Part shown: positions 1 through 38,895 of the stretch, in pieces
Numbering within the stretch: the first letter of the stretch is position 1
Layout of the letters: the number at the start of each line of letters is the position of its first letter
Source: a virus
DNA length: 38,895 nucleotides
Direction: 5' to 3' (one strand)
IMG/VR virus record: IMGVR_UViG_3300027872_000015
Location: 1-38,895 of that record
Translations under genes and position numbers: made by a program
The notes under the pieces: model-generated
The model's database searches: none
The model's input: only the letters and a program-made list of their open reading frames with translations
What the model was told of the DNA's origin: nothing

Positions 1-2276
1 GTTAATGCTTTCCATTCCTTATCTGTGATCACACCCATATTCTTTAATGCGTGTATGGATTCGTGGTTAAAGACATCTATTATTGCTTTTGCTTGCGCCG
101 CATCGCCAAGATTGGAATTAAGATAGTCATAAGCTAACAAAATAACATGTTTAACAGAGTTATCTTTTTCTTGCTGTTGTAATGTAACACCCTCTACTAT
201 AACCTTTATTCCCTTTGGTGTCGCAATCTTGCTAATATAATTAATATCTACATCTTCCATACCTCTAGATTTAAGTAAGGCGCTAACTTGCTTTTGTATC
301 GGTTTTATTTCTTCGTCAAGAATCTCCTGATTCTTATTTTCAATAAATGCTTCTAAATCTATCTCTGCTTTTTTGAGTGCAGCCTTTAGTACCTTCTGAT
401 CTGTCTTAGGATTCTTGCCATTCATGGCATCAAGGACTGTCTGGGCTTCAGCCTGCGTTTTGAAGGTCGCCAAGGCACCACTGTAAACAAGAGCACCATT
501 CTCGTATTGCTGCTCGGCTACAGCGAATGCCGGTTCGGAATCAATTCTTGATACGGCAGAAACCACAGATCGTTCAACTGGAAGGTTCGGGTCTTTGGCT
601 GCGCGTCCCTTCGTGCCGTAAGACATGTTGGAAATCATGCGTCCGTTCGAGCCGATACTCACATGACCATCATCCGATAGCTTCTGTTTTATCTGCCTAG
701 CCTGATGGTAATTAACGCTTAACGCTTCTTGTATGTTGGCAATGGTCAGACTTCCCTTGCCCTTGAGCATCATTGCCTTGATGCCCTTCGCCGCAGTGGA
801 GCCAATGCCGAACATGGATTGCAATTGTTCAGAAGATGGGAAGCCCGTTTCCCACTTGTCTTTGGTGTCCAGTGTTTTGGCTAGTGCCGAAATGCGAACA
901 AGTTCACGGGCTTTTTGATACTGGTCGTTGGTGAATTTCCCTTTGTGCTGTCCGTACTCTTCAAGAACTTCACCGGCTTGTTCTATGGACGGGTCTTCAT
1001 CAATCCTCGGCGCTGCGTTCTTGGCCGCTCTAGCCTCGGAAGCCTCAATGAAGGCTTTGCTTCGCCCGGTGTAGTCCGGCAATAATCGACTTCCTTCATA
1101 TTCCCCGCCATAGTCCTCAAAATCAAACCCGGTTTTAATAAGTGGGCCTTCATGTTCGACCTCTGCGGCTCGTTCTGCTCCGACCTCTGCTTGCTTGGCT
1201 CTCTGTAACCGTCCCTCTAATTCAACAACAGAGCCTTTCATCGGCGCGGCGGCTTCGCCAACCCTTCTCTCTACGTTGGCTACTATGTTTTCTAACTGAT
1301 GCAAGATATTGTCGCGCTCTGCCTGTGCGTCGGCATCGGCGTCGTCAACGGCTTTTTGTCTTCTACTTTTTATGACATGCTTGCCACCGGCACCAGCACC
1401 AGTTAGTATGCCACCAAGAGTTCCACCAATAAAAAATGCCTGTTTATATTCCTCAATTGCCTCATCACTATCCAGTGACTTACCAGCCTGCGCCCTATCG
1501 ATTATTTGTTGTGATAGTTCGGCAGTACCTTCTGATCCAAAACCAATCCCACTCGCACGACCAATCTTCTTGATTATATTGGGTACTGCTTTCTTGACTG
1601 TTTTTCCTAAAGCTGTCTTAACAGCCTTCTCTACTGGAACTTTCAAAAAACCAGCTACTTTCAGCATCAACAAATCAGAAACAATTTCTGCGGCAGTAGA
1701 CCCTAGCGCCCCGGTAAGTGCCTTTCCTTCACTGACAACCTTGCCGTGCTCCTCTTTCTGGGATTCTCTATGGGTGCCATAGAAATAAGGAATAAACGAT
1801 GATGCCAGTCCAACACCGGCACCAACGGTAGCACCTAACGGTCCACCAGCCGCACCAAAACGAGCGCCAGTGAATGCACTACCAAGAGCAAGTCCAAGGG
1901 ATGGCAGCGATGATCCGGCAGCACCCACAACATCTCGACCAAACCCTTGTTCGGCAGCACCAGTAGAGTAGGCAGCGCCTTCCTCGTCTTGCAGTTTGAT
2001 ATATTCAGACCACTTCTTTGCGGCCTCGGTATCTCCACGGGCTTTCGCAAGTCCTTCTAGTGTTGATCCAAAAGCCCCTTGCATTTGGTTAATGCCGGAG
2101 CCAAGATTTTGAGCAAAGAGAGAAGCTAGTCCCTGTGATTCTTCTGGTACAGGCTGGGGTTTAGACCCAGCCATAAACTCCACCATACGCTCACGTTCAA
2201 CAGCGGTCGGCTCATCACCACGAATCTGAAATCCTACTTCTTGTCCACGATCATTTTGAGTTAGATAGATGCCCAT
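1..2276 (-). CDS. Very large ejection/polyvalent-type protein, cut by left window edge
   Basis: I translated this frame line by line: it is open from an ATG at 2276 to base 1 without a stop (758 codons), so the C-terminus lies outside the window. The start overlaps the previous stop as TAATG. Residues about 115-160 and 285-305 are Gly/Ala-rich and hydrophobic, suggesting membrane-interacting segments. Residues about 480-545 look like a winged helix resembling the FtsK gamma fold (SLTIANIQEALSVNYHQARQ). The last visible part has FNHESIHALKNMG, an HExxH motif with H738, E739 and H742, as in the zincin domains of phage polyvalent proteins. It follows the SleB-domain ejection protein, where T7-like phages place their largest ejection protein (gp16). 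The role as an injected protein with metallopeptidase activity is inferred. The open frame is certain. Confidence 0.88.
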   Translation of the reverse strand, partial: MGIYLTQNDRGQEVGFQIRGDEPTAVERERMVEFMAGSKPQPVPEESQGLASLFAQNLGSGINQMQGAFGSTLEGLAKARGDTEAAKKWSEYIKLQDEEGAAYSTGAAEQGFGRDVVGAAGSSLPSLGLALGSAFTGARFGAAGGPLGATVGAGVGLASSFIPYFYGTHRESQKEEHGKVVSEGKALTGALGSTAAEIVSDLLMLKVAGFLKVPVEKAVKTALGKTVKKAVPNIIKKIGRASGIGFGSEGTAELSQQIIDRAQAGKSLDSDEAIEEYKQAFFIGGTLGGILTGAGAGGKHVIKSRRQKAVDDADADAQAERDNILHQLENIVANVERRVGEAAAPMKGSVVELEGRLQRAKQAEVGAERAAEVEHEGPLIKTGFDFEDYGGEYEGSRLLPDYTGRSKAFIEASEARAAKNAAPRIDEDPSIEQAGEVLEEYGQHKGKFTNDQYQKARELVRISALAKTLDTKDKWETGFPSSEQLQSMFGIGSTAAKGIKAMMLKGKGSLTIANIQEALSVNYHQARQIKQKLSDDGHVSIGSNGRMISNMSYGTKGRAAKDPNLPVERSVVSAVSRIDSEPAFAVAEQQYENGALVYSGALATFKTQAEAQTVLDAMNGKNPKTDQKVLKAALKKAEIDLEAFIENKNQEILDEEIKPIQKQVSALLKSRGMEDVDINYISKIATPKGIKVIVEGVTLQQQEKDNSVKHVILLAYDYLNSNLGDAAQAKAIIDVFNHESIHALKNMGVITDKEWKAL

Positions 2277-3202
2277 TATTCAGTCACATCAGCCGCACCA
2301 CCGGGAAGTGGTCTGCCGACCTTTAGTTCAATCGCTCTCTGTATAAGACGGAGTTGGTACGCTTTATCTGCGGCTTCCTTCTCTCCCGGCTGCCAGAATT
2401 TATCAGGACTATTAATTAAATCGGCCATCGCCTTGAGTTCATCTGTTGCCGCAGCTTCTTGAAGGTCACGGGAAGTGAGGTTCGCTTTCGCGGCAGCTTT
2501 TTGCTGTGCTAAATAAACTTCAAGATCAGCTTCCCTGTTGGCAATTTGCCAATCCATATCACCTTCGTACTGTGTCTTGTTGATCTGATCTTGGCGAACA
2601 GCACCAAGACCTAGTGCCTTGAGATAGCGAGCCTTCTGATTTTCTCTATATCCAAGTGCGCTTTTTACACCACTACCGACAGCAGTACCAAAGTCATCTC
2701 CTTTATTAGTCATTCCAGCAAAAAGAGCCGCGAGTTCTTCGTTGCTGCCCTTCTTGGATTTGGATAAATTTAATAACTCATCCATCATTGGATTGTCGGT
2801 ATTGTATTCTGGCCTATCTCCTAGAATATTTAATTGTGGGATGAGAGAAGCTATGCCTACATCTGAGGTTGAAGAAGATTCTTCTATCGGTAACGGTAGA
2901 CGGCCTGATGGTTTATTGGATGGTAGTTCAGGTGAGTTCTCAAATACACTTGGGATGAATTCCTTTTGTGGACTTACTTCTTCTGGTTTATTATATGGAG
3001 GCCAGTTATCTGGATTGATTGATTTATAAGGAGGTATTGTTCCATCCTTAATAAATGCAGGTGTTGATGGTATTGAAGGAGTATTTCTTAGAAAATCCTG
3101 TTGACTTGGATGCTGTAAGATTGGTCCTTTTTTAGTCTGTCTATATAGTTCCTCACGTTTTTTCGCAGCTTCTAATTCTAATAGTTCTTGTAAACTAGCC
3201 AT
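2276..3202 (-). CDS. Probable internal virion / DNA-ejection protein
   Basis: This is a 308-residue protein. Its start is the ATG that overlaps the previous stop as TGATG; a TTG one codon upstream is also possible. The N-terminus is helical (SLQELLELEAAKKREELYRQ), followed by a Pro/Ser-rich segment to about residue 120 and an Ala/Lys/Glu-rich helical C-terminal half. I recognise no catalytic motif. It lies between the SleB-domain protein and the giant edge-truncated protein, so it most likely belongs to the internal core or ejection set. That function comes from context alone. Confidence 0.8.
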   Translation of the reverse strand: MASLQELLELEAAKKREELYRQTKKGPILQHPSQQDFLRNTPSIPSTPAFIKDGTIPPYKSINPDNWPPYNKPEEVSPQKEFIPSVFENSPELPSNKPSGRLPLPIEESSSTSDVGIASLIPQLNILGDRPEYNTDNPMMDELLNLSKSKKGSNEELAALFAGMTNKGDDFGTAVGSGVKSALGYRENQKARYLKALGLGAVRQDQINKTQYEGDMDWQIANREADLEVYLAQQKAAAKANLTSRDLQEAAATDELKAMADLINSPDKFWQPGEKEAADKAYQLRLIQRAIELKVGRPLPGGAADVTE

Positions 3203-4356
3203 CACACGTTACTCCCATAAGACTCTATGAGTCTTCTAAGTCCTTCTTTATCATCATCTGAATATGTCGCTCTTTGCATTCTTAAATCTCGTTTAGGTAG
3301 TGCTTTTCTTTTCTTTTCTGCCATTGAAGCAAGGATAGTAGCTAGTCCATTGTCTTCTGGCTCGCTGGTCAAATTGACCATTTCCGTTCCATTAGTAGTT
3401 CCGTTAGTAGCGCCCGACGTTGGTCTGGGACGTGGTAAGTAAGATGCAGTTTGTGCTGAACCACTGCCAGCAGTACCGAAAACATGATCACCAATAGTTA
3501 CTTTGTTTGACATACCCGGTCCCCATGATGGAGAAGCTAAAGCAGGATTATAATAATTTGTTGCATCACCAATAGGATTTTCAACTCGTCCATATGCTAC
3601 ATCTTCAGCAGCCCTATACTGTGCGTCTGTGTATTTTCTTCCAGAAGGATTTGCCCCTTCACCACCGGCATACCCAGTTATGTCATTAAATGCAGAGTAT
3701 TGACCATCTTGTAATATAACCCCCTTCAATGAGTCAGGATATTTATCATTTCCAACTCTATTAAGAATGTTATATCCAACACCGTATAGTCCTTCTTTTG
3801 ATTGATTCCCCGCCTCTGAAGCCATCGCTTGTGCCAATAAATCTAGTTCTTCTCTCGTATATTTTGCCTGACCTCCAACAACCCCACCTGATGCAAAGCG
3901 TACCGGCTCTCTTAATCCCGGTGCAGGCTCCGGCATATTGAGCGCAGTCATTCCAAAATCTTTGGTAAGAGACTGAAGACCGGATGGAGCCTCCAACTCC
4001 GGTTGATTTTTTGCTCTCAAGTTCTGCATCTCGGTGAGCCTCGCGGCTGCATCGAGTTGTTTGCCAAACTCATCCTGCCCAAGATATGGATTGAGGTATG
4101 ATCCAACCAATCCGCCAGCCGCGAACCCATTGGTAGGCGGCTGTACCCCTTGCTGGGGCGGCGGAAGCCCCATCATCATCTCATCTCTGACCGTGATCTT
4201 GGGCCGTCTGGCATTCCCCTGCATAGAGGCACGAGAGTCCAGTTCTGCCATGACAATAAATTCAGGGATATTCCCCGAACCGGCCCGCAATTCCTTTTCA
4301 AGCGCCTCTCTCGGTAGAGATCGAACTTCCTGTTGGGCGGCGTTTAAATCTCTCAC
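3202..4356 (-). CDS. Internal virion protein with SleB-type cell-wall hydrolase domain
   Basis: The protein has 384 residues. Residues about 170-295 match the SleB/Hydrolase_2 family of spore-cortex and phage peptidoglycan hydrolases: LAQAMASEAGNQSKEGLYG, then GYNILNRV, QYSAFND and a closing HVFG. E181 in the ASEA element sits where the family has its catalytic glutamate. The N-terminal 165 residues are low-complexity and include AAGGLVG and ASGGVVGG elements shared in style with the other ejection proteins. The gene overlaps the previous stop by ATGA and the next start by TGATG. In the ejection block, such a domain would open the peptidoglycan as DNA enters. The hydrolase assignment is strong; virion location is inferred from position. 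Confidence 0.9.
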   Translation of the reverse strand: MRDLNAAQQEVRSLPREALEKELRAGSGNIPEFIVMAELDSRASMQGNARRPKITVRDEMMMGLPPPQQGVQPPTNGFAAGGLVGSYLNPYLGQDEFGKQLDAAARLTEMQNLRAKNQPELEAPSGLQSLTKDFGMTALNMPEPAPGLREPVRFASGGVVGGQAKYTREELDLLAQAMASEAGNQSKEGLYGVGYNILNRVGNDKYPDSLKGVILQDGQYSAFNDITGYAGGEGANPSGRKYTDAQYRAAEDVAYGRVENPIGDATNYYNPALASPSWGPGMSNKVTIGDHVFGTAGSGSAQTASYLPRPRPTSGATNGTTNGTEMVNLTSEPEDNGLATILASMAEKKRKALPKRDLRMQRATYSDDDKEGLRRLIESYGSNV

Positions 4357-5417
4357 TGTTGCCCACCATACAATGCAGCAATGCCAGCCAAGCCAGCGGC
4401 TCCTGCCACCGGGTTATTAGCATCAAACTGTTGAACATCCTGATTCGCAGAGATTGGAACGCCCCTCAAAATGGACGACAGGAATTGAAGGTTCTGTCTT
4501 TCAGAGTCGCGCTGGTTGACAAAATCATTGTACCCAATGTCCAGTTGAGACTGCGCGTATTGCTGTTGCTGATCACCGGAAGTCATCAACGCCCTTGTAC
4601 GATCCAGTTCGATCTGGTCCCCCATTTTCTGCATGTCAGCTAACGTGGAGCCGGACTCAAGTCCTAGTTGAGCACCCTGTAATCCAAGGTTTTGTCCAAA
4701 CTGAGAAGCCTGTTGGTTGGCTTGTTCTTGAGTAAGGAATGCCTGTTGATTAGCAAGATCGCCGCGCATAACATTTTCAATGTTGGTTCTTTGAGCGCCT
4801 TGGCTTGAGGTTCTATCTCGTTCGAATTGCTGTTGAGCATTTTCATATGCTGATTGTAACCCCTGTGTTTGGATATCCTTGAACCTGTCCAGTAATCCCC
4901 TGTCTCCTATGGATTGCTGGACAAACCGGCGTGAGCCACCAAAAGCCCCAGCCTGAACAGCCTCGGCGTTTCTAGCAGACTGCCCTTCCATATAATCACT
5001 GAGTGCATTTTGCTTAGTTCGACCAACAACAGCGTCCATGTACGGAGACATGTACTGATCTGCTATGCCCTGATCAAAGCCTTGGTGCCCAACAAGATCG
5101 TATGGACTCACCCCCGGCGTTCCGTTGATCATATATTGCGGAAGACCAGCCATTCCTAAACCGGCAGTACCAGCCTGATTGGCATAAGCTGCCCCCTGAT
5201 CCAGCCCCGGAGTACCCGAATTGGCTAGATCAGTAACCATTCCATATGATTGAAGAGTATCCGCGCTTTGATCATAAAGCCTCTGATCTTGGTACGAGAC
5301 ATAGGGTTGCTCAGACTCATCTTCCGCCCTATTCATTAAGCCCTTGTAGTAAGGCTCTGCATATTCTGGAAGATTTGATTGATAGGAAGTTGTTGAACTT
5401 GGTCCACCACCACCCAT
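4353..5417 (-). CDS. Probable internal virion / DNA-ejection protein
   Basis: This 354-residue protein starts at an ATG preceded by a strong GGAGAG ribosome-binding site. It begins with Gly/Ser residues and SNLPEYAEPYYKGLMNRAED, an opening I associate with internal proteins of environmental podoviruses. Residues about 130-310 are Gln/Ala-rich and strongly helical. The C-terminus ends in an Ala/Gly-rich hydrophobic stretch (AGAAGLAGIAALYGG). No enzyme motif is visible. The position ahead of the SleB-domain protein fits an ejection-core component comparable in place to T7 gp14 or gp15. The family name is uncertain. Confidence 0.85.
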   Translation of the reverse strand: MGGGGPSSTTSYQSNLPEYAEPYYKGLMNRAEDESEQPYVSYQDQRLYDQSADTLQSYGMVTDLANSGTPGLDQGAAYANQAGTAGLGMAGLPQYMINGTPGVSPYDLVGHQGFDQGIADQYMSPYMDAVVGRTKQNALSDYMEGQSARNAEAVQAGAFGGSRRFVQQSIGDRGLLDRFKDIQTQGLQSAYENAQQQFERDRTSSQGAQRTNIENVMRGDLANQQAFLTQEQANQQASQFGQNLGLQGAQLGLESGSTLADMQKMGDQIELDRTRALMTSGDQQQQYAQSQLDIGYNDFVNQRDSERQNLQFLSSILRGVPISANQDVQQFDANNPVAGAAGLAGIAALYGGQQ

Positions 5418-5419
5418 AA

Positions 5420-5845
5420 CTACTCTCCTTTAACCGGAAGTCTATACACGCGAGATAGTTCCTCTGCGCCGTACCTCTCCATAAATGCACTCCATTTTGG
5501 AATACATTCTGCTTCAAGATAATCACACTCATTGTCTATTGCATAACTGGTAAACTTGTTATACATTGGCCTGAACCATTTAATGCCTTGCTCACCACCT
5601 ATATGGCAAACACGCATTGAATAAATACTCTCTGGATATGATATCTTTTTTAATGTAGCACTTGATCTGATTACAAAATCATCATCAAACGCAACCCACA
5701 ATGTGGAATCAGAAGATAACAACTCTTCTAAAATAGTATCCATACTTTCTCTTTTGCCAGACGCATTCACTGACTTCTGGATGTACCCAAATGTCTTAGG
5801 CCACACGCGCCATACCTCATTTGGAGGTACAAGAGATATGTCCAT
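5420..5845 (-). CDS. Small internal protein, possible GNAT-like fold
   Basis: This is a 141-residue protein whose ATG overlaps the previous stop as TGATG. The pattern (a helix near residues 25-45, a WVAFDDD strand, a later YLEAECIPKWSAFMERYG segment and a final VYRL strand) resembles the degenerate acetyltransferase-like proteins that sit beside internal core proteins in T7-like phages (gp13-type). The GNAT resemblance is my inference from layout and secondary-structure pattern; the acetyl-CoA-binding loop is not clear. An unrelated assembly factor is equally possible. Confidence 0.75.
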   Translation of the reverse strand: MDISLVPPNEVWRVWPKTFGYIQKSVNASGKRESMDTILEELLSSDSTLWVAFDDDFVIRSSATLKKISYPESIYSMRVCHIGGEQGIKWFRPMYNKFTSYAIDNECDYLEAECIPKWSAFMERYGAEELSRVYRLPVKGE

Positions 5846-7758
5846 CAAACATTACCGGGCATAAGCTGGAACGGTTGCTGCGGTTGCTGTGGTTGCTGCA
5901 TTCGCTGGCCAGCTACCATGTTATCAAGCTGTCTTCCCCCTGCGTCTGTCGAGCCTTTTCCCATGTTTGATACTACGTCGGCAGGAACTATATATTCTCC
6001 TTCGGAAAGCTGTGCTGGCTGCGACCCCTGCGGGGAATTGATTTGTGCCGGGATTGAATCGGATTTTCCATCACCGCCTTGGATACGTTCCATCAAATCC
6101 ATCAAGGCTTCTTCACCAAAAGTTTCAATGAACAACTGAATGATCTTTTCAGCATTCGGGATTTGGCCCTGAATTGCAGCAACAGTCATTGCGACCAACT
6201 GCTTGTCTTGGCTTTCGGTCCCGCTTTCAGGCATGATCCCACCGGGAGTCTCCTGTCCCATCATGGATGGAGAATTCAGACCGGCCAAGCCACCTTCAGC
6301 ATATGAGTTATCCACGGGCTTCTTTACTATCCCTCCCTCGGCATAACGTTGATTGCTCACGTCACTGCCAGCACCCCAACCGTAGGTCGGAGATGGCGAG
6401 ATGCCACCGTAGGACGGCGGCTGTACGCCAGCAGGAGGACCACCATAAGTCGGCCCCCGCGCTCCATTGTTTTGCGGAAGGGAGGCAACCCCCTGCGCCA
6501 TTGGATTGTTTCCACCAAAAACAGGTGAATTTGCCTGTGCTTGTGGGGCAACATTGTTGATGGCTTGGTTCGGCATCGTGTTGTTCACCGCTTGTGTGCC
6601 GGGATTATTAAACGCTGATAAATTGGGAGCAGGTTTTTGGTTTGGTCCTCCTACAATTCCACCCTGATGGAATCGTGGAACATACTCTCCCCTGAAGTAC
6701 GAGAACTCACCAGTCTTTCCGGGGTCATAATTTTCATCTGGAAATTCAGGTCCGGAACGTACATACCTGCTTTCGCCACTTGAATCGTACTCTTTCTTAT
6801 CAGGCCCGTCGCCACCTTGATTTAAAAGACCGTACCCCAACACTGCCGGGAGTAAGGCATTCTTCATATTACCAAAAATTCCGCTCTTTGCTTCACCCTC
6901 AAGCAAATTCATTGGCTCTCCCGTGGAGCCAGCAGTTGTGGGAACTTCTCCATTCACCGTTCCAAAATTATTCAGCCCAACATTAGAACCATAGGGTTGT
7001 GAGGACGGCCTTGGTCTTGGAATACTGTTTGGACCGCTAATCGAGGGGGCTGAAGGCGTTGACCCAATACTCGGTTGAGGAGGCAATCCCGGCATATTAC
7101 CAGTTACACTACCCGGCAACCCCATCTTGCTTGATGCCATTTCAGGACTGAAATATGGACTACCCGGACTCATCATTGTGGCTCCACCGGGGCCTTGTGC
7201 CATCGGTGCGCCGGGGCCAATACTCGGAAGACCACCAGCCGGTATGGATGACATGGTTGGCGTCGATATGGCCGGCATGGCGGCAGTGGTGCCACTTATT
7301 GGTGCGGTAGTGGCGGCTATGGCAGGAGCAGTGCTCTCAAGAGCACCCAAGGCAGCAGGAGCAGCTAAAGGCGCAGCACTAGCAGCTAAAGCAGGAGCAG
7401 CAGTAGCCGCAGTGATAGCAGGAGCAGCCAAGGCAGGAGCCATACTGGCAGCCCCCAGCCCAGCAGCACCCATCCCAGCCCCCACACCAGTACCTAATGC
7501 TCCCAATCCGGCCATGGCCGGAACAGCAGCAGCCGCAGCAGGCGCAGCCGCAGCAGCGGTACCAGCCAAGGCAGGTGCCAGTGCAGCCAATGCAGGCAGA
7601 AAGAAGAATGCTTCAGGAAGCCCTGTCTCTGGGTTGATGGATAGTTCATTCTCCGGCATTAAAGACGCAAGTCCGCTAACCTCTTCAGGGTTCATATGCA
7701 CAAGCATACTATCTCCGAAGCGACCCTTTGATGCCAACTTTTGAGCAATTTGTTTCAT
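5845..7758 (-). CDS. Large Ala/Gly/Pro-rich internal or tail-associated virion protein
   Basis: The protein has 637 residues. I chose the ATG at 7758 because it has a GGAAGTAGC leader; the longer reading lacks a site. After a folded N-terminus (residues 1-55) comes an extreme Ala-rich hydrophobic tract (about 58-145), then a Pro/Gly/Asn-rich disordered middle with repeated AEGGIVKKP and AEGGLAG elements. A C-terminal domain contains LSEGEYIVPADVVSNMGKGS, a motif I know from tail or internal proteins of many environmental phages. The composition suits a protein that unfolds and crosses the short tail or inserts in a membrane. The function is inferred. The opposite strand over the Ala tract shows a long false frame. 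Confidence 0.85.
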   Translation of the reverse strand: MKQIAQKLASKGRFGDSMLVHMNPEEVSGLASLMPENELSINPETGLPEAFFFLPALAALAPALAGTAAAAAPAAAAAVPAMAGLGALGTGVGAGMGAAGLGAASMAPALAAPAITAATAAPALAASAAPLAAPAALGALESTAPAIAATTAPISGTTAAMPAISTPTMSSIPAGGLPSIGPGAPMAQGPGGATMMSPGSPYFSPEMASSKMGLPGSVTGNMPGLPPQPSIGSTPSAPSISGPNSIPRPRPSSQPYGSNVGLNNFGTVNGEVPTTAGSTGEPMNLLEGEAKSGIFGNMKNALLPAVLGYGLLNQGGDGPDKKEYDSSGESRYVRSGPEFPDENYDPGKTGEFSYFRGEYVPRFHQGGIVGGPNQKPAPNLSAFNNPGTQAVNNTMPNQAINNVAPQAQANSPVFGGNNPMAQGVASLPQNNGARGPTYGGPPAGVQPPSYGGISPSPTYGWGAGSDVSNQRYAEGGIVKKPVDNSYAEGGLAGLNSPSMMGQETPGGIMPESGTESQDKQLVAMTVAAIQGQIPNAEKIIQLFIETFGEEALMDLMERIQGGDGKSDSIPAQINSPQGSQPAQLSEGEYIVPADVVSNMGKGSTDAGGRQLDNMVAGQRMQQPQQPQQPFQLMPGNV

Positions 7759-7759
7759 G

Positions 7760-8134
7760 CTACTTCCTAAGTTTCTCAGGTGGATACCCAACATCAGTAA
7801 ACATTAACTGTCTCGCCATTTCATCGGCTTTATTTTGCCAATCTATAATTTCAAATATAGTAGGTTCTTTTTTTTCTTCATTTTCAAATCTTAATATAGT
7901 ATTAGGTGGCCAATCCACAAGTGGTTTATTAATATCCATATCATAGTATTTCTTAAAAAGATTATTTCTATCTTGTTCTAATCTGTATCCATTTCCTGCA
8001 ACATCCCAATATGCTTCATCTTGCTCCCAGATCATTCTATTTCTTTCCATGTCATCAAAGTATTTTTTTGCTTCCAACCAATCATACAATCCTTGAATTT
8101 CAATGTTGTCGGATCGTCTTGTTAATTGTTTCAT
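7760..8134 (-). CDS. Hypothetical phage protein
   Basis: This 124-residue protein starts at the ATG in a TGATG overlap with the preceding small tail protein. It is charged and rich in Trp, Tyr and Asp (YDWLEAKKYFDDMERNRMIW), with no transmembrane segment and no motif I recognise. Tight packing between the tail-hub region and the ejection genes suggests a virion accessory or assembly factor. No specific function can be given. Confidence 0.75.
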   Translation of the reverse strand: MKQLTRRSDNIEIQGLYDWLEAKKYFDDMERNRMIWEQDEAYWDVAGNGYRLEQDRNNLFKKYYDMDINKPLVDWPPNTILRFENEEKKEPTIFEIIDWQNKADEMARQLMFTDVGYPPEKLRK

Positions 8135-8358
8135 CAAACTATCTTCAGAGTACCAGTGTCATTCCAAACGTCACCGGCAATCAAGCCAGCAGATGAAGTA
8201 GGCAGGTCTGAAAGATTGATGGTGGAAACTCGGATGTTTCCGCGACTTAGAATGCTATCGATCTGAAGTTCTATAGTTCTGAGAGTTCTTGCCCAAAATC
8301 TCCGGTCGTAGTTTTCAGGCGCAACGCCAAGGCTCGACCTTGCAAGACCATCGTTCAT
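8134..8358 (-). CDS. Small conserved tail-region protein
   Basis: This 74-residue protein starts at the TAATG junction with the tail-hub gene. Its C-terminal half reads NLSDLPTSSAGLIAGDVWND followed by GTLKIV, a pattern I recall from small proteins beside short-tail hub genes of many environmental phages. The first 40 residues are amphipathic (RRFWARTLRTIELQIDSIL). No catalytic function is evident. It may be a small structural plug or chaperone for the hub, but this is a guess from position. Confidence 0.8.
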   Translation of the reverse strand: MNDGLARSSLGVAPENYDRRFWARTLRTIELQIDSILSRGNIRVSTINLSDLPTSSAGLIAGDVWNDTGTLKIV

Positions 8359-10292
8359 TACCGTCTTCCGTCTGGTCTGAGTTCAATACGAGGTGTCCCC
8401 ATTCTCCAAAGAGAATTGCGAGTCGATGATTCCGCACGTAAAACCACAGCCCTGCCACGAAGACGAATATCAGTCTTCTCTGTATATTCTTCTACAGGCA
8501 TTGTAGCAGATCGCGCTACTTGATTACCAGTACCGGTATCCGAAATTCCACCACCCGGATAATTGATTGATTTTAGTGTCATAAGCATCTCAGGAGTTGG
8601 TGACGCCGACGAGTCCCTGAATGTTACATCGTGTAACATACGGCGAACAAACATAAAACTGTCTCCTTCGCCAATCTCGATTGGTGCGCTTTCAATATGT
8701 GCCACCAGTCCTACAGGAGTACCACCAGTTTCGTCGTCTGCGGAAACTTCATGTTCGTAGACTGTAGAGTCATCCCCGGTAGATAAGGGATAAGCATTAA
8801 ATCCTGTATCAATCCAAGCAGTTCTTCCGCCCATGTCTCCTGTGTACCAAATGCGCTGCTTGTACTCAAAACATACGTACATATCATTTTCACCACTACC
8901 TCCAACACTAGGGTAATGCCAAATAATCTCTGTAAATTTAGTGTTGACGGAACAGAAAATCTTATCAGCTTGTGACCAATTAACATCTGTCTCAATAAAA
9001 TCCCATATCGGGCATTGCATTTTTTCTATCTGTCCAGTCCATGCATAAAATCCACCAGCACCAACCCAGAAAACTATATCATCGACAACAGTTACACTGT
9101 TGATTCCGGCCATATCAACATTCATACCGAGAAGATCGATACCAAATATGAATGGAGCACCTATGTAATTCAAACTATACAAAGCAACATCAGTCCAAAT
9201 AAGAATCTCTCTACGTGTTGGGATGGCAGTTACAATCTGTGAGCCATGGTCAAGGAGAATTTCACCGGATGTGTTTGTCGTGTCGGTGATATCCCAATCC
9301 GCCAAATCTTCTTGAGCAGACCATCGAATCAACATTTTATCTTGAGAACCGCCACCGGACTGTGTTGCCCCAAGAGCGATCATGTGGCGATCTCTGGTAG
9401 ATGGAACAACCATTATGGCTGCATCGGGAGCATCAGCAGCGCCCCCTAAAGCCGTGAGCAGAACTGCGCGTGAGGATATAGAAGAACTATCATAGTATGC
9501 AATGGCTGTATTACGAGCGCATATTACAACGTCCTCCCCCCAAGAAGCGGTTGTCCACAAACCCAACTCAGAACTTGATACCGAAGAAGACTGCCCCCAC
9601 GAACCACCGCCCCAAGTACCAGCACCCCAACCGGACAAGGCAACATTTGAAACACCGGCACGAACAAGATATTCAGCCTGAACAGACGCTCCACCACCAA
9701 TGAATATAGGCTTTCCCGATACCGTAGATGTACCAATAGACGCGCCACTAGAAGCATCTATATTTGAAAGTCCCGATACTATAGACGTTCCTGCCACCGA
9801 ACCGACACCAAGTCCGGTGCAAACTTCATACTTATTATCATTAAGAATAGATGATATTCTCCGTGTGCCATTAATAACTGACCCATTAACTGTATCTGAT
9901 CCAGATATTATGACCGTATCATCAATTGCAGCGCCATGGCTTGTATGATTTACCGCTATTGTAGCGCCATGATTAGTCACCTCAATAGGGTCTGTAGATA
10001 AAGCAACCGTCAATCTTATAGGAGTAATCTCATAATCATTACCATTATATAGAACATAATAAAATTCATCTGTTCCGATACCTGTTGCAACTAACCCACC
10101 AGATTGCCAGAGATGCATGTTTCTACAAATACCAGTGAACGAAAACACTTGTGTTATAGGTGCCCACCCACCTATTCTTTCTGGGAAACCAAGCCTGAAA
10201 CGAACATTGCTACTATCTACCCAGTTCCCAGAAAGAGCATAGTCCGTAACGTCTTTAACTATACCGGGAGGGAAACTTAATTTTTGCAGCAT
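8358..10292 (-). CDS. Tail hub / packaged-DNA stabilisation protein (P22 gp10-like)
   Basis: The protein has 644 residues. The N-terminus PPGIVKDVTDYALSGNWVDS followed by NVRFRLGFPERIGGW is typical of the podovirus packaged-DNA stabilisation or tail-hub family related to P22 gp10, which closes the portal and carries the tail fibres. The body is beta-rich with regular Trp and Gly (WGAGTWGGGSWG). Residues about 168-199 hold an apparent insertion made of the same GTSTVSG-type repeat that builds the 910-residue fibre at 15320-18052. The ATG overlaps the upstream stop as TAATG. Family assignment is moderately strong and rests on the N-terminal pattern. Confidence 0.85.
   Translation of the reverse strand: MLQKLSFPPGIVKDVTDYALSGNWVDSSNVRFRLGFPERIGGWAPITQVFSFTGICRNMHLWQSGGLVATGIGTDEFYYVLYNGNDYEITPIRLTVALSTDPIEVTNHGATIAVNHTSHGAAIDDTVIISGSDTVNGSVINGTRRISSILNDNKYEVCTGLGVGSVAGTSIVSGLSNIDASSGASIGTSTVSGKPIFIGGGASVQAEYLVRAGVSNVALSGWGAGTWGGGSWGQSSSVSSSELGLWTTASWGEDVVICARNTAIAYYDSSSISSRAVLLTALGGAADAPDAAIMVVPSTRDRHMIALGATQSGGGSQDKMLIRWSAQEDLADWDITDTTNTSGEILLDHGSQIVTAIPTRREILIWTDVALYSLNYIGAPFIFGIDLLGMNVDMAGINSVTVVDDIVFWVGAGGFYAWTGQIEKMQCPIWDFIETDVNWSQADKIFCSVNTKFTEIIWHYPSVGGSGENDMYVCFEYKQRIWYTGDMGGRTAWIDTGFNAYPLSTGDDSTVYEHEVSADDETGGTPVGLVAHIESAPIEIGEGDSFMFVRRMLHDVTFRDSSASPTPEMLMTLKSINYPGGGISDTGTGNQVARSATMPVEEYTEKTDIRLRGRAVVLRAESSTRNSLWRMGTPRIELRPDGRR
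9696..9791 (-). repeat. GTSTVSG-type repeat insertion inside tail-hub gene
   Basis: Residues about 168-199 of the hub contain VAGTSIVSGLSNI, then ASIGTSTVSGKPIF. This is the same repeat logic (Gly-Thr-Ser-hydrophobic-Val-Ser-Gly) seen about 36 times in the fibre at 15320-18052. On either side the hub returns to ordinary composition. The segment is in frame and spans about 96 bases. Confidence 0.65.
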
Positions 10293-10612
10293 TATGACCC
10301 CTCGCCGGGTAGAGTAAGCTGGTCGTTATAATCCCAATCCTCTGCCGAAGCTATCATACAGGTCAAGCCTTGTGGATTCACATAAAGAAGAGACATGGTT
10401 TCTTTTTCTCTATTAGTAAATTGAACCATCGTGCCCTCACCAACAGTACCCAAATGTGATGGGACTTCGCCATATTTTCTTTTAAGAATTTTTGTCATGA
10501 CACTAAAGGGTATAGCTTCTAGACCATTGCGACAAAGAATAGCAGCCATGCTCGGAGTAGACAAAATAAGAAAACTAGAAAATATAAGCATACCGACTAG
10601 CAATTTAATCAT
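10292..10612 (-). CDS. Small secreted protein (signal peptide)
   Basis: This is a 106-residue protein. The ATG at 10612 overlaps the o-spanin stop as ATGA, so I prefer it to a start two codons earlier. Residues 1-24 form a clear signal peptide (MIKLLVGMLIFSSFLILSTP) with cleavage predicted after SMAA. The mature part of about 80 residues has two Cys and a small hydrophilic fold (GTMVQFTNREKETMSLLYVN). It is exported to the periplasm if expressed. Its place between the spanins and the tail hub suggests a lysis or superinfection role, but I do not recognise the family. Confidence 0.8.
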   Translation of the reverse strand: MIKLLVGMLIFSSFLILSTPSMAAILCRNGLEAIPFSVMTKILKRKYGEVPSHLGTVGEGTMVQFTNREKETMSLLYVNPQGLTCMIASAEDWDYNDQLTLPGEGS

Positions 10613-10821
10613 ATGCAAAACTCATTACGTCTTGCATTATTTGTTTTTACTTCCAAAATTGTTTGGTCGGTGTCAGCATCATTCCATGAAATTGGCAACC
10701 ATATCTCGCAGACAAGCCCCTTGATTTCATTACTTACGTTTGTGGCCATCGTCGGCCCGCAACTTGCGAGAAGCAGCACGATCCCCAGCCTTGCGTGCTC
10801 TTTTGGCAACTTCTTTAACAT
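10609..10821 (-). CDS. o-spanin-like lipoprotein (Rz1-type)
   Basis: This 70-residue protein starts with a short basic segment, a hydrophobic core and the lipobox LLLASC, with Cys21 as the lipidation site. The mature part of about 50 residues has a W-x-P-I-x-W core and ends in NNARRNEFC. It begins inside the i-spanin gene in another frame and runs past its end, the overlapping arrangement of lambda Rz/Rz1. As the outer-membrane partner it would join the i-spanin to fuse the two membranes at the end of lysis. The start at 10821 is the likeliest because it gives a compact lipoprotein signal; an extended start is possible. Confidence 0.8.
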   Translation of the reverse strand: MLKKLPKEHARLGIVLLLASCGPTMATNVSNEIKGLVCEIWLPISWNDADTDQTILEVKTNNARRNEFCI

Positions 10822-10948
10822 CGTCAAGAGCGTCTTGTAACTCTTTATCGGATTTATCACGGGCATCTTTACGTCCTTTCAAGTAAACCTTGCCAGTAAA
10901 GAAAGCTATCACTGCGGCTACAATCGCCGGTAAAATCCAATCTATCAT
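10730..10948 (-). CDS. i-spanin-like protein (Rz-type)
   Basis: The protein has 72 residues. The ATG at 10948 has a GGAGT site eight bases upstream. It has one N-terminal membrane segment (IDWILPAIVAAVIAFFTGKV) followed by a highly charged helical coiled-coil tail (DKELQDALDDVKEVAKRARK). That is the topology of inner-membrane spanins. The overlapping downstream lipoprotein frame supports this strongly. It is shorter than lambda Rz (about 150 residues), so the periplasmic reach would be small unless the partner contributes or it oligomerises. Confidence 0.75.
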   Translation of the reverse strand: MIDWILPAIVAAVIAFFTGKVYLKGRKDARDKSDKELQDALDDVKEVAKRARKAGDRAASRKLRADDGHKRK

Positions 10949-10961
10949 ATTAGTGACTCCT

Positions 10962-11384
10962 TCAACATCTTTCTCCACTCAATATTAGAACATCACATTT
11001 CGTTCTCCGAAGTTCATCCTCGCCTTCACTAATAGTACGTATCAGCCTTCTCTTGCGCTTCAATGTATCCTTATTATTGGGGTCGTTTGCTAGAAGCTGA
11101 TTTAGATTAAAAAGCCGATCTTCGTTGCGCTCCAGATTTGCTCGCGCACCCTGCCAAATAATCTCAGCTTGCCCCTTGGTCAGAACCTCCTGATTAGCAG
11201 CTAATTCGATTATCTGCGGATCGGTATATGCACGATGAACATCAACGGCATCGACCACTTCGGTATCCGTGGCAATGAATGTGTCCCCGATCCAATCCTG
11301 TCCCTTCGTCCAAGCTGTCAAAGCCGATATGGACAAAATGAAAGCACCAAGAACACCGGCAATAGGCTTCCATGTGAAGGTCAT
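10962..11384 (-). CDS. Membrane-anchored coiled-coil protein of the lysis cassette
   Basis: This 140-residue protein starts at an ATG that overlaps the holin-like stop by ATGA. A single N-terminal hydrophobic helix (IAGVLGAFILSISALTAW) is followed by a largely helical, charged domain and ends in Cys residues (RRTKCDVLILSGERC). Topologically it resembles an i-spanin or a periplasmic membrane-tethered factor. Because a better spanin pair follows, its role is unclear; it could be an additional lysis regulator. Confidence 0.78.
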   Translation of the reverse strand: MTFTWKPIAGVLGAFILSISALTAWTKGQDWIGDTFIATDTEVVDAVDVHRAYTDPQIIELAANQEVLTKGQAEIIWQGARANLERNEDRLFNLNQLLANDPNNKDTLKRKRRLIRTISEGEDELRRTKCDVLILSGERC

Positions 11385-11581
11385 GTGTTCGGCGCATCCT
11401 TGACGACATACCCGAACACACCAGTCATAACCGGTGCCAATGCCAGCCATAAATCAGGAGATTCCCACTCCGGCGCGAGATTGCGAACAATCACCGCCGC
11501 AACACTCACAGTCAAAGAACCAAGCATTGCTGCCGTCAGCTTGTTCGTCGGTCGTGCCGTGGGTTGATTAACTTTTTTCAT
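11381..11581 (-). CDS. Holin-like two-helix membrane protein
   Basis: The protein has 66 residues. I chose the ATG at 11581 because it overlaps the preceding stop as ATGA and has AAGGA nine bases upstream. Two hydrophobic segments (about residues 17-33 and 44-60) flank a short polar loop (RNLAPEWESPDLW), and the N-terminus is basic. This fits a class II holin. Position directly after the endolysin and another tiny membrane protein supports a role in permeabilising the inner membrane. The family is not recognised by name. Confidence 0.72.
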   Translation of the reverse strand: MKKVNQPTARPTNKLTAAMLGSLTVSVAAVIVRNLAPEWESPDLWLALAPVMTGVFGYVVKDAPNT

Positions 11582-11745
11582 TGGAACCATCCTTGAATTG
11601 TATCGGCACTCAACCAGCCATTGACTATAATGCCAGCCGCCGTAAGCCAACCGACAACAATTTTGAACCACTCTGGTCTATAAGCAGAGACAGCTACAGC
11701 CACCACCACAATCAAGACAACCGTTAGTACCAGATTCATAATCAT
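11578..11745 (-). CDS. Tiny two-helix membrane protein of the lysis cassette
   Basis: This 55-residue frame was found by direct translation. The ATG at 11745 overlaps the amidase stop as TGATG and lies seven bases after GGAG. It is almost wholly hydrophobic: MIMNLVLTVVLIVVVAVAV forms helix 1, AYRPEWFK the loop, and IVVGWLTAAGIIVNGWL helix 2. The stop overlaps the next ATG by ATGA. Its size, topology and place beside a second holin-like gene suggest a holin/antiholin pair. Which one forms the hole cannot be told from sequence. Confidence 0.75.
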   Translation of the reverse strand: MIMNLVLTVVLIVVVAVAVSAYRPEWFKIVVGWLTAAGIIVNGWLSADTIQGWFQ

Positions 11746-12299
11746 CACCATACTCCTTTTACTTTGAGGAACGCGGCGACAGCCGCGAGAATTGCTGCAA
11801 ACACAATCGCGATAATCCCCTTTGACGATTGCTGTTTTTCAGGGAGCGGACCCGGCCTGATCGGCTTGACGCTCTTACCCCTTACAGCACTCTGGATTGT
11901 CGGGTCCGTCTGCACATCAAAAGAAGGACATGCTTTATTGGCATACTCGTTATGACCGGAAACTTTCACTACACCAAAATCTTTAATGGCTTCACTGGTC
12001 AACCGTGCCATTGCCAATTTCTGTTTTGACGTTCGAGTATCCTTGGCAGTCTTGCCGTCCTTGGCAACACCGCCAATGTAGCAGTATCCGAGCGTGCCGG
12101 TATTGTGTCCTTTAACGTGCGCGCCAATCTTGTTCATGGGTCGTCCGTCATGAACCGAGCCATCCAGATAGACGACCTTGTGATAGCCAATGTCGGACCA
12201 ACCTTTAGCTTTGTGCCACTTGCGAATGGTGGCCACTGTTACCTTCCGGCCTTCCGGTGTTGCAGAGCAATGCCAAATAAGTTCATTAATTTTTCTCAT
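11745..12299 (-). CDS. Endolysin: N-acetylmuramoyl-L-alanine amidase (T7-lysozyme-like) with C-terminal membrane segment
   Basis: The protein has 184 residues. The ATG at 12299 follows GGAGAAATGCG. Residues 5-135 are a type-2 amidase: LIWHCSAT (Zn ligand H10), GWSDIGYHKVV (Y39), GAHVKGHNTGTLGYCYIGG and SGHNEYANKACPSFD (Zn ligands H116 and C124), in the spacing of T7 lysozyme. It cuts the amide bond between muramic acid and L-alanine. A Pro-rich linker follows, then residues about 161-177 form a hydrophobic helix (IIAIVFAAILAAVAAFL) with basic residues after it. T7 lysozyme lacks this tail, so a membrane-tethered or signal-arrest-like endolysin is possible. Confidence 0.93.
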   Translation of the reverse strand: MRKINELIWHCSATPEGRKVTVATIRKWHKAKGWSDIGYHKVVYLDGSVHDGRPMNKIGAHVKGHNTGTLGYCYIGGVAKDGKTAKDTRTSKQKLAMARLTSEAIKDFGVVKVSGHNEYANKACPSFDVQTDPTIQSAVRGKSVKPIRPGPLPEKQQSSKGIIAIVFAAILAAVAAFLKVKGVW

Positions 12300-12315
12300 C
12301 GCATTTCTCCATGAA

Positions 12316-12972
12316 TTATCGCAGCGACACCGCCGCTCCGACACGATCATTGCTATCTGCTGCCGTCCCGACAATTGTCCCGGCAAGCGTTCCAAGCGCA
12401 TAAGCCGCTGTATGGGTATGAGAAAAGGCCCCGGCCCGAACATCAGAGACTTCAATAGCATTTACCCATATAAATGACGTATTGTTGTCTCCGCTTGCTG
12501 CTGCTACAAGAGAACAACCCCGTGATAATGATATTGTTAAACCTGTAAAACTATAGTTAGTTCCGTTACCTTGTAAAGTATCTGTATCAAGTGCCGTAAA
12601 ACTATTTATACTCGAAAATGACAATATCGTAAGATGACTGTCATTAACATTCCCATCAAATGTTGCAACTATATCACCAGATTGCGCACCTCTTATCGCG
12701 CATATGGCGGCTCCGACATGCTCACCGCTTCCTTTCGTGTTCTGGATTATTATAACACAAGAATTGCCGTTAAACGTGAGAGTATTAAGGACATGTGTAC
12801 TACCGTCTGTCCACGTCACCTTAACAATGGTATCTGGCCCAGTCGATGATAATGCGTCGAATGTGTGTGTGTTGCCGCCGGTTCCGCTATCGGCGGGGTG
12901 GTTGCCATCATCGGACACGAACGCAACAGCGCTACTACTACCACCACTCAGATTGGTAAGTTGAAGACTCAT
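12316..12972 (-). CDS. Beta-rich virion/adhesin protein
   Basis: This is a 218-residue protein rich in Ser, Thr, Gly and Asn (SLQLTNLSGGSSSAVAF; HTFDALSSTGPDT), typical of phage fibre or decoration folds, with an SHTHTAAYALGTLAG stretch near the C-terminus. The ATG at 12972 overlaps the stop of an 8-codon reading frame (12969-12995) as ATGA. A GTG at 13005 would add 11 residues. It is the last gene of the adhesion block before the endolysin. The role as receptor-binding or structural protein is inferred from composition and place. Confidence 0.8.
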   Translation of the reverse strand: MSLQLTNLSGGSSSAVAFVSDDGNHPADSGTGGNTHTFDALSSTGPDTIVKVTWTDGSTHVLNTLTFNGNSCVIIIQNTKGSGEHVGAAICAIRGAQSGDIVATFDGNVNDSHLTILSFSSINSFTALDTDTLQGNGTNYSFTGLTISLSRGCSLVAAASGDNNTSFIWVNAIEVSDVRAGAFSHTHTAAYALGTLAGTIVGTAADSNDRVGAAVSLR

Positions 12973-12995
12973 AGCTTGGACTTTATGTTGGCCAT
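12969..12995 (-). CDS. Eight-codon leader frame coupling the fibre gene to the next gene
   Basis: An ATG overlaps the tail-fibre stop as TAATG, has GGGAG ten bases upstream and encodes MANIKSKL. Its TGA stop overlaps the ATG of the next gene as ATGA. The next gene has no ribosome site of its own, so the mini-frame could deliver ribosomes by coupling. A sequence artefact or a GTG start at 13005 are alternatives. Confidence 0.35.
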   Translation of the reverse strand: MANIKSKL

Positions 12996-14584
12996 TAGGA
13001 ATCACTCCCGGCGTTAATTGTATAGTGGATTCGAAGAGTGATCAGTTCAGCATCTATATCCAGATCATCTCCACCATCGCTAGTGTCCCGATAGACGTTT
13101 CCATAAAGAACCGTTTCCGCAGCCGCCCCTGCCGCCGTCACAGTAAATTCGGCAGTTGTCATCACATCATCTGCTGTAGTGGAGTGGTCCTGCGCCGCTG
13201 GTCCGACAGCGGCTCCCAATGCGGTCCTCAATTGAGCACTTGATGCATAACACCCCATCTTCACGAACCACTTCACACCATCCAGACCAGCGGTTTGGGA
13301 ACCGTCTGTTGACCAGTCAATTTCACAAACCAGCGTACCGGCGTTCCAACTCTTGGGCATCTTGAAAGGACCAAAGGTTGCGTTATCGTCCGCGTCGGCA
13401 GCAAAGTTCATCGTCTCATGGGCGATCAGAGACGTGGCAATTTCTCGTGAACCAATAGACGCTGGAGCAGTTGTCACCGCTGGAATCATTGAGCGTCCCG
13501 TTACGCTTATGGTTTCCTGTCCAATAGCCTCAACAGCCCAAGTACTAAGTCCAAGATTTCCTCTGGCATCAAGAGCGGTACTGGCACCCGTTCCTCCATC
13601 AACAACAGGAACCTCGGTACCGCCAGCCCGGTAAACGATATTACCTTCAACATTTAAATCGCCTGCGCTCGCTTTCGTGATGGTTGTATCTGTGGCGTGC
13701 CCCAACTCAATCCCAGTAAACTGGGGACTATCCCCAATACCAAGACCGAGAGCGGTGGCGGCGTCGGCAGCGGTACTAGACCCTGTGCCTCCATCGGCTA
13801 CAGCGAGATCGGTAATGCCAGTAATTGTACCGCCGGTGATAGCCACACTTGATGCAATATATGCAACTGTCGGGTTAAGAACTATCCATGCTCCAGCAGC
13901 ACTATCAGCAGATGCATCATACTGAAGAATGTAATGACCAGCAGAAACAATATCATTAACGTCAAGAACCACATCACCGGATATATCAACTTTTCTTAAG
14001 TTTTTAACACCAACAGAATCAATATTAATTGTAGCAGCACCTGTGTTAGTAAAGTTTGCTACACAATGAACCTTCTCTCCATCGACGTAAGCGGTGAGTA
14101 CACGATTGGTAGTTAATAGATAAGCATCAGCAGAACCAGTAGTGGATAAACTACCTGACCAATCCTGCAACCTTTCAGTTGTTTTATTTGTTGCATCAAA
14201 ACATGACGTTCCATCGGTCCATACCCATTTCTGAAATCCGAATGGGATATTAACAAATGTACCGCCTATAGATATCCTTATATCATTTGTACCAGATGCA
14301 AGATTATTATATACTATGTATAATTTAGAATAGGCTGGAAGAATGATATCACGTACAGCAGTAGTGGTTCCTATAACATTCAAAACCGCAGAGCGGGCTT
14401 CATCGATTGCACCATTATTGGTATTGAGTGTATAATTAGCATCAGCCATTGTAATATCTGAAACACTGGCAACGGCATCGCCTACTAAAGTAAACAGTGT
14501 ATTAGCTAATGTTCCCCAAGTGCCGGTGTTCTCGCCTGTCGCCTGAAGTTCAAGCCGTAGATTATCAGAATATGCACTAGCCAT
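12995..14584 (-). CDS. Tail fibre protein
   Basis: The protein has 529 residues. The N-terminus (LRLELQATGENTGTWGTLAN) is an attachment-domain signature I know from many podovirus fibres. The middle has shaft motifs VADGGTGSSTAADAATALGL and VVDGGTGASTALDARGNLGL, typical of trimeric fibre shafts. Residues about 400-527 form a beta-rich C-terminal domain. That domain shares the pattern 'MP...IDWS...W.V' and the ending 'DLDIDAELITLRIHYT' with the two stand-alone proteins at 21625-22128 and 22174-22677. It starts at a TGATG overlap. It probably binds the host receptor. Confidence 0.88.
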   Translation of the reverse strand: MASAYSDNLRLELQATGENTGTWGTLANTLFTLVGDAVASVSDITMADANYTLNTNNGAIDEARSAVLNVIGTTTAVRDIILPAYSKLYIVYNNLASGTNDIRISIGGTFVNIPFGFQKWVWTDGTSCFDATNKTTERLQDWSGSLSTTGSADAYLLTTNRVLTAYVDGEKVHCVANFTNTGAATINIDSVGVKNLRKVDISGDVVLDVNDIVSAGHYILQYDASADSAAGAWIVLNPTVAYIASSVAITGGTITGITDLAVADGGTGSSTAADAATALGLGIGDSPQFTGIELGHATDTTITKASAGDLNVEGNIVYRAGGTEVPVVDGGTGASTALDARGNLGLSTWAVEAIGQETISVTGRSMIPAVTTAPASIGSREIATSLIAHETMNFAADADDNATFGPFKMPKSWNAGTLVCEIDWSTDGSQTAGLDGVKWFVKMGCYASSAQLRTALGAAVGPAAQDHSTTADDVMTTAEFTVTAAGAAAETVLYGNVYRDTSDGGDDLDIDAELITLRIHYTINAGSDS

Positions 14585-15003
14585 CAGACTATCCTTATTA
14601 CCGCTTCGCGTTCATTGGGAGCCGGAAACGTGACAACAAAATCCATGGCGATCTTTGTCCTTTCCAGACCAAAATCCAGAACCCGGATTGCTTTGTTCCC
14701 TTGGGTGGAGTTGTAGATCAAGGCTCCCCGTGCCGTGATGGTAGCCGTACTCCATGTCACATCAGCAAAATCAACTACGGCTGTAGTGCCGATAATAAGC
14801 GGGGCCGTTACCGTCAGCGTTTCACCGCCAGCCGAGTAGCCCGTTCCGGTGACTTCGCCCGTTGTCGTATAAACGGTCGTCGTCGCATTCAAGGAGGCAG
14901 TCTCATCGTACAGTGCTATTTTAAGAACATCGGTTCTCAAATCATGAACACCTTCAAGGGATTCTCGCTTAAATGAACTGGTAAACCCATCAACAATAGC
15001 CAT
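14584..15003 (-). CDS. Conserved phage structural protein of the fibre region
   Basis: This 139-residue protein starts at the ATG in the TAATG overlap with the zinc-ribbon gene. The pattern SFKRESLEGVHDL, KIALYDETASLNATTTVYTT, FADVTWSTATITARGALIYN and a final FVVTFPAPNEREAVIRI is one I recognise from small structural proteins next to tail fibres. It is a compact all-beta fold with no enzyme motif. It may be a fibre adaptor or capping protein; this is inferred from position. Confidence 0.82.
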   Translation of the reverse strand: MAIVDGFTSSFKRESLEGVHDLRTDVLKIALYDETASLNATTTVYTTTGEVTGTGYSAGGETLTVTAPLIIGTTAVVDFADVTWSTATITARGALIYNSTQGNKAIRVLDFGLERTKIAMDFVVTFPAPNEREAVIRIV

Positions 15004-15320
15004 TAAGGAGCGTATACCTTTCCACCAAGTATGGTCAATTTGACCGCAGAGTTTCCAACTGAATTCCATCCCCACATAGAACGCTCTTCGTTTTCGTTTT
15101 TTTCCGGTCTTGGGTTTTCAATCGACTGTTCATCGTCAGGAGTAGGCCACCGATCCGGCTCTTGTTCGTGCTGCAAGTCCCAACATACCGGACACACCAG
15201 AAGATCGTTTGGGTTTCCCTGTTGAAATTCAGTTTTCAAATCTTGCAAAGGGTATCTCTGCCCGCACCTGTCGCACATTCCGCCAACGGCCTTGCCGGCA
15301 ACTGTTAATTTCCTAGCCAT
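15003..15320 (-). CDS. Zinc-ribbon-like phage protein
   Basis: This 105-residue protein starts at the ATG in a TGATG overlap. The N-terminal half has two Cys pairs, MCDRCGQRYP and VCPVCWDLQH, spaced as in a rubredoxin-like zinc ribbon. An acidic, Pro-rich linker follows (RWPTPDDEQSIENPRPEKNE), then a short C-terminal beta segment (NSAVKLTILGGKVYAP). Small proteins of this layout are common beside phage fibre genes and are usually called hypothetical. A structural zinc site is likely. A role in virion assembly is inferred only from the neighbourhood. Confidence 0.85.
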   Translation of the reverse strand: MARKLTVAGKAVGGMCDRCGQRYPLQDLKTEFQQGNPNDLLVCPVCWDLQHEQEPDRWPTPDDEQSIENPRPEKNENEERSMWGWNSVGNSAVKLTILGGKVYAP

Positions 15321-18052
15321 CAAGCAGCCTCACTCATATCTTTTTCTATCCAAGTCGTTGATGCCACTGTGGTTTTTTCAACCCACGTTTCAGCAGATGC
15401 ATCGATCTTGGCCGTCCATAATGTGTCAGATGTTTCATCACGGATTTTCCAAATCGGCTGCACAAGGCTAATAACATTGGATGTTCCAACAGACGTAGCC
15501 AAACTGCCACTGGAAGCAGAGGCGGTAGCAACACCTGTAGACGAACCAACTGAACCGGGTTCGGATAGGGCCTGAACTACCGATATGCCAACAGAAGAGC
15601 CGGTAGAGCCGGAGATAGCAGTAACTTGGCTCGATCCTACCGCCGACGCCGTTGAGCCAGCTAGACCGGTTACTGTGGAAGAGCCTGCCGATTGCGGTTT
15701 ATCCGCTGCTTTGGAGACAAAAGCAGCATATGGCTCGGCCATTGTGCCGAATCGTGAAAGGCGAGTGCCCGCAACAAATGGATGCGATGTCGGTCTATGC
15801 CCCGCTGCCGTTGCAACACCGGCAGCCGAACCAACGCCTAAAAGGTTCGCAGATGTTCGACCATCAACTACCGCCAACCCAGCCGATGTTGCCGGTGAGG
15901 CCGAATAAGCTTGCACCGTGGACGTACCGGCAGAGGCACCGACCGACGGCGACCAACCATCAACGGTTGCGACACCGCTTGTGGCAGCAATTGATGCTGA
16001 AAATCCTTGTGCGGTCGAGGTACCGGTAATGGTGCCTGTCGAGCCGGTGATTTTTGCCACAAACCCGGCATAGGGTCGGGCACCAATGCACATCAATGAT
16101 AGGCGAGTCCCATCAATAAATACATGGCCTGTCGGTATGCCTGTAGCAACGCTAATGCCCGCTGATACACCAACCGAACCAGAAAAACCTGCAACAGTGG
16201 ACGTACCAGAAGAAGAACCAGTGCCTTCCGTCACACTTCCAAGTTCCGGTAAGCCTGATACAGTTGACGTGCCGGTACTAGAACCAGTCGAACCGGAGAA
16301 ACCCGCTACAGCCACTAGGCCGGCAACGGAGGCAATGAAGCCACTCTTGCCGGATACCGTAGAAGTTCCAACGGATAACGCCAGTGACCCGGATTCGGCT
16401 GAAGCCGTTGCTGTACCGGATGCCGAGGCTCCCGATCCAGATTCACCAGAAACCGTTGCAACACCGGCAGATAATGCTGGCGAACCAGAGAGGCCCTGTG
16501 CCGTACTTGTGCCAGCGGCAGAGCCGGCAGTTGCCGTTACCGCTGTAGCGGTCGCTGTGCCGACAGATGTGCCATAGGCACCACTAAAACTAACAGCAAT
16601 ACCAGAACCATCCAATACGGCAGACGACCCGGAGAAACCAACAACAGTGGACAGTCCAACCGATGAACCGACATTTTCTTCAACAAGCGATATACCACTT
16701 ACAACCGCCACACCGGCAGATGCACCGAGTGAACCGGAAAGACCCGTGACCGTAGACGTACCGGCAGAAGCACCAGTGGTGAGCGTTATTGCCGTGACCG
16801 TAGACGTTCCAGCAGAGACACCGATAGAACCGCTAGATGCCGCAGCTACAGCCGTACCGGCAGAAGATGCTGGCGAGCCGGAAAAGGCTTGCACCGTTGA
16901 CGTGCCAACGGAACTGGCTGGCGAACCAGATTGACCAGCAACCGCACTGATACCGGTAGACGAAGCAGAAGAGCCTGATATCGCTACAGCCGTGCTGCTG
17001 CCGGCGATGGTACCTGCTGGAGCGCCAGCCTTTGCCACAAACCCGGCGTAAGGACGAGCACCAATGCACATCAATGATAGGCGAGTCCCATCAATAAATG
17101 TACGGCCCGTGCTACCTGTTGCCGTAGCCACGCCGGAAGAAGAACCTAATGATCCACTAAACGCAGAAGCCGTGGATATTCCAGCAGATGCCGCAGGTGA
17201 ACCGGATATACCTGCCACCGTCGATGTGCCAGCAGATACGCCAGTGGTGAGCGTGATCGTTGTAACAGTCGCAACACCAACAGATGTACCCAGACTACCG
17301 GATAAGCCCGTAACAGTGGACGTACCAACGGAAGAACCAATCGTCAGTGTTACGGCTGTAACAGTAGATGTACCAACAGAAACAGCAAGGGAACCAGACG
17401 AAGCCGCTACCGTAGCGACACCTTGTGACGACGCATCAGAACCAGAGATACCGGCTACAGTGGATGTACCAGTAGAAGATGCCGGAGAACCAGAAAAACC
17501 AGATACAGTGGATATACCGGCAGAAGCACCGGTTCCTTCTCCTACAGGAGTAGGTGCATCCGGTATGACCAGATCAGTGATCGTGTTGTTAGTGCGGATT
17601 GTGAGGGTTTGGCTTGGGTCTACATGGCCGCCTGCATTATTGGCAAAGACCACAACCTGATAACGATCAGCAATCGGTGGGTCCCAAGTCGCGTTCGCTG
17701 TCTTGGTGCCAGTGCCGGTAAAATCCGCCTCGGCCATATTGGCACTGCCTTGAGACGTACAACCAGAATTAAGGGCGTGGAATACTACCCTGACTTCGAT
17801 GTTGGACTCAGAAACCGAAACATCCAATCGGGCAGTAAATACCGAACTTGCTGCTAAATTCTCGCCACCGCCCGGATCACCCGCCGCCATCGTGAACGAG
17901 AAACAATTTCGGTTCATCGTCTGCGTTGGGATGGAAACGGTTACAGTCTCACCACCGCCAGTCTGAGAACTCAGTAGCGGTTTGTTGGCGTCGTTTGACG
18001 GTGTGCAATCAGAGTCGGATTGGTCGGCCCGTGCAAATACTTGACGGGTCAT
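15320..18052 (-). CDS. 910-residue repeat-built fibre/adhesin
   Basis: The N-terminal domain (about 1-170) is beta-rich (ETVTVSIPTQTMNRNCFSF). Residues about 178-870 are roughly 36 imperfect copies of a 16-residue unit such as GTSTVAGISGSDASSQ, alternating with GVATV and GISTV variants. They are interrupted three times by a linker with the core DGTRLSLMCIGARPYAGFVA (third copy diverged: AGTRLSRFGTMAEPYAAFV). The C-terminal 55 residues hold repeated Trp (WKI, LWTAK, TWVEK, TWIEK). The regular repeat suggests a beta-solenoid shaft. It starts at a TAATG overlap and ends in TGATG. I know no named family. Long plus-strand frames over this region are an effect of the repeat composition. Confidence 0.85.
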   Translation of the reverse strand: MTRQVFARADQSDSDCTPSNDANKPLLSSQTGGGETVTVSIPTQTMNRNCFSFTMAAGDPGGGENLAASSVFTARLDVSVSESNIEVRVVFHALNSGCTSQGSANMAEADFTGTGTKTANATWDPPIADRYQVVVFANNAGGHVDPSQTLTIRTNNTITDLVIPDAPTPVGEGTGASAGISTVSGFSGSPASSTGTSTVAGISGSDASSQGVATVAASSGSLAVSVGTSTVTAVTLTIGSSVGTSTVTGLSGSLGTSVGVATVTTITLTTGVSAGTSTVAGISGSPAASAGISTASAFSGSLGSSSGVATATGSTGRTFIDGTRLSLMCIGARPYAGFVAKAGAPAGTIAGSSTAVAISGSSASSTGISAVAGQSGSPASSVGTSTVQAFSGSPASSAGTAVAAASSGSIGVSAGTSTVTAITLTTGASAGTSTVTGLSGSLGASAGVAVVSGISLVEENVGSSVGLSTVVGFSGSSAVLDGSGIAVSFSGAYGTSVGTATATAVTATAGSAAGTSTAQGLSGSPALSAGVATVSGESGSGASASGTATASAESGSLALSVGTSTVSGKSGFIASVAGLVAVAGFSGSTGSSTGTSTVSGLPELGSVTEGTGSSSGTSTVAGFSGSVGVSAGISVATGIPTGHVFIDGTRLSLMCIGARPYAGFVAKITGSTGTITGTSTAQGFSASIAATSGVATVDGWSPSVGASAGTSTVQAYSASPATSAGLAVVDGRTSANLLGVGSAAGVATAAGHRPTSHPFVAGTRLSRFGTMAEPYAAFVSKAADKPQSAGSSTVTGLAGSTASAVGSSQVTAISGSTGSSVGISVVQALSEPGSVGSSTGVATASASSGSLATSVGTSNVISLVQPIWKIRDETSDTLWTAKIDASAETWVEKTTVASTTWIEKDMSEAA
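16080..16121 (-). repeat. Exact 42-base repeat, copy 1 (linker of repeat fibre)
   Basis: These 42 bases are identical to 17058-17099. They encode most of the FIDGTRLSLMCIGA linker in the fibre. Flanking sequence on both sides is diverged, so the identity over this stretch stands out and suggests gene conversion, recent duplication or tight constraint. Confidence 0.9.
17058..17099 (-). repeat. Exact 42-base repeat, copy 2 (linker of repeat fibre)
   Basis: This is the second exact copy of the linker-coding segment at 16080-16121. A third, strongly diverged linker copy lies near 15720-15785. Confidence 0.9.
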
Positions 18053-18453
18053 TATTCACAATCCTTGCAGCGCTTTACCTTGACGCGCTCTACCTTTCGT
18101 AGATCATTCGTGTTGACGTTCATGATCAGGCCGAACTTCACGGCATCCTCCTGAGAAACCGTTTCTCCATGCCGGACAATGGCACGTTCCGGTAGTTCAA
18201 AAGGCTTCGGGTCGCCAGAACATCCTCCAACACCCGGTCGAATTATGAATTCCATGAAGGGAACGCACCCGCCAAAAAGCCAGCCGTCCTCGACTTCGTA
18301 GAGGTAGTAGATGTCCTTGTATGTGAATTTTAGAACGTAACCCAAATCGTCGGTGACGATCATCCGAATGATGCCCTTGTCCGGCGATTTATGGGCGTCT
18401 TCAGGTACATCTTCCCATTCGGTAAAGTCGGTGTATTGGAATTTGACTTTCAT
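18052..18453 (-). CDS. Hypothetical phage protein
   Basis: This 133-residue acidic protein is rich in aromatic residues (FTEWEDVPEDAHKSPDKGII; YKDIYYLYEVEDGWLFGG). It contains a Cys-bearing loop (PGVGGCSGDP) and ends in RVKVKRCKDCE, a possible CxxC metal or redox site. Its stop overlaps the start of the repeat fibre as TAATG, so the two are probably translated together. A fibre chaperone or assembly factor is plausible from that coupling, but I recognise no family. Confidence 0.8.
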   Translation of the reverse strand: MKVKFQYTDFTEWEDVPEDAHKSPDKGIIRMIVTDDLGYVLKFTYKDIYYLYEVEDGWLFGGCVPFMEFIIRPGVGGCSGDPKPFELPERAIVRHGETVSQEDAVKFGLIMNVNTNDLRKVERVKVKRCKDCE

Positions 18454-18472
18454 TTAGGTTGCCTCATCACCC

Positions 18473-19081
18473 CTAGCTGATGACAAAGGCATCGCCATTA
18501 GCCGGCGCTTCAGTCAACTCCGTCACTGTTACAGTTCTGCTTGCCCCATCATAGTCAGTTATGTCTGTAGACTGGAACATAAGATCACCACTAATAAATG
18601 TGATAATGCGACCATTAAAATGGTTATCCGTAACCTCTGAAGATGAAATGGCAAATGACGTAGGTGCTGCCGATGCATCATTAACTGTAGTGGATACCAA
18701 CCCAGTGACACCGGCTTCCAAATTATCAGCCGCAATTGTAGAACCACTTATCTTAGAAATATTGAGTGAATTGATAGTGAAATACCCAACAATCTCGCCC
18801 GCTACGTCCACAGAATCAACAATTCCTGTTGATACATAGATCGAGTAACCTTTTCCTATTTCATAGCCGTTGCCTGATGTTGCAACAATTGTCGCTTCAT
18901 TCAGACCAGGAACAGATGCTCGATCAACATTGAGACTTACTCCAGCAGTTATTGGTGTATTGTTGTTCTCTTCCAAAACACTTAATATTGGAGTTCCTAA
19001 AAGTGTTGTCGGGGCACCGGTTGTAAAGGATCGCGTTGTAAACCCATAATAGAAAGTGTCATCTAAAAATACGTCCCTCAT
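18473..19081 (-). CDS. Beta-domain adhesion-region protein (shares C-terminal domain with 20187-20879)
   Basis: This 202-residue protein starts in an ATGA overlap. The N-terminal half (FLDDTFYYGFTTRSFTTGAP; ATIVATSGNGYEIGKGYSIY) is a beta-sandwich I have seen in many phage structural proteins. The C-terminal 90 residues match the protein at 20187-20879 closely: ADNLEAGVTGLVSTTVNDAS versus ADNLEEGATALVATSVNDAS, then NGRIITF, SGDL, QSTDITDY, and a shared TVTVT-LTEAPAN ending with FVIS. It is likely a baseplate or fibre-adaptor protein; the exact role is unknown. Confidence 0.83.
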   Translation of the reverse strand: MRDVFLDDTFYYGFTTRSFTTGAPTTLLGTPILSVLEENNNTPITAGVSLNVDRASVPGLNEATIVATSGNGYEIGKGYSIYVSTGIVDSVDVAGEIVGYFTINSLNISKISGSTIAADNLEAGVTGLVSTTVNDASAAPTSFAISSSEVTDNHFNGRIITFISGDLMFQSTDITDYDGASRTVTVTELTEAPANGDAFVIS

Positions 19082-20184
19082 CCTACCAATCCTCCATGTG
19101 GCCCAGCCAGACCGCCGGGACCAGCACTACCACCGGGACCAGCACTGCCACCGGTGCTTCTGACAACGATGGGTGACTTCCCCGCGAAAGAATCGAGCGC
19201 GTAAGGCTCTTTTGGAATGCTGCCCATAGAGCCGGGGCGAGTAAATATGCCAAAATTCCGCGTAAGCGGCAGCGGCGGCGGATCAATTCCCGAAGGGACG
19301 TAGTGGGGCAGGCCGTTCGGATAGGGGTCTGCGGGTAAGGGAACCCATCCAATTTCCAGTGTCGGGGTGGGCGCTCCCTGTACGCCGCGCTTTTGCAGGT
19401 GAATGTCTTTGTTGTTGGCGTTAACGCCGGTCCCGAATTCGACATTCCAATATTTAACAATGCCCTGTACGCCAACATGTGGCGCGCTGGGATTAACCTC
19501 GTTTGGCGCTTTGCCCCCAACAAGCCTGACACCAACACCACAATTTGTTATACGGCAGTTAATCAAAGTTAAAGTGACACCATACCAGACCTTTAACCCG
19601 GATTTCCAGCAATGAGAGATATCGCAATTGCGAATCATAATATTGGACTTAGTATCGAAACCTGTATCTTCCGCATTGCGAACAATAATATTTTCAAACA
19701 ACAGATTAGGTTCATCGGGATCATCGGGATTACCGTTGTTCCCCTCTAACGCAATACAATCGGCATTCTGGAAGCCGCCCTCGTATCTGTATGCACGCAC
19801 ATTTTCCATGGTTATGTTTGTTGCGGATACATTCGTAACATGCTGTTCTGAATAATCAAATCCATATTGCAACCCCATGGGGAAATTCCAGATTTTACTG
19901 AGTTGCCCATCTCCCCAGATGTTGTTGAGAAGCCCGCCATTTACACTTCTCATCCTCACAGCTTGTTTGTTCATATTTTTACCGTAGATGTTCTCTACAT
20001 TGAAATCATCTACATTCTCAATATGTATGCATTCTCCATTAAAGGCGAAACCTGGATTTGTTATTTGTTTGTTTGCGAAAACCATCCCGTCATGCTGGTG
20101 TCCAACAAATCTTCGCGGTTCGGAGTCAGCCAGAGGCAGAACCGAGTCATCAAATCCCGTATAAATAGGAGCGAGGTGTGTCAT
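19078..20184 (-). CDS. Parallel beta-helix tailspike-like protein
   Basis: The protein has 368 residues. Residues about 50-270 show the ladder of right-handed parallel beta-helices: IHIENVDDFNVENIYGKNM, NVSATNITMENVRAY, LFENIIVRNAED, NIMIRNCDISHC and LTLINCRITNCGVGVRLVGG, with stacked Asn and Ile. This is the pectate-lyase/tailspike fold used by phages to bind and sometimes cut surface polysaccharide. Candidate acidic residues are present but no catalytic pair can be assigned. The C-terminal end is Gly/Pro-rich with near repeats SAGPGGSAGPGGLAGPHGG. Both ends couple tightly to neighbours. Enzyme activity is unproven. Confidence 0.85.
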   Translation of the reverse strand: MTHLAPIYTGFDDSVLPLADSEPRRFVGHQHDGMVFANKQITNPGFAFNGECIHIENVDDFNVENIYGKNMNKQAVRMRSVNGGLLNNIWGDGQLSKIWNFPMGLQYGFDYSEQHVTNVSATNITMENVRAYRYEGGFQNADCIALEGNNGNPDDPDEPNLLFENIIVRNAEDTGFDTKSNIMIRNCDISHCWKSGLKVWYGVTLTLINCRITNCGVGVRLVGGKAPNEVNPSAPHVGVQGIVKYWNVEFGTGVNANNKDIHLQKRGVQGAPTPTLEIGWVPLPADPYPNGLPHYVPSGIDPPPLPLTRNFGIFTRPGSMGSIPKEPYALDSFAGKSPIVVRSTGGSAGPGGSAGPGGLAGPHGGLVG

Positions 20185-20186
20185 AG

Positions 20187-20879
20187 CTAACTAATAACGA
20201 ACGTGACGCTGTTGGCGGGTGCCTCAGTCAACTGCGTCACCGTCACCGTCTTCGAGGAACCCACGTAATCGGTAATGTCTGTCGATTGCCCTTTCAAATC
20301 ACCGGAAGTAAACGTGATGATGCGACCATTGTAATGATCGTCCGTTGTCTCAGTTAGCGCGGCAACAAACGCCGTGGTGCTTGCGGAAGCATCATTAACG
20401 CTTGTCGCTACAAGTGCGGTTGCACCTTCCTCCAAATTGTCCGCCGCCGTGGTGTCGCCTGAAATAGCCAGCATATTTGCATCGACGTGACTCGCAAGAG
20501 TGAAAGTAAGCCCGGCAGTACTCGCCAGGATCGATGCAATGTTTGCGTCTGGGGTTGAACCGGTAGCGTAGAGAAACTCGTAAGCATCCTCTTCCACCAC
20601 TTGGAATTCATGCCGGACGGGCAAGGCCGCAGCGGTGGCCGCAATCGTTACGACCAGCGTTCCGACCGTACCGGTATCGGTGCCGTCGAACTCGCAGTTG
20701 TAATAGCCATCCCCATCATGGATCGGCGTTGTCACATCGCTCTTGGCAACGAGCGGCTGGCCATTCTTGGACAATTTAACGGTAGGGCTTTCCCCCGTCT
20801 CGGCAGTGGCACCGTCAGTGATATCAACGAACGGGCCAATCAGTATGTCAACGACTGTCGATTGCTTGAGTATCATCAT
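20187..20879 (-). CDS. Beta-domain adhesion-region protein
   Basis: This 230-residue protein starts at the ATG overlapping the lectin-like gene by ATGA; a much longer reading from 21179 lies antisense-like over the lectin gene in another frame and is rejected. Residues 1-95 form a beta-sandwich (VVDILIGPFVDITDGATAE, then a GDGYYNCEFDGTDTGTVG core) similar to domains of phage baseplate proteins. A helical connector follows, then the C-terminal domain shared with 18473-19081 (NGRIITFTSGDLKGQSTDIT). The pair may be baseplate or fibre-attachment paralogues. Confidence 0.82.
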   Translation of the reverse strand: MMILKQSTVVDILIGPFVDITDGATAETGESPTVKLSKNGQPLVAKSDVTTPIHDGDGYYNCEFDGTDTGTVGTLVVTIAATAAALPVRHEFQVVEEDAYEFLYATGSTPDANIASILASTAGLTFTLASHVDANMLAISGDTTAADNLEEGATALVATSVNDASASTTAFVAALTETTDDHYNGRIITFTSGDLKGQSTDITDYVGSSKTVTVTQLTEAPANSVTFVIS

Positions 20880-21625
20880 GCTGCTCTGTTGTGGTGTCTG
20901 TTGTGATAAAGGAATAGCGGTGCCGTACCGCCAGCCGCGCCGGTGCCGGACCTGACCATGCCCACGGCCCCAATTGGTAATAGTGGAGATTGAGCCGCAG
21001 TCACGGTTCCGGTTTCCGTAAGCGTTAATGAGCCAATAGTCGGAGACTCGTCCCCGGTGCCGTGTAGATCGCCCCAGAAATTGATAATGCTTTCCGGGCG
21101 GACTGAATACGGATGAGCGCCATTGCTGAGACTCACGATTTCCGCATCGGTAAGCTTTACGTCCCAGATGCACGGCCACGATATATTGCCGTCATACGCA
21201 TTGGAATTAGCAGGTACGCTATTGTTTTTGATACCAACCGCAAAGCTGTCAGGCGCATTTGAAAAGGTTGTCTTTGTATCGGTCTGCTCTGCTGACGCCG
21301 TACCATTTAACCAGCCTTGGTGCGACGGTGAATTCGTATATGTGCCTGCAACATGATTCCACACACCATTGGTTGCGCCCGCTATCGATGCCGACACTGT
21401 GGCTTGGTTTCCCGCATCAGCCGTATTTATTTTGTTTAGATTGTTAGCGTCCTGGTATATCCAAAACCCATCGTTACTGGTAGCCGTTGACATGATACTC
21501 ATCACTATCCCTTCTTTGGAAATCCGTGGCTTGATCCAAGCGGCAAAAGTCACGGGATAGGATGTCGTCGGCGCTGAAGATGTCGTTAACCTATTGACCG
21601 CCAGATGATCAAATACTCTAGCCAT
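20876..21625 (-). CDS. LamG / concanavalin A-like lectin-fold protein
   Basis: This 249-residue protein starts in a TGATG overlap. The pattern PVTFAAWIKPRISKEGIVMS, VWNHVAGTYTNSPSHQGWLN, FAVGIKNNS and ISWPCIWDVKLTDAEIVSLS is a textbook LamG-type jelly-roll, whose usual job is carbohydrate or protein binding. The last 40 residues (after about 210) are low-complexity and end in an Asn/His/Arg-rich tail. In this block it probably binds the host surface. No enzyme motif is seen. Confidence 0.88.
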   Translation of the reverse strand: MARVFDHLAVNRLTTSSAPTTSYPVTFAAWIKPRISKEGIVMSIMSTATSNDGFWIYQDANNLNKINTADAGNQATVSASIAGATNGVWNHVAGTYTNSPSHQGWLNGTASAEQTDTKTTFSNAPDSFAVGIKNNSVPANSNAYDGNISWPCIWDVKLTDAEIVSLSNGAHPYSVRPESIINFWGDLHGTGDESPTIGSLTLTETGTVTAAQSPLLPIGAVGMVRSGTGAAGGTAPLFLYHNRHHNRAA

Positions 21626-22128
21626 CAGGTTGTCGTGTATTCAAGAGACATACCCCAGAGCCATGCGTCTTCAGGCAGATCATCCGTGGCGTCCGTGTAA
21701 TCACGGAGTAACTGGATCGTGACATAATCGTTGGCCGCAAGATTGTCATTGTTCGTGAGCGTCAAACTGACCTCCTGTATACGTTTAGCGGTTGTCCCCA
21801 GAATATCATCAGCAACGACATTCTCCGCAGCAAAATCCTCCGCATCGGCAGCACCATCGGTATTAGCCGTCAATGCCATCACAAAGACCGACCACTGGCA
21901 TGTGTGGCTGGTTGTAGTAGAGGATGAACCCGACCATTGTATCTTCGCCACGGGGGCGCTGGAGTAGTTTTCCGGCATCCGAAACGACCAGACACAACCC
22001 TCGATATTCGATCCATCGTCAAACGTTAGGTAGGGTCTGCTGTCTGTTGCCGTGAAGGCTAAACCGGGCGGATTTGTCGGATCGCTTACTGCCGCCAAAA
22101 TCGGAAGCAGAATAGTTCCTGTTGCCAT
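21625..22128 (-). CDS. Receptor-binding-like beta protein, duplicate copy B
   Basis: This 167-residue protein is the second of a tandem pair. It is closely related to 22174-22677 along its whole length: both begin MATGTILLP, share WSFRMPENY/WTFRMPENY, KIQWSGSSSTT, DDILGTTAKRIQE and end DLPEDAWLWGMSLEYTTT / DLPEDAWLWAMSIEYTTT. It has a GGAG site before the ATG and follows a terminator hairpin. A similar pattern closes the tail fibre at 12995-14584, so it is probably a stand-alone receptor-binding or cap domain. Confidence 0.88.
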   Translation of the reverse strand: MATGTILLPILAAVSDPTNPPGLAFTATDSRPYLTFDDGSNIEGCVWSFRMPENYSSAPVAKIQWSGSSSTTTSHTCQWSVFVMALTANTDGAADAEDFAAENVVADDILGTTAKRIQEVSLTLTNNDNLAANDYVTIQLLRDYTDATDDLPEDAWLWGMSLEYTTT

Positions 22129-22142
22129 TCTATGGCTCCATT

Positions 22143-22164
22143 AAAAAACCCGCCGAAGCGGGTT
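22143..22164 (-). terminator. Intrinsic terminator ahead of duplicate copy B
   Basis: On the minus strand AACCCGC-TTCG-GCGGGTT continues into TTTT. It differs from 22692-22713 by one loop base, so it was probably copied with the gene. Confidence 0.86.
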
Positions 22165-22173
22165 GGATTTCAG

Positions 22174-22677
22174 TCAGGTCGTGGTGTACTCAATAGACAT
22201 GGCCCAGAGCCACGCATCTTCCGGCAAGTCATCGTTAGCGTGAGCAGAATCACGACGCAACAAGATTGACACGTTATCGTCTGCCGCAGCGCTATCGTTA
22301 TTTGTAAGCGTAACACTTATTTCCTGGATGCGCTTGGCGGTTGTTCCTAAAATGTCATCAGTAACGATATTCCCATTATCGAAAGAAGTGCTGTCTGCTG
22401 CACCATCGACGTTAGGCGTCAATGCCAGCACATTAACGGTCCACTGGCATGTATGGGTGACTGTAGTGGATGAACTGCCGGACCATTGGATTTTCGCCAC
22501 AGGTCCGCTGGCATAGTTTTCCGGCATTCGAAACGTCCACACACAACCCTCTAATGCACCCGCACCATCAAATATCAAATATGGCCGCTTGTTCGTTGCC
22601 GTGAACCCTACCCCCACCGGGGCAGCCTCTATGCCTACTGCTCCCAAAACCGGAAGCAGAATAGTTCCTGTTGCCAT
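22174..22677 (-). CDS. Receptor-binding-like beta protein, duplicate copy A
   Basis: This 167-residue protein is the first of the tandem pair. It is an all-beta fold with conserved Trp and acid positions. The divergence from copy B is concentrated in loops near residues 15-25 (IEAAPVGVG versus SDPTNPPGL) and 85-110. The ATG follows GGAGCCACAG, directly downstream of an intrinsic terminator. No known enzyme motif is present. Function as a receptor-binding or fibre-tip subunit is inferred from similarity to the fibre C-terminus. Confidence 0.88.
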   Translation of the reverse strand: MATGTILLPVLGAVGIEAAPVGVGFTATNKRPYLIFDGAGALEGCVWTFRMPENYASGPVAKIQWSGSSSTTVTHTCQWTVNVLALTPNVDGAADSTSFDNGNIVTDDILGTTAKRIQEISVTLTNNDSAAADDNVSILLRRDSAHANDDLPEDAWLWAMSIEYTTT

Positions 22678-22691
22678 TCTGTGGCTCCATT

Positions 22692-22713
22692 AAAAAACCC
22701 GCCAAAGCGGGTT
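22692..22713 (-). terminator. Intrinsic terminator ahead of duplicate copy A
   Basis: On the minus strand AACCCGC-TTTG-GCGGGTT continues into TTTT. It lies just ahead of the GGAG site of 22174-22677 and is nearly identical to the hairpin at 22143-22164. Confidence 0.85.
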
Positions 22714-22740
22714 GGGTTCCATTCAAAACGCTGGTCCGTA

Positions 22741-23169
22741 TTAGTCTTCCGTAATGTTCGTACCGGTAACGAGCGTCGGTGCTCCGCCTGTAGTGATGGT
22801 GATCGGTGGAGAGATGGCACCTGAATAATACAGGGCTGTCGCACCAGTGGTGGATACACCAATACCAAAGAACGTGATGGTGCCGGAGCCTGAAGTCGGT
22901 GTTACCCCAGCAATGTTTGCCTGCGGATAGCACGTATTACCAGTCACCTTCCAACCAGTCGTGGTACGGCCAACCGTTACGCGGGCATAAGCACCATAAG
23001 TGGTTTCACTGGTAGACTGCGTTCCAGCCTCACCGGGATCAGCGGTATGAAACGAAACATACAGATTGGTCGCAGGCGTAGTAACCTGATCTTCCGAAAT
23101 CTGCGCTATCGACGTGGCGGTGAACAACATTCCAAGAACACTGTTCTCATAGACATTTGTTTTCGACAT
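22741..23169 (-). CDS. Phage tail-fibre-family protein
   Basis: The protein has 142 residues. The pattern NLYVSFHTADPGEAGTQSTS, TYGAYARVTVGRTTTGWKVT, TITFFGIGV, LYYSGAI and a final TGTNITED is a small beta-sandwich I recognise from many phages, where it is labelled tail fibre. It lies directly after the methyltransferase-fusion gene and before the tandem duplicated proteins, and a terminator follows it. It probably forms part of the fibre or its adaptor. Confidence 0.86.
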   Translation of the reverse strand: MSKTNVYENSVLGMLFTATSIAQISEDQVTTPATNLYVSFHTADPGEAGTQSTSETTYGAYARVTVGRTTTGWKVTGNTCYPQANIAGVTPTSGSGTITFFGIGVSTTGATALYYSGAISPPITITTGGAPTLVTGTNITED

Positions 23170-23180
23170 GATTCATCCTT

Positions 23181-24494
23181 TCACCATCGAACAGGTGATA
23201 AATTCCCATCGAACCCATGTGCTATGGGAACAGGGAAAAATTGTTGCAATTTACCAATATCCCCATCGTCTCTTTCAAGATGATCGGGAAGATCAGCACG
23301 TTTCTTACGTACAATCACACTTAGATTGTATGGTTGTACGCCATGTATATGGGTATAGCAGCCAGAAACTCTTGCTTCTGAACAGTCAAAACCAGCCATG
23401 ATCAAGTTGTAGATCAAAAGACCAGTATTCCAAATACTCACATGTCCGCCAACAATATCAGTCTTTGCTGGAGGCACAGTAATAGCTAGAATTCCATCGT
23501 CTTTTAACAGGTTGAAACATTTAGTAAGAAAAAGATTTACATCTAATTGATGTTCAAGAACATGAGATACCCATAGTGCATCATATGCCTTTACGGTCGT
23601 GTATGATTTAAAATCACCCACGTAATCTGCGGGTGGTTTGTAAGATATCGTTGTTACATCCCTGCCTTCGTCACGCATGATCTGGGCAGCATCACCCTCG
23701 CCGGAGCCTATATCTAAAACAGTCTTGATATCTTCGTATTCAAGAAGTCTATCCAGTGCTTCACAACCCAGAACAAAATGACCAGACCGGACAGACCATT
23801 GATCGTGACTGTAGGATCGTTCAAGTTCTTCAATATTACGAGGTGTTTTTCTGGGCTTTTTGGAAACCCTCACGTTGCCGTCCTTTATCTCGACACTGAG
23901 ATCAAGGGTATCATAGCCGTAAAACTTGTTTTGTGCCGGAAGACAGGTGTCGAGCAGAGTTGTATCCGGGGGAAGATGAACATCAATGCCCATTTTCATT
24001 GCCCTGCCCACCCAGAATTCACAGCATCCCCGGCCCATTTCAGCACCGGCAATGTCCGGATATGTAAAATCAAACCCCCATAAAGACATTCTTTCAACGC
24101 CTAAATGGATCGCATAACAAATCGCATAGACAGATGTGTTATTAAAATATGGTACACCACATGATTTAATCACGTCTTCAAGTGGAAAATCTATCGAACT
24201 AGGATAATCTTTATATGCTCTTGATGTGTATACTGGAACATCTGTTGTTCTCATCCATTCAAGCTGACCCTTCAACTTTTCTGCCATGGAAGAACCATAC
24301 TCAATACGCATTTCCTGGACTTTTAAGTCGTCCATATGGAAAATACGATCACATTGGAGAACACCACCAACCATGTTGATGCCCCAACACTCGTCGCAAT
24401 AAGATTTTGTCCCACCGGCAGTCTCGGCAGCACGAAGAAATCCTAGCGAAGATGGGCCAAGTGCTACTATGGCCACATGCTTCGGATTACCCAT
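23181..24494 (-). CDS. Two-domain protein: DUF115/MptE-like N-terminus fused to a SAM methyltransferase
   Basis: The protein has 437 residues. Residues 5-185 look like a Rossmann-type domain (VAIVALGPSSLGFLRAAE; NTSVYAICYAIHLGVERMSL then WGFDFTYP), resembling DUF115/MptE-like proteins linked to surface-sugar biology. Residues about 245-400 are a class I methyltransferase: motif I VLDIGSGEGDAAQ (259-271), then DALWVSHVLEHQLDVNLFL (305-323) and DGILAITVPP. It is flanked by connector and fibre genes, so likely substrates are virion glycans, host surface sugars or a small nucleotide. No DNA-methylase target motif (NPPY/DPPY) is seen. Domain calls are good; substrate is unknown. Confidence 0.88.
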   Translation of the reverse strand: MGNPKHVAIVALGPSSLGFLRAAETAGGTKSYCDECWGINMVGGVLQCDRIFHMDDLKVQEMRIEYGSSMAEKLKGQLEWMRTTDVPVYTSRAYKDYPSSIDFPLEDVIKSCGVPYFNNTSVYAICYAIHLGVERMSLWGFDFTYPDIAGAEMGRGCCEFWVGRAMKMGIDVHLPPDTTLLDTCLPAQNKFYGYDTLDLSVEIKDGNVRVSKKPRKTPRNIEELERSYSHDQWSVRSGHFVLGCEALDRLLEYEDIKTVLDIGSGEGDAAQIMRDEGRDVTTISYKPPADYVGDFKSYTTVKAYDALWVSHVLEHQLDVNLFLTKCFNLLKDDGILAITVPPAKTDIVGGHVSIWNTGLLIYNLIMAGFDCSEARVSGCYTHIHGVQPYNLSVIVRKKRADLPDHLERDDGDIGKLQQFFPVPIAHGFDGNLSPVRW

Positions 24495-24509
24495 GGTAAA
24501 TCCTTGTTA

Positions 24510-25142
24510 TTAGATGCCAACCCTTTGATCAGGGATGCGGTAGGTGCCGCGACGTTCACGACCTTCAGTAAGAATCTTCAGTTCGGCAATCGCTTCAGCG
24601 AACGAATTATCGTACGCTTTCATAAGATCGCCTTCGCCCTTCATAAACTTGTAACCCTCAACAACGCTACCCCAAAACAACGTATTGCCGGCATTATCTC
24701 CAAGCCACGTATTTTCAGCAGTGACTATAGACACTGGAAGATAAAAATAATATATCTCAATTGCATAAGTTGTGTCTGGTACAGGGGCCACCTGAAGAGT
24801 ATCATCGTCAACTATCGCATAGAATCTAGGCAACCCTTCAACTGTATTATCTGGATAAGATGTTTGTATAAACTCATATTCTTTGTTCAGCATGTATGAA
24901 ACCAACCCAGTACCATCTGTAACTGCAAATGAATATGTAGATAAATAATCAGTAGGAACTGTAACAAACTCGTTTGAGGCAACAAAATTGGATGTTGATA
25001 CACGCCTTAAGTCTGGTATCTGAACCATACGAAAGATACGTTCTTCGGTACGCTTTACAAAATCTGGTATAGACGCAACAAATGTAGTCTCAGCATACTC
25101 AAGTTGATCCTGAATTTGCTGAACTAAATCCGTATAATTCAA
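24510..25142 (-). CDS. Head-tail connector / tail adaptor-like protein
   Basis: The protein has 210 residues. The start is a TTG overlapping the previous stop (TTGA), with GAGG upstream. The sequence MNYTDLVQQIQDQLEYAET, IPDFVKRTEERIFRMVQIPD, LRRVSTSNF and a later YAIEIYYFYLPV is the style of small tail adaptor proteins in podoviruses (T7 gp11-like position). The C-terminus is helical (FAEAIAELKILTEGRERRGT). It lies beside a gp4-like protein. It probably links portal and tail hub; the family name is not certain. Confidence 0.83.
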   Translation of the reverse strand: MNYTDLVQQIQDQLEYAETTFVASIPDFVKRTEERIFRMVQIPDLRRVSTSNFVASNEFVTVPTDYLSTYSFAVTDGTGLVSYMLNKEYEFIQTSYPDNTVEGLPRFYAIVDDDTLQVAPVPDTTYAIEIYYFYLPVSIVTAENTWLGDNAGNTLFWGSVVEGYKFMKGEGDLMKAYDNSFAEAIAELKILTEGRERRGTYRIPDQRVGI

Positions 25143-25807
25143 AATGATGCCCTCGGTACCAGCCTCATGGAAGACCTATCTCTATCTTCTTCCGTGGCTA
25201 TGGTAAATTGTCGGTCATACTCAATCTTCAAGTCTGGAATAGACGCAAGGGAAACCTCGTTATTCCTGTTCTTTCTGGCAAGATGATAAGCAAGACCAGA
25301 TATGAATGCAGGCAAAAACCTGTAGTGAACATCCGGCGTATTTGAAAACTTACCGGTATCCTCAAGACGACGCATCCTCCAGTAATTGAGAGTATATGCT
25401 GCATCTGGAGTTGGATATAAATATAAAACAGGTGTCGCTACCCTATTTATAAAATATTGAGTTGGGCGTGACTCAGTTGATTTCTGTGATAGATTCGAAT
25501 ATCTTCCAACATCTATACGTGTCAGTTGATAATCTGTACCTGAAGCAGATACATAAACCTGTATTAGATCAATTGTATCTGTTGGAAGGTTATAGTTGGT
25601 AGTTCCATCTACCAATGGAACAGTACCATTATCCAATGCCCACAAATGAACACCCCTGTTTGCCCACTCTAAAGTAAGCAAATCCATGCTCCGTCTAGCA
25701 GTGGTTAATTGATAGCCACCACGTAACTCCATACCAGCTTGTTCGTAGGCTTCTTCAATGATAGTCAGAAAATCAGGAGCAAAAGCAGTAGTTCCTGAAG
25801 TAGCCAT
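25139..25807 (-). CDS. Head-completion / tail accessory protein (P22 gp4-like)
   Basis: This 222-residue protein starts at the ATG in a TAATG overlap; an in-frame codon 18 bases upstream is less likely. The pattern FLTIIEEAYEQAGMELRGGY, TARRSMDLLTLEWANRGVHL, NYNLPTDTIDLIQVYV and IDVGRYSNLSQK is the helical adaptor fold of P22 gp4-type proteins, which dock under the portal. The C-terminal half is helical (LAYHLARKNRNNEVSLASIP). This is consistent with a short non-contractile tail. Confidence 0.86.
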   Translation of the reverse strand: MATSGTTAFAPDFLTIIEEAYEQAGMELRGGYQLTTARRSMDLLTLEWANRGVHLWALDNGTVPLVDGTTNYNLPTDTIDLIQVYVSASGTDYQLTRIDVGRYSNLSQKSTESRPTQYFINRVATPVLYLYPTPDAAYTLNYWRMRRLEDTGKFSNTPDVHYRFLPAFISGLAYHLARKNRNNEVSLASIPDLKIEYDRQFTIATEEDRDRSSMRLVPRASF

Positions 25808-26337
25808 TACGTCATCGCTGCCCACTTAAGCACGACAGTTCCAGAAGCCGTCGCAGCAGAATCCGTCACATTCGTCCAAATATCTGCAATATTGAAATGC
25901 ACAGTATGAGCGTCCCCCACTTCAATAACTTTCGTTGTCTGGACGGTGCCTACGGTTGCCGTACCACCCACGTCAGCAGCAGCCCTTCCTGTCATAATAT
26001 CTTCGAATGTGGATGGAGTGTCTAAATCGGATACCGCCCCAACTCCTATTACCGTACCCAGTCCAACATCAGGGGCATCGGTTGTCGGCGTGCCGGTAGT
26101 AAGGGTGACGGCCACCGACATATAGGCCGCATCTACGACAATGACCCCCGCTGGAAACGTGTAGATCAACACACCGTCAGCCAAGGTGCTCGAATCCCCA
26201 ATGGTTAATCCCAAACTGGAGAGCGTTAAAGTCGTGACATGATTGTTCTGCCACCCCGTCTCAACAGCGACAACTCCTGTAGCCGCTGTACCGGGATTGA
26301 GAATATCACCGGATATAGAATCCCCACTAATCCCCAT
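25807..26337 (-). CDS. Beta-rich virion structural protein
   Basis: This 176-residue protein starts at the ATG in a TGATG overlap, with GGGGAG upstream. It is rich in Gly, Thr, Val and Ala and all-beta in pattern (LSSLGLTIGDSSTLADGVLI; TVIGVGAVSDLDTPS). It has no charged catalytic cluster. It is coupled to the virion-like protein before it and the gp4-like gene after it. A head or collar structural role is inferred from composition and place. Confidence 0.8.
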   Translation of the reverse strand: MGISGDSISGDILNPGTAATGVVAVETGWQNNHVTTLTLSSLGLTIGDSSTLADGVLIYTFPAGVIVVDAAYMSVAVTLTTGTPTTDAPDVGLGTVIGVGAVSDLDTPSTFEDIMTGRAAADVGGTATVGTVQTTKVIEVGDAHTVHFNIADIWTNVTDSAATASGTVVLKWAAMT

Positions 26338-27296
26338 CACACTCCCCCAGACTGGATCACATTGTAATTCAATGATCCGCTGGTATAGGCTGTCAGATCA
26401 ATCCTAGTTGCCACAGGAGGGTTCGTGTAGTTGCCATCGGCACTGATCGTCTGCGCTGCCATACTGTCATGATTGTGTGTCGCGGCTGTACTCTCAACAA
26501 AAGTGCTACTGTAAACATCATCAAAAGTATGCTGGACAGTGTATGTTAAAACAGCCCCAGATGATATATCTACACTAAGTCCTGCATTGAAATGCCTGAT
26601 GTTATAATCTATTGGCAGCCACGCGCTCTCGCACAAGCCATCGACACCAATCTCAAAACCGGTGGCAGCAAGAGTGGTCACGATGTGTGTCACAGTTGCG
26701 AAGTTCTTGACTCCCGCTACCGTGGCAGACGCGCCCGGACCAGTAATATCTTCAGTCTGGGCAGAGCCATTTCTATCAGTGCCGGTAACTGTGATCGTTG
26801 CCGAACTCTCGTCCGAAGTCGTCCAGACCGTTATATGCTGTGGAGTCGTAAAAGTGGCTACTCCATTAAGTCCTACAGTGACGTTGCCAGTGACAGCCCC
26901 ACTCGCCCTTATAGATATTACTTCCCAATAAGAGTTCGCACTAAATACCTTTTGAGAAGCGGCGGAACCAGTGAGAGTTTCAGTTACTCTATTTCCTCTT
27001 TTATCCAATCCAACAATTGCATACGTGATGGCGGTATTGCTTGACGCACTGGTAAACACCAAACGCTCTTCCGTTCCACGTAACCAGCCAACACCTCCAG
27101 CCTTGACGCCGCTCAACACAAGATCGGCTTCGGCGGCAGTGGTCTGTGCCAAACAAACGGCATCAAGATCATAACCACTCGCCAAGGTTCCATTTAAAAT
27201 GGGGGAAAGCGACCCCGCCGTGATTGTCTGGGCCGCGCTTAATCCGTTACGATCTAATGCAATCGGGTCTAGTGACAAACGCATGGGTCGAGACAT
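26337..27296 (-). CDS. Beta-rich virion structural protein with repeated Ig-like motif
   Basis: This 319-residue protein starts at an ATG after a purine-rich GAGAGA stretch. Two related segments stand out: AIVGLDKRGNRVTETLTG followed by a Phe-containing strand, and TVTGTDRNGSAQTEDITGPG. They look like successive beta-sandwich units. The N-terminus (RPMRLSLDPIALDRNGLSAA) is short and basic. It sits three genes below the major capsid protein and is separated from the previous gene by a terminator. It is probably a head-surface or collar protein. Confidence 0.82.
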   Translation of the reverse strand: MSRPMRLSLDPIALDRNGLSAAQTITAGSLSPILNGTLASGYDLDAVCLAQTTAAEADLVLSGVKAGGVGWLRGTEERLVFTSASSNTAITYAIVGLDKRGNRVTETLTGSAASQKVFSANSYWEVISIRASGAVTGNVTVGLNGVATFTTPQHITVWTTSDESSATITVTGTDRNGSAQTEDITGPGASATVAGVKNFATVTHIVTTLAATGFEIGVDGLCESAWLPIDYNIRHFNAGLSVDISSGAVLTYTVQHTFDDVYSSTFVESTAATHNHDSMAAQTISADGNYTNPPVATRIDLTAYTSGSLNYNVIQSGGV

Positions 27297-27319
27297 AGAT
27301 CATTCTCTCTTTTGAATTG

Positions 27320-27346
27320 AAAAAAGGGGAGCCTTGAAGGCTCCCC
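27320..27346 (-). terminator. Intrinsic terminator after the small virion protein
   Basis: On the minus strand GGGGAGCC-TTCAA-GGCTCCCC is followed by six T. It separates 27354-27869 from the beta-rich virion gene. Confidence 0.86.
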
Positions 27347-27353
27347 ATTAATC

Positions 27354-27869
27354 TCAGGCATCAGCAAATGGCGTGGCGATAGCGCCTGACCCTGCAAGAA
27401 CACCAAAAACAAGATACTGAGCAGTCTCCAAGGCTATGAACTCCACATAACTACCAACAATACCACCCGAAGTGGAGCCATTCATAGTGAACACATCATT
27501 CGTAGCACCAGATGTGAAAATTTTGTAAGCAGCATCAGTAACACCAATGCCTATATTACCCACAAATTTATCAGTGCCATCGGTTAAGATATCAACATCG
27601 GTAGCGGCTGTTCCAACGACAAAACGATAGACTGCACCGATATGACTAGCCACATTAGGATCGTCATCACCGGCAACTGCGTCCTTAGCACCATCCAAAA
27701 TGGTAGGAAGGGTAAATTTTCCATCGGCGTCATTGAGTTCAATAAGCCTGCCGGCATGATCCGCGAAGGTAAGGGTGGTATCCGCAGTAAGACTTATTAC
27801 GGCGTCCGGCCCTGCCGTGATAAATCCACGCATCGAACGGACTGGTCCTGAAAAAGTAGTGCGTCCCAT
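27354..27869 (-). CDS. Virion structural protein
   Basis: This 171-residue protein's ATG follows a strong AAGGAGT site. Beta-rich sequence (ISLTADTTLTFADHAGRLIE; TLPTILDGAKDAVAGDDDP, then a RFVVGTAATDVDI strand) resembles small head-fibre or surface proteins of marine phages. The gene stands alone between two terminators (27956-27987 upstream and 27320-27346 downstream). It is read from the promoter-like element at 28023-28036 if that is active. This insulation suggests tuned, high expression. Confidence 0.82.
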   Translation of the reverse strand: MGRTTFSGPVRSMRGFITAGPDAVISLTADTTLTFADHAGRLIELNDADGKFTLPTILDGAKDAVAGDDDPNVASHIGAVYRFVVGTAATDVDILTDGTDKFVGNIGIGVTDAAYKIFTSGATNDVFTMNGSTSGGIVGSYVEFIALETAQYLVFGVLAGSGAIATPFADA

Positions 27870-27955
27870 AATTCGGACTCCTTGTATGAAGATTCGATTG
27901 CCAGTCTATACAAAGTCTGCCGGGGCAGTCTGACAATCTAGTTAACCCGGATATG

Positions 27956-27987
27956 AAAAGAGGCGCGGGGGTAAAGCCCCGCGCCTC
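27956..27987 (-). terminator. Strong intrinsic terminator after the capsid gene
   Basis: An 11-bp perfect GC-rich stem (GAGGCGCGGGG / CCCCGCGCCTC) with a 6-base loop is followed on the minus strand by TTTT. It is the strongest hairpin in the window and lies 86 bases before the next start codon. Confidence 0.88.
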
Positions 27988-28018
27988 CCTACGTTGCAGT
28001 CAGCAGTGGGATCGACCC

Positions 28019-28036
28019 CACATACTTATACCACAG
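28019..28036 (-). promoter_or_regulatory. Second copy of 14-mer extended -10 element (PB)
   Basis: CTGTGGTATAAGTA on the minus strand is identical to the copy at 36579-36592, and in both cases GATC follows nine bases later. The extended -10 is good but the -35 region (TACCTA) is weak. It sits right after the capsid stop and about 35 bases ahead of a strong terminator. Confidence 0.5.
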
Positions 28037-28046
28037 ACTTCACGTC

Positions 28047-28952
28047 TTAGGTACCCGGCGATCCAAAAACCCCAAGGGGGTCAGAGGTGCCAAACGAATA
28101 CCGTTCGCGGGCCTTGTACCGGGCATTACCGGTATCGAAATCCGGGTCCATACCGGTCTTCAGGGCCGCTCTGGTAAACATTTTCATCCCGTTTGGACAA
28201 TCAGTCTTGAGGAACCAAGCATTTGTATCGGTGAGATAGTGGTTCACCGCATACCCTTCTGGGATCGAACCATTTGTACGCAAGGCATTGATATCGTTAT
28301 CAGCCGTGCCGACGCGAAGTTCGGTTTCCAGAATGCGAGTCGCCGTATACATCAGGTTGGTCGGAATACAAAGTTTCCGAGGACGTGCCGCGATCAATAG
28401 ACCACGTTCGTCTGTCCAACCAGCGATCTGAATAACAGCAGCCTCAAGTGAGGTTTCGTTCAGATCAGTGGGAGTCGCAGGTTCGTTCGAGTTTGTTCCA
28501 CCATTAACAAGGGGGTGATCAGTGGCGAAAAGTTCAACGCCATCACCGGTCAGATAGGTGGTAAACCCGTTGTTGAGAAGAGCCGCAGCCTTGACCTGCT
28601 TGGTATAAGCCATGGCGCGAGCCAGAGCCTTCGTGTACCGAGCAGAGAGCGAATCGTACAAGTTATCCTCAATTGCCTCTTCGGTAATTGAGAATCCCAT
28701 TGCAATCGTCTCATGATCATAGCGTGCAGTCCAAGCCTCCTGCGCCGTATCGTACTCGATAGCGGCACCTTCCGTCTTTACCGGGGCCTGCCCGAAGCCG
28801 GATAGCTTGGTTTCTTCTTCGAATGAGCGGTCAGAAGTTTCCGCATCGTAGATACCGACATGCTCTTCTTCATACCGCTTGTACTCCAAGCCAAACAATG
28901 CGTTTAGGCCCGGAAGCAGTTCCTTGAGGAGTTGAGTTCTTGAAATAGCCAT
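28047..28952 (-). CDS. Major capsid protein (Mu gpT-like HK97 fold)
   Basis: This is a 301-residue protein. The N-terminal segment (LLKELLPGLNALFGLEYKRY), then EETKLSGFGQAPVKTEGAAI, GFSITEEAIEDNLYDSL, the central AMAYTKQVKAAALLNNGF and RPRKLCIPTNLMYTA match the Mu gpT/HK97-type major head subunit pattern. It follows scaffold, head-associated and decoration-like genes and is followed by a promoter-like element and a strong terminator, as expected for the most expressed gene. Proteolytic maturation cannot be judged. Family assignment is good. Confidence 0.9.
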   Translation of the reverse strand: MAISRTQLLKELLPGLNALFGLEYKRYEEEHVGIYDAETSDRSFEEETKLSGFGQAPVKTEGAAIEYDTAQEAWTARYDHETIAMGFSITEEAIEDNLYDSLSARYTKALARAMAYTKQVKAAALLNNGFTTYLTGDGVELFATDHPLVNGGTNSNEPATPTDLNETSLEAAVIQIAGWTDERGLLIAARPRKLCIPTNLMYTATRILETELRVGTADNDINALRTNGSIPEGYAVNHYLTDTNAWFLKTDCPNGMKMFTRAALKTGMDPDFDTGNARYKARERYSFGTSDPLGVFGSPGT

Positions 28953-28967
28953 TGTTCTCGACTCCCC

Positions 28968-29591
28968 TTATGAAGCAGCCACAGCATTAAGAAAGCTGTG
29001 GTAGCCGGAATTGAACTTTACCAACACATCGGGGAACGCATCACCAATGGGCGAAGACGAACTTACGATACGGAAGGCGGCGGTGGTGGTGACGGTTGTT
29101 GCATCCAAAGCACTGGTTGAATTACCATTGACCGTGCTACCCAAAGCAGTGGTCTGAGCAGTGGAGAAGAATGTATTGTCACCGATATCAAGCTGGGCGG
29201 CAGCGCCGTCTAGCTGTGCTCGGAACAACACATTCGGGTCATCGACAACATACGCCTTGATGGCTGTGCCAGTAGGCGCAACGTAACCAGTCGGATAGTA
29301 CTGGGCGTGAATCAACTGCCCTTGGGCATTGACATATTCACAACCCATGAACACGCCGATAGAACCATAAAGAGTCGTTCCTACCGGAAACGCATTCGTA
29401 GTACCGTCCGCACCAGTTCCCGTTGACATTGCGATGTAACCGTCCGTGCCAAGGTGGACAACATGACCATGGAAGATATTGGAAGCCTCTCCCGCTGGGT
29501 CAATTAAATACTGGGTTACTGCCCCAGCATAGGCCATGCCGTCCGCACGTTTTACGGGGACAAGCCCGTATGGCGCGGCTGTTAAAGCCAT
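28968..29591 (-). CDS. Head decoration or minor capsid protein
   Basis: This 207-residue protein has a GGAAA ribosome site. The start MALTAAPYGLVPVKRADGMA, followed by AGAVTQYLIDP and HVVHLGTDGYIAM, is a sequence style I know from capsid-proximal proteins preceding gpT-like capsid genes in environmental phages. It is all-beta with many Thr, Ala and Gly and no enzyme motif. The position directly ahead of the major capsid gene supports a decoration or cementing role. Confidence 0.84.
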   Translation of the reverse strand: MALTAAPYGLVPVKRADGMAYAGAVTQYLIDPAGEASNIFHGHVVHLGTDGYIAMSTGTGADGTTNAFPVGTTLYGSIGVFMGCEYVNAQGQLIHAQYYPTGYVAPTGTAIKAYVVDDPNVLFRAQLDGAAAQLDIGDNTFFSTAQTTALGSTVNGNSTSALDATTVTTTAAFRIVSSSSPIGDAFPDVLVKFNSGYHSFLNAVAAS

Positions 29592-29616
29592 TTCATTTTC
29601 CTTTCAGTTTGATGCA

Positions 29617-30066
29617 TTACGTTGAAGAACCGAATGTAGTCCTCGTCTTCCGCGACGGTTTTAGAAGCGGCATACGAGGATCATTCTCACGCAGAAAAGA
29701 GTTTTCAACACCCTCCATCTGCTTCTCAGACAAGGACGAATAGTATGCCTTCCGGGCATCTGCATTTTCCTTGCTGGTCTTGCAAAGCATCAAACCGCCA
29801 ATCTCAATACCGTCTGGCATGACGGCATTAACATCAGACATAATCTGAAGTTCGGGATGGTCTTCAGCCTTTACAGGCTCCCATCCCTCGCGTCTCCGGG
29901 TGGAGACGTTTAGAGGATCAGACATTCCAATCGAGGACGTTCTGATCCACCGATACACATAACCATCTTCTGGCTCTGGATCGGGTAAATGCGTGGTTGG
30001 TCGCCACGTTACCTTGCGTGAAGTTTCTTCACGGGTTTCTGAATCGCGTTTGGTGCGATCATTCAT
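29617..30066 (-). CDS. Conserved head-region protein
   Basis: This 149-residue protein has an ATG that overlaps the scaffold stop (ATGA). It is highly charged: RDSETREETSRKVTWRPTTH, DGYVYRWIRTSSIGMSD, then STRRREGWEPVKAEDHPEL and GLMLCKTSKENADARKAYYS. The order scaffold, this protein, capsid accessory, capsid is one I have seen in environmental podoviruses. A role in scaffold-capsid assembly is inferred. No enzyme fold is evident. Confidence 0.82.
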   Translation of the reverse strand: MNDRTKRDSETREETSRKVTWRPTTHLPDPEPEDGYVYRWIRTSSIGMSDPLNVSTRRREGWEPVKAEDHPELQIMSDVNAVMPDGIEIGGLMLCKTSKENADARKAYYSSLSEKQMEGVENSFLRENDPRMPLLKPSRKTRTTFGSST

Positions 30067-31013
30067 GATTGTTTCTCCTTGAGGACTTCGGCGGCGTACT
30101 GTTCGTTAGTTACCCCCAAACGTCTAGCCAACTTGACCTGACTTTCGCTCAACGTGACACTTCTCGCGCCTGTAGTTGAACGCTGTGCAGGAGAAACAAC
30201 AGTTTTTCTTGGTGCTCGTTTCATTTTAAATCTTTCTGGAAAACGTAGACGTAAATTCTTGTCTATTTCCTCATAATATTCATCAGATTTTGGATTAACA
30301 AAATCTTCGTTTACAAGTTTTTGATGCAACCCCATAGCGTAGGCTGTCATTTCAGAATCCTTGGCGAACCATTTGTTTTTGGAACGCCACGCATCGGCCT
30401 TCTCGTCAGGCTGTAGCTTGGACTCTTGGTATTCTGTCTGCGGTAATTCCTGTGGACGGTAGGAATTAACACGTTCCGTTTGAGCCATGACACGGGCAAG
30501 TTCAGATTGTGCCGCAGTAATTGCTTCTGAATCACCGGCATCGAGCGCAGCCGTCAAAGCTGTCTGAGTTGATTTAAGTTCGGTTGAAAGCCTGCTCTTT
30601 GCTTCATCAACAAGAACATGTTCACCTTTGTTAATAAGATTTTTAAGTCTATTATTCTCGCCAATAAGTTGTTTTGCAGCATCGGCAGCTTGATCACGTT
30701 CGCCAACCGCTTTTTCTTTTTCTCTTCGTTCAGTATGATGTTTAGATGTTAATGTATTAATACGTTTTTGTACGCTTTTTGAATACTGCCTTAATTCTTC
30801 TTCCGTAACATCAGCGTTTTCGTCAACTTCTTCGGGTAGTTCTTCACTTATTTCGCTTCCAGAATCAACATCTTCAACGACATTAATCTGTATGGCATCT
30901 TCTTTGGCGTCGGCAACGGCATCTTTTTTAGATTCCCCAACTTCACTAAAAAGATCGTCATCCGATTCGATTAACTCACCACCACTGTCTGCTGATTCAA
31001 GCGGTTTTGCCAC
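30063..31013 (-). CDS. Capsid scaffolding protein
   Basis: The 316-residue protein has the classic scaffold layout: an acidic N-terminus (about 1-75, many Asp/Glu), a long coiled coil (about 80-200, KSVQKRINTLTSKHHTERRE and LSTELKSTQTALTAALDAGD), and a basic C-terminal helix region (about 255-310, RLRFPERFKMKRAPRKTVVS), which in scaffolds binds the capsid shell. It precedes the capsid genes. No protease triad is evident, so exit or cleavage would rely on another factor. Confidence 0.86.
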   Translation of the reverse strand: MAKPLESADSGGELIESDDDLFSEVGESKKDAVADAKEDAIQINVVEDVDSGSEISEELPEEVDENADVTEEELRQYSKSVQKRINTLTSKHHTERREKEKAVGERDQAADAAKQLIGENNRLKNLINKGEHVLVDEAKSRLSTELKSTQTALTAALDAGDSEAITAAQSELARVMAQTERVNSYRPQELPQTEYQESKLQPDEKADAWRSKNKWFAKDSEMTAYAMGLHQKLVNEDFVNPKSDEYYEEIDKNLRLRFPERFKMKRAPRKTVVSPAQRSTTGARSVTLSESQVKLARRLGVTNEQYAAEVLKEKQS

Positions 31014-31022
31014 GGTAACTCC

Positions 31023-31388
31023 TTAAGCACGCTCTACTTCGCGTGGGTCATCGACAACGGCTTCCACCGTGTCGTCATTTATGATTCTGAATTCATGCCC
31101 CTCGACTTTGAACCGAGTGCCGGAATAGGATCGGAAAAGCACCCAGTCCCCTTTCTTGCACCAAGGGCCTGACGGAAATCTTTCTTTGTTCTTGTAGGCA
31201 TCTGGCCCAAGAGAAACCACGGCACCGAAGATAGAGGCTGTCTTCTCCAAGGATCGAAGATTGTCAGGACGAATAATACCGCCTGCTGTTTTTTCCTCGA
31301 TAGAAGGAACAGCGATCAAAATTCTGAACCCGGTCGGAGCAGGAATGGTTTCTGGTTTCGAAACATCAATCCCGGCTATTTCGTACAT
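31023..31388 (-). CDS. GroES-like co-chaperonin (Cpn10 family)
   Basis: This is a 121-residue protein. I chose the ATG at 31388 (GGAG ten bases upstream); a longer reading to 31475 runs through a terminator hairpin. Residues 16-60 match the GroES core: PAPTGFRILIAVPSIEEKTA, GGIIRPDNLRSLE (mobile-loop region that contacts GroEL), KTASIFGAVVSLGPDAY; then CKKGDWVLFRSYSGTRF and a final VEGHEFRIINDDTVEAVV. It is longer than host GroES (about 97 residues). T4 gp31 and other phage co-chaperonins help GroEL fold the capsid protein. Its position just before the scaffold gene fits that job. Confidence 0.9.
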   Translation of the reverse strand: MYEIAGIDVSKPETIPAPTGFRILIAVPSIEEKTAGGIIRPDNLRSLEKTASIFGAVVSLGPDAYKNKERFPSGPWCKKGDWVLFRSYSGTRFKVEGHEFRIINDDTVEAVVDDPREVERA

Positions 31389-31417
31389 ACAATTCTCCAC
31401 TGAAAAAATTAAGCAAC

Positions 31418-31442
31418 AAAAAAGGCAGCTTTCGCTGCCTTT
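31418..31442 (-). terminator. Intrinsic terminator upstream of the co-chaperonin gene
   Basis: On the minus strand AAGGCAGC-GAAA-GCTGCCTT runs into TTTTTTG. It lies 30 bases before the GroES-like start, so it limits transcription entering the scaffold-capsid genes. The 136-base gap (31389-31524) holds no other clear gene. Confidence 0.85.
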
Positions 31443-31524
31443 CTCGCTGAGTGGCATGTTGGTCGGGGTTTGCAAAAAAGTCTATGTATTTACTACTAGC
31501 ACAAGATTGACAGTACGTCTACCC

Positions 31525-31839
31525 TTAAACGGTGTACTCTGCCTTGCCAGCTTCATACATAAGATTGACCGTATCCGTGGACGACCAATCATCGGTGTTG
31601 GAAACAGTGTGAGAAACATTCGAGTCACACAGAACAGTACCGGTGCCGATAGACAGGTACGGACTCGACCAATAAGGCGGACTATGCCAGTGGCGATCTA
31701 GAAAAATACGTTCTGTGATACCGCTCCCATCAACATCTTTGACAATCTTTTTAATTCTTTTCCACTGCTTTTCAGTAGGACGACCTTTCATGTCTTCCGT
31801 GTAACCGGAAAACCATGCTTGAAATTCAGGTAAAGTCAT
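31525..31839 (-). CDS. Hypothetical phage protein
   Basis: This 104-residue protein starts in an ATGA overlap. Its opening MTLPEFQAWFSGYTEDMKGR, PTEKQWKRIKKIV is a pattern common in short phage proteins of structural blocks. The C-terminal half is Ser/Thr/Tyr/Trp-rich (RHWHSPPYWSSPYLSIGTGT). It sits between small accessory genes and the co-chaperonin. No function is assigned. Confidence 0.78.
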   Translation of the reverse strand: MTLPEFQAWFSGYTEDMKGRPTEKQWKRIKKIVKDVDGSGITERIFLDRHWHSPPYWSSPYLSIGTGTVLCDSNVSHTVSNTDDWSSTDTVNLMYEAGKAEYTV

Positions 31840-32042
31840 TTTTCTCTCCTTACAAAGCCAATCTGATCACGCTCAATAATAGAAATAAAGGAATTACCAT
31901 ACTGATCAACCAACCCGGTATCATGAGGAATATTTTCTTCCTCAATAATATCCATAGAACTTACTCTTACTTCCCTATAAAATCCAACCCATACATCATC
32001 TCCTTCACTCTTACATTTGACAGGAATGTATTTTTTGGACAT
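31836..32042 (-). CDS. Hypothetical small phage protein
   Basis: This 68-residue protein starts at the ATG at 32042 after a GAGGG site; a start four codons earlier is possible. It reads MSKKYIPVKCKSEGDDVWVG then FYREVRVSSMDIIEEEN, a compact beta-like protein. No motif is recognised. Its stop overlaps the next gene by ATGA, so it belongs to the same accessory operon segment. Confidence 0.72.
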   Translation of the reverse strand: MSKKYIPVKCKSEGDDVWVGFYREVRVSSMDIIEEENIPHDTGLVDQYGNSFISIIERDQIGFVRREK

Positions 32043-32054
32043 ACGTTCCCTCAC

Positions 32055-32405
32055 TTAAGTTTTTAAAAATCCCAAAACAATCGACCGAAATATATGATCT
32101 TTTATTTTCTGATCCTCTGATAGCAGATCATAACGAATTATACAAGGATGTGTTTTGAATTTTTCACTTTTTTTATCACCAAAAATCCATCCTTCTGCAC
32201 ATTTATGTCGTACCCAATTTTCATGACTCTGTTGTGCAGTGAAAGCGGGATTTTTTATCAGGTTCTCAACACCATCTATGGCGCTATCTTTTTGCCATTT
32301 TGGAGCATCATCCCATAATGGTTGAGAATCATCACCAATAGATAGACAAAACACTCTATTAGCATCATGACAAAGTTTTGCAATAAATGTAGTTTGGTCA
32401 TCCAT
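32055..32405 (-). CDS. RyR-domain protein
   Basis: This 116-residue protein starts at the ATG at 32405 with GAGGAA upstream, and the start overlaps the previous stop as ATGGATGA. Residues about 28-110 match the prokaryotic RyR domain: WDDAPKWQKDSAIDGVENLI, SHENWVRHKCAEGWIFGDKK, KTHPCIIRYDLLSEDQKIKD. RyR domains are known in ryanodine receptors and in phages and bacterial conflict systems, where nucleotide or small-ligand binding is proposed. Here it lies between the portal and co-chaperonin genes. The fold is a good match; the ligand is unknown. Confidence 0.85.
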   Translation of the reverse strand: MDDQTTFIAKLCHDANRVFCLSIGDDSQPLWDDAPKWQKDSAIDGVENLIKNPAFTAQQSHENWVRHKCAEGWIFGDKKSEKFKTHPCIIRYDLLSEDQKIKDHIFRSIVLGFLKT

Positions 32406-32547
32406 CGTCATCTTCCTCGTCTTCAAGGTATGCCATATCTTTTATCATATCAATAACGCTACCATACACAGTTCTTGTATTTATTGCAATGTCGTATTCT
32501 TCTTTACTCATTCTACCGCCCAGTATCGCTAGAGCGATTTCATCCAT
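32398..32547 (-). CDS. Small acidic hypothetical protein
   Basis: This 49-residue protein starts at the ATG at 32547, which overlaps the portal stop as ATGGATGA and follows GGAAAG. The same ATGGATGA overlap joins it to the RyR-domain gene. A longer start at 32580 would give 60 residues but has no clear site. It is amphipathic (MDEIALAILGGRMSKEEYDI) with a strongly acidic C-terminal tail (YLEDEEDDDG). It may be an assembly or regulatory peptide; no family is recognised. Confidence 0.7.
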   Translation of the reverse strand: MDEIALAILGGRMSKEEYDIAINTRTVYGSVIDMIKDMAYLEDEEDDDG

Positions 32548-34987
32548 TAGTCTTTCCAGAGTCACTATTAGTTCGGTCATTGGCTGCCTGCGTCATTTTT
32601 TGTGATTCACGAACATCGTCACGAATATCCTTAGCAATTTCTTTACCGATACGCAAGCCCTCTGTCTTCTCTTTCGATGTTAAATCTTCTTGCTGCGTAA
32701 CCATATCGGCACCTATTTTAGCAGCCGTCTGCCTTTCGGTTGATCTAATGCGTTCAAGATCAAGAGCCTCTTTGGATGCCGTTTTAGCTACATCGACAAT
32801 AAGTTTGCCCTTGTCTATGCCAGCCTTGTTCGCAGCCTCGGCTTCCTTAATGGCAACCTCACGCTCGCGTAACTGGAATGCCGGGTCTTTAGCCAACTCT
32901 TCATTCTCCCTCTGTTCCATCTCAGTCTTGTTGTCTTCAAGAAGTTTGGTAGCAGCCTGCGCCACCAAGCGAGATAACCCTACCTCCACCTCTGGTGGTA
33001 GGGGTTGCCCCGGAGGCGGAAGCTGCGATCCGATACGATCTTCAATATCCTGCCGGTATTGATAGGCGAGGTGTTCGGCAATATGTGCCTCCATCGCAGA
33101 CTGGATCATAGGCGCGTTTGGCGACTGTCCGACAATCTCTCTCGTCTTCGGGTCTTGCATCGCCGCTATATGGGTCTGGAGGTGAGCGTTGTGATCCTGT
33201 TCCATATACGCTTTTATAGGATCACCGGTGAGAATGTTCATGTTCTCACTAACCGGGTCAAGAGGCGGGGGAGGATCGTCAGATGGAATAAGGCGTTCGA
33301 TATTTTTTATGCCTAGAATCTCAAGGCCAGATTTATGTACTTCCGGTAGATCGTAAATCTCAGGATTCGCCTGAACCATCTGCATCACCGCTTGGAACTG
33401 CACCACCTTCGCGGACATGGTTGCGGCGTTGGGATCGGAAACAGGTATGATATCGATACGGCCATCGAAGTCCTGCTCACGATTAAATTTTTTCTCTTCA
33501 TCCCATGCATATTCAGGCCCCATATATTCGAATATGACATTGGAAATCAGTTTCAGTTCTTTTCTCAACGAGGCATGAATGCGGGCATGGATCGCACTCA
33601 TCACTTTCATCGAGCGCTCAAGAAGAGCAAGAACGGTACCTACCGGGGCATTCTCTTTCATCTCCCCGACTTCAACATCGGCAATGGAGCCAATGCGCCT
33701 GCCTTCCTCAACAATAGTGTTCAGAAGATTATAAAGAACGCCGGACGGTTCCTTGTACGGCATCGGGAAAATGTTATCCCTGATCGCACCGGCAGGAACA
33801 CTCACGTCCCTCCACTCACCCGGACGGATCGGATCGTCTTCATCGGTAGTTCTAAGACCCTTGGTTTTCAAACCGCCCGGAAGATTGGAAAGAGTACCGG
33901 CATCGACCAATTGCCTTAATATAGATGTAGACGATTTGGCTATGCTTCCCAATAGGTGGATAAGCCCAAACCCATAAAATCCGAATCCCGGTATATAAAG
34001 GTATCTGATAAAGTAATCTCTTTTAAGGTAATTTGGATCATCCTGTTTCCAGTTGCGATATATAGATAGTATTCTATTTGAAGACTTGTCTACAGTTATA
34101 ATATATGGTTTTGCTATTTCATCTTCTTCTCCGTCAATCTCCAAATTGTAATCAATATGAACTTCCAATATGACATGAGTGTTTTCCATCTCATACGATT
34201 TTCTCGTACCAGATAGGGAGTCTTCTTTTTCTTGAACATCTGTAGTTTCAGACGTGGGCTGTAATACAACATCGTCAATATACAGACCGGTAGCTTGTAG
34301 CTTTTTAATCTCGTTAGTTGATTTACGCATTACATGCGTAGCGCGTTCACAGGTATCAAGATCGGTTGTAGCATAGTCCACAATAAAATCTTCTGCCGTG
34401 ACCATCATGCTACATGGTCGTTTCTTTATCTCATCATAATAAACTTTACGGAAACAAGCGCCAGCAAGAGGTAGACGAAATAGTAATTGTTCTGTATCAG
34501 AACGGTATTCCGGCATATTCTCGGTAAGCTGGTAGTTCATCTCATCAGCAACACGCCGACCCTGTTCAATCTTTTTAGGGTCTTCTTTACCAACCAAAAG
34601 TGCCTTCACCGGTCCAGCGGCGGGGAACAATTCAACAATCGCATTCGACTGGAATCGTACAACTGCCTCTGCGAGAATCGGATGGAAAACACCAGAGGCC
34701 CCGTCCCAAGGTTCCTGCCGGTTTTCAATCTTCATGCCAAGCTGATCAAGCCCGGCGATGTACGTCCGATACCAGTCAGCACGGGATTCCTTGTCAGCCT
34801 CGTAATTACTGACCATTGTCGAAGCAAGAGTCGTCATGTCCGACTCATCAAGATGTTCTGCCAGATTATCGTCGTGAGCAATGGAAGGCTCTTCTTCCTC
34901 TTCAACCTCTTCGCTCGGAAAATCAATGACAACAGGCTCAACTATTTCCTCATCGTCATAGGCTTCCAATGGTTTTTCAATTGGCAT
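32540..34987 (-). CDS. Portal protein (P22-type podovirus portal)
   Basis: The protein has 815 residues. Segments such as YIAGLDQLGMKIENRQEPWD, GVFHPILAEAVVRFQSNAIV, the beta-strand-rich middle (RDYFIRYLYIPGFGFYGFGL), and FEYMGPEYAWDEEKKFNREQ match P22-like portals, which form the dodecameric DNA gateway. The first 55 residues are extremely acidic. The last about 120 residues are helical and charged (AKDPAFQLREREVAIKEAEA), comparable to the extended barrel of long portals. It follows terL with a gap of 11 bases. Confidence in portal identity is high. Confidence 0.9.
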   Translation of the reverse strand: MPIEKPLEAYDDEEIVEPVVIDFPSEEVEEEEEPSIAHDDNLAEHLDESDMTTLASTMVSNYEADKESRADWYRTYIAGLDQLGMKIENRQEPWDGASGVFHPILAEAVVRFQSNAIVELFPAAGPVKALLVGKEDPKKIEQGRRVADEMNYQLTENMPEYRSDTEQLLFRLPLAGACFRKVYYDEIKKRPCSMMVTAEDFIVDYATTDLDTCERATHVMRKSTNEIKKLQATGLYIDDVVLQPTSETTDVQEKEDSLSGTRKSYEMENTHVILEVHIDYNLEIDGEEDEIAKPYIITVDKSSNRILSIYRNWKQDDPNYLKRDYFIRYLYIPGFGFYGFGLIHLLGSIAKSSTSILRQLVDAGTLSNLPGGLKTKGLRTTDEDDPIRPGEWRDVSVPAGAIRDNIFPMPYKEPSGVLYNLLNTIVEEGRRIGSIADVEVGEMKENAPVGTVLALLERSMKVMSAIHARIHASLRKELKLISNVIFEYMGPEYAWDEEKKFNREQDFDGRIDIIPVSDPNAATMSAKVVQFQAVMQMVQANPEIYDLPEVHKSGLEILGIKNIERLIPSDDPPPPLDPVSENMNILTGDPIKAYMEQDHNAHLQTHIAAMQDPKTREIVGQSPNAPMIQSAMEAHIAEHLAYQYRQDIEDRIGSQLPPPGQPLPPEVEVGLSRLVAQAATKLLEDNKTEMEQRENEELAKDPAFQLREREVAIKEAEAANKAGIDKGKLIVDVAKTASKEALDLERIRSTERQTAAKIGADMVTQQEDLTSKEKTEGLRIGKEIAKDIRDDVRESQKMTQAANDRTNSDSGKTNG

Positions 34988-34998
34988 CGGTATGCTCC

Positions 34999-36516
34999 TT
35001 AATAGTAATCTGCTTTGGCTCTTTTTCTGCCTTCATCATCGTCATCATCAAGAGTGGTACGTATCCACCCGCCTTGCCTGAACCTTGTCATCGCCATAGT
35101 GACGGTATCAACAATATCGTCATTCTCGCCAGCAGGAAACGAGGCAACCTCTTCAATAGTTTCTTGCGCCCACTTCTTTTCCAAGGGAGCGTAGACCATG
35201 CCAGAGGCAAAAATATCAGTGATTGAGTTAAGTCTTGATATTTTATCGTTGGGATTCAATTTATTCCCGCGTCCTACTGCAATATCCTGTACCGGCATAC
35301 CCATCGATCTCATCTCGAATATTAATGGATGCCCGGAAGCCCTTGCTTCAATTAGACAAATGTCGGGATTGAAATCGTTAAAATTCTCCAAGGCGCGCGC
35401 CTTTAAATCAGGAAACTCCCACTTTCCCCTAATCATATCCAATAGGATAATGGCAGCTTCTCGCTTCTTGTTCGCACCGATTTGATAAAAAACACCCCAC
35501 GTTGTGCAGGCCGAATAATCCGATCTGGTTTTTGAAGTGAAAGCCGTGTCCCATGCTTGAATAATAACTTCACATTCGGGAGCCTCGGACTTACGCCAGT
35601 CCTTCCACCAGTTCCTTTTGACAAGAGCGCCCTCCTCGGAAGTTGGATTTTGCTGGTATTGAGCGTTCCATTTGGAAACAGGAATGGATGCTTTTGTCTT
35701 TAAAAGTTCCTCAAGAGGCCAGAACTCTGGCCAGATTGGCTTGTTGTTATCCAGAATTGCCGGTAATTCAATGGTATGCCATCTATCTGCGAGTTTGTCG
35801 GACCCTTGGAGTTTGAGAAGCTGGCCGGTCAAGTCCCTTAACGACCAGCGTGTAGCAACAATGATGATCGACCCGCGAGGCTGTAGCCTCTGGCGCGGCC
35901 CACCCATATACCAATCCAAAACCCGGTCATAAACTTCTGGATTGGACACTGCGGTAACAGCTTCCTGTTCCGAATGAGGATCATCGATTATTAAAATATC
36001 AGCGCCCTTACCGGCCAATTTACCGCCGACACCGATAGCAAAATATTCACCACCCTTGTTAGTGCTCCAGCGTCCTGCCGCCTTGCTATCTGCGGATAGA
36101 GTGACACCGGGGAATATTTCCTGAAACTCTTTACTGGCAATTATATTTCTGACACGACGACCAAAGCCAACGGCCAACTCTGATGTATGAGAAGTCTGAA
36201 TTATTTTTTTATCTGGAAATTTACCCAGAAACCACGCCGGTAAATAAACCGATGCGAATTCACTTTTCGTGTGGCGTGGAGCCATGGAAACAATAATGCG
36301 GTTTTTTTCACCGGCAATGACACTTTCAAATGCTTCCGCAACGAGTGTGTGATGATGCCCCTGTATAAATCCCGGCCACATGTATTTGACAAAAGCAAGA
36401 AATTCGTCATGAGCCGCTTCAAGAAATCTCGCCCTCTCCAGCTTCTCGAACAATGCCAGCGTGGCAGCCTGCTCATCGACTGGTAGATTCTTTACGAGAG
36501 AACGAATGTCAAGCAC
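34999..36516 (-). CDS. terL: Terminase large subunit (ATPase and nuclease)
   Basis: This 505-residue protein probably starts at GTG 36516. Motor domain: Walker A-like VSMAPRHTKSE (77-86), Walker B DILIIDD (173-179) and motif III IVATRW (219-224). Nuclease domain: D323 in IIQAWDTAFTS, E390 in ICLIEARASGHPL and the late DDIVD acid pair (467-470), the RNase H-type metal site. It cuts and pumps concatemeric DNA into the prohead. An intrinsic terminator T-run ends about ten bases before the start, and only AGG is available as a ribosome site. No small terminase subunit is recognisable upstream; it may lie outside the window. Confidence 0.95.
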   Translation of the reverse strand: MLDIRSLVKNLPVDEQAATLALFEKLERARFLEAAHDEFLAFVKYMWPGFIQGHHHTLVAEAFESVIAGEKNRIIVSMAPRHTKSEFASVYLPAWFLGKFPDKKIIQTSHTSELAVGFGRRVRNIIASKEFQEIFPGVTLSADSKAAGRWSTNKGGEYFAIGVGGKLAGKGADILIIDDPHSEQEAVTAVSNPEVYDRVLDWYMGGPRQRLQPRGSIIIVATRWSLRDLTGQLLKLQGSDKLADRWHTIELPAILDNNKPIWPEFWPLEELLKTKASIPVSKWNAQYQQNPTSEEGALVKRNWWKDWRKSEAPECEVIIQAWDTAFTSKTRSDYSACTTWGVFYQIGANKKREAAIILLDMIRGKWEFPDLKARALENFNDFNPDICLIEARASGHPLIFEMRSMGMPVQDIAVGRGNKLNPNDKISRLNSITDIFASGMVYAPLEKKWAQETIEEVASFPAGENDDIVDTVTMAMTRFRQGGWIRTTLDDDDDEGRKRAKADYY

Positions 36517-36523
36517 ATGGAAC

Positions 36524-36551
36524 CTAAAAAAATGGGCTGCCGAAGCAGCCC
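36524..36551 (-). terminator. Intrinsic terminator directly upstream of terL
   Basis: On the minus strand GGGCTGC-TTCG-GCAGCCC is followed by ATTTTTTTAGG. The UUCG tetraloop and T-run are ideal. The terL start codon lies about ten bases past the T-run, so terL needs read-through or antitermination. Confidence 0.88.
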
Positions 36552-36576
36552 TAGTTTGGGAGGAAGATCAATGCAT

Positions 36577-36609
36577 CTTACTTATACCACAGGGTTGATC
36601 CTATTTCAA
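36577..36609 (-). promoter_or_regulatory. Sigma70-like late promoter candidate (PA) ahead of terL
   Basis: On the minus strand: -35 TTGAAA (36604-36609, made by the last codons of the preceding gene), a 17-base spacer, and extended -10 TGG-TATAAG (36581-36586). It contains the 14-mer CTGTGGTATAAGTA, which recurs exactly at 28023-28036. An intrinsic terminator lies about 30 bases downstream. Confidence 0.6.
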
Positions 36610-37086
36610 CTCAGACCATGCCTTGATTTTATCATCAAGGAATTTGACTTCATTATGGGTGTAGTCACCATACTTGGAAGCCAAATCCTTGACACGGGAC
36701 CAGTTCGGTTTTGTGTAGCATTTGTCCTCGATTTTCCTGTATGGCATTTCCCTCAAGAAGCCGTAAGCCAAATGAGCAGACCGGCTTTCCCTGCGAACAT
36801 TTTGTGTTCGATGCCGGTGAAGTCCGAAGTATATAGGCTCTGGGTCATGGTCCGGTTCCCTTTTCCACTTCATCACCTTCCGCTCTTCGTGCCGGATAAT
36901 TTTGGCTTCGGAAGAAAGGGACTTTATTTTAACTCGCAGATATTCTCTCACTATGCTCTCCATGTTCACTTTGTTCACATACGAAACGCTATGCGTTTCT
37001 TCTAGTGATCTTGTATTTTCTAGGTTAGGGAGGGCTACGTGCCTTGCATTCAATCGGCGTTGCCGACTTTCTATTTCGAACTTCAT
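36601..37086 (-). CDS. Hypothetical phage protein
   Basis: This 161-residue basic protein's ATG at 37086 follows AAGGAA eleven bases upstream; a later ATG at 36963 has no site. The core IYFGLHRHRTQNVRRESRS followed by AHLAYGFLREMPYRKIE is a pattern I associate with a small protein widespread in environmental phages. It is rich in Arg and Lys and has no membrane segment. It ends within the -35 box of the promoter-like element that precedes terL. Function unknown; a small terminase or DNA-binding role cannot be excluded. Confidence 0.8.
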   Translation of the reverse strand: MKFEIESRQRRLNARHVALPNLENTRSLEETHSVSYVNKVNMESIVREYLRVKIKSLSSEAKIIRHEERKVMKWKREPDHDPEPIYFGLHRHRTQNVRRESRSAHLAYGFLREMPYRKIEDKCYTKPNWSRVKDLASKYGDYTHNEVKFLDDKIKAWSELK

Positions 37087-37133
37087 GTCATGATCAGTTC
37101 CTTCACATACAATCGCTAAAGCGATTTTCTGGT

Positions 37134-37298
37134 TTAATTTTTTTCCTTCATTTCCGCCACTACGTCTACTACTTTTGTTACAGTAGTAATCAACTGTCCT
37201 GTTATACCAATAATACCTCTACGAAAGTGTACGTCAAATACTGTATTTATGACAATCAAACCAAACAGGCCAAAAATAATTATATCTCTTAGTATCAT
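37134..37298 (-). CDS. Small membrane protein
   Basis: This 54-residue protein starts at the ATG at 37298 with AAGGAA upstream; longer readings run back through the tRNA-like gene and are rejected. An N-terminal hydrophobic helix (DIIIFGLFGLIVINTVF) is followed by a second, less hydrophobic helix (GITGQLITTVTKVVDVVAEM). It directly follows the tRNA-like element. No family is recognised. Confidence 0.7.
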   Translation of the reverse strand: MILRDIIIFGLFGLIVINTVFDVHFRRGIIGITGQLITTVTKVVDVVAEMKEKN

Positions 37299-37313
37299 GT
37301 TCAGTTCCTTAAT

Positions 37314-37383
37314 TGGTGCTTGTGTCGGAATTCGAACCCGAACGGAGTAGGGATTGAAAGCCCTGCCGCAACCATTCACAAGC
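37314..37383 (-). tRNA. Short tRNA-like gene with encoded CCA; anticodon arm irregular
   Basis: On the minus strand the 5' GCTTGTG pairs perfectly with CACAAGC (7 bp), followed by discriminator A and an encoded CCA. The T arm is TCGGG-TTCGAAT-TCCGA with a canonical loop. Total length is 70 bases including CCA, about 6 short. The D arm is reduced to at most two pairs. The anticodon hairpin GCAGGG...CCCTAC has one A-C mismatch and an 8-base loop CTTTCAAT, so the anticodon could be TTC (Glu) or TCA (UGA reader). It overlaps the last codons of the gene at 37376-37762. The acceptor and T arm are certain; tRNA function is not. Confidence 0.6.
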
Positions 37384-37762
37384 ATGAAAAGATAGTCTTT
37401 CCGTCCCACGGACAATCCGGGCACTCTTCGGCATGGAGCCTCTTAAGTTCCTTGCTACTGGTAGCGATGGCTTCGTCATAGGCGTCCCATACCTTGTGAT
37501 AAAGAGGCCCTGACCAAAGGCGAAAAAAGCTGTTCCATGTCTTGTCATAGGCGGTTCCTATCTTGTAATAGGCAGCCCATGCGTTAAGAACCTCCGGGGG
37601 TAATGTGCCTTTGATGGGCTTGAATAGTCTTAATCTAATTTCAATTTCATCCCATGATTTGTTGCCTGCAATATATTCAATCCGCTCATTAGGATTGGTC
37701 ACGAATTCACACAGAAGGTCATGGTGGCAATGCCAGTACATTGTATTGTGTGGAAGAGCCAT
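37376..37762 (-). CDS. Hypothetical phage protein
   Basis: This 128-residue protein's ATG at 37762 has AGAAGG upstream. A longer start at 37867 (TGATG overlap) would add a hydrophobic segment (MYLAYILIIGGGVSLVCGL) and make it membrane-anchored. The main domain is helical and Trp-rich (MYWHCHHDLLCEFVTNPNER; KVWDAYDEAIATSSKELKRL) and ends in ECPDCPWDGKTIFSCL with a CxxC pair. Similar endings occur in small proteins of environmental phages. Function unknown. Its stop lies inside the tRNA-like acceptor stem. Confidence 0.75.
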   Translation of the reverse strand: MALPHNTMYWHCHHDLLCEFVTNPNERIEYIAGNKSWDEIEIRLRLFKPIKGTLPPEVLNAWAAYYKIGTAYDKTWNSFFRLWSGPLYHKVWDAYDEAIATSSKELKRLHAEECPDCPWDGKTIFSCL

Positions 37763-37866
37763 GCTATCCTTCTGTAATAAAAGCGACAACGACGATAAAA
37801 TCTTCAGGCCGCAAACAAGTGAGACACCCCCACCGATTATCAATATATAAGCTAGATACATTCCCA

Positions 37867-38010
37867 TCACCAATCAAATAGCCACAGAATGGTTCGACTT
37901 GCCCTGCATGACTTATCGCCACGCATAATGGCATCTGCACATAGCACAGCCAAAATGACCATGAGTATTGTCCAAACCCCGAGGATTATCAGAAATAAAC
38001 TTATATCCAT
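37867..38010 (-). CDS. Small membrane protein
   Basis: This is a 47-residue protein. The ATG at 38010 follows AAGGAG six bases upstream; the frame upstream has no site and includes a hairpin. It has one clear membrane helix (LFLIILGVWTILMVILAVL) followed by a basic, Cys-containing tail. It ends in a TGATG junction with the next gene. No family is recognised. Confidence 0.72.
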   Translation of the reverse strand: MDISLFLIILGVWTILMVILAVLCADAIMRGDKSCRASRTILWLFDW

Positions 38011-38031
38011 ATGCCACTCCTTAAAGTAGAA

Positions 38032-38050
38032 CCCCCGGCAGAGCCGGGGG
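38032..38050 (-). terminator. Strong hairpin between small genes (possible terminator)
   Basis: CCCCCGGC and GCCGGGGG form a perfect 8-bp stem with a 3-base loop right after a stop codon. The minus-strand tail is TTCTACTTT, a weak T-run, so termination or RNA end protection are both possible. Confidence 0.55.
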
Positions 38051-38056
38051 CTTAAA

Positions 38057-38344
38057 TTATTTGATCCGCTGGACGTGAACACCCTCGTCAATGGTACGAA
38101 TGGTGATCTTGATGCCCGGTGCTACACGGCGTTGTGCCGAGTAGATGGACGACCTCGTATATTGAGGTTTTTTCGTCTTTACAACAAATGCATCATCTAC
38201 ATCTGTCATCTGTGCAAACGGATATTTTGATACAGGCTTGCGTCCCGGCAATTCTGCGTTTTTGATAATTGTGAAATTATCATCGCTTGCCGTGGTGGCT
38301 ACAGCGGGTTCATTCCACCCACCTTCTGCGCTATTTTCTGGCAC
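38057..38344 (-). CDS. Hypothetical phage protein (DUF7303-like pattern)
   Basis: This 95-residue protein starts at GTG 38344 with AAGGA eight bases upstream. Its C-terminal two thirds follow a pattern I know from a small phage family: KYPFAQMTDVDDAFVV, RSSIYSAQRRVAPGIKITIR and a final DEGVHVQRIK. In that family the central YPF and the closing R-I-K are the recurring positions. Function unknown; a small DNA- or RNA-associated protein is possible. A strong hairpin follows its stop. Confidence 0.8.
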   Translation of the reverse strand: MPENSAEGGWNEPAVATTASDDNFTIIKNAELPGRKPVSKYPFAQMTDVDDAFVVKTKKPQYTRSSIYSAQRRVAPGIKITIRTIDEGVHVQRIK

Positions 38345-38433
38345 TTCGATATTCCTTTTTCAAAAATGACCGCATTCGCTACCCTACAACATCAAGCATG
38401 TTAATTCAAGAAGAATTATATTTATTTGTTATC

Positions 38434-38514
38434 TCACTGGTCAAATTGACCACGAACAAGATAGCCAAATATTATACCTATGAATAACGGTAGAAAGTAA
38501 TATAGATATATCAT
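38434..38514 (-). CDS. Tiny membrane peptide
   Basis: This is a 26-codon frame whose ATG overlaps the previous stop (ATGA), with AGAGG just ahead. It reads MIYLYYFLPLFIGIIFGYLV followed by RGQFDQ, a single membrane helix with a short polar tail. Small single-helix proteins of this type are common in phage accessory regions. Length is close to the limit of what can be called from sequence. Confidence 0.42.
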   Translation of the reverse strand: MIYLYYFLPLFIGIIFGYLVRGQFDQ

Positions 38515-38705
38515 TCCTCTCTGTCCTCCTCCTTGTCCTCCCACTCGCCGCACCATTGCGATCCGCGAGTTGTCACATTCTGAAATTTCGTGCCGTAGGT
38601 TACGGGTGGGTATCTCCGGCAGAAACCTCTACGCACTGGTAACGGTTGTTCCGAATTCATCGGGTCAGGTAGCCAGAAGTAGCAATTCAAACAAAGTTCT
38701 TTCAT
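38511..38705 (-). CDS. Small Cys-rich, probably zinc-binding protein
   Basis: This 64-residue protein starts at the ATG at 38705; a TTG two codons earlier is possible. Four Cys positions (LCLNCYFW, GFCRRYPP and SQWCGEWE) form a likely CxxC...C...C metal site. Short proteins with this spacing (C-x2-C-x-FW ... C-RRYPP ... CGEW) are widespread in phages and bacteria and are usually unannotated. The C-terminus is acidic. Confidence 0.78.
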   Translation of the reverse strand: MKELCLNCYFWLPDPMNSEQPLPVRRGFCRRYPPVTYGTKFQNVTTRGSQWCGEWEDKEEDREE

Positions 38706-38707
38706 AC

Positions 38708-38887
38708 TCAATTCCCTTGCATCCAGTTGCTTTCACCTATAATGAGTTTGGCAATGTTCGAGGCAGTCTTAAGTGATAGTGCGACTTTCTGTTCTGTCCT
38801 ATATCCTACTTTATTTTTCCTATGTATATGATTAATGAAATAAAATATCCTGAACATCAAGTAGACATCTTCATTAGCGTCTCTCAT
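38708..38887 (-). CDS. Small hypothetical protein at right edge
   Basis: This 59-residue frame runs from ATG 38887 (MRDANEDVYLMFRIFYFINH) to a TGA at 38708. It is amphipathic and basic in its middle (HRKNKVGYRTEQKVALSLKT). The upstream frame stays open to the window edge, so the true start may be outside. No family is recognised. It stands directly ahead of the Cys-rich protein. Confidence 0.55.
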   Translation of the reverse strand: MRDANEDVYLMFRIFYFINHIHRKNKVGYRTEQKVALSLKTASNIAKLIIGESNWMQGN

Positions 38888-38895
38888 GTTTCTCA

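Follow-up and report, generated by a model that had tools for sequence, protein, structure and literature searches.

In the lambda pR'-tR' arrangement with Q, as in the Q21 and Q82 systems, the late genes are headed by a promoter, and polymerase leaving it has to get past a terminator, the tR' hairpin lying near +190 from the pR' start. HK022 put, a leader of about 65-70 nt with two hairpins before the terminator, and lambda nut let the polymerase ignore several terminators of one operon. Phage T7, which transcribes with its own polymerase, carries Tphi behind its capsid gene as a partly read-through terminator within the late operon, while lambda OOP (pO-tO) and 6S are short RNAs that arise from a promoter with a close terminator. 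The locus analysed here shares with pR'-tR' a predicted promoter at the late-gene head and then a terminator needing passage, but its hairpin lies about 24 nt past the expected start, its first gene is terL, and it comes with neither a Q protein of PF06530 or PF03589 nor a demonstrated QBE or pause. As with put and nut, the polymerase would have to ignore several terminators of one operon, yet no boxA/boxB or put hairpins are seen and the 23 nt available are too short for put. The predicted partial read-through of terminators within the late operon recalls Tphi, but the phage-type RNA polymerase family PF00940 gave no match in 17 records (the positive control was silent too). As for OOP and 6S, promoter and close terminator would yield a short RNA, here predicted to be sense to the terL leader.

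The sequence is a linear virus contig of 38,895 bases (the window, that is, the whole stretch of DNA analysed) with nearly all genes on the minus strand, to which the window coordinates below refer. TerL and portal place the phage near Pelagibacter phages HTVC023P and HTVC027P, and also near 023Pt_psg01, DSL-LC04 and Planktothrix phage Pag-Yong1. The complete genomes of this group measure about 57-65 kb, so a third or more of the phage genome, early genes included, is probably missing from the 38.9 kb contig. HTVC023P-type podoviruses are common across the sea, and the main text of one paper on this family leaves the timing of late genes aside and makes no mention of promoters, terminators or sigma factors (PMC9599517). 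A Flavobacterium-1 RNA (RF02976, 90 bits) lies at 10158-10278 of the HTVC027P genome (L155), and the late region of the window encodes a 123-aa protein with an RyR domain (32055-32426, minus strand; PF02026, 5e-11).

A promoter-like site and a terminator in front of terL

The terL gene (34999..36516; PHROG 38, E 2e-98; aligned to 17 relatives at 55-58% identity) is separated by 84 nt from an upstream gene of 161 aa (36601..37086), which has no PHROG or Pfam match; tblastn gave it weak relatives, and a search for relatives in viral contigs returned none. Promoter-like site A (36581..36609) overlaps the end of this gene (stop 36603-36601) with its -35 hexamer TTGAAA (36609-36604), followed by a 17-nt spacer that ends in TGTGG and by TATAAG (36586-36581). 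This is the layout of a sigma70-type extended -10 promoter, with TG one base before a near-consensus -10, and transcription would be expected to start near 36574. Because G stands in place of the T that is normally conserved at -7, a strict promoter scan did not list the site. Ranked with a simple sigma70 matrix that includes an extended -10 bonus, whose weights are approximate and may not fit the host, site A is second on the minus strand and no plus-strand site is better. Random sequence matched in dinucleotide composition yields 2.0 sites of this score per window on both strands, which puts the chance of such a score in the 84-nt gap on this strand at about 0.002. The promoter-like site that the sequence-only reading had placed here (TTGAAA, 17 bp, TATAAG) was borne out, coordinates included.

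Terminator scans and folding agree on intrinsic terminator hairpin A (36534..36551), a 7-bp stem closed by a UUCG loop (GGGCTGC-UUCG-GCAGCCC) and followed by an A and seven T (T-run 36532-36526); the GC-rich stem, short loop and T-run are those of an intrinsic terminator of computed, predicted strength. It lies about 23-24 nt past the expected start, a distance that is unstructured in the fold, and the predicted short RNA (36526..36574) would measure about 49 nt with a folding energy of -14.5 kcal/mol. The GTG start codon of terL (36516) follows 9 nt past the T-run, with AGG at 36525-36523 in between, confirming the close succession of promoter, UUCG terminator and terL first read from the sequence. 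No promoter fits into the 17 nt between hairpin and GTG, and the best -10 past hairpin A, with a matrix score of 7.6, falls inside terL; this supports the earlier claim that terL can be made only by read-through of terminator A. An RNA switch that opens the hairpin is unlikely, as the leader before it is 23 nt long and unstructured and 10-13 kcal/mol would be needed to open either arm.

Terminator A has company in the late region. Between 19400 and 38895 we counted 28 terminator-like sites compared to 16.5 expected by chance (sd 4.1), and six strong hairpin-plus-T elements, terminator A among them, are all on the coding strand. At least five further such elements (at 31440, 27987, 27346, 22713 and 22164) precede codirectional genes; four of these five have a start codon 18-35 nt behind them, which means that those genes too would need read-through. 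Internal promoter candidates are modest, with best matrix scores of 10-11.5. The best promoter-like site of the window (38415..38444, TTGACC-18-TATAAT) stands upstream and would drive five small genes, their transcription ending at terminator A. A 15-bp palindrome, TGGTCAATTTGACCA, occurs twice on the minus strand (38452-38438 and 3380-3366), its first copy overlapping the -35 of this site in operator-like fashion. At 37383-37314 (minus strand) lies a tRNA-like stretch with a 7-bp acceptor (GCTTGTG/CACAAGC), the T-arm GGTTCGAATTCC and an encoded CCA, which matched nothing in ARAGORN or Rfam and is possibly a decayed or armless tRNA.

A repeated box, the capsid site and relatives

Reading all gaps of the window revealed that the 14-mer CTGTGGTATAAGTA, which contains the -10 of site A (copy A, 36579..36592), recurs exactly once, as copy B (28023..28036), 10 nt past the stop codon of the major capsid protein gene (28047..28952; Pfam Phage_capsid_4, 1e-13, or Mu-like_gpT). 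At site A the stop codon of the 161-aa gene sits between the -35 and the box. Both copies lie 8-10 nt past a stop codon and 27-35 nt ahead of a hairpin, share the spacer CTGTGG just upstream of the -10, and stand directly before a terminator with no promoter after it; behind copy B, 35 nt away, this is hairpin B (27960..27987, -28.1 kcal/mol, then TTTT). A sequence as long as the window should contain a few exact 14-mer repeats by chance; for one of them to link two intergenic gaps the probability is about 0.002, a rough estimate that assumes about four chance repeats and an intergenic share of 2% at either end. Copy B makes a weak sigma70 promoter, scoring 5.4 and lacking a -35. In IMG/VR contigs CTGTGGTATAAGTA has many matches, as chance predicts, and none among the matches listed is intergenic and followed by a terminator.

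The capsid gene allowed a comparison with eighty relatives, of which 79 offered a downstream region long enough for the terminator test. Their order is capsid stop, terminator, promoter-like site and structured leader: a terminator was present in all 79 testable regions, and the better promoter score came after it in 69 of 70 non-redundant ones. The window reverses this order, for its box precedes the capsid terminator and its leader begins directly behind the terminator, so that no promoter fits there. Of 71 post-terminator regions of the relatives, 8 contain TGnTATAA with A, G or C as the next base, versus 0.29 in shuffles; this enrichment supports TGTGGTATAAG as a candidate core of promoters in these phages, even with G at -7. 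Motif discovery on the post-capsid regions returned the leader RNA and not a promoter. In one variant behind the capsid gene (L370 and L373, record G010), the terminator hairpin (GAGAGCG...CGCTCTCTTTTT) has the promoter-like TGATATAAC in its loop, and an RNA begun at that point would have no 5' arm and would evade termination.

Upstream of terL we compared 152 non-redundant regions drawn from alignment-based searches and earlier loci; the comparison of the family depends on metagenome contigs. Most relatives have no gap there (under 50 nt in 103 of 151), and the promoter-terminator-terL order appears in five of 152 regions versus 0.05 in shuffles: the window, L255, L262 and the close pair L275/L276, or about four lineages. 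These lineages are unequally convincing, since the T-run of the L276 hairpin is poor and in L262 an additional weak promoter lies past the terminator. In L031, TTGAAA-17-TATAAGTA stands about 26 nt ahead of terL; no GC-rich hairpin accompanies it, and the intergenic region is divergent and lacks a gene upstream on the same strand. L031 here matches the box CTGTGGTATAAGTA at 12 of 14 positions and has a perfect -35 TTGAAA at 17 nt. This layout is the best comparative evidence for site A as a putative terL promoter. A scan for TTGAAA-N12-TGTGN-TATAAGTA matched only the L031 contig, which speaks to the rarity of the pattern and is not an independent find, as the pattern was drawn up with L031 in view. 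Searches of the L276, L255, L262 and L031 contigs for a recurring lineage-specific promoter box gave none. L031 also has four TGTGGATAA repeats further upstream; the window box CTGTGGTATAAGTA was rejected as a DnaA box.

Other elements appeared before terL in these relatives. L262 has an apparently intact tRNA there, and in L269, L300, L307 and L255 arrays of short palindromes (e.g. AGAACGTTCT), which may be terminase binding sites, lie between terL and a promoter about 140 nt upstream. In pelagiphage-like relatives (L016, L256, L339, L340, L344 and L361) a recurrent TTAAAAAC, often as TGTTAAAAACG, stands shortly before terL and is perhaps their terL promoter.

Proposed passive read-through and its alternatives

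It is likely, judging from the sequence and its relatives, that a promoter-proximal terminator gating terL is real. As to how terL is then made, we lean, with less than even confidence, towards passive partial read-through at terminator A that would set a low terL dose. Site A would act as a late promoter whose transcripts meet the intrinsic terminator after about 24 nt; terminator A would also close the operon of the five upstream small genes; the default product, if both elements work, would be the RNA of about 49 nt; and terL and the genes behind it would receive only polymerases that read through. This presumes an active promoter, a terminator that is efficient yet incomplete, and internal promoters that supply abundant products such as capsid protein. 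A passive leak is the simplest route and fits the many intra-operon terminators. In favour of this reading we count the five other terminators before codirectional genes, which suggest that the phage regularly sets terminators where the next gene depends on read-through, along with the rank of site A, the L031 layout, the TGnTATAA enrichment, the promoter-terminator-terL order in 5 of 152 regions and the absence of matches to PF06530 and PF03589. Against it, terminators in series would all but silence the tail genes if there were no internal promoters, and the exact identity of the two boxes exceeds the need of a loose host promoter. That identity (14 of 14 positions), at two sites directly before a terminator and without a promoter after it, would be explained by promoter-borne antitermination, a possible but somewhat doubtful alternative whereby the box would be recognised by a phage factor that modifies the leaving polymerase, so that it passes the adjacent and later terminators, like lambda Q, while polymerases coming from upstream would still stop. 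The many terminators within one late operon and the recurrence of the promoter-terminator-terL order in other lineages point the same way, as does the capsid region, where the window's order would be equivalent to that of the relatives, with their promoter after the terminator (69/70), only if box-started polymerases pass. What weakens this alternative is that neither the window nor the relatives searched gave a PF06530 or PF03589 match, that the box does not recur in contigs of the other promoter-terminator lineages, and that there are only two copies, one of them a poor sigma70 promoter, and no clear pause element. A specific non-Q form, in which the factor recognises CTGTGGTATAAGTA at two late promoters and only box-started polymerases pass the terminators behind, seems rather unlikely to us; if true, it would be an alternative to the relatives' terminator-then-promoter order.

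Two readings would assign the box a lesser role. The hairpin may only end the small-gene operon, with the promoter there by chance and terL served by upstream leak or an internal promoter; chance alone would give about two sites this good per window, TATAAG lacks the T at -7 and most relatives do without promoter or gap, but the low chance of such a site in this very gap, the box repeat in a second intergenic gap (each about 0.002, the latter a rough estimate) and the same hexamer layout at the same place in L031 render this ordinary boundary unlikely. The spacing of both copies from stop codon and hairpin and the missing -35 of copy B would suit a 3' UTR element of the upstream genes, a site of RNA-protein or DNA-protein contact through which termination or mRNA decay is tuned, yet the L031 match lies in a divergent region behind no same-strand gene and has its TTGAAA at 17 nt, which makes such an element quite improbable. 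Passive read-through is our tentative choice, and if the arrangement is only leaky, it would still be a simple means to hold terL low. With a predicted promoter running into a terminator where the packaging genes begin, once more within the genome and again in other lineages, the search for late control has a concrete, testable point of entry.

Lambda Q depends on a DNA element together with a promoter-proximal pause that requires sigma (PMC7171158). By eye, the first transcribed bases at site A contain no convincing -10-like repeat and no clear pause element, and a put RNA was not found there, the 23 nt before the hairpin being unstructured in the fold. The Q families PF06530 and PF03589 had no match in the window or the relatives searched (17 and 20 records), nor had PF06323, for which the positive control was itself silent. 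Among phage sigma factors, Sigma70_r4 was clear in one relative only (G006), and we set this candidate aside. The sequence-only reading had suggested a pR'-tR'-like switch: the promoter-terminator order stands, and working like pR'-tR' is possible by analogy, but a Q system is not supported, with neither of the two families matched and no room for put. Its remark that no Q-like protein is visible carries little weight in a fragment from which early genes are probably missing.

Leader RNA behind the capsid gene

The leader that follows hairpin B in the window (27869..27950), before the gene at 27354-27869, is structured and contains a putative pseudoknot. Its predicted helices are CCGGG/CCCGG, GATTGTC/GGCAATC and TTGTAT/ATACAA, the last forming the pseudoknot directly before a GGAG ribosome-binding site. 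Mu-gpT-DE RNA (RF03012) occupies the place behind the capsid terminator in five of ten relatives scanned, while the window and about two dozen relatives have another leader type, without an Rfam match at gathering score in the window and the five such relatives scanned. In this type the region behind a conserved GGCAGAC/GGCTGAC-like anchor pairs with the bases just before the ribosome-binding site, forming a 6-7 bp helix that has 22 distinct sequences and covaries in about 25 relatives. Helices with at least six Watson-Crick pairs were present in 77% of 35 leaders, which include a few of the Mu-gpT-DE type caught by the same anchor, versus 12% of shuffles. The leader has the look of a pseudoknot, and it could regulate how the gene behind it is translated.
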